Shown: positions 1 through 64,000 of the stretch, piece by piece
How positions within the stretch are numbered: position 1 is the first letter of the stretch
How the letters are laid out: each line of letters begins with the position of its first letter
DNA from: Gautieria morchelliformis
Taxonomy: Eukaryota > Basidiomycota > Agaricomycetes > Gomphales > Gomphaceae
Length of the DNA: 64,000 bases
Direction of reading: 5' to 3'
NCBI GenBank assembly: GCA_015179125.1
Contig: WHVA01000213.1
Coordinates: 1-64,000 of the forward strand
Program-made: the position numbers and the translations under genes
Notes under the pieces: model-generated
Told to the model about the DNA's origin: nothing
Databases searched by the model: none
What the model saw: only the letters and a program-made list of their open reading frames with translations

Positions 1-1796
1 CCACGACCGGGCACTGATCCATATGCTCGCGCTCCCCGCACTGATTGGCATTATGTCCATTCTGATCCTGTCCCAGCACCGCACGCAAGCCCTGCTTGCT
101 CCAGCGCCTTTGGCACGCACACTGCACCCGCTGTTAAATGGCTTTTGGCGGCACTGCCTGTCGTAGGCATTTCAAGTCTCTTCCCCAGGCTGTTGCCCTA
201 TCTACACCGCTCCCGGCCCCATGCGTGTCCACAAAATACACCTACACCCGGCTTCCAGACCCTCGTACGGATTTAACCCACCGACGCACCTCTCAACTCG
301 TCACCAGACCTGACCTACCTATGTGCGCCCGCCACCGCCGCAGTACGTGCCCCGTACGGCGCACAGCGGAGCCCACGTAGCGCAGGAAGACCGGGCCACG
401 AGTCCACGGCGCACGGCTCTATCACCGTATCCTTCGCGCAGGCTCGCTTCCGCCTCCGCCTCCTCATATATAGCCACCACTCGACGCGCGCCAGGTGGCG
501 CTATCAATCCAACGCTCACATGATGCAAATCGTCAGTGGTCGTTGCTTGTTCCGATAATAACAAGGTTAATCACTCGTATGGCGCCGTACGACACTACAT
601 CAGAGTAATACGACGCGAGTCTAGTACGAGACCGGCGCCAACGCCGTGCGTAATATCTCTGCCGTCCCGATAGTGTGCAGGGTGCTGTTGTACCTGCGTC
701 TTCCGCATCTCGTTCCATAGCCGAGTGTGCCTCTTGTTCCGTTCGCGTACATGCAGAGGATCAACACTGCGTCCCCGATATAGACGGGATATCCTCTCCG
801 CCGCACCACTCCGGGCCCACTCGCCCGCCGCCGTCCAACCCGCTCTCCCCGGGCTCCCCACACGCGCTGCACCTCGCGATGCCTAATGCACGCAGGTCCG
901 TCGCCGCACGTACACACACGCACACAGATTGGATTGATATCGCATCACACCACCACCCCCTGCCGATGATTATCAAACGCGACGTCCCTCCCCCCGCACT
1001 ATATCTCCATAACACACCTCATGCCATCACATTACCCACACCATCATCAATCAGTCCACCGTCACCGCGATCCGTCATCCTCATCAGCCCCCTACATCTG
1101 ACCGGGGTCCACTGCATCACTTGGATCAGTCGCCCGCAATCGTAAACGCAATCGCCCTCCGTTTTTGGCAGTGTGCGCGCCTGCGCGACTGCATATGCGG
1201 ATATACATACACATCTGGAATCTGGATCGCGACCCTGCACCGCTTCCCAAAAAAGGAACACTGAGCGATCTTGCGCGGGATGGAGATGTATGTACGCACG
1301 TATGTAGCTTTCGCATGCGGGCCGCGCCCCGTGCGCAGGGTGCTACTCCTCGCACCCGTCCCTGGCAGTACAGAGAGAAAAGAGACCAGTTCCCGTCTCG
1401 CGCGGACGCACGACGCCGGTGCCAGTATGCCGCGCGACACCGCGCCGTTTTTTTTTTTTTTTTTTTTCCATCCCCAGGCTTTTTTTTTTAAGTTTCGGCT
1501 CGCTACGAGTCGGCCAGTGTTGTGCATGTGCATAACGCACCGCGTCCCGGCTCCACTCCGCCCGTCGCGTACACCCCGGACCGACCACCGACCGCACCGT
1601 GACGCGGCGGCACCCACCCCAGTGGTAGTGGGCGGGTCACGATTGCTTGTTCCTTGGGGGTGCGTGTCGCTTGCCGCGCACGAGCGTCACACCGCGTCGC
1701 GGGCATCTCGGACACGAACGTTCACACGGGTGGTGACGTTAGCTACGCCCTCCCACCCATCACCACCCCATGGATGGACTGCACTTTGCGTGGCTT
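1..1796. other. GC-rich, pyrimidine-rich stretch without a supported gene
   Basis: Open frames exist on both strands but they overlap one another, have low-complexity composition (Arg/Ser/Pro-rich, runs of Phe or Lys from T/A tracts) and no recognisable domain. A T-tract near 1448-1468 and a second at 1483-1490 interrupt the region. I see no tRNA and no exon chain that resembles a known protein. Confidence 0.5.
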
Positions 1797-2035
1797 TCTT
1801 TGCTCGGGTGTCTTGTGCGTTGGACGGTGGACGGTGGACGCCGGACGCCCACGCGCCGCGCTGTAGTCGATTTTTTTTTTTTTCCTCGCACGCATCCACT
1901 CGAATACCCAGCGCGACGCACGGCCGGACGTGCAGTACTACTACCCATCGCTCCTCATTCTGTCTCGGCTTTGCTCTGGTCTCTTGTGCGTTGGACGTTG
2001 GACGTTGGATGCTGCACTGCACTCGATTTCCCCGC
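1797..2035 (+). repeat. Diverged direct repeat with GTTGGACG core
   Basis: Two related blocks, about 1799-1870 and 1972-2033, share the order TTTGCTC, TCTTGTGCGTTGGACG, further GGACG(T/G)T units and a terminal CGATTT. Inside each block the hexamer-like TGGACG unit is itself repeated two to three times. It looks like a decayed minisatellite or a local duplication. Confidence 0.6.
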
Positions 2036-2234
2036 ACGATATCCCCAGCCAGACGCACGGCGGCCGGTTGTGCAGCCCTACCCATCCCCCTCCCTCGACT
2101 CTCGCACTGGTCGCCTCTTCTCTGCCGTGGTGTACGGGCCCGCGTACGGCGCGTTCGTCGTGTGCTATCCCGATTCGTCCTGACGCCGTATGCCGCGATG
2201 CGCCTCCTCGCTACCATATTTATTATTATTCTCT

Positions 2235-2445
2235 TTTCCACATGTGCTCTGCTCAGTGCTTGCCGTATATATATATCTCTCGCCCCGGCGGTCTGCCTCC
2301 CCCGTCTCTTTCTGCTCTGGACATCGTGCATATATGTATGCCGCAGCCCTCGCCGTTGCTGGTGTGGATTCTCTCCGCTTGGCTTGCCGCCTCCCTCGCT
2401 CCTGTATCCTCTGCTCAGTACTGGCCCGGTATATCTCTTGCCATG
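2235..2445 (+). repeat. Imperfect local duplication around CTCTGCTCAGT
   Basis: The string CTCTGCTCAGTGCTTGCCG with a following TATATAT...CTCTCGCC block near 2245-2285 reappears in diverged form near 2409-2440 (CTCTGCTCAGTACTGGCCC, then TATATCTCTTGCC). Both precede the clearer 200 bp tandem repeat that begins at 2459. Confidence 0.45.
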
Positions 2446-2458
2446 GATAATATGACAC

Positions 2459-2872
2459 TTGCGTTGCATAGCGGCTTAAATAACGACACCAAAGCAGAAA
2501 CGGTCAACTTGCAACGCACAAATGAAGCTGCCCTTTGCGTTTCGTCAGGATTGTTCCACTATCATACGTCCCAGCGGACTGCTACCCCAGCTCTCGCGTT
2601 GCTCCGGACACGCCCGTGCTGCTGTTAAGGCTGCAGCGTCATGCATATATGCTGCAAGGCTTGCGTTGCATAACCGCTTCAATAATGACACCAAAGCGGA
2701 AACGTTCAGCTTCCAACGCACAAATTGCAGCAGGTCTTCTTAACCCTTCGTTTTGTCAAGATTTGTTCCGCTATCGTAGCTCCCAGCGGACTGCCTCCCC
2801 AGCTCTCGCGTTGCTCTGGACATGCCCGTGCTGCTGCTGACGCTGTAGCGTCGGACATATATGCTGCAAGGC
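2459..2872 (+). repeat. Two-copy tandem repeat, about 200-210 bp unit
   Basis: Unit one (2459-2660) and unit two (2661-2872) share the same ordered landmarks: TTGCGTTGCATA, ACACCAAAGC, AACGCACAAAT, CCAGCGGACTGC, CCAGCTCTCGCGTTGCTC and CATATATGCTGCAAGGC. The copies differ by scattered substitutions and small indels, so the duplication is not very recent. No coding frame is kept through both copies. Confidence 0.85.
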
Positions 2873-5800
2873 ACGCCACTCTCGCTAGGCTTTGCGCCCT
2901 GGTCGCTCCTCTACCATTTTCCCACCATCGTATTATCTAGCCCTCAGGGCGTTCGCGCGCATACCAATAAAAGCCCAACTTCATCGAAGTAGACATCTCG
3001 TCTCAGTCCACGTCGTGATCCTCGCACGCGAACCCACGGAATCACCGATTCGCCCGCTCTCCCACCATTATGTGGGATGCGTGCGCCGCCGGTACCACTG
3101 AAATGCCGTTGTTCCTGTTGACGCTTCTTGATGGCTTCCTTGTCCGCTTCTCAGTCTATTTTTTTTTTCTTTTTTTCTTTTTTTTTTTTTTGTTTTTCCC
3201 GTATACCCGCAGGAGTTGTCTGTCTGTCATACCTTATTTTATATTTACAACGCTTCTGATTCTGATTCTGCAGCTTCTAGCGTGCATCTCTGGATCGCCT
3301 TGCTTTCCGCGTCTCCGCCGCTGAACTTGAACGCCCGGGTACCAACTCCCAATCCCAGTGGCCCTGCACGTGTGGTGTGGTTGCCTGCAATTTTTCCCTA
3401 TGATATTATGCTGTGCTATTCGCATTGCGTGGCCCGCGTGCCACCCCTTCCCCCTTCACCGCTCCTTGACGTCCGCCTGATGCACGACTCAAGAGCTACA
3501 ACTGGACTTATCTACGTTGATGTGGCGGCAACGGGTGAACCACATATGCAGCCGACCGTATTTTTTTCATCTGGCTGACATAGCTATGCCCCGGACGCAC
3601 GCATGCACGAGGGGCGTCAGATCGGCATTGCACTATTCCGGGTGGGGCTGTGAAGCTAGCATTGACCCGTGCTTGATTCAGTTGTCCTTTTCTTGTGCGT
3701 CCTCGCGGGTTCTTCCGCCACCCTTCATGCGCCCTCTAAGGGCACGCTCAATAATCAAATACAGCACTGGGCACGCAAGTGCAATGGGTGGTTTGAAGGG
3801 GCATTTCATATACGTCCTGGTAGCCGCTGTAAGTTCAATATCAATAACCACAGCATCCAGGTATACTCCCCCACTGTTTTCGTCGCGTGGTGAATACGCG
3901 CCCTATTTGAAGTCGCTGGCATTACTTATCCCACCCGCTGACCTCCAACCGGAAACTGCTGTAGTCCAAGCGGCATACCCCGCAGCCCTATCCAGAAGAA
4001 CAATGGGCATCCTGCGCCACACAGCAACACGGAGGAAGCCGACACGCCCAGTCATCCAGAATGCGCAAGCCTCCCGCCCTCATGTCCGTATTCAGTCTCC
4101 CCACCTCACCCGATCGAGCCCAAGGTCATCCCAGCGCCTCCGCAAGCGCCGCCTGCCATAAGCGGGACACATCGGCGGCTGCCCAGCCTTCCTTCGTGAT
4201 GGACGGACATATGATTCGATTGAATTGCAAATACCGAGTCGGATTACCTACTTATCATCAATCAATCAGATGCACCGGATCGCCCTCCACATATGGCATG
4301 TGCATTTCGTAATGTGGTTGCCCGTCTGCATTGGGATATGGATGCAGGAGCTCTGACCGATGCGAGACACTGGGAGTGTGTCATGCCCACGGTCCGGGTT
4401 GCGCTGTACCTGCCTGCGCTGGCACGGCCCTTCGCGTTAGTTTTTTTTTTCGTTCCTTGCTTCTGTTCTTCTTGTTACTATCCCCTGGCGGCGACACACC
4501 CTGCCTCTGCGCACTCGCGTCACCCGGCGGGCCAGTTTTGCACAAAGTTATCTATGCACCCACGGCGGAGAAATGACGGCATCGTCAGGGGAGACTACAT
4601 AAATACCTGAGAACTCTGCGATCTTCTTCCTCGATATGTCCATCGATGTAAGTATTCATTGTATTCATTGTACCTCGCTACCGCAGCCATCACAATTATC
4701 CCCTCATCCAGCCGCATTCGCACACGCTGCAGACCCAGCACCACGCCCCAGGCGACCCACGCCGGTACAACCGGGCGCCTCCTCCTCATGATGCCCACTA
4801 CGGTGCTCTTCGGGAGATGCTCGCGCTCGTCCTTACCAACCAGCTCTGACCCCGGTGGGCCCAATAGTATGGCCTCTATGTCAGCGGGCGGCTGGCTGGA
4901 TGATGGCGTTCGTGATGTATGATCGATGGACGGACACGAACACGAATTGCCAAATATCATCAATCACCGGATCGCCCACCACTTGTAGGTGTATAGTTCC
5001 CGTTTGGGTTCTAATGCATACGCATATGCCTGCAATTGGGCACAACAACGCAGCCGGGTCACTTGCTAATTGTAATCTTAACCCCCGCGTCTCGGATATG
5101 ATTGGCGGTCTACTAGGCTCGTTCTTTCCGCTGTGCCGACCTCTCGTGTTTCTTTTTTTTTTTGGTTTCCATCATTATGTTTCGGCTGCATCCTGATGAC
5201 TGATTCCCGCGTTTTAAACCACAGGCGGTCCGGTCCGAGTGGCTGTGCCCTTGCTGTCATTGTCCTTTAAAAATTTTCTCCTCGTCTATATCTGTCCCTT
5301 CCACCGAGTATCGGCTTATTCAAAATTTCCCGCCCTCTAACATCTGGCACAATGCTTCTTGTCTTCGCCAACTAAGTCCCATCCCTGTGGTGGCTGAAAC
5401 TGAATAGGCACGTCGGCCCCCGAACTCAAACCCAAATCCGTCCATACTCCCAACGCAACCTTTCGGCCGTTGCCACCTGTCACTATGAAGCTCTGCTTCC
5501 ACGGCGTCCTACTATCCGTCTGTTTTTAACTGGGGTGAGCTAACGGCATGCTCGGAAGACAATAATCGCAGTCTGTGTGAGTATCTGTCCAGAAGTATGC
5601 ATTAAGTATTCACCCTAATCTGTTGCGTTTTTTGTTGTGCGCAGCCACATGAAACAGCTGCCACCGCCTTACCCCATATTGGATCGGGTCTCGCCCTCCA
5701 GCGACCGCCGCGGGCGTCTCCTCGTAATAGCTGCTGATGCTACTGTCAAATTTCGTCATTGGCAAGTCTCTTTTTTTAAGTTCGTGCTCGTGTGCGTGGT

Positions 5801-8800
5801 CATCAACCGCTCCGCCACGTCCCGGCGTGCCACCTTCTCTCCCCGAGATCAGCGTCTGAATGTATTCCACCCGCCATCCCACCGCAGGTACCAGAACACG
5901 AGGCTGATCCGATCTGATGCACCTTAGGTGGAGTCTTCTTCCCCGGCGTCTTTCATTTACGGGGTTCTGCTGTGGTCATTTTTGCTTTTCTGGGGCTCTG
6001 CCACGGTTGGTATCGTAGTGCCAACGACTGTTCGGACGTTATTCTCTACGGCAAGTAGCCCAGGTCGTGGATGACGCCCTTGCGTTCTGGGGGTTCTGAC
6101 GAAGTTGATTAGTGATGTAGGAAGCATGAAAACGTGCCGATCCTCGGCCGTCAATTACGAATACCTTCACGTTGCTTCTGCACTCAAACGAAGTCTTACC
6201 ACCTCTACTGGCAGATCACACATCTGGGCTATGCAACGTCATTCCCTCAGCCTCAGTTCCAGCCCTGCATGTTCTCAGAGCTTTCTTCCCTTTTCTTTCG
6301 CGCGCAGCACTTAACTCAACCAAGTTCCTTTTGTGTTCGAGACGTGAAACACATCACACCAGGTGTATGGCATGAATGAGCTGTTCAGGGTGCTGGTGAA
6401 GTTTCAGAAAATGGCAGGAAGGTCGCATGGGTGGTGAGTTACCCAGTACCGATCCCTTTGTCTAGTGCTGTGCCAAGTACACCGCCACATCTCATGTTCA
6501 AGACCCTTCACTTACTGGTTCCGATCGAATGGAGTCCTAACGCCAAAACCTTCGCATTGCATGTACTCGTTACTCGTCCATCATCATCATGGCCAACTCC
6601 ACACAATTCATGCACTGGACAGCCTACGCGGTGACTTGCCACCCCGCCCTTGCCCCACCGTTTGAGTGCACCGCCACGTACCCATGGCGAAATCCGTACA
6701 ACCGTATGTAGCAAGGTGGGGTACCCTAGAAGTCCAGGCCGGTGACGAAGCCTGTGTAAGGTAACCCAGCCACCGCACAGGTCAGAAAAGAGGCTAATAT
6801 TTTGGGGGCTCTTCTCGCACTGCTTTGATTGTGATGGTGAGCTGTCCATGTAGATGCACGAGGTGACTGAAGTTTTTGCTGTTTCATTAGCAGCTGAGAC
6901 TGATGTGTGTGCGTGCCACATATCAGCCAGCAGTCAGAAGTATAAAGGAAACAACGAGTCAAACTGGGAATGAGGCAATACGCCTAACTGTGGGGGGCTC
7001 TGGCAGGCTATGTTCAAACAAGAAAATGCCGCAACACGGTGCGACTCGGGGCCGTGCACAAATATACGTCGGGATAGGTACTCCGCCCACGGGGCCACAT
7101 AGTGAATGCAAGAAGTTGAAAGTCGTACCGACTCCCCCTCGAAGGTGATTGACAACCGAGTTTGACACCCTATATGCATCAACAGTCAGTGACGTTTCAC
7201 ATTTAGACAAGTGTACATAGCGACCTCCATAATATGCTCCGAGTCTCTTGTCCGACGCGCATGTGAAACGCGAATGCAAACAGTTAAAAAGAAGTCGAGC
7301 TCACCTCGACTCGGACTCGATACCAACTCTGCACTGGTAGCAAGCTATCTGCTATCTCATCCCGGCTACTAAGTACAGGTCCATGTGCTTGTTCACGAGT
7401 ATTTACTGACTCCTGTGGTCGGACAAAGCGGAGTAAGGGACACTTGAAACTCAGCGACCTCCGACGATACTCCAACATCGCCCCGACACCCGAGGCGAAG
7501 CCGACCTCGTGAACGGATAACTCTACCCGTTGAGGAAATGACGAAAATCTTTGGAGTTATCGTAGGTTATCAGTGATCACATTGATCGGGATCACAGCGG
7601 TACCTGAGGCCCACTATGGCCATAAATAGGTCTGAGGATCGCCCCTGCCCAAGGATCTGATAACTGTCTGATAGTCGATGGGAAGCCTGATGTGCTCCAT
7701 GGTCCGAGAACTTGGCCTTGGCAGAGGAACGAGCATCCGACGTAGGACGGAATTGAGCGTCTAGTACGTAAAGTAACTCAGCACCAAACGGCCGTACTAA
7801 ACGGACACTCCTTTATCGCGAATAATTAAGTATGGATTTTGCCTTGCACCCAACGAGAAGCGCGATCTTATGTCCCCTCAGCGCTCCCCTACTGCCGCCC
7901 CATCTCACCCTTGACAGCGCGCCCAGTCACAGTTCCTTTTGTGGACCCTCTGGCTCATGTCTCCTCCTATGGCTTACTATTCACCCGGGATGATGCGATA
8001 CGCTCATGATCCGAGCTCAGATAGCCTTCTTCGAATCTGAGTTACGTAATCCAATCTGATGGCGGTTGCCATGCGCGTCAAGTGGACTTCCATCTCGCCT
8101 CGCCTATCACGGAAGTCACCATTGGCACACGAGCAGCCAGCCTGGCATTATCCATTTAGCGGGCTACATAATCATGCTACATATATAACCCCATGGCAGA
8201 CGTATCTTTACGCATCCCGAAAGTTCACCAACGCGGCATTTCAACGTGCCTCCTTTGCCACAGCGAATTTATAGATCGCAACCCGTCTGTCTTGCTCGTG
8301 TACCATGTTCCTGTGGCAGTGAGAGAGCCGGCAGGCGGAGCAAATGATCTCGCCAGCCTGAGATCAGCCGGATACTTACTGAGACAGTGTCCCGTATTCG
8401 GTACGTCGCATGTCGTCCATATATCTTCATCTATCAGCTCGTCACACGCAATATCCAGGAGTGGGAGATCCACTTTCTTCCGATCAGATTGCATCATCAT
8501 GATGTGGAGGGTCGGCCAGCTTTATTCCGCGATACGGCCTCCAAGATTTTAATTTTGAGCGAGGTTTCATACTCAGATCCCCCATTCGTCCACGTAGCGT
8601 CATCGATATTCAGGCCTCAGGCCTCAGGTTCAATGCAGCCGAGATACGGCACAAGCTACGCTTCCACTGAAAGTGAATTAGCAGGAGCATCAACTGGCGA
8701 TCTATTCTTTGCCCTGCAACACCGAGCGCAACTTCCTTGAGCCATGCTGATCAACCCTTTCCAGGATAATACACTCTGAGCAGCATTGCATCCTTCTCTT

Positions 8801-10325
8801 TCATGCTACAGACGTGAGTTAGTTTCCACACATGCTCATGTGAGCCGCAGGCAAGGGGCGCGCCACTGGCAAAGTCTGGCATGCATGCTGGATGCTTCTA
8901 CATTTATGAGCGCCTCACCCCGGAAGTCAAGTCCATTCGTGTTTGTGATCAGGTGCGGAACTTCAATGTTACACGCGGCGCTTCGCAAATCAAATACCAG
9001 CACACTCTGAGACTTCATAGTATGCTCGCGTGCTGCATAGTCCTTACCGGCCTAGCGGGGACCTGACTTAAGGAACTCCCAGTAAAAGTCCTCGCATTGA
9101 TGTATGGACGACTATGACCATAGCTCAATCGTGGAGACTACGGAGATGAGGCATGTCAAGCGACAGCTTCTCACTCGGGAGCAACCTCGTTCCGATACGC
9201 GCACACACCTCGAGTTTGACAGGAGCGTATCACGTCCAACGGGAGCCATCATCGTTTTAGCTTAGGTATCAAATTTCTCAGGCTGTCGAAAGTCACTATG
9301 CTCGGCGACCTGTTTACTCCGTGAAGAAACTCGTGTTCTATGATTATTACTGCTCGCTAAGCCGCTATCCTGCCGGTAAAGTTGTCCTAACCAAAAATGT
9401 TCCCTCGTTGATGGATTAATTATAAGTGGCAACCCGAGACTCACCCAGCCGAGGTAACTCCTATCTGTTTTGTTCGATGGCACCGTTTTGTCTTTCACTT
9501 TTCACCGCTCAGAGTACCGGTGGGCAGAATTCCATCTCAATCGGTGTTAGACCTACAGCATGGAATTCTTTTCTCATATCAATGCCAGCTTCGCGCCGTC
9601 CCCTAGCGAGTTCTGTTCTCGGATGAATTCTCACTTCAAGCCATCCCCTTCGATAGCCATGAACATACATCAGGCAGTTCCAAGGCATCTGGCCAGGGGA
9701 GCATGGTGTAGGATCCGTCGAGCTATGCATCTGTAAAACCTCTCGAGGCAGGCATAGAAGGAAGTGTGCTTCATAAGTTTTTCTCGTGCTCAAGCCGGTT
9801 TTCTTTGGGAGGCAGCATTTAATCCTCGAATCCAGTCGGGTTTCCTTTCTGTCACCGCGCTAAGCCTCACTATTTACGGCCAGTAACCTTGTGTGTTGGC
9901 CGGAATTCATTATTATGAAGCTGTGGACTCACTGCTTACTGACATGTTCTATTGTTGGATATCTGCTGGTTTGTTGTCGGCCTCCACGATAACATCTAAA
10001 ACGGCTCATGACTGTGCGTCCTGACCATCAATCAACCTTCCTGGAGACGTTTCTGATGCACGCTGTGTGCATTGTATATGGATGGTCCTGGAAGAATTGG
10101 CTCTCTCTTCTATATCAAGGTTAATTTCCAATCCATCATATGCTGTCCGGACGACTTCCCTTTTGATCCTATGATGCACGTTCACACGAATTGTGGGGCG
10201 AAACACTTCGTGTTTGATCTCTATGAATACATCAAACAATCACTCATCTCATGTTCGATAGGCAGATGAAGCCTGAAACTCAACAATGGACGTTGGCACA
10301 AAACATTAGCTCATCTCGGCCGAGA
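2873..10325. other. Long interval with no gene recognised
   Basis: This 7.4 kb stretch has many short overlapping open frames (the longest about 210 codons at 3517-4161, and 119 codons at 8193-8552), none with a domain I recognise and none linked by plausible splice sites into a known protein. T-tracts occur near 3158-3194 and 4441-4450. A degenerate host gene with short exons could still be hidden here. Confidence 0.4.
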
Positions 10326-10480
10326 CAATAGACAGCGATGCAGCGCACTGAAGGTCTGACCCCCGTTCTCGGATAGTTAGTGTCAACGCCGGTGTCTTTG
10401 AGGCTCAAAGACACCAGCGTTGACACTAACTATCCGAGAACGGGGGTCAGACCTTCAGTGCGCTGCATCGCTGTCTATTG
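10326..10480. repeat. Near-perfect 155 bp palindrome (77 bp arms, 1 nt centre)
   Basis: The arm 10326-10402 begins CAATAGACAGCGATGCAGCG and ends GTGTCTTTGAG. The arm 10404-10480 is its reverse complement, with one mismatch that I find (GCCGG against GCTGG on the same strand). Only one base separates the arms. Homology stops abruptly outside both ends. It would form a very stable hairpin in DNA or RNA; origin unknown. Confidence 0.95.
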
Positions 10481-11625
10481 TTTGAGGGTGACATTGTTGT
10501 GCAATGGTCGCGGTATGCTATATCTACCGGTTTCAAATCAAGCTGTGAGGTTCACAGTGAGGTACTGGCCCTGTTTTAGTTTACTCTTGAGCCCGTCGTG
10601 TCTCCGCGGCCAATAACGCCCCCGCGACCCAAATGATCGATTAAATGTCACGCTCGTGGCAAGTGAGTGTGAACCCACAAGAGAAAAAAAAAACAGGAGT
10701 GAAGCACACATATCATATTCTTACGTACTGTATAGTCCTTCGGAGGAAAAGCTGCCTGGCAATGGTTTGCTATAAATTAGTTACGGATAACGTTGATACA
10801 CCCAGGGGCGTGTGCTCTACTCACATCGGCGGATGGTGCTTTTGTTGCTGTCTCCGGGTGGTTTTTAACCCTTATACAATACCCAGCAAGAGTATTATCT
10901 CTTCTTCTGGTTTTCATGCTCCTCGCCCTTGTCATTCATCCACATACGGCGGGTTCTCTTCGAGAACTGCCTTCCCGATATTGATGGCTGTTGCTATGGT
11001 TTTTCATGCGAATTTGTACAGACGATATCATCTGAGCTGTTCCTAAAACTTCTAGTCGCGATAATCTGGTATCTGTGATGGGACAGTGATAACTTTTAAT
11101 AGGTGTGAGCTTTGACCCCGGGAATGCTAAGCCTATGTCGAACTGATGGTTGACTGATTCAGAAAATACGACACAGATAGATATTGCACTAGTGCTGATA
11201 AAGCCTTAATGGAGAAACACATGAGTGAATCACCTGACCCCCCGACCGTGAATTTAGACGCGATGACACGAAACCTGTTTACGAAGGTGACATGGTTTTG
11301 ATAGATGTCGAAATCATATACGGACATACAAAACTGGCACTGGGAATGCAGGGGTGCAACCTACAAGAATTTGGGTTCTCCGAGGCTTCAAGGTTCACCG
11401 TTAAAGTTTTATGTAACAGGCTAATTTCCATACCAACGGTGTCCGTGGCCTATTTCAACCGAGCCTTACAGTACGATAACAAGTAAGAAGAAGTGATGCG
11501 GGCGTGCCGAATGTTTACCAAGTCACCCAAAAGACAAACCCGTTACCCGACCGGGCGTGAATAAAAGTATGAAATATTGTGACACTGACAGTAACAGGCG
11601 TGACCCAGACAAATGATCGATCGTT
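10481..11625. other. Interval upstream of the sirtuin gene, no gene recognised
   Basis: Short open frames only (up to 133 codons at 10645-11046), with no recognised domain. The last few hundred bases should include the sirtuin promoter, but I see no convincing TATA element at a fixed distance from the start codon. Confidence 0.4.
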
Positions 11626-12637
11626 ATGCCTCCGTCAAACAGTATTGAGCAATTCCGTTCTGTTCTCCGAAAGAGCAAAAACATTGTCGCCATCGCAGGG
11701 GCAGGGCTCTCTTCGGCATCCGGTTGCGTTCATTCCGTGATTTTACTTATGTGATACATACTGACGTGGGCTTTGGTGGCCCCACACAGGCATACCTACC
11801 TTCAGGGGTGCAGGAGGGCTTTGGAGGTCTCATGACGCCATGAGTCTTGCTACTCCTCAAGCTTTCTCAAAAAATCCAAGTAGAGTCTGGCAGTTTTATC
11901 ACTATCGGAGAGAAATGTATTGCACATCACATGCACTACTCCGAGTGGAAGCTAACAGACGTCTCTAGGGCATCAAAAGCAACTCCAAATGCCGCTCATC
12001 TCGCCCTTGCTATCCTGTCCCTCCCGGAACATCTCAAGGTCGTTGCTCCTGAAGCCAGTTTCACTCTAGTCACACAGAATGTGGACGGTCTCAGCGCCAA
12101 AGCTTTTCGGCAAGCATGCCCGTCTCGCGAACCTGATCTCTACGAGATGCACGGTCATTTGTTCGACACCCTGTGTACTGTTTGTGGCGATCGCGAAAGG
12201 AACATTGGTAGCCCTATTTGCCCAAGTCTAGCCGGTACAGAAGAAATGGTGGGAAGAGAGCTCGAGATCCCTTTGAATGACCTTCCTCGCTGTCGTCACT
12301 GTGCTGGACTATTGCGACCCGGAGTTGTATGGTTCGATGAGATCCCTCACCATTTGAAAGAGATTGGACAGGCAGTTGACAACGCTGATTTGGCCCTGGT
12401 TGTGGGAACATCGTCCACTGTAGGTTGCATGCAGGAATATGACACCGTATACTCATACAGATTAAGCAGGTATACCCGGCAGCTGGATACGCGTACGACG
12501 TCGCACAACATGGTGGCACAGTAGTCGTGTTTAACATTCAACATACGCCTGGAGATGAAGATGCTCATTTTCTATTCCTAGGACCATGCGAAAAGACCCT
12601 CCCACACGTGCTGTTAGGGACAGATGTTCCTGACTGA
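11626..12637 (+). CDS. NAD-dependent protein deacylase, SIRT5-like sirtuin (class III)
   Basis: Four exons join to a 280-codon protein: 11626-11722, 11790-11916, 11969-12419 and 12470-12637, with introns of 67, 52 and 50 bp (GT-AG). The frame stays open across all junctions. Visible motifs in order are the NAD-binding GAGLSSASG, then GIPTFRG and [30 protein letters not shown], the catalytic-histidine motif EMHGHLF, two CxxC zinc pairs (CTVC and CRHC) and [14 protein letters not shown]. The Tyr-x-x-Arg in YHYRREM matches the pair that gives SIRT5 its preference for succinyl/malonyl/glutaryl-lysine; that specificity is known for the family and inferred here. Sirtuins remove acyl groups from lysine using NAD+, making nicotinamide and O-acyl-ADP-ribose. 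The length is usual for the family. No obvious mitochondrial presequence is seen. It looks intact. Confidence 0.93.
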
Positions 12638-13433
12638 GTGGTCCTAGAGATGCATACTTGGCCATGTGTCCGCCTTCGATCTCTGATCAAGTGATCGTTT
12701 TTGCGATGCTCAGCAATCCCTGACGCATTGGCGAACCTGTACGCTGAAAGAAGCCCACTCCCATCCCTAACGAGACCCTGGTAGCAACCTTCGAGACCAT
12801 AATTAGAAGCTCCCAGATTGCCTGAAGCTTTGTAACGTTTACGCCACCTTCGCCACTGCTGGTTGTCGTATTGGCATATTACGCCTACTCTATATATAGA
12901 CATCATTCACAAGGATGGGACATCGGAAAATCTCCGGAAGCCATCGTGACCCATCGAGTACAAATAAACGTTTGTCTTGTCGAGGTGACATCCGAAACCA
13001 TGGGGGTTGTTTGTCAGCCGGTGTTTGGGGGGCCACAGGATGTTTTGCACAGCTGCCCCGTCAGGTGTTTTGGACTTGCTTGCGCAACAAACTGTTCTTT
13101 ACAGTACTCTTGGTTTCTTTCTTTCTTTCTTTCTTTTTTTGCTGAGCTCCATCATACATGTATACCATTTCAAGAAGCCGCCCCGTGGGGAATTTATGAG
13201 GATCCATTAACAGGGTATGAAGGGGCGGAGCGCTGGATTTTCGCACCAGGGACCCACAGATGAGAATATTAATATTTGCCAGGACCTGAACGGCCCTCAG
13301 GATTGATCTCCCTTGGCACGGATTATCATGGTTTAGTAGATAAAAATTGCATCTCTATTCTACAAATGCGTTATTCAGACCATGACATCTCACATCTATA
13401 CTGTTCAATTCACACCACACATATGGCACTAAC
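12638..13433. other. Sirtuin downstream region with a TTTC microsatellite
   Basis: No gene is recognised. A (CTTT)n tract followed by a T-run lies at about 13113-13140. Short open frames across it are explained by the low-complexity tract. Confidence 0.5.
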
Positions 13434-13640
13434 AAGGGACATATAAGAGCAACTGAGGCAGATGATCTACGCTCAAACAGTGGACTGGACAAGGGGGATC
13501 CAAAGTTAGATAGAGAACTACATACATGACATGGACATACACAGAGGGGGATCCAATGAGGAAACTCTAGGGAACCCTATCACCAGCTAACTATGACTAA
13601 CTGGGTGGGCTACTCCAATTTCCTGAAGCCTGAATGACAC
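13434..13640 (+). repeat. LTR/leader-like repeat, copy related to 44985-45165
   Basis: Shared ordered landmarks with the segment at 44985-45165: TATAAG(A/G)GCAAC, CTCAA(A/G)C..., AGGGGGATCCAAAG, GAACTA, GACAT(G/A)GACATAC, a second GGGGGATCCAA and AAACTCTA(A/G)GGAACCC, then CTAACTA(T/C)GACTA. The TATA-like start and repeated GGATCCAAAG motif suggest an LTR or 5' leader of an old retroelement, but no coding part is attached. Confidence 0.55.
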
Positions 13641-14046
13641 TGTCAAGATTGGTTTTGGGTGTTTAGTAATGTGTATCAGTGAATCATGGATACATGAACA
13701 TGGCAAATGCCTGAAAGCCTTGTGGGATGAAGGATGTGGTTGGGTGAAGCGAGCTGAACCAGCAAAGATGTGTTAGGTGTAGGGTGATCTATGTAAAGGA
13801 CCCTAATCTACAGTCGAAGTGAATAGCCATTTATCTGGATGATCTAATGTGCAAGGCTGCATGGAGAGGTCGTTTGGGGAGGAACAATCCTTTCATTGGA
13901 GAAGGCTCTCCTGTGGAGGGCTGCACCAAGAGCATGGTGTGACCTTGAAGTACGAAGTAGGAAAGATGAGAAGCAAATACTCCCATGTGAAGTCCCAGTC
14001 CCTTCTAAGAGGTAGTGGCCTAGAAGGTGGTGTTCATGAGAATGAT

Positions 14047-14200
14047 TGTAAGGGCAACTCTCCCGAAGCAGCGAATATCATGTGGGCTGGTAGAGGAGGA
14101 TCCAAAGTCATGAATAAAAGACTATCTACATGACATGAGACTCACCTGGCAAAGGCAGATCCAAAGAAAAAAAGCTGAGGATCCCCACTGGCAGTGTGCT
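14047..14200 (-). mobile_element. LTR fragment of the TGTCAGGGG gypsy family, reversed
   Basis: Beginning TGTAAGGGCAACTCTCCC, this block is the reverse complement of the 3' part of the LTRs at 46016-46419 and 57934-58354. It shares GGAGGATCCAAAG, AATAAAAGACTATCTACATG and CTCACCTGGCA with the 46 kb copy. Only part of an LTR is present; old and isolated. Confidence 0.7.
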
Positions 14201-15699
14201 ACCTGTTAAGTATTGCAAATCCCAGAAGTTGGAACCAGAAAGGACAGCAGCTTCAACTTATATGATGCACCCCCAATGAACTATCATCCTAAGTATTTCG
14301 GATTGGAAGTTGGAAGTCGCAAAGTGTCAAAGTAAGCCAAAGGTCGGAAACTAAGTTGGAAGGCGGAAGGCGGAAAGGCAGAGAGGCAGAGGTCAGAAAG
14401 CAGACGGACCGAGGTCTTGCAATACTTGCTGTGCTAAGAACAGGAGATAGAGTGAAGGGAATCACATATTGAAGGTGATTATCTGATTGCAGAATTGAGA
14501 GCATACATGAGGGGCTTTTACACGAAAAGTGGAGGCAACATGTAATGTTGTACTACTAAGCATGTTCTGAGGAAGCAGAAGTTGTATATGATATACAAGG
14601 TAAGTAACTAATCAGGAACAAAGAACTACAAGGGGGGTACAGGATAGAGTCAAGAACGATAGGCAAAGGAACAAGGGGATGGAAAGCATATTTGACATGA
14701 CAGAACAATGGGACTCAAGAGGGGTCAGACATATTGTCTTGCTGTGCTGTGAGTTGAGTCCGAAAGGTCTGAGTAATAGAGTCGAATGGGGAAAGGATAT
14801 AACAAGGGGCTGGACTATTAGAAGTATTGGAATGTCAGAAACGAGGCGGAACTGAGTGTTGGAAGTCAGAATAGCATGGTTATAACACTACCTTTTTTTA
14901 TTTTTATTTTTATTTACGGACTAAGTCCATGATGGTTGCTACACTGTCTGTACTTAAATGGGTGGGCCTTTCCCCAGTCTCCCTGGGAATCCCATACCCT
15001 CTGCATCCTCGAGGGAGCGGATGCACTGATGATGGGCCCATCGCCACCCGTGGGCCCATCTCCTTGAGCCGTTTACCGCTCCCCTCCTAGTGAGGCAAGT
15101 ACTCTCTCTCTCCGTGTGGGTGTTCATGGACATGGTGGGTCTGGCTTATTAAGTGCTCGGTCGCCGAAGTGAGCTAGCATGACAAGAAAGAGCGCTGCAG
15201 TTGAAGAAGATAAGGTCTGGTGGTGGCTTCATGATGTTGCCATGTTGTGTCGGTACTTGTCGTTGCATGAGCTTGTGATGGTTGGGTTATAAGTGTCGCG
15301 AGGAGAGATTTAGCGGCTATGGACATTTGTTTCACTCGATTTATTTCATGACTTCACATGCATGACTAACGACCCATAATGTCCACTATAATGACTTCTA
15401 TTCACGACTACTCTAATGATCTCCCACTTACTATCCACATTCAATCCCATTTCGAGCACTGCAAGACACATGCATACACACCCGAGCCATCGAGACATGA
15501 GCTGACACCACAAACACAAATTGACACTCACCGAGTTGAGCCAAGCACCAACATACCACTCCTGAGCACCGAACTCCATATCACGAGTTGAGTTGAGGTA
15601 CGAGTACGATTGATGAGCCAAGTACCAGGATGAACTGAGTCGATTCCATCTCACAATCAGGACGCACGATATACATTCTACTCCACACAGTATGTTTCT
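14201..15699. other. Non-coding mosaic, purine-rich tract
   Basis: From about 14300 to 14420 the plus strand is strongly GGAAG/GGCAGA-rich. A TTTTTATTTTTATTTTTATTT tract sits near 14890. No domain is recognised in the short open frames on either strand. Confidence 0.4.
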
Positions 15700-16200
15700 C
15701 CTTTGTTTGTAAAAGTGACTGTGTATTCTTTGTAATATTCCAAATCATTCGGCTGCTTTCTCATTCACCAGTAGCATACATGTATTCTCTATAAAAAGGA
15801 CTGGTCCATCATGTATGTTCCCCAGTTCAATTATCATACGTATTCCTTGTGCATTACCTTACCCACTTGTGAAACACCAACTCTTGAGCTCTACCCTTCT
15901 ATCGTATCCCTCACTCATATCCAGAATAGGAACATCTCTAGTGAGTTGACACTACCGATTCTCCTTACTCCGAATGCTTGGGATTACCCTGTGCCTGTTT
16001 GCGAAAGCTTCTAGATGAGTGCCTTCGCCAACGAAGGGGTCATCTATCTCAGCTAACCCTGTCATCTACCTCAGATAACCCTTCTTCATCACTTCCGACC
16101 ATTTCGCTGAGTGTTGTAAAGGCTTTGCTTCGACTGTAGACTTGGGGTCTATCTATCGTATATCTATCGTATACCCCTTCGTAGTATTAGTAGTAGGCTG
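15700..16200 (+). mobile_element. Diverged LTR related to the 31.5 kb gypsy LTR
   Basis: Landmarks appear in the same order as in the 31522-32549 LTR: the CATGTAT(G/A)TTCCCCAG followed by TTCAATTATCATACG, CCTTCGCC(A/G)..CGAA, ATTTCGCT and GACTGTAGA. The rest has diverged beyond easy alignment. It is best read as an old LTR fossil of the same broad family. Confidence 0.45.
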
Positions 16201-16713
16201 GTACCCTTTGCCAGCTACGTCGTTGATTCGCACAGGGACCTCTTGGTTCGCTGCATCCAGGTGTCTCAGATTCATCGATACCTGCTATTACACCTTAAAA
16301 GAACCAGTTCTGACATGTCATTGTCTCAGTATATCAACTGAAGCTTTCTTTGCAGCTATGGCGTTTGAGTTATGTCACAAGAATGGTGAACGAGCTGGCA
16401 AGAACCCTGCCAGCTGAAATTGCTGGAGCAGGCAGCCCAGACCCTGGGGAGCAGAACGGGCATCCCAGGGAGTATGGGGCCGAAACAAATGATGGGGAGA
16501 ATGCAGCAGGTGAGTCGATCGTTGCACGTTGTCTTCAACACTCCAGACAATTTCTCCAAGTGGTGTAAAGGCTTCGCTTCAACTGTAGACTTGGGGTTCA
16601 TCTATCATATACCCCTTTGTAGGATTAGTAGTAGGCTGGTACTCATGGCCAGCCACGTAGTTGATTTGTACAATGACCTCTTGGTTCGCTGCATCCAGGT
16701 GTCTCAGATTCAG
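16106..16713 (+). repeat. Direct repeat pair (16106-16296 and 16553-16713)
   Basis: Both copies run from TGTAAAGGCTT(T/C)GCTTC through ACTGTAGACTTGGGGT, GTA(T/G)(T/A)ATTAGTAGTAGGCTGGTA and GACCTCTTGGTTCGCTGCATC to GTGTCTCAGATTCA. The spacing is about 450 bp. The intervening 250 bp is unrelated and no gene is recognised in it. It probably records an insertion or a tandem duplication in a repeat. Confidence 0.75.
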
Positions 16714-17197
16714 CTTTCGTTTTATCAGTTTTTTTTTGGGCATTGAAGAGAGAGGTATGGGAAACTGGGATAGCAATGCTGTAGGGTCCAAACGTTTGTT
16801 GGACATAGTGTGCATGGGTGGCACTACATACATGATCTCACATGATGTGATACATCCTGACTCCAATTGAAAGTCTGAGGGAGGGTTCTGTCAACACACC
16901 CTGTCCTGTGAAGGTTTTTTTCTTTCATATCCTATGTTGGCTTTCCCTCCATGCTCTTATTTTATCCCGAACATGTTCCCATTTTCTTTCTTACAGTACG
17001 ATTTGTTGCTCGTGTCTTATCCCCATGGGTCTCCACCAGCAAGGGGGCCACTGACCATAATTAGTCTGGCAGTTACCTATTACAGTGATGGAGAGATGTA
17101 TTTCCCCACCCGTTACTAGGTTCGGCGCAAGCCTTGAAGCTCCGACTTCATCTCCAGAGAGGCCTGTACCAAGATGCCACGCTAGGGGGACTGTCTC
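16714..17197. other. Interval before the LTR-like unit, no gene recognised
   Basis: Only short open frames are present. A T-run lies at 16730-16737 and a second T-rich stretch near 16914-16925. The last 100 bp (CTAGGGGGACTGTCTC) could be the tail of a coding region joined to the LTR-like repeat at 17198, but I do not recognise it. Confidence 0.35.
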
Positions 17198-18130
17198 TGT
17201 AAATAACCTGTCTATGTACATTAGTTATTACATAATCCCAGTGGACCCCTTAGGGACCCACTGTATAGTTTATGCATGAAGGGGTCGCATCACCTCTCAA
17301 GTCGAGACTCCTCGACTTGTTCAGCTTGACTGACCAATGGTTGAGCTTCGTCGATGCCAGGGAATGCCTGACACCGCAGAGCACCAGCCTGCGGTTGTCC
17401 ATCATGGGTCCATATCCTGTGGGAGGCCGAGCTGGCTCCGACATCCCGCTTGCCGAGATCGCACAATGGCTGGCCCGCTACACAGGCATCACTCGCGAAC
17501 GGGTGGCTCGCATTGAACATTATGTTCAACGCAGTCTCACCGGCGTGGCATTCAGTGCCGCCGCACGGGAGGGCCAACAAAAGGTCCTTGAGACCAGCCA
17601 TGTGAGGGCCGTGGTGCCACTACCGCTCACTCATGCTCAGCTTGATCAAGAGCTTGCGAGCATCTGGCCTCCTCCCCAGGCTGATGACCCGGCCATCGAG
17701 GCCATGTTTCGCAAGGACACCGGCCTTGCCAACCAAGCGGAAGCCCCTGCCAGTGGTGAGGTAGAACCACCACACCCAACCACCCCCGTGGACACGGAGG
17801 TGTTCCCAGCGGAGTCGCATGCTCCACCGGCCCCATACGATGACGACATCATCGTATCGGAACCACTAGAGGATGCCATCATGGATGACCTCTATGAGTC
17901 CTAAATTTATCTATAGTTGTCTAAAGAGGGGGAGGGTGTAAATAACCTGTCTATGTACATTAGTCATTACATAATCACAGTGGGCCCCTTAGGGACCCAC
18001 TGTATTCCCATGCCAGCGGTTCCCATCGCATCCTATTTCCACCTGTCACTACGTAGCATTCAGAATACCACACTTGGTCAAGTTCTGTCGTGCCCTTGTG
18101 ATACAAGGTACTAATATCGACATCTTTACA
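17198..18130 (+). mobile_element. Small LTR-like unit: direct repeats around one ORF
   Basis: TGTAAATAACCTGTCTATGT starts a 70 bp block at 17198-17267 that is repeated with a few changes at 17937-18006; both contain CCCCTTAGGGACCCACTGTAT. The second copy follows a purine run AAAGAGGGGGAGGG (17923-17936), as a polypurine tract precedes a 3' LTR. The right-hand repeat probably continues as an LTR to about 18130. No reverse transcriptase, integrase or protease is present between the repeats, so this is a remnant or a non-autonomous unit. Confidence 0.55.
17272..17904 (+). CDS. Uncharacterised 210-codon ORF, possible gag-like or captured protein
   Basis: A clean uninterrupted frame runs from an ATG just inside the left 70 bp repeat to a stop 19 bp before the purine tract. 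The first two thirds look like a folded helical protein (IPLAEIAQWLARYTG, ERVARIEHYVQRSL). The last third is Pro/Ala-rich and turns strongly acidic (YDDDIIVSEPLEDAIMDD). There is no zinc knuckle, no DSGA protease motif and no polymerase motif. GC content is higher than in the AT-rich transposon that follows. Its position between LTR-like repeats suggests it belongs to a non-autonomous retroelement, as a gag relative or cargo, but I do not recognise the family. Confidence 0.5.
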   Translation: MHEGVASPLKSRLLDLFSLTDQWLSFVDARECLTPQSTSLRLSIMGPYPVGGRAGSDIPLAEIAQWLARYTGITRERVARIEHYVQRSLTGVAFSAAAREGQQKVLETSHVRAVVPLPLTHAQLDQELASIWPPPQADDPAIEAMFRKDTGLANQAEAPASGEVEPPHPTTPVDTEVFPAESHAPPAPYDDDIIVSEPLEDAIMDDLYES

Positions 18131-18400
18131 GTCTCCTCACAGTGCTGCATCGGCCACAACACCTCTCGCGTCAAGGTTTCTTTAGATTATCGAAGCAGAG
18201 ATGTATTCTAACAACTTGTCCTGTGTGAATAGCTAAGAATCAATTTGTTTATGTCGTGATGTATGTGCCTTCTGGGACCAGTGACAAATGGCTTGTGAGG
18301 CATGTAGTTGAAGAAGTCACTCAAGAATAATTTAAAAAAAAATTATAAAAATGACCTCTAGTATGTTTTAAAGTCATCCCATTAATTAATTTGCTGCTCA
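18131..18400. other. Short interval without recognised features
   Basis: An A-run lies near 18333-18341 and composition becomes AT-richer toward the copia remnant. Nothing else is recognised. Confidence 0.4.
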
Positions 18401-18992
18401 GTGTCCGGTGGTGGAAGCACCAGGCACTTTTCCAGACAACGGTATTGACAGTCCGTTACATCACGTGACTAGGCATGCTCACGCTTTACAGCAAAAATGG
18501 ACATCGACATATGCTGTGGAGATTTCCTGCTATTAAATGCAGGAGTTCGGAGGAAGAAGTAAGTAAGTTTCTACTGTATGTGACTAGCTACTTACCTGGG
18601 TTTGGAGGAAGAAGTAAGGTTCTACCTCCGAAGTCAGGCTACTGTACAGCGTGACATCTGACTAAGCCATTGATCGTGTCATGTGACAATATTGCTGCAA
18701 CACACACCCCTGACATGGACAATCTGTCCTAGAAAAGGCCCATGGCTTGGCGATGCCACTCCACTGACTCATGGGGCAAGGCTTTTGTTAATAGGTCCAC
18801 CGGCATGTCCTTTATAGGTACATAATTCACTTGGATGACCTTCTGCGCAACTTTCTCCCGCAGCCAGAAATACCCTAGGTCGAGATGCTTCATTTTCCCA
18901 TGATGCTCCAGATTGTTGGCAACAGAGCGAGTGGACTGGTTATCAATATAGAGGTGAGATGGTTTATTGACCGTTGAGCTGAGCTCATCCAA
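18401..18992 (-). mobile_element. Ty1/copia remnant, 3' end of RNase H and start of LTR
   Basis: On the minus strand 18992-18729 encodes the end of a copia RNase H domain (SHLYIDNQSTRSVANN, HLDLGYFWLREKV, KDMPVDLLTKAL). About 27 bp beyond it, an LTR seems to start with TGTTGCAGCAATATTGTCAC at 18702 and run toward lower coordinates; its end is unclear. The element continues on the far side of the transposon at 28987, where the preceding part of RNase H is found. It is a broken fossil lacking its reverse transcriptase. Confidence 0.8.
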
Positions 18993-18995
18993 TAA

Positions 18996-19638
18996 GGAGG
19001 ATGTTTATAAATGTCATATATATGTATATATAGCTTAGCTAATCTATATTTCATAAAATATATCACAATTGAGACAGTTGCCAGCACCTGTAAGACATGC
19101 TTAATCCTAGCCCTACAGTTCTTTCTCACAGTCTGCAGCTCCCCCAGGAAAGGGTGTATACCCCATTGTCTAAACATCAATAGTTACATATCTTTGTACT
19201 ATACATGCATATTATTTTAAACATACCTTCTAATCAGATCTCTCAACCACATATAATAATATAGTACAGGTATTGTCCATACTTGCTTCTATATTCTGTG
19301 ATTGTACATCTAACAGGTTTCATATATACTTCTAACATGTACTCATATGGTCCATACTTGCCTCTACATTCTATCATCATACATGTAGCAAGCTTCATAT
19401 ATACTTTTAATATATAGTCATCCAACTCCTATCTGAAATTGCTCTGTTATCTCAATACACACCATGCTTTAGCACATACAACCATATTTTTAAAATATCA
19501 GAACATTCAAAAAAATTTAGGCTATCCACAATATACAAGTTGCTCAAAATGATGGACTATGAATTTGGTTAGGGTTGATATTTTAAAAGATATCTAATAT
19601 ATCCTAAAAGAATGTACATTGCAATGTGAACATCCTCC
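18996..19638 (+). mobile_element. Left 643 bp TIR-bounded end element (MITE-like)
   Basis: It starts GGAGGATGTTTATAAATGTC and ends GTGAACATCCTCC. Internally it has a tandem duplication of about 75 bp, each unit starting GTCCATACTTGC(T/C)TCTA. The same sequence is found at 28341-28986 in direct orientation and at 29301-29946 inverted. No coding potential is convincing. Its right-hand flank TAG does not match its left-hand flank TAA, so it does not look like an independent insertion here; it behaves as the end of the larger element. Confidence 0.85.
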
Positions 19639-21017
19639 TAGTAGCACCTACCCTCCTTCTTTTGATGTCTAATGTAGTTCTCTATGCATTGTGTTGGATC
19701 AAAATCTTCCTCCCTTACCCAAGTGGGATCTTCATAGTTTTTCCATTGAACTAAGTATTCTCTCTTCTTTCCTTTTGTCTTATGATCAAGTATTTTGTTC
19801 ACTTCATATGTATCTTCAATATCTTGATCAGATTCATCTGTATCTGCACCTGCTAACAATCGTGCTTGATACTTAGACATTTTCTTTGCATCTTCTGTAA
19901 TACCCTTTAGAGTTGAGATTCTCAGTGACTCAAAGTCAAGGGTATCAGTTGATGGATAGCCAAAATGTCTCTCCATCCATGACATATGATTAGGTTGTGC
20001 TTGGAGCTCTCCTAATTTAACAAACCGTTTGATATTAAGTAGCAAGCATGCTAATCTAAACTGCAAAGAGAATATCTTAGGATTTGATGTTTGGACAGGC
20101 TTCTGATTATTTAACTTCTTAAATGTTATTCCTAACTCTCCAAAGAAGCTTTCTATCTTTGATCTGAAAGTACCAAATCTTTCATTGTAGCACTTCTCCA
20201 TATCTGATAGTTCAGCATTCTTCTGCTTCCGAATTGGATGGCAGAAATTCATGTCTTTCAATCTACCTTGCTTTACTACTTGTTTCACAAATAGCGTATA
20301 GCCTCCATCAAGAGCCATATGATCCGCCTTATCCATCTTATCTCTTAAGTTCATTTCTGCGAACATTGCTCCATCAGAGTGGTTACATGGCAATCAATCA
20401 GAAACAAACACAGCCATCTCATGAGGATCAGTAATTACTTGAGTTCTCATTCCAGAATGCCTTAGTTTATGTGGCCATTGCACTTTAGATGATCTCCCTA
20501 TTTCTGTTCCTCTTGTGTCATGACCATCAAGGAATAAAGTTATTGTGTTGAATACTTTTTCCTTATTATTATCCTTTGCAGATAATATTCTAATCCTTAT
20601 GTTGGAAAACATATGAGCCAACAAATCAATGACTTTGTCATTTAAGTCATTATTAAGATCCTTTTCATGTCTAAAAAAACTCTGATGGATCGCATGAAAA
20701 GTACTCCCAGGTATAAATCTGTTCATATCATCAAATGTACAACCTTCAAGCAGATGATAGATTATTAATAGTCCCTTCTCTACATTTCAATATGGACCTG
20801 GGTGGTGCTTGAATGGAAACAACACTACTAGGAAGAAGAACACTGGTATTGGTCCAAGTTTCTCTAATACTCTTTTTTTGATGAGATCTATTTCAGAAAC
20901 AGGTTTTAGTCCTGTTTGATTAAATTTAGTTGGCTTCAACAAAGGCCATTTTTCATCAAGAAACCCCCAATGTTCATTCATCAACATTTGATATTCTTCA
21001 AGGAGTGACTCATTCAT
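19638..21017 (-). pseudogene. DDE transposase (Harbinger/DDE_Tnp_4-like) with C-terminal chromodomain
   Basis: One minus-strand frame of about 459 codons, with a start at 21017 and a stop whose last base is the end of the left repeat. Two in-frame TGA codons interrupt it, at 20787-20789 and 20394-20396. The catalytic triad can be proposed as Asp in LFLDGHDTRG, Asp in MALDGGYTLF and Glu in FRSKIESFFGEL, with the order and spacing of DDE_Tnp_4 transposases. The last 65 or so residues form a chromodomain: TYEVNKILDH, KKREYLVQWKNYED, TWVREEDF, with Tyr, Trp and Tyr at positions expected for a methyl-lysine cage. A DDE transposase cuts and rejoins the element ends; the chromodomain would tether it to methylated histone H3, by analogy with chromovirus integrases. 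Both stops are TGA, compatible with CGA or TGG having mutated. The missing residue identity is not known. Confidence 0.82.
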
Positions 21018-21412
21018 TATAAAGGAAAGTTCTCAGCTATAATGATGAGTCAGAAAAAAGAGTGTTGTATATTTTAGTTCGTTGATAAGCTGACGACTGT
21101 ATATATTTCGATTTTATATTGCATTCACTATTCAACTCTCTAAATAAAACCATAAATAACAAAAAGAGAATATAGAACTTTACTGGAATTATATTCTCAA
21201 CTACTGGTCTATATTACCTTCCACAATAAGTGATGACATATACACTAACAGATAGAGATAAATCAATGATACCAAAACTTTGTAGTTAGCAAGCATGATC
21301 ATAATAATAATATTTCTGATGATATGTAATTTAAACAAGAGTGCTAGCAATGACAAGGACCTAGTTGACAATTGAATTATAAAACCAGATTAGTGTCTAA
21401 TATGAGTCAGTA

Positions 21413-21661
21413 TTGAAAATTGATTCTGTGAAATTGGAATTGGGTCTAGTAGCCATGGAAGCCCAGATTGTCAAGCTCTCTAAAAGGATTGACAGAATCA
21501 CAGAATGGATAGAAGAAAAAGATGAGATAATATCAAATCTCAAACAGATATCTGAGGAACAACGTAGAGAGATTATAGAATTAAGAGAGCAGATTAAAAA
21601 TAATAAGCATGTAGGATTGCGAATTAGAAAGATTGCTGGATATTGTATGTTTTATGATTAA
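21413..21661 (+). CDS. Small coiled-coil ORF, transposon cargo
   Basis: An 82-residue frame with heptad-like spacing of hydrophobic residues over most of its length (LVAMEAQIVKLSKRIDRI, EKDEIISNLKQISEEQRREI), which predicts a coiled coil and perhaps dimerisation. It precedes the larger cargo ORF by about 60 bp on the same strand, so both may be expressed together. The function is unknown; an accessory DNA-binding or assembly protein of the transposon is one guess. Confidence 0.5.
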   Translation: MKIDSVKLELGLVAMEAQIVKLSKRIDRITEWIEEKDEIISNLKQISEEQRREIIELREQIKNNKHVGLRIRKIAGYCMFYD

Positions 21662-22525
21662 CAAGATAATTGCTATAGTCTAGAAGATATGGGTCTTTAT
21701 AGATCAAACACCTTGCAAGTTGTCTACAGTGTACCGTAAAAAGAAAGACCTGGTATCATATGAGATCGTAGATTATCAAATAAATTTTATGACAAAACAA
21801 CACAACAAACCAGAACCAATAAATTTAACAACAGTTCATGCTCAAAAGGAATCTCAGCTTACTCAAGAAGACCTAAGCAGTAGAAACATTAAATTTGATA
21901 TCAAAAATATCACAGAAAATTGTAGGGTATATCATTCAGCAGATAATTACTTTGAGTTAGCAGACATGGATGTATTTATGGATGGAGAAGAAATATCCCC
22001 TTTAATAGCATATGATGAAGAGGATGATCTAGTATCATATGAGGTCAATGATAATAATCCAATAAATCTGCTGACAGAACAACCAGATAAATCACATCAT
22101 GCTAGATATATCAAAAGAATCACACCAATTTGTAGAATACATGATTCAGAAGGTAATTACTATGAGTTAGTAGACATGGATGTATATATGGATGGAAAAG
22201 AAGTATCCATTTTAACAGTATATCTTAGATGTAATTATCTGGTATCATATCAGGTAATCAATGATAAGAATCAAATAAACCTCCTGACAAAACAAGATAA
22301 GAATCGTACAAAGGATAGTTCAGTACATAATTCTCCTCAAATGAGTAAAACTAGATCAAAACCAGATAAGAAACCAAAGCAATCTACTCCTGATGAGATC
22401 TCAATATTTGATACTCTTGATGAGAAAGGATATATTGATACTCGATCGTTATTTGAGATTGATGATGAGATACGCAAGCAGAATAGATTAGCTTCCAATA
22501 ATGAGAGATCAATGTTAGATATGGC

Positions 22526-25094
22526 TGTCATGACCGGTTTATTTCTCCTACCGCGTTACCTCCATGTTCCCCCTCGTCACTCCCTAGCATCTTCGTCAGA
22601 GTTCGCCGCACCTACCAACCACTCCTCCTCTACATCCACTCTACTCGTTGTTCGCCCCATCCTCCGAATCCCTATTCGCTGCTTGCGCATTTCGCCAGCA
22701 GGCACGCCATCAAATATGATCAATACCATCGATACCATTCACCCGGCATGATGGTTCATCATTAGCCCCATCATCTTCTTAATCCAACCCCATTGGGTGT
22801 TCGTATGGCCAAAGTGCGTTTTCAGGGCGTTCCTTCCATAGGTCATGCGGGATCAACCCAGCAAACGAAGAGTCCGTGCAGGGTAGCATGTATGCGGGTA
22901 CCAAGACATGGTTTTGTCCATAAGTGCCTTCGCCCCCTTTTACTCTCCGTCGTTCCACGTTCGCATTCTTCCCTCACTCTATTGTATGTTTATTCCATCT
23001 CCTTAGTATCATGACTGCACACCCCGATCCGGCCCTAACTCACGACGGCCTCTTTCCTATTCGCTAATACCTTGCGAGCATTCGATATAAGTAGTTTACA
23101 TTCGCATGTATATTCCCCAGTTCAATTATCATACGTCGTCCATCTTGTACAAACTTGACCTCGCTGTGATCATCATCTTGAGCCTCTCCTTGAAGATTTC
23201 TATCTTCAACCAGCCAAGGACTTAAGCATCACTGGTGAGTTCTCATACTTCATCTTCGTTACCTTAGCCTTCGAACTATTTTCTGTGCTGTTGGCGAAGG
23301 GCTCTGAAGGAGCACCTTCACCAGCGAAGGGACCGTCGAAACTTAGACAGCCCTTCCGCGATATCTTGCACGTTACGTCGTCAAGTGCTGCGAGCTATTT
23401 CGCTACGACTGTAGATAGGGTGAGCCCCGGTTAGGCAAACCCTCTTATCTTGTGAACATTCATTGGTTCACCTATTGTTTTGGAACCCTTCAAGACTTTG
23501 GTGTTATTGCTAACGCCTCTGTCTATCAGAACGTGTCGTTTACACGACTAGTAGAATACCAATTCAATGCAGCAGCACAACTCCGGAAATAATTTAATAT
23601 TTGTACCTTGGTTGCAATCTGTGTAATAACTAGTCCAAGTTATTACAGGTAGAAGGCAATGCGTTTCTTAGCTGCACTGAACAATAAACTAGAAGAGTGT
23701 GTAGGTTCAAGGACAATATCGGGGTCCAAGAGTATTCCTTTTAATAAAGAGGGAATAGGCTCCGCAGGAGAGTTTGTAAGTGGATTGGGTCGACCAATGT
23801 CAATGCACTGCAATAACGAGAGAGTAATGTGAAGTGCCTTTCGCGCACAACTTGACTTGACTTGACTTGTGAAAGTCACTGAACAGGAAAATCAACTGAA
23901 CAGCTCGTCTCGGGTATTGGAGTGCTAATTGACAAGAAAATTGATTGCCAACCTCACTCTGTAGAGTTTCACCCAGCGTGTTAGGCTAAGTGGCTAAGCA
24001 GTAAAGCAACTACTTAACTAAGAATAGTTACTCTAAGCAAGAGTAGTATTCTAGTTCGGGTTAGGAACTTAGGTAAGATGTGCAAGTCACACAAGCTGTG
24101 TAGGATAGAAGATGGGTAGATTGATTGCTCAAAGGACAGGCAAAGGGCCTCCTTTTATATTGTAATGTACAGGAGCTTAGTAAGCAGGTAGAACCTTCTA
24201 TATATTAATGGAATGGGGGAAGAAGCTTGTGGAAGATGGAAGAAAGGGTTGGAAGAAACTGGCTGTTTCCAGGGGACTCTACCATGCTTCCTACCAATCA
24301 GAGCTTGATTTGTCAGGAATGACTCACTGAAAAGGGTCATGTGCCATAGCACAGCTTGGCTGAGTCATGTACTCCTGACTCACCAAGTTGTGCCTGGATT
24401 GGTTGAGTCATTGAGGCTGTATCTCCAGATAACCATGTATTTGGCACTCAGAAGCTGAGTAAGCAGTCCTGAGCCAATTAGGGCTCTGTAGCCATAATTA
24501 CTAAGAGCACTGCTTAGCACAGCTGGGCATAGCCTGGTACAGCCTTGTTGTCATGACTGACCATGATCCCCATTGTTTGGTGAAGCCAAACAGGCTGCAC
24601 AGTTGCTATGGGCAACTGTTTGGGACTCAGCTGGAAATACTGAGAGAGCCATCCTGCCAGACTTGTGGGTGCTTGGGTGACCATAAGAATGCGGCCACCG
24701 CCGAGGTGCCCGGCGGAGTTTGAAATAGAGCGCCGAGAACAGAGTTGTGGGTGCTAGAGGATCCACAACTCTGTAATGTCAGAAAAATGGTAGTTTGAGC
24801 CATGGAGACTTCGGAAAAATAAGGAAAAATATGAGATAACTAGAGGAATGTTTGAAAAGCCTTTCCCCAGTTATATTAACAGCATACAAATACTGTTAAT
24901 TCCTCAAATGTGTTTTTACATGTTGTCAAGACAAAAAGAAAAGACTAGGGCTGGTTGAGCAGCCTTCCTTGGCTGGTTGAACAGCCATTCCCCTACACCT
25001 ATTCACCTAACGGCATACTTATTGGCACAAGTTATTCGGGCATTCGCTGTGTTCACTAATACACGATATTAACGCCTAAAACCCAATCTTGACA
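22526..25094 (+). mobile_element. Ty3/gypsy solo LTR with nested second LTR
   Basis: It starts TGTCATGACC and ends ATCTTGACA, with ATGGC duplicated on both sides (22521-22525 and 25095-25099). It matches the LTRs of the gypsy element at 31522-40099 over its whole length. Net of the nested insertion it is about 1,040 bp. It is a fossil LTR left after LTR-LTR recombination, and younger than the transposon it sits in. Confidence 0.88.
23476..24997 (-). mobile_element. Second solo LTR, 1,522 bp, nested in the first
   Basis: The plus-strand ends are TGTTTTGGAACCC and CCCCTACA, with CCTAT duplicated at 23471-23475 and 24998-25002. A TATAAAAGGAGG box on the minus strand near 24160 suggests that its transcription runs leftward and that its 5' end is TGTAGGGGAATGG. 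The family is likely Ty1/copia by style of the ends, which is not certain. It is the most recent insertion in this stack. Confidence 0.75.
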
Positions 25095-25613
25095 ATGGCC
25101 AAGGAAAAAAAGGATAGATCAAAGGTAGATGAGAGATCAATGTTAGATATTCTTCAAGATAGGTGCCCACCAATAATCCTAGAAGATGAGGTATTGTGAC
25201 CTCTACAATTGTGAGTCATAGAACCTTGTCCATCCATTGATATAAAAATTTGGAACAGCATATAAGCTGAATTATGTATCATACATGTTTGTTTCTAAAT
25301 ACTAATTCAAGTACTGGAATTATCATCATATTCCATGGTAACGATTACTGTAGGATGTATGAATGTATTTCTACCAAAATCAGATCTTATGATGTTAGAG
25401 ATAGAATAAAGTATAATTACTACTCATGAAAGTGAATGTATTGGTTATATAAGTCATTCTATATGTAGTAAGAGTAAAACTCATAATGTTTAGCAATGTT
25501 TCTATTAAGATTCTTGATGATAAATATCAAAACTGTAGAAACTAAGCTTTTAAACAAAGCTTGTACACTATCTTATGACTCATAGATTACCTCACCAAGT
25601 TGTAAAACATAAT

Positions 25614-25686
25614 AGACCAAATAAATTAGTTGGTAAAGCACCCTATATACTAACGGGGTCCCAGGTTTGAACCCTGGTCTGGTTAA
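25614..25686 (+). ncRNA. tRNA-like sequence or tRNA-derived SINE head
   Basis: An A-box-like TTAGTTGGTAAAGC is followed 30 bases later by a T-arm CCAGG-TTTGAAC-CCTGG and an acceptor-like GACCAAA/TCTGGTT pairing with one mismatch. The D-stem and anticodon stem pair poorly. It is therefore not a convincing functional tRNA. It may be a tRNA pseudogene or a SINE promoter in the AT-rich transposon body. Confidence 0.35.
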
Positions 25687-25807
25687 TCGAAGATTTGGAG
25701 GGGTTTGTAGTACTTCTGAGTATATGCTTAAGCATATATTTGACAATGTCACAGACCTCCTTTGAATCTTCTATGATTTTTAATGGTCTATATAAAATAA
25801 TAGGAGT

Positions 25808-26011
25808 TCAATGACTTTTTTCATTATTTGTTTTGTAGACCTTCATCCTTCCATCTTGTAGTACAAGTATGCCATAGACGGTAATTGTCTCTTGTTGTTG
25901 AGAGTTAGAATATAAGGCAATCATCATGCCTTTTGTCAGACTATTATATATACAGCATTCATTATATTTATCATATCCTACAACTAAAGGATACTTTGTT
26001 TTACCATTCAA
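25808..26011 (-). CDS. Small uncharacterised ORF in the transposon body
   Basis: A 67-residue frame starting NGKTKYPLVVGYDKYNECC and ending in a basic tail. The beta-rich pattern (LVVGYD, TVYGILVLQDGRMKVY) looks protein-like, but no family is recognised. The open frame extends a little upstream without a start codon, so a 5' part may be lost. Confidence 0.3.
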   Translation of the reverse strand: MNGKTKYPLVVGYDKYNECCIYNSLTKGMMIALYSNSQQQETITVYGILVLQDGRMKVYKTNNEKSH

Positions 26012-26893
26012 TATAACCTTTGCAATACCCAGGCCAAAACCCTAAAACCTGAGATGCTCCCTATAATTAAATTATACAGCTCATCAGAACCATAGTGATT
26101 TGGAAGGGTAAGGCCATTGTGCACTAGAAACTGACCATTGTTACAAGAACTCATGTTTGTCATTACAGAAGGAGACTTCTATGTTTATTATCAGGTCTCC
26201 TATTTTAATAACAGACCTGTCTCTGGTTGCCTTGGTACTATCAAAAAAGGTAGATATCTTACGAACCATGCTTTTGATAACCATGGTTCATCTATATGAA
26301 TTGACAACTTTGTGAAATCAGTTTTTATTTAGTATGTCATGGTATTATACCATCAATCCTGATAGAAATGCATTTATCTACATGCCCATAGTCACTTAGT
26401 GTATAGGTACATAATCTTATGTCATTCTGTGATAATAGGCACTAAACAAATATTATCTACAGTGCTAAGATACTCTTTACTATCAAACAAGGCCATGCAA
26501 AAAGGTATGTTAACGAACTATAGATAAGAAAGACACCATTACATATATCAGCAGCCACCAACATATATACAGTAGCTGAACATGATAGCATCTTACTGTT
26601 TGATATTATTGCCGTTGGGTCACATATTCATCCACCTCATGAAAAGAGGACTACCACGATTTATAAGAAATGTCAGTCCAAAACTTTAGGTTCTTCACGC
26701 TGACTGATCTCATAATTAGCTACTTACAAGCTGAAATATATAGCAAAATGCATACAAAAAAGAGTCAAGTTTATTCTGTGACTGTAGATAATAATCATGT
26801 GATTCTATAACTAATAGAGGGTAGGGGCTGAATCCTGTCAAACAAAAAGTGAATACAAACTGAGTTTAATATAATATACAAGCTGGATTGACA

Positions 26894-27049
26894 ATGCCAT
26901 GCATCCCTACAGCAGGAGATAAAGTGACATTTATACATCCAAGGACTGGGGAGGAGATAAGGGGTGTTGTTACAGTAGTAGATATTCCAGGGAGGACAGC
27001 AGGTATTCTTTATGAAACAAAAGGGCAGATAAGTGGACTTATCAGTTAA
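26894..27049 (+). CDS. 51-residue ORF, possible SH3-like/KOW-like small protein
   Basis: The frame begins MPCIPTAGDKVTF and reads IHPRTGEEIRGVVTVVDIPG before ending. GDKVTF... followed by a short strand-turn pattern is reminiscent of small beta-barrel domains. The codon positions give protein-like composition in an otherwise AT-rich background. It is too short to place in a family. Confidence 0.3.
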   Translation: MPCIPTAGDKVTFIHPRTGEEIRGVVTVVDIPGRTAGILYETKGQISGLIS

Positions 27050-27267
27050 TGTATCGAATACGGATAATCCAAGATTTTGAAGCACTAAAAGAAATAATTG
27101 ACTAGACTAACCCTGTTTATATACTAGAAAAGAATAAAATTGTCAGACCTCACATTGGTGAGCTTTTAAAAACCCTTTTATACAACTATAATCTTGTAAG
27201 GTGAAAAAGAAGGTGATAAGCTATATAAAATGTTATCACGATATGTGTCATTTTTCAAATATATTGA

Positions 27268-27924
27268 ATGATAAGAGTAGAGTGTTTTCAGAAGATAGAG
27301 ATGGATATAGAACCTGCTCTAAAAACCTCTATAACAGTTGCTTTGAACAACCACACAAATCCTAACAATCTAGAATGTTTTTGGTATGCCCCTTGGAATA
27401 TTATTCTCATGGATTGCTTTGCTGATAATATGATAATAACTCCTCAACATGCATTTGTTTATGCTGTAGAAAACAGAGATGAAGATATAGAATCTAAGAT
27501 GTTAATCCCAGATTTTACAATCACTAAATATATTAAGAAAAGTAACTTTATAAATAGTACTACATATTTAATAGTAGAAATAAAAAGAAGTGTTAAAACT
27601 ACAGGTGAACTTGAAAAGATCTTCAAGGATACTCAGGAGCAACTGGTAAATCAGGTGACAGTACTATTCCTAGATACCAATTATAAAAGTGTATATGGTA
27701 TAGCTGCTGTAGGGGAATATTGGAGACTTATTAAATATAAAAATTTAACTCATAAGTAGAAACCCCAAAAACCTAGAAGTTCTTGGGAGAGTGAGAGTTA
27801 TGGTAAAAAAGTGGAGGTAGTAAAAATAGTACAAGTATGTAGACTGTTTGATATTTACAGGGGTACATATAATGAGGATCTTGATAAGTTGAAAAGATTG
27901 GTTACACGCTTAGAAACAAATTGA
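27268..27924 (+). pseudogene. PD-(D/E)XK nuclease-like cargo protein
   Basis: The frame is open from 27268 to a TAG at 27757-27759 and continues in the same frame for about 54 more codons to a stop at 27922-27924. The core reads LIPDFTITKYI, then STTYLIVEIKRS: an Asp in a PD motif followed about 20 residues later by Glu-x-Lys in a hydrophobic strand. That is the pattern of PD-(D/E)XK nucleases. Next come a helix rich in Lys/Gln (TQEQLVNQVTVLF) and a strand YGIAAVGEYWRLI, as in Rec/REase-type folds. The upstream residues (LECFWYAPWNIILM) may form the first helix. If active, it would cut DNA. Its presence beside a DDE transposase is unusual. The TAG is probably decay. Confidence 0.5.
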
Positions 27925-27955
27925 TATATCTACAATTATTTAAAGGATATTAGAT

Positions 27956-28270
27956 ATGTACTTCAGAACACTACTAGGATGGAAGGTAACAGAAGAAAAG
28001 ATGATAGAACAATGTACTAGGTTAGGAATGAAAAATGTTGAAAACGATTCCAATTATCTCAGTAAGCTAGTTGGAATCATAAAATGTCTTGACTGTCCTA
28101 TAGTAAGATTCTCTTTAGAAAGACAAGCAGACAGAAAAGAAAAAGGTAAAGATATCCCTTTCATATTGACAATATATGAAGGTCCTGAGAGGAAAGGAGT
28201 AGTAGATGTGAATAAGATACTAAGTACGTTTCCTGATATATTTGAGACAATAAAAGAGATCTTGGAATAA
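27956..28270 (+). CDS. Uncharacterised 104-codon cargo ORF
   Basis: It reads MYFRTLLGWKVTEEKMIEQC near the start and ends IFETIKEILE. The composition is like that of the neighbouring cargo ORFs, and it lies 31 bp downstream of the nuclease-like frame on the same strand. It may be a second polypeptide of the same transcript, or an originally spliced continuation. No family is recognised. Confidence 0.4.
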   Translation: MYFRTLLGWKVTEEKMIEQCTRLGMKNVENDSNYLSKLVGIIKCLDCPIVRFSLERQADRKEKGKDIPFILTIYEGPERKGVVDVNKILSTFPDIFETIKEILE

Positions 28271-28340
28271 AAGGAGAACCTCAATTCTTTTTAGGAGAGC
28301 CTTAGAATATAGCATTTATAGTTTTTAAAATGTTTTCCTA

Positions 28341-28986
28341 GGAGGATGTTTATAAATGTCAGATATATGTATATATAGCTTAGCTAATCTATATTTCATA
28401 AAATATATCACAATTGAGACAGTTGCCAGCACCTGTAAGACATGCTTAATCCTAGTCCCAAAGTTCTTTCTCACAGTCTGCTGCTCCCCCAGGAAAGGGT
28501 GTATACCCCATTGTCTAAACATCAATAGTTAAACATCTTTGTATTATATATGCATATTATTTTAAATATACCTTCTAATCAGATCTCTCAACCATATATA
28601 ATAATATAGTACAGGTATTGTCCATACTTGCTTCTATATTCTGTGATTGTACATCTAACAGGTTTCATATATACTTCTAACATTTACTCATATGGTCCAT
28701 ACTTGCCTCTACATTCTATCATCATACATGTAACAAGCTTCATATATACTTTTAATATATAATCATCCAAATCCTATCTGAAATTGCTCTATTATCTCAA
28801 TACACACCATGCTTTAGCACATACAACCATATTTTTAAAATATCAGAACATTCAAAAAATTTAGGCTATCCACAATATACAAGTTGCTCAAAATGATGAA
28901 CTATGAATTCGGTTAGGGTTGATATTTTAAAAGATATCTAATATATCCTAGAAGAATGTACATTGTTGTCAATATGGACATCCTCC
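28341..28986 (+). mobile_element. Right 646 bp TIR-bounded end element (MITE-like)
   Basis: A near-identical direct copy of 18996-19638, starting GGAGGATGTTTATAAATGTC and ending TGGACATCCTCC, followed by TAA. The flank on its inner side is CTA. The few differences from the left copy are single substitutions and a small indel near the right end, so the pair is young or has been homogenised. Confidence 0.88.
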
Positions 28987-29300
28987 TAATTGTGTAGCCA
29001 GACGATTTCGGTTCTGGCTAATGCTGCTGCTATAAACTCGGCTTCCATCATGGATAGTGTAACAATGTTCTGTAATTTGCTTGCCCAGCTGACGGCTCTG
29101 GTTCTGATTCTAGTGAGGAAACCCGAGGTTGATCATCCATTATTGCCTCACCCGGCTCCAGACCCAATCATCCCTGCTCCACCTGGACCAGACCAGGCCC
29201 TGCCTCCACCACCAGTCAGTACCTGCACCTATTGATCAACCCCGCCGCTCAAGCAGAATCACGCAACTGGACTACCGGCACCTCAATTACCCATTCCTGA
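28987..29300. mobile_element. Ty1/copia remnant pieces in opposite orientation
   Basis: 28987 to about 29140 on the minus strand encodes the start of copia RNase H (RAVSWASKLQ, VTLSMMEAEFIAA, EIVWLHN), which leads into 18992 across the transposon. From about 29130 to 29300 the plus strand encodes a Pro-rich linker (PIIPAPPGPDQ, DQPRRSSRITQLD) typical of the integrase-RT junction. The reverse transcriptase between them is missing. The element is a rearranged fossil. Confidence 0.7.
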
Positions 29301-29946
29301 GGAGGATGTTCACGTTGACAACAATGTATATTCTTCTAGGATATATTAGATATCTTTTAAAATATCAACCCTAACCAAATTCATAATCCATCATTTTGAG
29401 CAACTTGTATATTGTGGACATCCTAAATTTTTTGAATGTTCTGATATTTTAAAAATATGGTTGTATGTGCTAAAGCATGGTGTGTATTGATATAACAGAG
29501 CAATTTCAGAGAGGATGTGGATGACTATATATTAAAAGTATACATGAAACATGTTAGATGTACAATCACAGAATATAGAAGCAAGTATGGACCATATGAG
29601 TACATGTTAGAAGTATATATGAAACATGTTAGATGTACAATCACAGAATATAGAAGAAAGTATGGACAATACCTGTACTATATTATTATATATGGTTGAG
29701 AGATCTGATTAGAAGGTATGTTTAAAATAATATGCATGTATAGTACAAAGATATGTAACTATTGATGTTTAGTCAATGGGGTATACACCCTTTCCTGGGG
29801 GAGCAGCAGACTGTGAGAAAGAACTTTGGGACTAGGATTAAGCATGCCTTACAAATGCTGGCAACTGTCTCAATTGTGATATATTTTATTAAATATAGGT
29901 GAGCTAAGTTATATATACATATATATGAGAGTTACAACCATCCCCC
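29301..29946 (-). mobile_element. Third 646 bp MITE-like copy, inverted
   Basis: The inverse of the end elements at 18996 and 28341, beginning GGAGGATGTTCACG and ending in a degenerate terminus (ACCATCCCCC). It includes the same internal 75 bp duplication. It sits between the linker and the integrase part of the copia remnant. With 28341-28986 it forms a long inverted-repeat pair 314 bp apart. Confidence 0.85.
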
Positions 29947-31521
29947 TAGTGGAGTGGGTGTGGGTAGGAGTGAGCTGTAGTCAGAGGTTTTGGTGGACAG
30001 GCCTGGGAACTCTTACTCATCAAAAACGATGTCCTGTCATATGATATAATGTTTCTTGATGAGGTGAAGGCAGCATCACCCTTGGTAACCATCCTCGAAT
30101 CCAAGATAGATACATTTGTGAGATCAGGGTTCCAGTCCATTTCGCTCATCCTTCTGTACGTGGACATAGGCAGTGCAGCTGAATATGTGCAACATGCCGA
30201 GGTCTGGCTTTTGGCCATGCCAGGCCTCATATGGGGTCATATCTGGCAGTGTGGATGTTGGTGTAGCGTTGATGATTGGAACTAGTGGTCGTAGAGCATC
30301 CCCCCACATTGATGCTGGAAGATGAGCTTGATGTAGTAGTGCTATTATTCCTTCGATGAGGGTGCGGTTGGTTTGCTCAGAGATCCCGTTCTGTTGTGGG
30401 GTGCCTTTAGTTGTATGCTCATGGACTATTCCCCAGCATTGGAAATGTTCATCCCATTTTCTGCCGATATATTCACCTGCTTTGTCATCTCTGAATCTCC
30501 TTACTCTCAAGTTCAGTTGGTTTTCCGCTAGCGCTTCATAGGACCAATAGGCATCAAAAACCTCGTCCTTTGTTTTCAAGAGGTATACACATCTATATCT
30601 CATGCAGTCATCTGTGAACATTATCCAGTATCAATGTCCGGATGACGTCCTGACCAGGAGAGGTCCGTATATGTCAGAGACGATGAGGTTGAGTGGTTTG
30701 GAGGATCGGCTGTCATTGGCTCCTGGGAAGGGGTCACGATATTGTTTTGCAGCAATACACGGTTCGCAAATTTTAGGAATTTTCTTATTCGAGCTCACAC
30801 TTATTCCCTTTGCCATACCATTTGCTAGGAGCTTGTCCAGGCATGCCGATCCAATGTGAGCTAGTCATTTGTGTAATGATAATCAGTCCACAGCAGGCGG
30901 TGAGGTTGTTAGGGCAAACTCCGGGATTGGAATCATGTCCCCAGCAAGGAAACCAGTTCCATTTTGTACTGTGGCACAGAAACACAGATTACCATCTTGC
31001 ACGAAGGAAATGTGATCTTTTACGATATTGACGATAACACCGTGGTGTGTGGTAAGGCAAAGGACTGCGAGTAGATTATTTTGGAGCATGGGTACATGTA
31101 AGACTTGTGACAAGATGATACTTCATGCTGGCTTCCCATTTATGATGGGTGTAAATAAGACATGCCCCCTTCCAGCTGAATACACAATCTCGTTGGTTGT
31201 GAGGCGGATGGGCACACGATAGGTTTCGTAGTTTCGAAGCCAATGATGGTGTGGGGTCATATGGCTCGTGGCACCTGTGTCTGTGTTCCAGCGTAGATTA
31301 GCGTCAATCTTGGAAGTGGGCAGGGATGAGTAGCGCAGGCTCGTATTTATGGCAAGTTCCTGCACTGCTCCGTCTTGCCCGCTTTCCACTGCCTGGTGTG
31401 CACTTTTCTTTCTCTTGTTCTCTCCCCCCCTTCGCATAGGTTTAAGGTCCGGATGGGCAATCCAGCAGCGATCTGCTGAGTGCCCCCACTTCCTGCATAC
31501 GGTACACGTCGGGATGGGAGC
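29947..31521 (-). mobile_element. Ty1/copia remnant: gag zinc knuckle, protease, integrase
   Basis: On the minus strand, starting near 31521: CTVCRKWGHSADRC zinc knuckle, protease DTGATSHM, an integrase zinc-binding region (ICEPCIAAKQYRDPF), and the integrase core (VSDIYGPL, DDKAGEYIG, TPQQNGISEQTNRTLIEG), followed by the usual IISYD..FDE region. The 5' end is cut off by the gypsy LTR that starts at 31522. The element is broken in several places. Confidence 0.88.
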
Positions 31522-32549
31522 TGTCATGACCCATGTATTTCCCTTACCTCGCTGTCTCTACGTTCCCCCTCATCGCTCCTCCTGCAGCTTCGCCTGAGTT
31601 TGCCCTACCCTTCGACCACTCCTCCTCCATGTTCGCTCCATTCTCTCTTTGTCTCATTTGCCGAACGGCCATTCGCTGCTTGCATCATTCGCCGGCAGGT
31701 ACGCCATCAAACACAATAGACACCCTCTACCCGGCACGATGGTTCATCACTGGCCCCATCATCTTCCCGATCCAACCCCTTTAGGTGTTCATATGGCCAG
31801 GATTCATTCACGGGACGTCCTACCCGTAGGTCGTGTGGGATCAACCCAGCAGACAAAGAGTCCATGCAGGGTAGCATATATGCAGGTCCCAAGGTGTGTT
31901 TTCCTACATAAGTACCTTCGTCCCCTTTCCTCCCTGTCGTTTCATGTTCGCACTCCTCTTCCATTCCATTGTATCTGTGTTTCATCTATTTGTATCACAA
32001 CTGCGCATCTTATCCAACCCTGACTCCAGGCAGCCTCTTTCCTATTCGCTAATATCATATGAGCATTCAATATAAGAAGTTTACATTTGCATGTATATTC
32101 CCCAGGTAATTATCATAGTCTATCTTGTGCAAAACTTGACCTCATTGTGACCGTCATCTTGAGCCCTCTCCTGTAGATTCCTATCTTCGACCAGAGGAGG
32201 ACTTAAGCACCACTGGTGAGTTTTCGTACTTCACCTTCGTTACCTTTGCCTTTGAACTATTATCTGCACTGTCGGTGAAGGGCTCCGAAGGAGCGCCTTT
32301 GCCGGCGAAAGGATTGTTACTACTTAAACAACCTTTCTGTGACACCTTGCATGTTACATCATCAAGCGCCACGGGCTATTTCGCTATGACTGTAGATAGG
32401 GCGAGCCCCGTTTGGGCAGCCATCTTATCTTCTGAACATTTATTGGTTCACCTTATTTGCCGAACAGCACACTTATTCGCACAAGTTATTTGGGCATTCG
32501 CTGTGTTCACTAATACATGATATTAACCTCTAAAACACCAATATTGACA
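31522..32549 (+). repeat. 5' LTR of the chromovirus, 1,028 bp
   Basis: Ends TGTCATGACC and AATATTGACA. It is followed by GTATAATTGAACTAACAAC, where the primer-binding site would lie. The same LTR is recognisable at 22526-25094, 38189-38218 plus 39463-40099, and 38219-39457. Confidence 0.88.
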
Positions 32550-32650
32550 GTATAATTGAACTAACAACTACAGTCAAAGCATTATTCTGTCTACTTGTCA
32601 CTCCCTTCCATATATTCACCCCTTCGTGGGACAACCTCCCCGGCAACAAT

Positions 32651-32990
32651 CCTTCGCACAGATTCCTGCCCCACCTAGCGGGCTTGAGCCTCTTTTATTC
32701 ACAGGACAGCCTCACCCCTTCACGGGTCACCCTCCCCCGCAACAATCCTTCGCACAGATTCCTGCCCCACCTAGCGGGCTTGAGCCTCTTTCATTTGCAG
32801 GACAGCCTCACCCCTTGTCGGGTCACCCTCCCCCGCAACAATCTTTGGCACAGATTCCTGCCCCACCTGGCAGGCCTGCGCCTCTTCTATTCGTGGGACA
32901 GCCGTACCCCTCCGCCGGTCACCCTACCATGTAACAATCTTTCGCACAGATTCCTGGCCTACCTGGTGGGCCTGGGTCTTCTCTCCCACT
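32651..32990 (+). repeat. 96 bp tandem repeat in the gag region, about 3.6 copies
   Basis: The copies start at 32651, 32747, 32843 and 32939 with C(C/T)TT(C/G)GCACAGATTCCTG. The period is exactly 96 bp, i.e. 32 codons, so the repeat preserves frame (AQIPAPPSGLEPL, then HPPPQQS). It gives a Pro/Gln-rich low-complexity gag segment. Confidence 0.92.
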
Positions 32991-33072
32991 GAATTCTGAA
33001 CCATCCTCCACAACTCTTACCCACAACTGCTCTGTTTCTTCAAACAACAACCTTATCTACTCTGTACCACCT

Positions 33073-36000
33073 GTGTACTTGTTCGCCTCTATTAGCTCCC
33101 ATTCCGATTCATCATTCATCATCCATGTACACCTTCCCGGTCTCTCTAACTCCGTTCCTACTCTCATCGATTCTGGTGCCACATCAAATTTTATTGATAG
33201 CTCATTTTCCTCTCATCCTGGTTTTGTATGTACATCACTCCGTTCGCCGATCGCTCTCTCTCTTTTCGACAGAAAGCCAGCCACTGCTGGTTTCATTCAC
33301 GAGTCTCTAAATACTAGTCTCACGTTCAGTGACTCCTCTTCACAGGACATTTCACTACTTGTCATAAGGTTACACCCTTCGGCCGCAATCGTTCTCAGAC
33401 TTCCATGGCTTCGCTCTATGAAACCCACTATCGATTGGGGCTCTCTCTCAATTACCTTTCCTTCCAGCACCGATTCCATGCTCCCACATATGACAGTCGC
33501 TATGGCCTGCACGATGATTTACCCTCTGGCTATCTTCGACAGTATTCACAAACTCCACACTGCCTTGATGCTTTCGCCACTGTCAGTTCCTGGTTCGCAT
33601 TCATCCTTGCCATCCTTGGGTTAAGTCCCAAATGCGGCGATTGGACCACTTTCTTACATCCCGGTCCTTCCACCAGATGTCACATCTTCGCCCACTCCTA
33701 TTCCGAACCTTTCTGGTTATGAACAGATGTTCGACGTGGATGGCGAACCATTACTTCTCTCAGCCAAGCCTATCGAGAATCACTCCTCTGAGCCCTCCAT
33801 ATTGCTTCCTAATCCTCTCATCTATCCATTTTCAGCTACAGAAGAGAGCATAATAGAAACCGAACCTATTCAAACAAAAACAGAGCCTGTTCCAAACCAC
33901 TGTATGCCATGTATAGAATTGCTAGCCGATGACCACCTCCCATTCTATTGTTGGCCTCCTGATCCACCCCTGACATGAAGGACAACACCATATATAAGCC
34001 TAATCAGCGTGGCCACCTTCGAGCTAATCCTGAAACTCGGTGAAGAAGAAACCTTCATGTTAAACATGCACCCTACCATCCCCGAACCCACTTCGCTTCG
34101 CGCTGGCAACGCACCACCTCCGACTACACTTCTTGACGAAAACCCCCCACCGAAGGACAAGTTAGAGATGTTCAGGACTGTGGTACCAGAGGAGTACCAC
34201 GACTTCTTCGATATCTTCTTGCATGCTAAAGCCAAGGACTTACCCCCACATTGCCCTTACGACCACACCATCGAGATCGAGAACAATGGCACACCACCTC
34301 ATGGTCCCATATACCCACTCTCAAACACCGAATTAGAAGCGCTCCATGACCATCTCGAAGATATGCTTGGCAAGGGATTTATCCACTCCTCCCAGTTGCC
34401 AGGTGGTGCCCCTGTTGTATTTGGGAAAAAGAAGGACGGTACACTGCAAATGTTTGTGGACTACCGAGGGTTGAACCATATCATGTGAAAGAACAAGTAC
34501 CCTATCCCACTGATTCTGAGCCTTATTGGCCAACTCAAAAGCGCGAACATCTATACCAAGTTAGACCTTCACCCCAGGTTCAACAATGTTCGGATCACCT
34601 CTGGCCAAGAGTGGAAGATAGCCTTCCGAACCCGATATGGGTCCTTCGAATACCTTGTCATGCTGTTCGGGTTGACGAATGCCCCAGCTACTTTCCAGCA
34701 CTTCATGAATGATATCTTCCAAGACATGGCTGATGTCTTCGTTGTAGTCTATCTCGACAACATTTTCATCTTCTCGAAGAACAGGAAGGATCACTTAGAG
34801 CATGTCCGAATGGTCCTCGCCCATCTTCGGGAGAACAACCTCTTCAAGAAATGCCTCTTCCATTCGGATTGGGTTGAATTCCTCAGATTCATCATCTCTC
34901 CTGCTGGGGTCTCCATGGACGTCGAAAAGACAGCTGCCATCACAAAGTGGCCTGTACCAACAAACATTCATGAAGTCCAATCATTCCTGGGCTTCGTGAA
35001 CTTCTACAGAAGATTTGTCATTTCGTTCTCAGACATTGTCCTGCCACTCACTCACTTGACCAGAAAGGATACTCTGTTCGCCTGGGAAGCGAAGCAGCAG
35101 GAGGCCTTTGAAGCACTCAAAGCTGCGTTCTCAAAAGCCCCAGTCCTCATCCACTTCGACCCAAGTAACCCCATCATCATCGAAACGGATGCCTCTGACT
35201 ACGCCATCGCTGCCATCATCTCCCAAATCACCCCCTCTGATGGTGATATCCATCTGATCGCCTTCTATTTGCGAGGAATGGCATCAGCCAAGATGAACTA
35301 TGAGATCTACAACAAGGAGCTCCTTGCCATCTTCTGCGCCTTCAAGCAATGGCGAAACTACCTCGAAGGAGCATCCCATGTCATCCTCGTCCTCTCCGAC
35401 CACAAGAACCTTGAGTACTTCACGACTATGAAACAGCTCACCCAACGCCAGGTTCGATGGTCCGAACACCTTTCAGGGTTCAACTACATCATTCTCTACT
35501 GAGCTGGGAAACTCGGCACAAAGCCTGATGCATTGACCCGTCAGGGCGACGTGTACCCTAAAGGGGGGGATGGTGCTTATACATTGGCGAATCCTCACAA
35601 CTTCCATCGATGTTTAAGACCGGGCAACTCATTCGCACCATCATCCTTGACTCTGCATCACTGTTGACATCCATCCAACAGGGCCAGTTGACTGACACCT
35701 TGTCCTCAGCTCACATCGGTCACATTCAGTCTCAGTCAATGGCGATCATCCCTCCAAATGCGAAGCCAGATCCCTGGTCACTTGGAGAGGATGGAAAAAC
35801 GCTGTTGTACAAACAGCGAACGTATGTCCTCGATCATATGATATTCACTTGGACATCCTTTGCTCGTTGCATGATCATCAGTTAGCAGGGCACCCAGGGA
35901 TCAGCAAAACGATGAAGAACATTCGGAGACAGTACCATTGGCCGAATATGTCCACTTTCATGACCAAATACATCGGCTCCTGTTCCAAGTGTTGCCATGC

Positions 36001-37131
36001 TAAATCCATTCATCACAAAACCTTTGGTCCTCTTCGCTTCCTGCCCATCAGCCACCCGCCTTGGGACTCTATCTCCATGGACTTCATCGAGGGACTCCCC
36101 CTTCAGATGGACACGACATGATCCTTGTCATTGTTGACTGGCTAATGAAGATGGCTCTGATCATTCTGACATTTTCAGACATTGGTTCAGGGGATTTCGC
36201 CATGCTCTTCCTTCGCCACGTATTCACTAAACACAGTAGTCCCAGTGACATCATTTCCGATCGAGGAAAGCACTTCACGTCACGATTCTGGACCTCACTC
36301 TGCAAAATCCTCGGTATCAAAGGCAATCGTTCTACAGCCTACCACCCCCAAAACGGATGGACAGACCGAACGAGTGAACCAAATCCTAGAGCAGTACCTC
36401 CACATCTACATCAAGTACCAGCAGGATGACTGGGTCGACCTCCTCCCCCTCGCCAAATTCGCCTACAACAACACAGCCCATTCGGCGACTCAGGTCACAC
36501 CCTTCTTTGCCAACAAAGGTTTCCATCCAAAGCTCAAAGTATCTCTCACTTCAGTTGCCTCCGAATATGGTTATTTCCAGTCAGAAGATCTCAAGGACCT
36601 TCACCAGTACCTTCAATATCAGATAAAGAAATCAATTACCCAGTACACTTCAGGCACAACCAGTTGCCGCATTCTGATTCCTGAGTTTCAGGTCGGTGAC
36701 AAAGTATGGCTTGACTCGCGAAATATTCACACAAAAAGGCCTTCGAAGAAACTCGACCACCAAAGACTTGGCCCATATCCCATCACAGCTAAAATATCTT
36801 CTCATGCATTTTACTTAGGCTTACCATTGGATCTTTGCCAGATTCACCCTGTGTTTCACGTATCCCTTCTCGAACCCGCCACGACATCTACTATTCCAGG
36901 TAGACATGCAGATCCTCCACCGCCCATCAAAATCGACTCCACATATGCATCGAAATCTCGAAAATCCTTGATAGTCACGTTCACCGAAAGAGGTTGGAGT
37001 ACTTAGTAGAATGGAAGGGATACGAACACACTCCCGAGGCTACGTCTTGGGAACCCTCTTCAAATGTGACTAATTCGGCTCGCAGACTCGCCGAATTTCA
37101 TGCGAAGTACCCGAAGAAACCCAAGGCTTAG
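33073..37131 (+). mobile_element. Chromovirus pol region: PR-RT-RH-IN-chromodomain
   Basis: The protease motif is LIDSGATSNFID (about 33166). Reverse transcriptase covers about 34150-34900 (LHPRFNNVRI, MLFGLTNAPATFQHFMND). RNase H covers about 35160-35500 (IIETDASDYAIAAI). The integrase zinc motif is near 35870-36000 (LAGHPGISKT, CSKCCHAKS), the core runs from about 36050 to 36480, and the C-terminal module (VGDKVWLDSRNI, HPVFHVSLLEP) is near 36690-36880. A chromodomain follows near 36950-37110 (EWKGYEHTPEATSWEP), ending at a stop near 37131. The region is spread over more than one frame with several breaks. Confidence 0.88.
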
Positions 37132-38188
37132 AACCTTGTACACACCCAAGAAAATGCCTCTCTGTTCACATTAAATCTATAAACTCGACTTCATTAATCA
37201 ATCCCCTCTTGTTCTCACTCAACCCCTTTCGACTCACTCGACTTTGCCAACCGACACCTCATTGGATGCTCCGACCTCTCCACCAGCTTCTCCGCTCTCC
37301 CTTCGATGGCTAGTGAGAGTGTTCGAGGGGTGTGGGCCATATCTAGCCATCACCTCGACCATACCCCTCGCTCTCAGTGTTTTCTTACCTTCCCCATCAG
37401 GGGCAAAGAAGATGCGCAGTCGCTTCGTCTGCGTAGTAGGCTCTGCAGCCTCTAGCGATCCGCATGCACCCATGGCCAACTGTGAAACAGGCAGGAGGAC
37501 TTCGCCGAACCCATCATCGGGTTAGCATAGTCGTCACACAAGCACTCTGAGGACCATACCTTCTGGTGCCTTCCCAGTCCTTTCTGTCACTTCACACCCC
37601 TTCAGCGTTAGCGTAAAGATGGGACATGGGGCCGAGTTGATGTCAGCCTCTACGGGTACTGGTTGCAAAGTGGATGCCGAACTCTCCAGCCATACCCGTG
37701 CTTTCTGTATCTCCTTCGCCAACTCATCTGCCTCAGGTAGTCGCTCGAATTCCGGGTCAACCACCTCTTCAACCTGCAGCACTTTCCAAAGCTCCTCCTA
37801 GACCTCGCAGATGAGCGAACAACTGATGAGAAAGGAAAAAACAGTACTCACCTGGACTTCTGCGGCATCGTCCACCCACTGCTCCACATCCTTACGTGAC
37901 TCCCCCCAAAGCTCCGGCCAAACCTTTGGCACCCTCTGTGATCAATCGAGGAGTGTTGAGTAGCTGAGAGTCGTTATAGGGGCCCGTGCGCTTGGCTTGG
38001 GTGCTTGGATGGGTTCCATAGCCCTGCGCCACACGGTGTTTTAAACAGAAGATGGAGCCATGCACGGACAATGCAGTAAGATAGGGCCCAGACCTCAGAG
38101 ATCTCATCGGGGGACCCATTACATCTTTAACACCTTTCTCCTACCCTAGGACACGACGTCGTTGGACTACAAAGCTAGGAGGGGGTAC
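37132..38188 (-). other. Region between integrase and 3' LTR with antisense open frames
   Basis: About 1 kb without plus-strand coding sense. Minus-strand open frames at 37782-37534 (VDPEFERLPEADELAKEIQ) and 37479-37234 look protein-like and acidic. They may be an antisense gene of the element or captured sequence. No family is recognised. Confidence 0.35.
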
Positions 38189-38218
38189 TGTCATAACCCA
38201 TCTATTTCCCTTACCTCG

Positions 38219-39457
38219 TGTCAAGGTTGGATTTTAGGCATTAATATCGTGTATTAGTGAACACAGTGAATGCCCGAGTAACTTGTGCGAATAGGTATGC
38301 CGTTTGGCGAAGACGATGAACCAATAAATGTTCAGAAGATAAGAGGGCTGCCCAGTCGGGGCTTGCCCTATCTACAGTCATAGCGAGATAGCCCGTGGCA
38401 CTTGACGATGTAACATGCAAGGTGTCTCGGAAAGGTTGTCTAAGTAGCAACAATCCTTTCGCCAGCGAAGGCGCTCCTTCGGAGCCCTTCACCAACAGCA
38501 CAGAGAATAGTTCAAAGGCTAAGGTAACGAAGGTATGAGTGGAGTACATGGCAGTAGAGCTGATGGCTCAGTGTGGAGTATGATGGTGCTTTGTCTGATA
38601 GCTGCGGATAGGTTCTGCATAGCGCAGTGTTTAGCGGAGTTATCTGGTTGGTGACATTTTTAGATATCTGCCAGGGTAAGGCGCTCCTTCGGAGCCCTTC
38701 GCCGACAGCGCAGATAATAGTTCGAAGCTAAGGTAACGAAGGTGAAGTACGAAAACTCACCAGTGATGCTTACGTCTTCTTCTGGTTGAAGATAGAAATC
38801 TACAGGAGAAGGCTCAAGACGATGGTCACAGTGAGGTCAAGTTTTGCACAAGATGGAAGTATGATAATTGAACTGGGGAATATACATGAGAATGTAAACT
38901 ACTTATATCAAATGCCCGTATGGTAACAGCAAATGGGAAAGAGGCCGTCATGAGTCAGGGTTGGATAGGGGTGCGCAGTCATGATACAAAATAGATGAAA
39001 TAAACATACAATAGAATGGAAGAGGGGTGCGAACATGAAACGACGGAGAGGAAAGAGGGCGAAGGCACTCATGTATGAAAACACACCTTGAGACCTGCAT
39101 ACACGTTACCCTGCATGGACTCTTCGTCTGTGGGGCTGATCCCACACGACCTATGGGTAGGATGTCCCGCAAATGCATCCCGGCCATATGAACACCTAGA
39201 GGGGTTGGATTGAGAAGGTGATGGGGCCAGTGATGAACCATCATGCCAGGTAAATGGTGTCAATCGTGTTTGATGGCATGCCTGCTGGCGAATGATGCGA
39301 GCAGCAAATAGTTGTTCGGAGAATGGGGCAAACAGCGAATGCAGAGAACGTAGAGTAAGAGTGGTCGAAGGGTGGAGTGACTCAGGTGAAGATGCAGGGG
39401 GAGTGACGAGGGGGAACGTAGAGGTAGCAGGGTAAGGGAAATAGACAGGTCATGACA
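38219..39457 (-). mobile_element. Inverted solo LTR inside the 3' LTR
   Basis: On the plus strand it begins TGTCAAGGTTGG and ends GGTCATGACA, the reverse complement of the gypsy LTR. CCTCG is duplicated on both sides. It carries a 144 bp fragment of the terminal repeat of the 40-43.6 kb unit. Confidence 0.9.
38533..38676 (+). repeat. Partial copy of the 190 bp terminal repeat, in the solo LTR
   Basis: GTATGAGTGGAGTACATGGC to AGATATCTGCCAGGG, followed by TAA. It matches the outer 144 bp or so of the repeats at 40103-40290 (inverted) and 43420-43615. On both sides lies the same 65-70 bp LTR segment (GCGCTCCTTCGGAGCCCTTC... to GGTAACGAAGGT, at 38467-38534 and 38678-38743). Confidence 0.85.
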
Positions 39458-40102
39458 CCTCGCTGTCTCTACGTTCCCCCTCATCGCTGCTCCTGCAGCT
39501 TCGCCTGAGTTTGCCCTACCCTTCGACCACTCCTCCTCCATGTTCACTCCATTCACTCTTTGTCTCATTTGCCGAACGACCATTCGCTGCTCGCATCATT
39601 CGCCGGCAGGTACGCACATCCTGCCCGCAGGTCGTGTGGGATCAACCCAGCAGACAAAGAGTCCATGCAGGGTAGCATATATGCAGGTCCCAAGGTGTGT
39701 TTTCGTACATAAGTACCTTCGTCCCCTTTCCTCCCTGTCATTTTATGTTCGCACTCCTCTTCCATTCCATTGTATCTGTGTTTCATCTATTTGTATCACA
39801 ACTGCGCACCCTATCCAACCCTGACTCCAGGCGGCCTCTTTTCTATTCACTAATGTCATACGAGCATTCAATATAAGTAGTTTACATTCGCATGTATATT
39901 CCCCAGTTCAAGTATCATACGTCTATCTTGTGCAAAACTTGACCTCACTGTGATCGTCGTCTTGAGCCCTCTCCTGTAGATTCCTATCTTCAACCAGAGG
40001 AGGACTTAAGCACCACTGGTGAGTTTTCGTACTTCACCTTCGTTACCTTAGCTTCGAACTATTATCTGCGCTGTCGGCGAAGGGCTCCGAAGGAGCACCT
40101 TA

Positions 40103-40290
40103 CCCTGGCAGATATCTAAAAATGTCACCAACCAGATAACTCCGCTAAACACTGCGCTATGCAGAACCTATCCGCAGCTATCAGACAAAGCACCATCATA
40201 CTCCACACTGAGCCGTCAGCTCTACTGCCATGTACTCCACTCATACATCAACATCATCAGTCCCTATGATTCCAATCATTCGAGTTCGAC
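40103..40290 (+). repeat. Left inverted terminal repeat of the 3.5 kb unit
   Basis: CCCTGGCAGATATC at the tip, GAGTTCGAC at the inner end. It pairs with 43420-43615. Confidence 0.88.
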
Positions 40291-40344
40291 TCTAGAACTA
40301 CCAGAAATCAAATGGATATTACAAAGGCATGAATGGAAAATCAT

Positions 40345-41523
40345 GAGGTTTTACATCACTGCCAAATTTCAAAAACAGCCAGTTAAAGGATGACCTATCC
40401 TACTTAGTATGACTTGGATGACTTTTCGTCTATCAGAATGGATTGCAGCACAGCTGAATCCATTATCTCTTCAAAGAGGAACCGTGCTAAAAGATACCAA
40501 TGAGCTAATTAACATGCTTGAATCTAATATGATTAGACAACACATTCCCATACACAGCAAAGATATACACTTTGTAACAGCTGACGTTGAAGCCCTATAC
40601 CCTACCATAGATATAGACAGAGGAATGCTTGCTATGCAAACCTGTCTTAGAGAAATCAACTGGGAATGTCATGCCAAAAGAGAATTTCTACTCAAAGGCT
40701 TACATCTAGTCCTGACCACAGGATATAGGACATTTAGTGGCTCTGTCAAAAGGCAACGAAATGGAACAGCTATGGGAAGTCCTGTTGGTCCTCCCTATGC
40801 TAATATCTTTATGCACATGCTCGAGCGAGAAACAGTTAACAATGGAAAAGCAAAGGACTTTTATTTTACATCCGCTTCATTGATGATGTACTGGCAATCT
40901 TTAGAGCAAAGCATGGCCAAATCCTCACCTTTCTAAAAGAGCTCAGTAGTATTGAGCAAAAAATAAAGCTTACTGCTGAAATCTCTCAACAGTCTGTTAA
41001 TTTCCTTGATGTAACACTTGGGCAATATAAAAACTCAGCTGGTGTTCTAGTAAAAGTATTCCAAAAAGAACACAATCATTATCTAAATCTACCCTTCCAT
41101 TCATATCACCCTAACCACAACAAAAATGGTTTTATCAAAGGGGAAGCAATTAGATATGTCAGACTTATTGCAAGAGAAACAGACTATGAGCACATCCTCC
41201 AGCTGTTTAAACTTCGACTACAAAGAAGAGGATATACTTTAGCATTCATTCACAAAGCCTTCCTCTCAGTCAAATGGTCATACAGAGCACACTATCTTAG
41301 ACAAAAACCTAAAAACCAATCTGCACCATTCATCCTGAAAATCATGTACAATCCAATCGTATCATATTCATTTTTAAGAAACAGTCTAGATGAGTCCCAT
41401 AAAACAATCACAGAAATGTATGAACTACCTGCCAAAATGGCTACACCGGTGATGATATGCTACGGAGCACATCCTAAACTACTTGCTCTGCTACTACAAG
41501 CTCGAAAAAAGAAGGGATTATAA
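40345..41523 (+). pseudogene. Penelope-like reverse transcriptase
   Basis: The sequence reads FYITAKF and QPVKG, then MTWMTFRLSEWIAAQLNPL, FVTADVEALYPTIDI, GTAMGSPVGPPYANIFM, FIDDVLAIF, VNFLDVTL, and GFIKGEAIRYVRLIARET with a Leu/Arg-rich thumb. These are the landmarks of Penelope-like element RTs (the FIKGE..R segment is characteristic). It ends with a basic tail at a stop at 41521-41523. An attached GIY-YIG endonuclease, common in this group, is not seen downstream. The domain is interrupted about twice and is therefore a fossil. Codon use is AT-rich, like the rest of the unit. Confidence 0.85.
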
Positions 41524-41559
41524 TTATTACCATCCAACTATCACTTTTATATATAAAAT

Positions 41560-42064
41560 TTTATTTGTCTTTGTTTGCTAAATAATTTTTTTTGGAAAAT
41601 CTCAGTCACTTATTCACCTCTTGTTTGCATCTGTTTACATCCTTTACTGTGGTCATACTCTACTGTTTTCACCCAAAACTTGTGTTCTGGACTTAACTTG
41701 TGCTGCAAAGGTGAGTGCACTGATTTCACTAAATGTTTTGTAGCCTACATCTTCTGTAACTTTGTGACTTTCCCATATATTATATGGCTCCCCCTTTCAA
41801 GGAGGGGTACCATTGAGTTGTTGGTTACTTCTCACCATCATATAATATATGGGAAAGTCACAAAGTCACAGAAGATATAGGCTACAAAACATTTAGTGAA
41901 ATCAGTGCACTCACCTTTGCAGCACAAGTTAAGTCCAGAACACAAGTTTTGGGTGAAAACAGTGGAGTATGACCACAGTAAAGGATGTAAACAGATGCAA
42001 ACAAGAGGTGAATAAGTGACTGAGATTTTCCAAAAAAAATATTTAGCAAACAAAGACAAATAAA
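41560..42064. repeat. Large inverted repeat, about 225 bp arms, 54 bp loop
   Basis: Arm 41560-41785 (TTATTTGTCTTTGTTTGCTA to CCCATATATTATAT) and arm 41840-42064 are reverse complements with only a few differences. The loop contains GGCTCCCCCTTTCAAGGAGG. It begins 37 bp after the RT stop. It could be a foldback element or the inverted terminal copies (pseudo-LTRs) of the Penelope-like element. Confidence 0.92.
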
Positions 42065-43419
42065 GTGACAGTGATTAGTCACCAATGATGACTTAATGCA
42101 GCCCTGGTTGGAGGATGACTAACAGGGTTTATGTGATATAATTGGTGGTAGGAATGTTTTAATAACAGTGGAGGGGTGTTTGGAAGTTAATTTTTCTAAG
42201 CATCCAGATCCTCTTTTTATAAGATTTGTAGTGGTTGTGCACAGACCATGCAGAATTTTGTTGTAGACCAGTATGGATATAGTGAAAAAACCAGACTGTG
42301 TGATGGAATTTTTGTCTCATAGGGTCATGGACCACTCCAGATTCAGTGACAGATCTGGGTTTGTAACAGATGGATTTACCGGTCTGTAGGTTACTGTGGG
42401 TGTAGTGACAGACGTGGATTTTTGTGACAGAATATTGTTATAGACAGACATAGGCCAGATGTGACAGAATAAAAATAGATTTTTTTGTCACAAAATGTGC
42501 ACTTTGTATGTGGATGTCTAGATGTTCAAACATTATATCTGATATGTCATTTCTCATGGCAGTGTGGGTGTTTTGATCTTGTTGAAAATATAATTTTCAG
42601 ATAAAAGCTGTTGTATCATGTGTACAATTACTGTGTAAAATTAAGTGAAGCTTAATCTGTGATTGCTTATATTTCTAGACTTTATTCTCATATAGAAAAA
42701 TTTATGTTCATGGTATCCTGGTATTTATTATATAAAATATAACATTCCTCAGGGTTGGTGACAGATTTCTTTTGTGTGTTTTTTTTGGCATGTAATATGT
42801 TATCTAAAGCGATGTTTTTCTTCAGAGACTCATATTTTTGTCTTCTATCCTTCTAAGTTAAATGAGGATATCAAGATATGTATATCTCTTCTTTCTTTGA
42901 AGAACCTGAGCTTATCAATGAGTTTAGTGGTGCAGGCTTCTTCTGTTATATACTATGCCCATTGATACACATTTCATTTTATATACTGCACCCATGTGTC
43001 ATGATACACTCTTTGAACTCTAACCTAACCAATGGTTTAGACGTACATGTCTTTTTTTATCCCTTCAGCCAACCAACAATCCTACACCACACATTTTTGC
43101 TCCAAGTGAGCAGCCTTTGGGGCCATGCTTCTTGGCCTGTCGATGAAGGGGGTGATGGTGTTGGGTTACAAAGTTGAGCAGGTTGGTGGGGAAAATTGAA
43201 ATGGTATGGGTCGAAACTGCAGCTTGTGCCGCTTTCAACGATGTGTATGTCTCCGGTACTTTCTTTGTCCTCCTGTGTAAAGGGGAGATAGTGGATTGGC
43301 ATATCAACTCAACCTGAAAGTGGGTCAAAAAAGAGTTCGTGGGGATCAAGGCTGCCCCATTCCATGCTGCTCATGCTCATTCTGCCAGATTGGCATCTGT
43401 TGTGGGCCGGTGTTGGTGG
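42065..43419. other. AT-rich segment of the 3.5 kb unit, no gene recognised
   Basis: TGACAGA-type short motifs recur (for example GTGACAGA near 42340-42470), but no tandem period is clear. Minus-strand frames at 43057-43349 are short and unrecognised. Confidence 0.4.
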
Positions 43420-43615
43420 TCGAACTCAAATGATTGGTATCATAGGGACTGATGATGGTGATGTATGAGTGGAGTACATGGCAGTAGAGCTGATGGCTCA
43501 GTTGGAGTACGATGGTGCTTTGTCTGATAGCTGCAGATAGGTTCCGCATAGGTGTTTATCGCGTAGTTTTCAGCAGAGTTATCTGGTAGGTGACATTTTT
43601 AGATATCTGCCAGGG
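43420..43615 (-). repeat. Right inverted terminal repeat of the 3.5 kb unit
   Basis: GTCGAACTC at the inner end, AGATATCTGCCAGGG at the tip, then TTA. It matches the reverse complement of 40103-40290. Confidence 0.88.
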
Positions 43616-43618
43616 TTA

Positions 43619-44348
43619 TGGTTTCTTTTTGGATTGATTCCGTGTAAGTGCTTAGCATCATATGGAGGAATAAGTTGATTCTTTTGCATGGAAGTAAACC
43701 CTTTTTGGCAGTTAGATCATGCCAGGGTCTGGGGGCGGCACAAGCCCCCAGTTAGGGGTTTTTCTTAGGAATTTAGTTTTAGTTCTGTAATATGGCTTAG
43801 GTATAAATCTAAGGGGGTCTGGGAGTTGAACCCCCAGGTTGCTGCAAGGCTACATGTTTTTTTTACGATGGTATTCCATTTAGGTGGTAAGATCTCACCA
43901 CGGTCTGCAGGTAGTGAAAGTATTTATGGTCTGTTTATTTGTGAATATATTGCATATCTAAATGAGATATGCGAAGTCCAACATAATGTAATAATTTTCT
44001 TCATTGTGTATCAGCCATACAAATGGTGTCTTAATGACTTGCAATGTGGTTGGTTGATAGAATTACTAAATTAGATAGCAGCCAAGGTGGTTTGTTACTT
44101 GTTTGTGGGTCAGAATTTGCCATCTATATTTATTGGGGACATCTACCATTGTAATTATTTTGAGCAAGTCATTTGTACTGTATGCCCAAATCTTTGCAGG
44201 ATGTTATGTGAGCATATGCACCGAACCTCTATGGCAGGTAGAGATTGTAGTGACAAAGGGAAAATGTGTTTTTTTTTTTTCTTTAGGCAAGCCTAGAGAG
44301 CAGTGTTTATGCAATTTCAAATTAACCAAGTGCATAATCAGCTCGTAT

Positions 44349-44380
<32 letters not shown>

Positions 44381-44984
44381 CCAACTTTTGTCTTTTGGGG
44401 CTGTGCCCTATGTAAGACGATGCGTACAGATATTCCGTCAACATGCTTGTTTTGTCTATGCTCTTGTGTCTATCTCCGCAAGAGAGCTTGTATGTTATTT
44501 TTCCATTTCAGTGAAAGCCACCATTTTTTAAGGAATAGTGGTCTTTAGACTTTGATAGGCTGCTTGAATTGTGAGTTGGTAAGAGTGCAGCAGACATATA
44601 TGGCATTATCAGCCAACAGTACATGTCTTTTTGCATAAATAGTAGTGTTTATACTTGAACTGACATGTGCATGTGGTTTCACACAGCTATTTTTTGCCAT
44701 TTGTTTAGGCAGGAGGTGACCTGATCGGTGAGATATAAAAGTAGATTTATATCAGATCTACTTGAGTAAAATAAAAACTCCTTGCATTGTTATGCATGGA
44801 ACAAACCAAGGTGTTTATTTGACTCTAAAGTATTATATCATTTACAATATGGTCGGAAGGACATGTTTTTGTATAGATCATATGTATATGACAGCTATTC
44901 CTTGGTTGACTCAGTCAGACATGTGAATCATAGTCATCTGATATGAATGTTTTCCAAGCATTCATGTGCAGGCAGTCTATATAA
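43619..44984. other. AT-rich interval with stem-loops, no gene recognised
   Basis: A perfect 8 bp stem CTGGGGGC...GCCCCCAG lies at 43729-43751, and a second G-rich/C-rich pair (GGGGGTCTGGGAG...AACCCCCAG) near 43812-43837. Long T-tracts lie at 44269-44280 and 44350-44377. Short frames run through the T-tracts and are not believable. Confidence 0.45.
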
Positions 44985-45165
44985 GGGCAACCTAGGCAGA
45001 CGCTCTACACTCAAGCGGCGAACTGGTGAAGGGGGATCCAAAGTAAGATACAGAACTATATACAGGACATAGACATACCTGGTGAAGGGGGATCCAAAGA
45101 GAAAACTCTAAGGAACCCCTTCGCCACCTAACTACGACTATAAGCAAACCCGGGCATGCTAGCCC
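44985..45165 (+). repeat. LTR/leader-like repeat, second copy
   Basis: TATATAAGGGCAACC is followed by two GGTGAAGGGGGATCCAAAG-type units and ACTCTAAGGAACCCCTTCG. It is a diverged copy of 13434-13640. A TATATAAGG box at the start supports a promoter-bearing LTR. Confidence 0.55.
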
Positions 45166-45329
45166 AATCACCGAATGCCTGAGTTACATAAGCAATCATG
45201 CCAGCGATAACAGGGCTGGACAGATAAGGAAGGAATGATGTTGGAAGGGGCCGGAACAGGAAGGGAAATAAACGGAACACAATACAGAGGGATGCTAAAG
45301 GCTAGGAGAAGCTCAGGGGCCACCAACAA

Positions 45330-45483
45330 CATGCTGTGATAATGCATGCGATAAGGCATGCGATAGCGCAGTGCGATAAAGCATGTGATAATGCACAGTG
45401 CAATAATGCGTGTGATAAAGCATGCGATAATGTGCACTGCGACAATGCATGCGATAAGGCATGCGATAATGCGCAGTGTGTGA
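45330..45483 (+). repeat. Minisatellite of GCATGCGATAA-like units
   Basis: About ten imperfect units of 10-22 bp built from GC(A/G)(T/C)GCGATAA and GTGATAATGC variants. Many contain the palindrome GCATGC. Frames across it read as repeated Met/His/Tyr/Arg and are not genes. Confidence 0.85.
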
Positions 45484-46015
45484 TTGGTGTTCCCCTGACA
45501 GTCTAAGCATGCTTAGACAGTTAAGGCATATTGCTGTATGACTACAGCAGGGCCATTTAATCGAAGGCCTCTAGGATAGTATTACAGTACAGTGGATAAG
45601 TGAATTAACTTTGCCTGTTTGTGCTGTTGTCAAGCAGATTGATGACACATTTGTGTCGGTAATTTCTTTATCCCCATTCTCTGATACAGAGTCTTTTATC
45701 TGGAAATTTTTTTGGTGTGTGTATAGAAACACTGATTTCTACAAAGTTTCTCTCTCAAATAGTCAGGGAACCAATGTTTTGCAAACTGAGGAAACTTTAT
45801 TAAATATTTAGTTTCATAGATGAGAAAATTTGCTAATTTTTGAAGGATATCCTGAAGCCAAAAAAACTCTGACAAAACATTAAAATTTCATCCAATTGCC
45901 TACATTGGGAAATTTAGAAGAAATGTGGAATTCCCTCAGAACTTCCATCAGATTTTCAAAGCCACGAAATTCTACTATGCCTCCAGTGTTATAACAGCAC
46001 TCTAGAGGGGAGTGA
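45484..46015. other. Interval before an LTR, no gene recognised
   Basis: One 66-codon frame at 45611-45811 has no recognised family. The last bases, CTCTAGAGGGGAGTGA, look like a polypurine tract just before the LTR. Confidence 0.4.
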
Positions 46016-46419
46016 TGTCAGGGGAAACCCCTTGTAAGGCTATTTCCAGGCTCGGCTTCAGTGCTGACCTGAGATCTGGATCCAATCCAAGCATACCCCA
46101 AGGGCAAAGCCGAGTTCCCAAGCCTTCGGCTTTGGCAACAATCCCAGAGTGGCATCAGGGGCATATGCAGGGTCACATGTGTTAGAGAGTCACCATGGAG
46201 GTTCAGATTTACATCAGGAATGGAGTGGACATCCCTGACTTTGATCAGGAGCGTGAGGTATTAGGTAGCATGCTGGTAGTGGGGAGCCACAACTTTTCCT
46301 CTTTGGGTCCTCCTCTGCCAGGTGAGTCAGATGTCATGTAGATAGTCTTTTATTCATTCTTTGGATCCTCCTCTGCCAGACCACATGATTCCCACCATCT
46401 AGGGAGGGTTGCCCTTACA
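46016..46419 (+). mobile_element. LTR of the TGTCAGGGG gypsy family, 404 bp
   Basis: Ends TGTCAGGGGAA and CCCTTACA. It matches 57934-58354 in landmark order (ATGGCATCAGGG, CTTTTCCTCTTT, GGATC.CTC.CTGCCAG, CCCTTACA). The purine run just upstream suggests the 3' LTR of a lost element. The two flanks do not match, so a solo LTR with a target duplication is not supported. Confidence 0.8.
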
Positions 46420-47354
46420 GTGTGCATGCCCAGTTTTCCCACAGTTGACACATCCATATTTGCTGGGGTTGGTTATAGTGCATAGTGGACCTATCACCTT
46501 CACTCCCACAGGTGCTGCAGATGTCAGTCAGGTTGAGGCATTGGGCAGCCATGTGGGCTGTTCCTAATTTCTGGCATTTGAGACATCTTCTGGCTTCCTG
46601 CATTAGTTTTCTGATGGACATCCACATACTTTCAATCAGTACACCTAACCTTACAAGTGTATTGGCCGTGACCTGGTTGCAGAGTTCTAGTATCAGGCAG
46701 GCCATGGTCTGGCATTCTGTTTGTCGTTCAGGTGGTATGACAGAGTAAATGTTGGATTTCATTGCCGAAGTGTGGTCAAAGGCCGCTAGAAATTCCTTTG
46801 CATGGTGCTGGTTTTGAAGGAGCTAGGCTGCTTCTTCAGAGTCAATCTCTAAGAAGAGGTAATCTTTGCACTCCTACTACTCTCGGACTTTCTCATTCAT
46901 CTTCCCATTCCATCGTTTCGAGCGGATGGTTGGCCTTGGCTAGTATGGCTGGTTCAGGGAGGTGTGAGGTTTGAAGACCTTGAGTGTCATAGGCTTTATC
47001 GATGAGTGCTTGACATGCCTGGAGGTTCACATTTCTTAACATCCTGGCTTGAAGCTGACGGGTTTCGTTAAGCATGTCACCCGGGCTGTGGCATACGTTG
47101 GGTAATGTGTTCCACGGCCTGTGGTTGAGGCTTTCTCTGTACCGTGGAGTGGGGTTGATGGGATCTATGTGCTCACTGTGTCCATTATTCTCTTCGCAGT
47201 TCCACCCCTTTCTTCTTAGCTCCTCCACCATGCCTGCAAGACTGTTAGTTGAGTAATTGATGCACTGCGTTACCTTCTTAATCCGTTGTACAGTGTTAGA
47301 CGCTAAAAGGCAGCAAGTCTGCCGACGGCGCCAAATTGCGCTGCAGGCCCCCAA
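46420..47354 (-). pseudogene. LINE ORF1 (gag-like nucleic-acid chaperone) remnant
   Basis: Minus-strand frames read from 47354 (TVQRIKKVTQCINYSTNS, LRNVNLQACQALIDKA) through 46893 and on to 46420 (ERQTECQTMACLILELCNQ, RRCLKCQKLGTAHMAAQC, DICSTCGSEGDRSTMH). The CxxC...H...C knuckles after a helical region are those of fungal LINE ORF1 proteins, which bind the element's RNA. At least one frame change occurs between the two parts, near 46760-46900. The 3' end is cut off at the LTR at 46419, so no ORF2 is attached. It belongs to a different LINE copy from the one at 59877-64000. Confidence 0.65.
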
Positions 47355-47396
47355 ATTTAAAATTTAGAAGGAAACTGGGTGAAATGAGCATAATTT

Positions 47397-47397
<1 letters not shown>

Positions 47398-47447
<50 letters not shown>
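47398..47447 (+). repeat. Poly(A) tract, 50 nt
   Basis: Fifty consecutive A on the plus strand, starting just upstream (in minus-strand sense) of the LINE ORF1 remnant. It may be the tail of an unrelated retroposed plus-strand transcript, or slippage-expanded. An uninterrupted tract this long is usually young. Confidence 0.8.
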
Positions 47448-47448
<1 letters not shown>

Positions 47449-47518
47449 GAAAATTGTCCGGTCACGTGACCAGTCCAAATTTGGGTCAAAAAATTTTCAC
47501 CTCACCAAACTCGCTGCC

Positions 47519-47749
47519 ATGCCTCCCCTGACCAAAAGAGCCAGACAGGCCAAGCTTCAACGAGCTTCAGGCTCTAAATGCTTTGACCCTGGACTGATTG
47601 AAGATGATTTAGAGAGCTTCGCTGACCCGGATTTCATTCCGGAAGTAAGTGATGCAGACGATATTAATGAAGATGGCACGGACTGGTCATTTAGTCATTT
47701 GGATGCACCGAACATCATACTAAAGTCTTTTTACTCTATTAATTGGTAA
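47519..47749 (+). CDS. N-terminal fragment of an uncharacterised protein
   Basis: The frame starts MPPLTKRARQAKLQRASGSK, a basic N-terminus, then becomes acidic (GLIEDDLESFADPDFIPEVS, DADDINEDGTDWSF). Basic-then-acidic N-termini starting MPP.TKR are common in basidiomycete transposon-encoded proteins, so this may be the start of such a gene that has lost its body. A palindrome GGTCACGTGACC lies upstream at 47460-47471. No domain is present. Confidence 0.35.
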   Translation: MPPLTKRARQAKLQRASGSKCFDPGLIEDDLESFADPDFIPEVSDADDINEDGTDWSFSHLDAPNIILKSFYSINW

Positions 47750-48151
47750 TCCAGGCATGGCTTAAATGCAAGGCAAGCCAAGTTTGCAGTGAAAAAATTC
47801 TGATCTCACCACCAATGTGGGCCTAGTACCATGATAAAGCCTTGGAATATTAGACAATCCTTTCTAAATACTTTCTAGAATAATTGATATATTTTTTACA
47901 CTATTATTATGTGCTGCACAGCAATGTCACTCGGCAACCGCCGGCGACCGGCAAACTCGGCAAACTCGGCTAACAACAAACTCCGACATCTCCGCTCAAA
48001 GTCCAAATTTTGGAGGTGGTCCCCGGGTAAATGTTGGAATTTTGAAAAAGTAATCAGATACAGGTCTAGCTAAGCTCAATAAGAGTCAATTCCACCACAT
48101 TTGGAGTGACTAAGTTAATTATCCAAGGGCTAGATACAATCCGCGTGGCGC
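47750..48151. other. Short interval, no gene recognised
   Basis: A CGGCAA(C/A)... cluster (GGCAAACTCGGCAAACTCGG near 47950-47970) is locally repetitive. Nothing else is recognised. Confidence 0.4.
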
Positions 48152-48614
48152 CTATGACCGAGTGGTCGGTTTTGAGCGTAGTACACTGTAGGCAGCATTT
48201 CGTTGACATTGGTTATGCATTCGATCCTTAACAGCGGTGGCCACTTCGGGAATGGTGGTTCTGTCCAAAAGATCTACTATTAGCGTGGAGATCACCGTGA
48301 TGCCCTCCTCAGTTGTCTTGGGGATCATGGACTGCGCTTCGGCGAGTTGCGCAGTGGCAAGGTTGTGAAATGTGATCATCTGACGCTCAGGTAGCAGCCG
48401 TTTTGATAGCAGGTACTGGTGAGCCTTTTCTGGCTAGCTGTGTTGACTTCTCCTGTGATTCCGTTGTCGCTGGTACTTGAATTCTGGGAGCTAGTGTGTA
48501 GGTTGCACTTGTCGTTGTCGGGCGGAGCTCAGGCACTCGCGAGGCTGGAATCTGCCTGGTGGACACTCTCTGTGGCCTGGTGAGGCGTGGAAAGTTTGGT
48601 GTGGTGGTGATCAA
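48152..48614 (-). CDS. Possible broken gene fragment, unknown
   Basis: Two adjacent minus-strand frames (48614-48387 and 48379-48152) have protein-like composition: a Thr/Pro/Arg-rich segment (RVSTRQIPASRVPELRPTTT) followed by a helical one (LATAQLAEAQSMIPKTTEEG, ISTLIVDLLDRTTIPEVA). They could be one gene with a short intron or a frame change between them. They resemble gag-like or LINE-associated proteins in composition only; I do not recognise the family. Confidence 0.3.
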
Positions 48615-48818
48615 GCCTTTACTTCCAACTCGATAAACGTTGGCGATTGATCAGATGATTAATCATGCATGAATGGTTTTTATTTTTTTATTTTTTTTCT
48701 TTTATATTGGCGATTAATCAGAGAATTAACCATGGCACAAGAAAATTATTAATCACAAAGTCCCTAGCGTTGCCCGAAATGATAATTCATCTCGGTGTTA
48801 GACAATGTCGTGTATATC

Positions 48819-51800
48819 TTATTCTACCTTTGCCCTCCTTTGTGTCACGGATATGTCTGACCGATCCGGAAGGAGCGCAGCCACCTCATCGATTTTTCGG
48901 AACTGGAAGGGGAATCGGGTGGGATATAGGAATGGGCGGAGGTCATATCCTAGAACGCGTACTCAGCAGGGATAGAAAGAGCGGTCATCAAGCTTACGGT
49001 TATCATCGGGACTGTATGATCCCTAGCGTGCCAGATTTCTTCAGTGGAGACACATAACAAATTGCCGTAGACTCACAGCATGATATGCGGGGTGAGGGTT
49101 GTCATCTTATGCCGGTTCCGAGCGTGCTCGAAATAGAAATATTTGACCTTTTCAGCAATCTGATTTACTCGCATATTAGTTATCAGATGCTTGTGTGAAA
49201 TGCATGAGTAAACCTGTGTTGGTGAAAGGAAGGAACCCCATTCATGGACAAGCTTGGTGAACATACTGTACGGGCCGCACTTCTCCACCTTGCGTATGCG
49301 GCCATAAACCGCAAGTTCGTCATATGTCATACCCAAGTCTACCTATAAAAGGCAAGAAGATAAGGGTTTCGTCTCCTACAAGAAACAAATCACGCACAGC
49401 ATCGCACTGGACATAAGTTTCGGTGATAGGCTCCAATTCCGCTGTGGGAGCAGCATCCAAGAAGCTGGCGAATCAGGTCAATAATTGAGCAAAAAAACTA
49501 CTGAACAGGTCATGCCTGTCTAAAATAGGGAGATCGAAAGCATCGCGAGCATAGGCGATAAACATCCTTAAGTCGGTTTTATTAACGCCGCCAATGGGAT
49601 TAATATCGGCTGCAACAAGATGAGTAAGACAAAATGAGGGAGGAATGCATTTTATATGCGCGCACCCGATGAGCAATCGTATTTGGTTGTATGTCCACGC
49701 AAGCTTTCCTCGAGGTTAGTAAACTTGTTGGCGGTTCAAGTCATCGTAAATGCCAACCTTTCGTCCACATTTGAATTGCCCAATACAAGTAAGCCGCCCA
49801 CCTTGCCACGCACCCAAGGCAGCAGCTGCGCGAACATGTACGCAAGAACCATCCTTAAACGGGCCTGTGCAGAGTGAAATAGCCATGGTATGACGTCGTC
49901 ATTCTAACGGACCTGGATGTTCTGAAGGGCCAAATTTTCTGCACGTGATCCCCCGTTAACTCGAAACCGTGGCCTGCTTCCTGTCACGAAATTGAACAAC
50001 TGTCGGAAGGCTGTTACAACACTCTCCATATTCAAATCTACGTGGTAACTGATACCAGGTTGTGGCATGATAAACGAGCGAATGTAACATTGATTAAAGA
50101 CCCGTACCTTCCTATAGCTTCTGCCAGTAGCTTTGCTCGTCGCCTCGTCTCCTTGCTTGAATTTTCAGTGCCCATATAACACGTATGGAATATGCGGTTT
50201 GCAAACTCCCGAGGATCGGAAGGGATATAACTGGAGTCCGGTGGCTCGCCTGTCATCCTTCGAGCATCCTCGATAACCTGATTATCTGCCAGTGGTCGTG
50301 TCAACAACATGATCGAGGGAGCAAGAATTTCTTACCCGCCCTAGTGGCAGCTTCGGCAACGAGACGGCACATGGAATACACAATAACGGAAGTAGAACAG
50401 CTATCGATTCCTCCACTAAGAGGAACGAAATACCCTTGTGCGCGCGACCGACGGAGATAATCCCAGAGCCAGCACGCTGGACCTAAACTGAATGAAATGT
50501 AGATAGTAACAAGCATGGGATGATTCTCTTCCATCATATCACATAAATAAGGTGGAGCACGCACGCGATCTCCTCCGCCGGCGTATGGTATCGCAATGCA
50601 AATGACCTTGCAGCTGGAATATCCGGGACTTGATCAACTTGACTTGACGACAGAGCAATTGGTACTTCAACGAGATGGTAACGTTCGACACTGGCAGCCT
50701 GTAAGCTGCGGCTGCTGGATACGCGATGCGACCGGACGTCTTCGATATCGATGGTGGCGCTAACCACTTCAACGTCGTTGAGGGAGAACTGGCTACCTTG
50801 AGCAACGATGCGACCGTTGACCGCAATCATCGCGCAACCGTCATAGTAGAGACGGTCGCCATCACATCCCTGTTGATTCGCGTAGAGATATATGCCTCCT
50901 AGCTAAGATGAATCGTCAGAAAGTCACTAGATACAACAGAAGTCTTCCTTGTTACCTTGAGCGTAGCCTCCTTGATGAGATCAACTCGTCTGTATAATTT
51001 CCCCAACTCGTGATGGCTTGCGCTTGAGTTGGTAAATATTTCCACGCCGTTCAAACCCATCAAGACATGGGGGCTGGGTGCTGTGGCTTAGCGCAAATCC
51101 AAAATTGTACGAGTTTCTGCGATGACCGACCTGGCCGGCATAGACAACTCCTCACAAAACTCGACACCAAAGCAAGTGTCCAGAGTGCTCACAACAGCAT
51201 CCCCAAATGGAACAGTGGACTAGAAACGCTTATCAGAAATGTCGGTGTCCATCATAAATTATAGAAGCAGGACCTGCTGCGTTATATCTCTTATCAATCT
51301 TGGAAGCAAGTGCTCTTCCCATTGGCGATGTCTCGTCCATGGCGTAAAAGTATCTCTGCTCGCGATAGTGGCCGTCATTAGCCAGCCACATTTTGGGGCG
51401 AATGAGCAGGATCTTCCTATTGTGGATGACGATCCTACAATTGTACATCACATTCTTGTGCACCACAGGCCTAACAGCAATTCAGTGACGTCCCGCACAT
51501 CCTCTCGAGAGGTGTAACATCGTAACGACTCACATTCCGATGTCACACATGACATCCAGAGCTTCTTCAGAAACGAGAATGTTCGCGAGAATTTCCCAAG
51601 AATGCATCACCGTATCCCCTGACTCATGTCAGCCCATCTGAGCAGCTACCACACTAGGTGGGCGTCGGTTACCTTCCAAAAAGTGGTCAGGGCAGCCATA
51701 TCCGCTATATTTGAGTTAGGATACATTAAGGGCTTCAATTCCGTAAGTTTCACGAACGGTATCTCAAGCTCGGGGCCTACACGAAGAGTTGCTCTCCTTT

Positions 51801-52048
51801 CCTTAGCGATCCGGATGCTGCTGAGGATGCGCTTGAGGTTACCCTATGAGTAGTGAGTAATAGACAATACCATTCTGTCAAAGGGACACACATCAAAATC
51901 GAGAGCCCATTGATTCAAAGAGCTAAGGAACCTGTAGATCAGTGCATATTGCGCAACTACTGGTCCTCACCATCTATTGGGTTTTGTCAGTTCTTAAAAG
52001 AGCACGTTAAGGAATAAGACTCACGTGGCCACAGTGATGAGGTGTCCC
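48819..52048 (-). CDS. QNS1: Glutamine-dependent NAD(+) synthetase
   Basis: About 20 exons with about 19 short introns read on the minus strand from MGHLITVAT (start codon at 52048) to KVE and TAA (48819). The enzyme makes NAD+ from nicotinic acid adenine dinucleotide, ATP and glutamine-derived ammonia. The N-terminal amidase domain keeps its triad: Glu in GPELEIPGYG, Lys in [11 protein letters not shown], Cys in VEFCEEL. The C-terminal synthetase domain has [55 protein letters not shown] and [12 protein letters not shown], ending [20 protein letters not shown]. Introns are GT-AG except one apparent GC-AG after FDLPILD. One extra T in the coding strand (the plus-strand AAAA at 51346-51349) shifts the frame between REQRYF and TPWTRHRQ; it is either a real mutation or a homopolymer sequencing error. 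The otherwise full conservation argues that the gene works. Confidence 0.93.
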
Positions 52049-52457
52049 ATATCCAGAACGTACAGTACTATTAGCACTCGGATGATAAAGCCCAGTGGAA
52101 ATCGACACGAGCTGGGACTGCACGTAGATGTAGCGAAAATGAAATAGACAGTCGGGTTAAATCCCAGTCCAAAGCCGCGGCAGTGCTGCCATCGGATGTT
52201 GGCGAACCGAAGGTCTGAAACATGCGCTACGCCGTTAATAGTGCAGTACTGTGTATCTGCTCTCAAATCTGTCAAGTAGGACCGTTCGCCCACCATTGAA
52301 AGGACTCCTTGGAGTCCGTTTATGGACGCGCCACCGATGGGCTGAAGCCATGGTCGACTTCCATTCGGGATAGGTATCGGCACCGTAGTATACCGTGAGC
52401 CGTACATTGACGGTCACTTGGAGACCGTCAGTCACCGTACTTTGAGAGTCTCCAGTG

Positions 52458-52541
52458 TTTTTGCCACCAATAGATATTAGCTCAACTGAATTGAAAATAT
52501 TAGGCACACCATTCAGTTAAGATAATATCTATTGGTAGCAA
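52458..52541. repeat. Imperfect hairpin, about 31 bp arms
   Basis: TTGCCACCAATAGATATTAG near 52458 pairs with CTATTGGTAGCAA ending near 52541; the arms match at about 28 of 31 positions with a 20 bp or so loop. It could be a very small foldback element or the remains of a terminal-inverted-repeat unit. It lies about 410 bp upstream of the NAD synthetase start. Confidence 0.75.
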
Positions 52542-53689
52542 AAGGTTGGCTTGCGCATGCACTGGAACTGAGTACTTAGTAGAGGAATCCGAAGCAGACA
52601 AGCAGCTGACTCAGCTTCGGTCCTTCGGATGCGCCACTGGCACCTATCGGCTGCCAGTAGTAGCGACGTCAGCTACTATACTCTATACATACATACAGCG
52701 GGTAAACCACTCATTTAGATTGTTGTCGTCACTGCTGTGTCACATTCCAGACGCACTTGCATGTTTGAGATGGATACTTATATCAATTACTACACAATAT
52801 TGATAACATTACAGTAATTGCCGTGAGTTAATTCAAACCGGCTCACCATCAGCTACCCCAGTACTTCCGAGCCGGTGGAAGTACAAAACTCAATCCATTG
52901 AGCCCGCTTGCTTAGCGCCGTCCACGTCGTCGGTGGCCCTCCTCTCTTGTCGTGTTTTTGGCCAATATACTTACCAATACTAACTCTTGAAGTAGGTATG
53001 ACTTCCTTGGATTGGCCGGCCGGCCGGCGAAAGGAGTAACCTTATTATTATGGCCTGTAGTTCCGATATGTTTCATGCGTTCTTCAAATTGCCTATTCAT
53101 TGCTGATAGGTACTGCTTTGTCTACCTTAGCTCTTAGCTCCGTCTGACATCGCTCATTGATCTGTACTGCAAGGTGGTAGACCTTTCTCTGTGTTGCGTT
53201 CCTTCTCTTGTCCCATCTGCTCTCAGCCGTCTGCCGTGCTCTCTGCGCCTCTCAACACAGCCGCCTTCTCTCAGTGTAAATTACACTGTTTGATCTGTAG
53301 TCATGCACCACGATTGCTTGGGATTATCTTCGGTGATTTCCACAGATCAACAGCATTCCCCCTGTACCACATAAACCGATGCAACGTGGAGGCCATGTTA
53401 CGGTGAGCCGTTTTACGATTTATATTAACTCATACCGATTCTTGATTCAGGGTCATCACAAGGACATGATTGGGGTGCCCGATCTATGTAATTGTTAGTC
53501 ATAATACATGGAACGCGGCGTGGAAAAATTGAATGTTCGCGGTCGAGTGCCCGCAGCACGGGGTTGCTGCTCTGGTTGAGGGGTACACTATTAGCGGGAG
53601 GTTTTCAAGTAGACAAAAATGGTGAAAAGATGCTGGCAAATTCACACCATCTGGTCAACGTGAGAACCTTGATCTCAGACTGAACGGGG
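52542..53689. other. Interval with no gene recognised
   Basis: Only short frames are seen. A GGCCGGCCGGCCGGC run lies near 53016-53030. A few ATACATAC units lie near 52687-52696. Confidence 0.4.
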
Positions 53690-54310
53690 GGAGTGGCTTA
53701 AAAAGACCCAGCTCGAGGAACCCGTGAATAGCAGCCGGCAGGGTGACGTTAATTTGCTGAGCAAACAAGTTAGCTAACTCGTGATATGTTAGCAGACTTA
53801 CGCCATCTGAGAGTAAGCATCAACGTGGACGCTTGAGGAATAAGAAAGCAGAATTACTCACCAACGTAGAAAGGGCCTGCAGTTGCTAAACTCGATGCAA
53901 TCAGGGGAAGCGGATTAACTGAGCTTCTAAATGATTATAAGTACGATTTCAAGGCAGAAACACCGACACAGAAAGTGATAAGCAGGTTGCATATTAGGAA
54001 TTTCTAGTAACGAATCATGATCAGGTCGGAGTTTGCTGAATGTAACAATCCTGTGACCCTCTCTGACGATGAGAAGAATCACAGGAATGAGGATAGTAAG
54101 AACGGACACCAGGAAGGTGGGATGTAGAGAAGATATCATCTATTGGTCCCGAGGATGGGTTTGAAGGAAATTCTGCTGCAGAGATGGTGAGGCAGACACG
54201 AGAATAAGACGGCGCAAAAATCCGGGAATGAAGATACCTACGTTCTGAGTGTTGACAAGTCCAACAAGGAGGGCTACCTGCAAGGAATAAGGCGGTGATT
54301 AAGTACAAGA
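53690..54310 (-). pseudogene. Possible membrane-protein gene fragment (DUF221/RSN1-like)
   Basis: On the minus strand: VALLVGLVNTQNVGIFIPGF near 54290, then a hydrophobic segment FLVSVLTILIPVILLIVREG near 54110, then NPLPLIASSLATAGPFYV near 53880. The order of a transmembrane helix with a basic end and a later NP...LA..L..A..FY motif resembles the 7-TM core of calcium-permeable stress-gated channel proteins of the CSC1/RSN1 type. Stops between these pieces would need introns or mark decay, and neither end of the gene is seen. It could instead be an unrelated membrane protein. Confidence 0.28.
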
Positions 54311-55626
54311 AGCACAACAATCCCAGAGCGGCTGAATGGCCTCATTCAAACCGTTCGCAACATTTCATCCGGTTACAGGTCCCACCCAGGTCTATTACCC
54401 AATCCTTGAGAAATTACCGCGCCGTAAGTTAAGCTCTGACTTAGGGACAACATCATCCGCTTGTTCACCCCTCCCGTAAAGGATCATTTCATTACTCGTC
54501 CCCAATCAAGATCCGCTATATCAAGGGTGGCAACGACAAGACATGCCCAGATTGGGTTGCGAGAATGGACATGCAAATTCTGGCCGCCCTGCGAGGGCCC
54601 TCGATCTTTTTGAACGTGACAAACACGGAGGGTATGCGTCAAGGGTGCGACCTCAGTTCTCAGTGATGAGCGTAGTGAGTAGCCCGAGCTTAGCGCCCGT
54701 AGTAGATCAGCAGCTAGTATGCATCAAGGCACGCGCGCGGGCGACTGTGCAGGGCTTCCCAGACCCCACTATGAGGCGAAGTGGGGTCTCGAGGGAGGAG
54801 TTGTGGGCGAGGACGCGGATCAATATTTGCATAGTGTCGGATGCGGGAAAGAATAGCTCCGGATGCCGGAGTGCAGATAAGTAATATGGTTGACTGTGGG
54901 CCTAAGGCCCACAACGTTACATATCAGTACAAGTAAGTACTCAGGCCATGAGGCCCGGTGAAAAGAGGTTGTGCTAGGATCGGACGCTGTCGGACGCAAA
55001 ATCTGCAAACTGCGCTAATCGAGCAGTATCTGCTCTCAAATCTGCGTATTTGGTAAACCCACTCGAAAAACTGAAATCCGGCTACTTGAAATGACTGGGA
55101 CTGTGACTTGGGGACTAACATTTGTAAAATTTTGTAAAATCTACTTTGCTTTTGCTAGCTTTTGCTGTGCCCGGACTTTGCTCAGCTTGTAGTCAGCGCA
55201 GCAACTATACATATCAACGAAAAAAATGTTCAGCACCAGAAAAACCCCAAGCAATTGATCACGACAAGTACCGGTACCCCAACAGAAAGGAAATCACATA
55301 TATGCAAGGCAAGGGCTCTTTCCTTCTCTCCTCTCGCCACATCCCCCGCTTCTTCCATCCCCCCATCAACGTTCAACCATGGTCTCGCCCACCACCCTCC
55401 TCCGTATCCCCCCATTAGAGCTGCCTACAAGATATCCATCCAGCTGAGAGCCCAGTCCAGCGCTCCCCACACACGTTCACATCGATCGCCGTCCTCCCTC
55501 CGTGCACCGTCACCCAGCAGCGCACCTGCACAGCTGCAGCCGAGGATGCAGCCCGCCCATCGCGCCCACTGCGCCGTGCGATCTTCCCAACAGTGGCCTT
55601 GTTTCTTCGCTTGCCAGGCTGACTCA
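54311..55626. other. Interval with short hairpins, no gene recognised
   Basis: Two perfect small palindromes occur: GACCCCACT/AGTGGGGTC (54762-54788, 9 bp loop) and GTGGGCCT/AGGCCCAC (54896-54912). A 113-codon frame at 54543-54884 has no recognised domain. The 55300-55560 segment is C/T-rich on the plus strand. Confidence 0.4.
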
Positions 55627-55696
55627 GCCAACTCAAAAACTTCTTTAATATCTTCCATTGTTAAATGGAAGATGTTAAAGACCTTTTTGAGTTGGC
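55627..55696. repeat. Hairpin with 32 bp arms
   Basis: GCCAACTCAAAAACTTCTTT pairs with AAAGACCTTTTTGAGTTGGC across a loop of about six bases; about 28 of 32 positions pair. The centre is ATCTTCCATTGTTAAATGG. It could be a tiny foldback element or an RNA stem. No surrounding gene is recognised. Confidence 0.82.
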
Positions 55697-56919
55697 TTCC
55701 CGATATCCCAATGTGCGCGCAACGAGCTGGTAGCCAGTTGTGGCGTTGACATGCCCGCCTGCACCCGCACCCATGCACAGGTCAGGTTTGGATATGGACA
55801 CACGTCTGGGGCCACAGGGTGATCGGGCACTTCCCATATGCATACAGCCCACCGATACCACGCCACTGATGGTGACTCCTCCCAGACATACCGTGGGGAC
55901 AAAGTCAAGCATCGGCGAACGTCGAGGGGTGAGCATTTTTCCTCGACATAATTAGCTTGACCATGTCGTAGTTATCACTATGGTTCAGCTTGTGATCAGT
56001 GCAGAAAGATCAAAGATGCGACCATTCAGGTAACAGCTCTGTGCCGTATCGCAGCTGCGTTCTGTCTGGCTATGGTGAGTGGTCAGCCTTAATCAGAGGC
56101 GTGCACCGTTAACAGCCCTTGCGTAGACTGCACGTTTTTCGGTGATTACGGCGGTTTGTCGTATTTGATGACGAGCGGCGGACAGACACTGCTAGAATCT
56201 GTTTTGTAGCCAGTTGCTAGTAATAGATATATTTTCTAATGTGCTCTAATCTGCTTTCAGTAAAATTTCTAAATATGCTCTGGTCTGCTTTTTTCAAAAG
56301 CCTATTCTAACTGATTTATGCAGACTACGGCAGATTGAGCTACTCGAAATGGTACATTCCCGGCGCTCGCACTCTGCTCTCAGCTGCTATTGTCTCACTT
56401 ATCTGCTCTGGCCGGACTTTTTTTGAGGGAGCAGATTTTTCCCGATCTTGACAGATGCCAGCACAACCGCTTTTCACCGGGCATGAGGAGCACGCTCCTG
56501 ACCTTACTGTGGCACAAAACGCTCTGCGGTTCTGCATCCATGTATATATCTACTCTCGTGATCAAGTCTATTCCCTATAGGTTGAAGTAGATTGTAGTTC
56601 ATTAGAATCCTGACTGTTAAGTTTTCGGTGCGGACCTCGAGAGTTTAACAATCGTGTTTGTCTGAGCTCTGTCAAGCGGGTAAGGAATCTAACTATGGTG
56701 ACTCGGCTTAAATATCCTTGTGACCAAGCTTACTAATGTACTAGTAGCTTCTAGCGCTCGCCATACTCCAACACTGACAGCGACATGAGTCACTGTCTTA
56801 AATACATAGAATATTCTAATTATATGAAAGTACTTGTTTTGCAAAGTACAAGGAGTGTCTTGTACTTTGCTATGTGCCTTGTCCATTCTCACCCTTGTCT
56901 ACTCCTTGCCTTTGTGTCT
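55697..56919. other. Interval with no gene recognised
   Basis: Short frames only. TCTGCT(C/T)T-type words recur between 56230 and 56410 without a fixed period. Confidence 0.4.
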
Positions 56920-57933
56920 CATACATGTACATTGGCACACCAAAGTGCCACCTCTATCATGTAGTGGTTATGCGCAGTAGCTAGATACTAGATACTAGAA
57001 GCTCAGTGAACAGGACAGTTCACTCAGTATATATTAGTACTGTACCTAGATACTAGAAGCTGTAATGTAGTAAGCACTTCTGTATCTAGATGTGGATAGA
57101 ATGGAGTATGCACCTCAGCAAACAGGACAGTTCACTGAGGTGCCACTAACTAAGACTTTGCATTATATACGGCCTCGGGCATATGCCCGAGGCTACTGAC
57201 ATGGAAAGACCCTCTGCCGGACCTCCCCTCAACCCTGCGTTCTAGCTTATCACCGATAACCCCAATGTATCATTCAACACCCCCCCACACTTCAGTAAAA
57301 CCTAATTTCCCTCTCAGGTACCTGTGCTGACTCATTTCCAGTCCCTTTGTCATCAAATCTGCCTGGTTTTCCTTCAACCTGATGTAAGTAAGTGATGCCT
57401 TGTTAGAGGCCACTTTCTTGTGGATAAAATGGTAAGTGACATTGATATGTTTTGTCCTCATGTGATAAGTGGCATCATGTGAAAGTGTAATGGCACTGAG
57501 ATTATAGCATTGTATAGGTCTAGGGCCAGTCTGGTTAATGCTGAGTTCTTGGATGGTGCACCTAAGCCAGATTCACTCCTTAGCACCTTCAATAAGTGCA
57601 ATATACTTAGCTTCAGTTGTTGAGAGTGAGACCATCCTTTGCTTTTTTTAGCTCTATGCAATGGACCCTTCTCCAAGCATTGCAATATATCCTCAAATAA
57701 ATACACCATCAGCACAATTTGCATAGTCAGTGTCCACCTGCTTCTCACCTAAAAATAATCCCATCATCTTCCATGCCTTTGAGATAATGAAGCACATGCT
57801 TAGTTGTGGTCCAATGTTCTGGGCCATATGAATTGGTTACATAATTGACTAAAGTGCTGGACCATGAATGCAATATCCAGGTACCAAGTGCAGCATACAT
57901 GAGTGAGCTGACTGCCTTGAAGTAAGGGGCATC
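56920..57933 (-). mobile_element. Ty1/copia remnant: end of pol and LTR
   Basis: On the minus strand, copia RT/RNase H sequence (FKAVSSLMYAALGTWILHS, GPEHWTTTKHVLHYLKGM) near 57933-57745 continues to the RNase H end (TKHINVTYHFIHKKVASNKA, ADLMTKGLEMSQHRYLRG). A purine run then precedes an LTR that starts TGTTGAATGATACATTGG at 57279 and extends leftward to about 56920. Inside the LTR is a perfect palindrome GCCTCGGGCATATGCCCGAG(GC) near 57173-57194. The element is old and broken. Its pol is interrupted by the solo LTR at 57934-58354. Confidence 0.8.
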
Positions 57934-58354
57934 TGTCAGGGGAACCCCCTTCCAAGACCATTTCCATACCCAGTCCTGGTCATTGTCCAAGCACATCCCA
58001 AACCACTGAGCTGTCCTTGCAACTGTCTCAGTCCCGAGGCCAAGTTCCCAAACCTTCACCTTCGGTACCCACTCCAGAATGGCATCAGGGTCAGTACATG
58101 GTAAGCAATCACTGGAGGTGTCAGTGTCAGGGTTGATGGCAGTTGGGAAGTGGGAGTCTCTGGCTGTGGTCAGGGGTGCCCAGATGTTGCGAGGTATATA
58201 GGTAGTTTGCTGGCAGAGGGGATCCTCAGCTTTTCCTCTTTAGATCCCTCTCTGCCAGGTATGACCCATGTTATATAGCTAGTCTTGTATTCACTTTGGA
58301 TCCCTCTCTTCCAGATTGCATGATAATCTGCTGTCTCTGGGAGCTTCCCTTACA
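57934..58354 (+). mobile_element. Solo LTR of the TGTCAGGGG gypsy family, 421 bp
   Basis: TGTCAGGGGAACCCCC to CCCTTACA, flanked by GCATC (57929-57933) and GCATT (58355-58359), a 4-5 bp target duplication. Together with 46016-46419 it defines an LTR of about 400-420 bp with two (GGATCC)-(CTCTGCCAG) blocks. Confidence 0.85.
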
Positions 58355-58359
58355 GCATT

Positions 58360-58905
58360 GATGTTTGGGGTCTTTGTGTGTTCCAGGGGTGGGGTCACTG
58401 GTGAGTATAGAGTGCCTCCAATGCTGAATCCTGTCTCAACACCATGCTACGTGAGTGGCCAGACATGCTGGGAGATGGATATGTTGAACACTGGGTGAAG
58501 CCAAGCCATCAATGCATGGAGGTGGAGATGGTATGCATTCCTCCCAGCTCTTCGGATGACTGTGAAAGGTCCAAAATACCAGTGGGAGAGCTTTGCCAAG
58601 GGTCGGGTGGTCTGGATATCACTTGCATCAAGGAAGACACAATCACCAACATTGTACTTGGGGCAGGGACTTGGCGTTGGTTGTAATACCAAGCCATGTT
58701 GTCTTTTGCTTTGACCAGTGCTGATTGCACTTGGGTGAGTGAGGCTTCCATCTGGTCTCAGAATTTGTTCACAGATTCCATCTGAGAGTTCAGTTGGTTG
58801 GGCTTGAAGCCCATCCGAGGGTGTCAGCCCATGTCAAGCATGAATGGGGTCTCTTGCATCGCGGAGTGGATGTGGTTGTTATACTGGAACTCTGTGGATA
58901 TTAGT
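58360..58905 (-). mobile_element. Ty3/gypsy integrase C-terminal piece, minus orientation
   Basis: Minus-strand coding: FQYNNHIHSAMQETPFMLDM, then VQSALVKAKDNMAWYYNQRQ, YNVGDCVFLDASDIQTTRPL, GPFTVIRRAGRNAYHL and WLHPVFNIS. This is the end of a gypsy integrase. The matching downstream part lies at 58906-59228 in plus orientation, so a local inversion or the meeting of two copies is indicated. Broken fossil. Confidence 0.8.
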
Positions 58906-59348
58906 CAACCTCCTCCCAGCACCCAACGACCTGATCCCAGGCCGAAGGTCAAGGCCCCCACTGCCTCCAGAAATCGATGAAGAGCAGCACTATGTAGTCA
59001 ACAAGGTCCTCGACAGCTGCCTCCTATGGGACCACCTCCAGTTCTTGATCAAGTGGGAAGGATAGAGGTATGAGGAGAACCCGTGGGTCCCTAAGGATGA
59101 TGTCCATGCTCCAGCAAAGTACGGGAATTTTACTGAAGTCACCCTGGAGCACCTCAGAAGATTAGGGCAGCAGCCTTCCAATCCATCATGTCCCATGCTT
59201 TGAGGATGCACCACCCTAGAGAGGGGGTGATGTCAGGGGAACCCCCTTCTGAAGCCATTCTGGAGCTTGGCCCTGGTCTGGGTCCAAGTACACCCAGAGC
59301 ACCCGACTCACCCCCACCTCCACCTCAGCCCCAAAACCGAGACATCAG
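58906..59348 (+). mobile_element. Ty3/gypsy chromodomain tail and 3' LTR start
   Basis: Plus-strand coding: LLPAPNDLIPGRR, PPEIDEEQHYVVNKVLDSCL, HLQFLIKWEG and NPWVPKDDVHAPAKY, i.e. a chromodomain ending a chromovirus polyprotein. A purine run (GAGAGGGGGTGA) follows and the LTR begins TGTCAGGGGAACCCCC at 59231. The LTR is cut at 59348 by a copia LTR. Confidence 0.85.
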
Positions 59349-59876
59349 TGTAGAACGAAGGAGTTATAATAAAACTGTTATTCTACAATCTACTTGAGAT
59401 TGTCTGTCCTTATATACTAAATACGATGCTCCTATATTACTAACCCTTCGAGCTGATGCTGTGCCGATGCCGTGCCGGTGTACCAGCATCCTGGAGTCAA
59501 GAGCGTTCTCGAACTCCCGGCTATGTGCGTGCCGGTTCTTCCTTGGCCGTGTCATCGTCCCAATTACTAACACTCCCCCTCAGCGAGAAGGCCCTCCTAC
59601 TAAATCCTAATTTCCCTAGTAAATACCTATGTTGATGTAAATCCAGTCCCTTCGTAAATATATCCGCTACATTCTCCTTCGTTGGTACGTATGTAAGTGT
59701 TGCCTTGTGAGAGGCCACTTTCTCTCGGATGAAGTGATATGCAACGTTGATATGTTTAGTATGCACGTGGTACGTTGTGTCATGCGATAGTGTGATGGCA
59801 CCTAGGTTGTCTGATCGAAGTGATGTAGGCTGACTCTGATCTATTCCTAGCTCCTCAATGAAACGCCTCAGCCAGA
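59349..59876 (-). mobile_element. Ty1/copia remnant with 224 bp LTR
   Basis: On the minus strand, RNase H (WLRRFIEELGIDQSQPTSLR, TKHINVAYHFIREKVASHKA, NVADIFTKGLDLHQHRYLLG), a GAGGGGGAG purine run, and then an LTR from 59572 down to 59349 (TGTTAGTAATTGGG to CGTTCTACA) with a TATATAAGG box. The upstream part has been replaced by the LINE at 59877. It is a relative of, but not the same as, the copia at 56.9-57.9 kb. Confidence 0.85.
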
Positions 59877-62800
59877 TCAATTGCTTGGGATGGGGTGGAA
59901 TCGTCTTGTTGCGTTGACGTAGTCGAGTGTGTATTCGATGCATTCTGGGTCAGAGAGGAGCTTAGAGATGTCTAGTGCGTCGTGTCTCAGCGCTATGAGC
60001 ATGGGTTGGCGGTGCCTTGCATGTGCGGTGCATGAGAGGAGAAAGTGCCGGACCGTTTCCTCCTTTCGGTTGCAGCATGGGCATAATGGGGTGCTTACGT
60101 GTCCCATGTTGTATAGGTGCCGCTGTAGCCTCGCGTGTCCTGTTCTCAGCTGTATCAGTATGGTAGACTGTCGGCATGGGAGCTCCACGGCGATCTTGCG
60201 GTAGTCCGCAGACGGTGCCTTGGGGTCGACCATGTGGAACCTGTGGTATCTCGGGGAGGCGACGAACATGCGCTGCACTTCCTCCTTTAATGCTTTGTTG
60301 TGCTCCGCGTTGAGTGCCGATTTGCTGATCGGGAGAGGCGACTGTAGTAGCGTGGGGAGGGACTGACAAGGGCTGGAGCACCCCTCTGCGGCCTGTTTTG
60401 CCAGTTTGTCAGCTGCTTCATTCCCTTCGATTCCCTTGTGGCCCAGGGACCCAGTACACCTCGAGCGGTGTGTTTCGATGGTTTTCCGCTATGACTGACA
60501 TCTGCTGAAGGAAGTAATCTGTTAGGTGATGGCTCAGGCCACTCTTGAAGCTGGTGAGCGCTTTGATTGCCGCCTGGTTGTCGGTCGCTATTGAGGCTCC
60601 CTCTATGAAACCTACACCCTGTATCATTGCTGCGGCAAGTATTAACCCTACCAGCTCGGCCTCATACACAGTATGATGTGCGTCGGTCCCGAGGTAACAT
60701 TGCTGGGCTCTGCGTCATGTTCCATTGACATATAAAACTGTGGCCGCACCTACGCCCCCCTCATGGCTCGACCCGTCTGAGTATACTTGTATTATGCTGT
60801 TCCTAGCCTTGTCATATTCTATGGCCTCCTTCTCATTCTGCGCTACTGTTGTGCGTATGGGCGGGCGCCATGAAGGTTCATGCTGAGTTGGCTGGACTGT
60901 TTCAATTGTGCCAGGCCGTATTTTGTGTGCATGAAGCAGTTCGTGGAGGGGCACTCTGTGCCTCTTGACAAATCTGGCAGCTCTCCTCAATCGGCTGTGT
61001 AGTGGGTGGTCGGGAGGGAGTGTTGCTAAGCGCAATGTTGCGTTGTGCGTGTACCTGTCAAGCCTGAGCCTGATGGGGAGTAAGTCAGCGTGTGCATCAA
61101 GGAGATCAGTGGCAGTGGAGCGAAGTGCTCCTGTTATGTGAAGCGCAGCTGATCTTTGGACCCAGGCTAGTTTGTTTGCAACTCCTGCTGAACCGCTGGT
61201 CTTTAGGTCTCCTTCCTCTTTTCTGACCGGCGTATACCACACATCCGCCGCGTACAGCATCTTGGGTACAGCGATGCTGAGGGATAAATGTCTCATGTTC
61301 CGGTAAGACATGCCTTTCGTTGGTTTGGAGAGCCGCCGGAACTGCATGACCCAGTCTGTGCCCTTGGTGGCTGCAAGGACGGCTTGTTCTTTGAATCGCA
61401 GCTCTTGATCAAGTATAACACCCAACAACTTGTGGGAGGTAGTGGGGTGGATGATTGTGCCATTCAAGTCGAGCGGATACCTCCGTATCGGCCTTGTTCC
61501 CTTTGCCCATGCTGGGTCTTTTTCGCGCTTTCTAGTGAAATCCATCACCTGCATCTTGTCCAGTTCGAACTGCGAGTTGTGGGTTAGGGACCATTCATTT
61601 GCTCCTCCTATCCTGTTCATCATGTGCGTGAGCTTCGTGTGCATGTGTGTAAAGGTGGGTCCTGCTGCCAGAAACGTTACGTCGTCGATGAATGCCGGCG
61701 CCAGTTCATCGTGTTCGCTCTTTGTGACTTCGATGAGACCTGCGTTATAGAAATGATAGAGGATGACTGATATTGGGTCTCCTTGATCGCACCCATTATC
61801 TATATCGAGTAGTTCCGAGATGAAATCGTCGAACTGGATGCGGGTTTGTCGTCCCTGGAGCCTGTTCCTGACCCAATCAGTATATTGAGGTGGGATTCCT
61901 TTCATCCGCATGTTGTGAATTAGCCTGTCCACTGCGACGCTGGGGAACGCTCCCTTGACGTCCAAGAACAGCGCTGACACTACCTTCCCCTTCCTCCACT
62001 GTTGCTTGATGAAATCTATGGTTAGGTGTAATGCATCCGTGGTGCTCCTCCCTGCACGTCCCCCGAAGTTGGTGTCGGGTAGGAGTCGAAGGGATTCGGC
62101 ATGATATGAGAGTGTTTCTGCGACGCATCCAGATGGGGCTTCGCTAACGCTTCCATTAGGGTGATCGGTCTGTAGGCTTTGGCGCCTGTGTAGTCCGGCT
62201 TCCCTGGTTTCCTTAGCGCCGCGATTGTGGTGGTCCACCACTGCTGGGGGTATATGTTGAGTCGGAATGTCGCCTGGTATATACATCCTAAATGAGGTGT
62301 AATCAGGTCTGCGCAGTGCGTTAGGACGGAGTTGGATAGGCCTGAGGGGCCTGCAGCCTTGTAGGGGCTTATTTTCTCAATGACCCGGAGGATCTGACTG
62401 TCCGTGATTGGTTCATACTCGAAAACTGGTGCGGGATATTGATCTGGCGCACCGCCCTGTGGACGTGCTCCTTGTGACAGGAAAAACACTTTGAAAAGCA
62501 TTTTGCTCTTCTCCTCATTGTCTGTGACCTTTACCTCTCTACCCGTTTCTGTTGCGGCCCTGAGTGGAGGGACTCTTGTGCGACCCCCATCTGTCGATGG
62601 GCCTGACACTAATCTACTCGCTGTCCAGATGGTTTTTTCGTCTGCGTTCTCGAGCCATTCTATCCAGAACTCTTGCTTGGTCTCTCATATGAGGTCTGTG
62701 TAAGTGTTTCGTAGGCTGCGGTATTCCTGATGGCTCGGGTGCAGAGGGTCGTTGCGGGCTCTGTTCGCGTGCCGCGCTGCTGTCCTCATCCTGGATTGGG

Positions 62801-64000
62801 CCTGGTCTAACTCCTTCGTCCACCATCGCTTGGAGTACGGCGAAGGCCTGGAGTAGGGTACTAACGCCTCGACTGTTGTGTTGACGGCGGTTGTGAGTTG
62901 TGTTAGCCTGTCCCTAAACTCCTCCTCGCTGTCGATTTCCGTGGGAGGGGGGAGCAAGTCCATATGTCCTTGTAGACACTTGCGAAATTCCGGCCAGTCC
63001 ACCTGACGCCAATTTCATCTTGCCGGCTCTACCGCTTTGGGCATTGACACATCTAAGGTGCTTGAGATGGGATAGTGGTCTGTACAAGGGGGTTGCAGGT
63101 CCGGGTATACTGCGCATTGAATGAAAAGATCGTGGAGTGCTGTGGTGCTGAACACGTTGTCGGGTCGAGTGAGATTTTTGGTGTTGGAGGCGCAGAGGGT
63201 GGGGATGTCCTTCGGAAGGGCCATTAGCATGTCATACTGGGCTAGTATTTCTAACAGCGTCTGCACTGCGTCCAGGTTAGCAGCAGTAAACAAGTGTGCA
63301 TTGCATTCTTCATCCCATAGTGGGTGATGTCTGTTGAAGTCTCCCATCCACAGCATGTTTGATACATCTATGGCTTTCGCATTCTGCCCATCGTTATATA
63401 TGGTGTCATGGATCTTCTGTAGAGTGTGAGAATGATTACCATCATTATATATGTTAAATAGTGTGATCGGGCCCATATTAGTTTGTATTATCATAGCTAC
63501 CACGTCCTGTGATACCACATCAACTTGTTGCCATGCATTTGAGCGTATTCTTCTGTTGACAAAGACTGCGGCTCAGGATTTCTTGGGGTCGTCCCGATGT
63601 CCTGTTGGTGTCATAGAGTACCATCAATGGTTGATTCGTGTATTGCCTAGAAAGTCAAAGTACGGTTCTTGTAATATAATGATGTCGTAAACATTGGGGT
63701 CTATAGAATTGATTAGGTCTTGTTGCGCAACACCGGATTTGTTGAGGTTCTGCTGCCATATTCTCAGTGTCGAGATCTGTTCTTCTGTTGTACTACTCAT
63801 GAGACTGGCCATTAGGATGTGATGCCCTTTCGTTAGATCTTGTTCTGAATGCTAGGTCGCCGAGTGACAGTTGGCGTGTTCAGGGAGTGCGCCCTCCCCG
63901 ACCCCCTTGGGCAGTTGAGTGGCGCGAGATTGAGCGACCTCGTGCATGGTGGGACGTTGGCTGATGTCTGGGTTGAGTCGAGTTGGGTTGCCTGGGTTGA
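59877..64000 (-). mobile_element. LINE with EEP endonuclease, RT, RNase H and CCHC tail (I/Tad1-like)
   Basis: ORF2 runs from MASLMSST (63812) to a TGA at 59877-59879. In order: an endonuclease/exonuclease/phosphatase domain (WQQNLNKS, IILQEPYFDF, LWMGDFNRHH, CTDHYPI), reverse transcriptase (TNFGGRAGRSTTDA, LFLDVKGAFPS, GCDQGDPISVILY, FIDDVTF), RNase H (VYSDGSS, EAELVGLILAAA, ATDNQAAIKAL, EVYWVPG) and a final CPCCNRKEETVRHFLLSC zinc motif. It nicks target DNA and reverse transcribes its own RNA. Four in-frame TGA codons (63573-63575, 63015-63017, 62685-62687, 60715-60717) and two frame changes (near 62130 and 60446) inactivate this copy. No poly(A) is seen at its 3' end. The end of ORF1 probably lies at and beyond the window edge. 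Confidence 0.9.

What the first reader, a model, noticed from the sequence alone, without database searches (positions are those of the whole stretch)
18996..28986. Composite Harbinger-like transposon bounded by two directly repeated 645 bp elements
The outer flanks carry TAA and the copia RNase H reads on across the gap, so the whole 9,991 bp moved as one unit. Yet each end is a complete TIR-bounded element of 643-646 bp, and the two are in direct orientation, like the IS copies of a bacterial composite transposon. The inner flanks (TAG and CTA) do not match, which argues against two independent MITE insertions. PIF/Harbinger elements normally have short inverted ends; a eukaryotic composite with long direct terminal copies would be unusual. 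The inference rests on one insertion site.
Basis: partly seen in the sequence, partly recalled or inferred. Interest (0 to 1): 0.8.

Follow-up and report, generated by a model that had tools for sequence, protein, structure and literature searches.

The report
Jumping gene with paired direct ends
This is one decayed copy of a family of jumping genes that move as a whole between two long end copies facing the same way, a design previously described in a group of animal DNA transposons but here with a different type of moving enzyme.

Summary
Window 18996-28986 is a unit of two direct ~645-bp repeats (LTDRs) around 8.7 kb, with TAA on both outer sides. In its own 122-Mb genome the unit is multicopy: I paired both ends of ten units, window included. 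Inner junctions are constant (TAG, CTA). Outer 3-bp flanks vary by site yet match exactly in 5 of 10 units and at two of three letters in 3 more; 2 do not match. The window's site is empty in 38 of 38 other scored copia copies.

The interior encodes a DDE_Tnp_4 transposase with a chromodomain, under purifying selection, plus four unassigned ORFs. LTDRs also occur alone: 35 of 45 readable solos have exact 3-bp duplications.

The two LTDRs of a unit are usually alike, as LTRs are: 6 of 10 pairs are exclusive sisters. One tandem shares a single LTDR.

The closest known kind is KolobokP of animals; here the plan comes with a Harbinger/IS5-like transposase. I call it a new variant of a known kind. 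How paired ends stay alike is unresolved.

The parts
18993..18995 (.). left target-site duplication TAA
   Evidence: sequence; single TAA in the four empty sites read
18996..19638 (+). left long terminal direct repeat (LTDR), short inverted ends GGAGGATGTT..AACATCCTCC, ~76-bp internal tandem duplication
19639..28340 (+). internal region (INT), starts TAG and ends CTA; the same junctions in the other paired units
19638..21017 (-). ORF A: DDE_Tnp_4 transposase with C-terminal chromodomain (459 codons plus stop; the stop codon straddles the LTDR/INT border); two internal stops in the window copy
   Evidence: Pfam
21455..22525 (+). ORF B: repeated ~70-aa motif, no Pfam family above cut-off; frameshifted and cut by a nested insertion in the window
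22526..25094 (.). nested insertion, TGTCA..TGACA ends, 5-bp TSD ATGGC; not part of the unit
   Evidence: not matched in the other units; TSD
23477..24995 (.). second-level nested insertion of ~1.5 kb, 8-bp TSD CACCTATT; not part of the unit
25688..26284 (-). ORF C remnant (217-243 aa in other units), no Pfam family above cut-off
27292..27903 (+). ORF D (~207 aa in another unit; one stop in the window), no Pfam family above cut-off; PD..ExK-like residues by eye only
   Evidence: fold attempt uninformative
27944..28255 (+). ORF E (~137 aa in another unit), no Pfam family
28341..28986 (+). right LTDR, direct orientation, 96% identical to the left
28987..28989 (.). right target-site duplication TAA
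   Evidence: sequence

Best explanation
The window holds a full-length but decayed copy of a DNA transposon family with architecture LTDR-INT-LTDR. Shown: the pair of direct repeats plus interior inserts as one unit with a 3-bp target duplication; the interior encodes a DDE transposase with a chromodomain that has been under purifying selection; single LTDRs also occur with their own 3-bp duplications; and the two LTDRs of a unit are usually more alike than LTDRs of different units. Inferred: the transposase pairs the outermost GGRGGATGTT ends of the two LTDRs and moves everything between them, leaving the inner ends mostly unused. Solo LTDRs arise repeatedly from units, mostly by recombination between the direct repeats as solo LTRs do, and perhaps also by moving alone. 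Recombination between LTDRs (crossover, gene conversion, or passage through a one-repeat circle or tandem) keeps the pair alike and makes chimeric units and tandems.
For: Multicopy unit: the inner 8.7 kb matches other loci in the same order; the left inner junction occurs 31 times against 0 for the reversed pattern. Of 35 INT left starts found, 34 sit directly after an LTDR end and the 35th after an LTDR end with 3 bp lost beside it. Of 25 INT right ends found with at most one mismatch, 22 are followed by this LTDR, one by this LTDR with a 42-bp deletion, two by another LTDR-like repeat. Outer flanks of the 10 paired units: 5 exact, 3 with one mismatch, 2 with no letter matching; 1.0 exact expected, p = 0.001; letters 21 of 30 against 13.0, p = 0.004. 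Unit LTDRs read against their own inner flank: exact in 0 of 19 left and 2 of 14 right copies. Empty sites: 38 of 40 scored matches span the window junction, the other two being the window itself. Coding: among 12 ORF A copies chosen for a full-length in-frame alignment, 7 have no stop; mean dN/dS 0.46 against 0.69 and 0.88 in the two shifted frames. Alike ends: mean left-right identity 0.974 against 0.946 shuffled, 0 of 100,000 as high; 6 of 10 pairs are exclusive sisters among 81 LTDRs, support at least 99/89. Solos: 35 of 45 exact TSD, shuffled mean 3.4, maximum 12 of 20,000. Units and solos are mixed on a tree of 37: 12 changes against 11.6 shuffled. Tandem sharing one LTDR: C202.
Against: Only 5 of 10 units match exactly, a lower rate than solos (35 of 45), and one of the five (C837) needs one end base read as substituted. 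C133 (ATA/TAT) and C701 (GAT/TTA) match at no letter; C133 would match only with one extra A assumed. Three units with alike ends (C133, C448, C165) also lack an exact match, so discordant ends and imperfect flanks do not go together strictly. The right LTDRs of C771 and of a second C284 locus read CTA on both sides; for C771 an independent insertion is not excluded, though its inner junction is shared with C260 and C284. Only 11 of the 35 INT left starts could be paired with a right end (C245 with a truncated left LTDR, not scored); C204 and C497 hold both junctions in opposite orientations. No excision footprint or polymorphic site was seen. Mixing of solos and units fits recombination but does not exclude LTDRs moving alone. 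ORF C shows no clear constraint (0.86-0.92 in four between-type comparisons; two within-type comparisons gave 2.5 and no synonymous change).
Confidence: 0.87

Rival explanations
1. The LTDRs are ordinary non-autonomous MITEs mobilised by the transposase; the composite is an opportunistic pair (macrotransposon, as in Tn10 or maize Ac/Ds) that amplified, and solos are mostly independent MITE insertions.
For: LTDRs far outnumber units: 341 right ends in all, unit copies included, against 31 left junctions. 35 of 45 readable solos have exact TSDs. LTDRs carry complete inverted ends. Excision of single LTDRs was strongly suggested for KolobokP (PMC9587614).
Against: If LTDRs left units freely, interiors lacking one LTDR should be common; all 35 left starts still adjoin an LTDR end and none of 25 right ends is bare. 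Solos do not form their own clades. A pair formed once would keep left-type and right-type LTDRs; instead 6 of 10 pairs cluster by unit.
Confidence: 0.3
2. Two independent MITE insertions happen to flank an unrelated 8.7-kb segment in this window.
For: Each repeat is a complete TIR-bounded element.
Against: Same interior and same inner junctions at many loci; own-flank matches nearly absent in unit LTDRs (0 of 19 and 2 of 14); empty copia sites lack the whole block.
Confidence: 0.01
3. It is an LTR retrotransposon with an unusual interior.
For: Direct terminal repeats, solo repeats, a tandem sharing one repeat, and alike ends within a unit are all LTR-like.
Against: No reverse transcriptase among the five ORFs scanned against Pfam. 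3-bp TSD. Ends GG..CC with ~10-bp inverted repeats. The only catalytic domain recognised is DDE_Tnp_4. No TGG primer-binding start beside either repeat, by eye.
Confidence: 0.03

Closest known systems
KolobokP (Kojima and Bao 2022, PMC9587614)
   Same: LTDR-INT-LTDR layout; LTDRs of similar length (~450 or ~660 bp there; ~575 or ~649 here) with short inverted ends starting 5'-RR and ending YY-3'; solo LTDRs with TSDs of a few bp; tandems sharing an LTDR; transposase in the middle, not in the repeats.
   Different: KolobokP is reported from seven animal phyla, belongs to Kolobok and encodes a His-Me finger nuclease. Here the transposase matches DDE_Tnp_4, has a chromodomain and no C/DxxH between its second D and E, and goes with four other ORFs; the host is not identified and I guess it to be a fungus. 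No interior lacking an LTDR was found here among the ends examined.
PIF/Harbinger DNA transposons
   Same: DDE_Tnp_4 transposase, 3-bp TSD, short inverted ends beginning GG.
   Different: TSDs are TAA or TTA in only 8 of 35 exact solos; no Myb/SANT second protein found by Pfam; long direct terminal repeats and a C-terminal chromodomain. Harbinger features are recalled, not from a call.
Bacterial composite transposons and eukaryotic macrotransposons
   Same: Two complete transposon ends in direct orientation move the DNA between them.
   Different: The transposase gene lies in the middle, no ORF was found in the repeats, and the composite is itself the amplified family. (Recalled, apart from search listings.)
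LTR retrotransposons
   Same: Direct terminal repeats alike within a copy, solo repeats, shared-repeat tandem, probable inter-element chimeras.
   Different: No RT found in five ORFs, DDE_Tnp_4 transposase, 3-bp TSD, inverted ends of ~10 bp.

Membership tests
KolobokP | Long terminal direct repeats with own short TIRs around an internal region, multicopy | tested here: met
[quoted passage not shown]
   no such motif in ORF A between D237 and E289 (catalytic residues assigned by eye); Pfam gives DDE_Tnp_4
KolobokP | His-Me finger nuclease | tested here: not met
   no Pfam family above cut-off in ORFs B-E, only weak chance-level matches; a remote relative is not excluded
PIF/Harbinger | DDE_Tnp_4-type transposase | tested here: met
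   E = 4e-12, 46.5 bits against a cut-off of 24.8
PIF/Harbinger | 3-bp TSD | tested here: met
   35 of 45 solos exact at 3 bp; centre A or T in 33 of 35, TAA or TTA in 8 of 35
PIF/Harbinger | Second protein with Myb/SANT-like domain | tested here: not met
   none found by Pfam in ORFs B-E; feature recalled
PIF/Harbinger | Groups with known Harbinger transposases in a tree, apart from ISL2EU | not testable with these tools
   no library of named eukaryotic transposases was at hand
Composite transposon | Two directly repeated, TIR-bounded elements moving the DNA between them with one outer TSD | tested here: met
   5 of 10 exact outer TSDs against 1.0 expected
LTR retrotransposon | Reverse transcriptase and 4-6 bp TSD | tested here: not met

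The most novel reading that the evidence does not exclude
A DNA-only element with an LTR-like life cycle: at each round the unit passes through a one-repeat form (circle or tandem) in which the transposase nicks opposite strands at the two ends of the single LTDR, and fill-in regenerates two identical LTDRs, so the paired ends are rebuilt at every transposition.
Probability: 0.15. Interest if true: 0.88.

Novelty: new variant of a known kind. Interest (0 to 1): 0.62.

Why it matters
Composite transposons with long direct ends are textbook for bacteria. In eukaryotes my searches found one lineage with this plan, in animals. Finding it with a different transposase type suggests that it can arise more than once, and gives a second case for asking how such paired ends are maintained. 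The family shows LTR-like behaviour (alike ends, solos, a tandem, probable chimeras) with no reverse transcriptase found. It also warns that repeat annotators may file the solo ends as MITEs and miss the parent element.

Tried and rejected
Two independent MITE insertions: rejected by multicopy units with constant inner junctions. LTR retrotransposon: rejected for lack of RT in five ORFs and the 3-bp TSD.

ORF D as a PD-(D/E)XK nuclease: by eye only. Pfam gave nothing above cut-off, the PDB sequence search one chance-level match (E 0.42), and the single-sequence fold had mean pLDDT 34, so no fold search was run. A viral-contig search with ORF A found no relative.

A second LTDR-like repeat (GGAGG[AT]TAATCAAAAAGG...) follows the same INT right end at C599 and C137. 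It is repeated (40 matches scored of 529 candidates), but the C137 stretch fetched held only a short piece of INT, so I drew no conclusion.

No paper listed was seen to describe a Harbinger-like element with long terminal direct repeats; only open-licence papers were searched. Of PMC9587614 I read the outline and abstract, parts 1 and 2 of 6 of the text, and part 1 of 2 of the Discussion. The other papers I saw only as search listings.

Mistakes mended on the way: one search counted one right LTDR of a unit (C771) among solo TSDs, and misfiled one solo (C337) as a unit end. One search recounts by rule and is the one used; one search used a list of unit rows picked by hand without that solo.
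Full report
Observation. Window 18996-19638 and 28341-28986 are two direct repeats, 96% identical, each starting GGAGGATG and ending CATCCTCC. They bound an 8.7-kb interior. The outer 3 bp are TAA on both sides; the inner flanks are TAG and CTA. A third copy lies inverted at 29300-29949. The window is part of an unnamed 122-Mb, 1,113-contig genome. I guess it to be fungal from its size and element types; no call establishes the host.

The single repeat. One search scored 40 of 507 candidate copies. A pattern for the right end finds 341 places with up to two mismatches against 0 for the reversed pattern; these include the LTDRs of units. Of 87 LTDR copies collected, 78 had both ends readable: 19 left unit ends, 15 right unit ends (one copy is both) and 45 solos. 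Nine were not scored: four with the left end missing (L090, L094, L095, L100), the left LTDR of C245, the right LTDR of C241, one right unit end with a 42-bp deletion (C304, L106), and two with one diverged end (C265 and a C337 copy). Of the 45 solos, 35 have identical 3-bp flanks, 7 one mismatch and 3 worse; 20,000 shuffles give a mean of 3.4 and a maximum of 12. Two of the 45 (C1103 and L102) share their flanks and are one duplicated site. The first 40 copies came from the best matches to the window repeat, so that set is biased; 20 more were picked by hand from the 100 listed right ends (perfect pattern, not yet fetched): 15 were readable solos, 13 exact. The duplicated sites favour T or C, then A or T, then any base; TAA or TTA are 8 of 35.

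The whole unit. The interior matches other loci in the same order. The left inner junction is found 31 times against 0. A second right junction type (GATAAGCTA) belongs to a shorter interior (C260, C284, C771). I paired both ends by hand from the lists, with readable outer flanks, for ten units: window TAA/TAA, C345 TAT/TAT, C260 TTA/TTA, C284 CTT/CTT, C837 GTT/GTT (if one base of its right end is read as substituted), C448 CTT/CTC, C771 TTA/CTA, C165 CAT/AAT (ends 20 kb apart), C133 ATA/TAT and C701 GAT/TTA. Exact matches are 5 of 10 against 1.0 expected by shuffling (p = 0.001); letters 21 of 30 against 13.0 (p = 0.004). An eleventh unit, C245, has a truncated left LTDR and was not scored. 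So 11 of the 35 interior left starts were paired; the others have no right end in the lists, and C204 and C497 carry both junctions in opposite orientations. Inner flanks of the paired units are TAG and CTA whatever the site. Unit LTDRs read against their own inner flank match exactly in 0 of 19 left and 2 of 14 right copies; the two are C771 and a second C284 locus, both CTA/CTA.

Empty site. The joined window flanks gave 40 scored matches of 78 candidates; 38 span the junction and two are the window's own halves. In the four alignments I read, the site has one TAA, and the window lacks one base beside it. That accounts for the shift of the RNase H frame at the junction.

Interior. ORF A, on the minus strand, is a 459-464 aa protein with DDE_Tnp_4 (E = 4e-12) and Chromo (2e-9) domains. 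Its stop codon straddles the border to the left LTDR. ORF A was seen at 15 loci of those fetched. Twelve, window included, align over the full 459 codons without a frameshift and were chosen for counting; 7 of the 12 have no stop, the window has two, and mean dN/dS over 66 pairs is 0.46 against 0.69 and 0.88 in shifted frames. ORFs B-E reach no Pfam cut-off. ORF D has dN/dS 0.36-0.47 in three comparisons. ORF C gives 0.86-0.92 in four comparisons between its two types and is uninformative in two within types. Against the PDB by sequence, only the chromodomain of ORF A finds relatives at E up to 0.01. The window unit also holds two nested insertions: 22526-25094 with a 5-bp TSD and, inside it, 23477-24995 with an 8-bp TSD.

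LTR-like behaviour. The two LTDRs of a unit are alike: mean identity 0.974 against 0.946 when partners are shuffled, 0 of 100,000 as high. In a tree of 81 LTDRs (6 of 87 left out), 6 of 10 pairs are exclusive sisters with support of at least 99/89; C284 and C133 lie in groups of 4 and 20; C701 and C771 are far apart. C701 and C771 also have LTDRs of different length and imperfect outer flanks, as expected of chimeras between units; but C133, C448 and C165 have alike ends and imperfect flanks too, so this is suggestive only. At C202 one LTDR sits between an interior end and an interior start, a tandem sharing one repeat. On a tree of 23 unit rows (one LTDR a unit, picked by hand) and 14 of the 15 hand-picked solos, units and solos are mixed (12 changes, 11.6 when shuffled). 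Of 35 interior left starts, 34 adjoin an LTDR end directly and one with 3 bp lost. Of 25 right ends with at most one mismatch, 22 adjoin this LTDR, one a shortened one, and two another LTDR-like repeat. So I saw no interior end from which an LTDR had been cleanly removed.

Mechanism. That the unit transposes whole is the best supported step. That the transposase of ORF A does it, through the outermost inverted ends, is inferred from its presence in the units, its constraint, and the 3-bp TSD shared by units and solos. How the two LTDRs are kept alike is open. Recombination between repeats is the simplest reading and would also explain solos, the tandem and chimeras. Regeneration of both repeats from one during transposition is possible and not excluded.

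Comparison. KolobokP (PMC9587614; sections read) has this architecture, LTDRs of ~450 or ~660 bp, solos, and tandems sharing an LTDR, in animals. The present element differs in transposase type (no C/DxxH, DDE_Tnp_4 instead), in the chromodomain and in its other ORFs. It is therefore filed as a new variant of the composite-like LTDR kind, not as KolobokP. Its placement in PIF/Harbinger is provisional.

On rereading I corrected three points: the 341 right ends include unit LTDRs, the 12 transposase copies were selected for an intact frame, and C133 as well as C701 matches at no letter.

Noticed in passing
29300-29949: Third copy of the 645-bp repeat, inverted, about 310 bp from the unit; flanks CTA/TCA do not match.
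   Followed up: partly
22526-25094: Nested 2.57-kb insertion with TG..CA ends and 5-bp TSD ATGGC, LTR-like.
   Followed up: partly
23477-24995: Nested 1.5-kb repeat with 8-bp TSD CACCTATT (hAT-like TSD length, recalled); 23 other places at 96-98% identity, so probably recently active.
   Followed up: partly
L113 (C599:5000-5330), L114 (C137:155880-156120): The same interior right end is followed by a different, also repeated, LTDR-like sequence; suggests exchange of LTDRs between subfamilies.
   Followed up: partly
L084 (C202:7480-8180): One LTDR between an interior right end and an interior left start: a tandem sharing a repeat.
   Followed up: partly
18996-19638 and other LTDRs: LTDRs come mainly in two length classes (~575 and ~649 bp) that differ by one 75-76-bp internal repeat; the class agrees within 8 of 10 paired units.
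   Followed up: partly
C284:22229 and C284:44965; C1103:46525 and C227 (L102): Pairs of loci whose outer flanks are the same, pointing to duplicated segments or uncollapsed haplotypes in the assembly.
   Followed up: no
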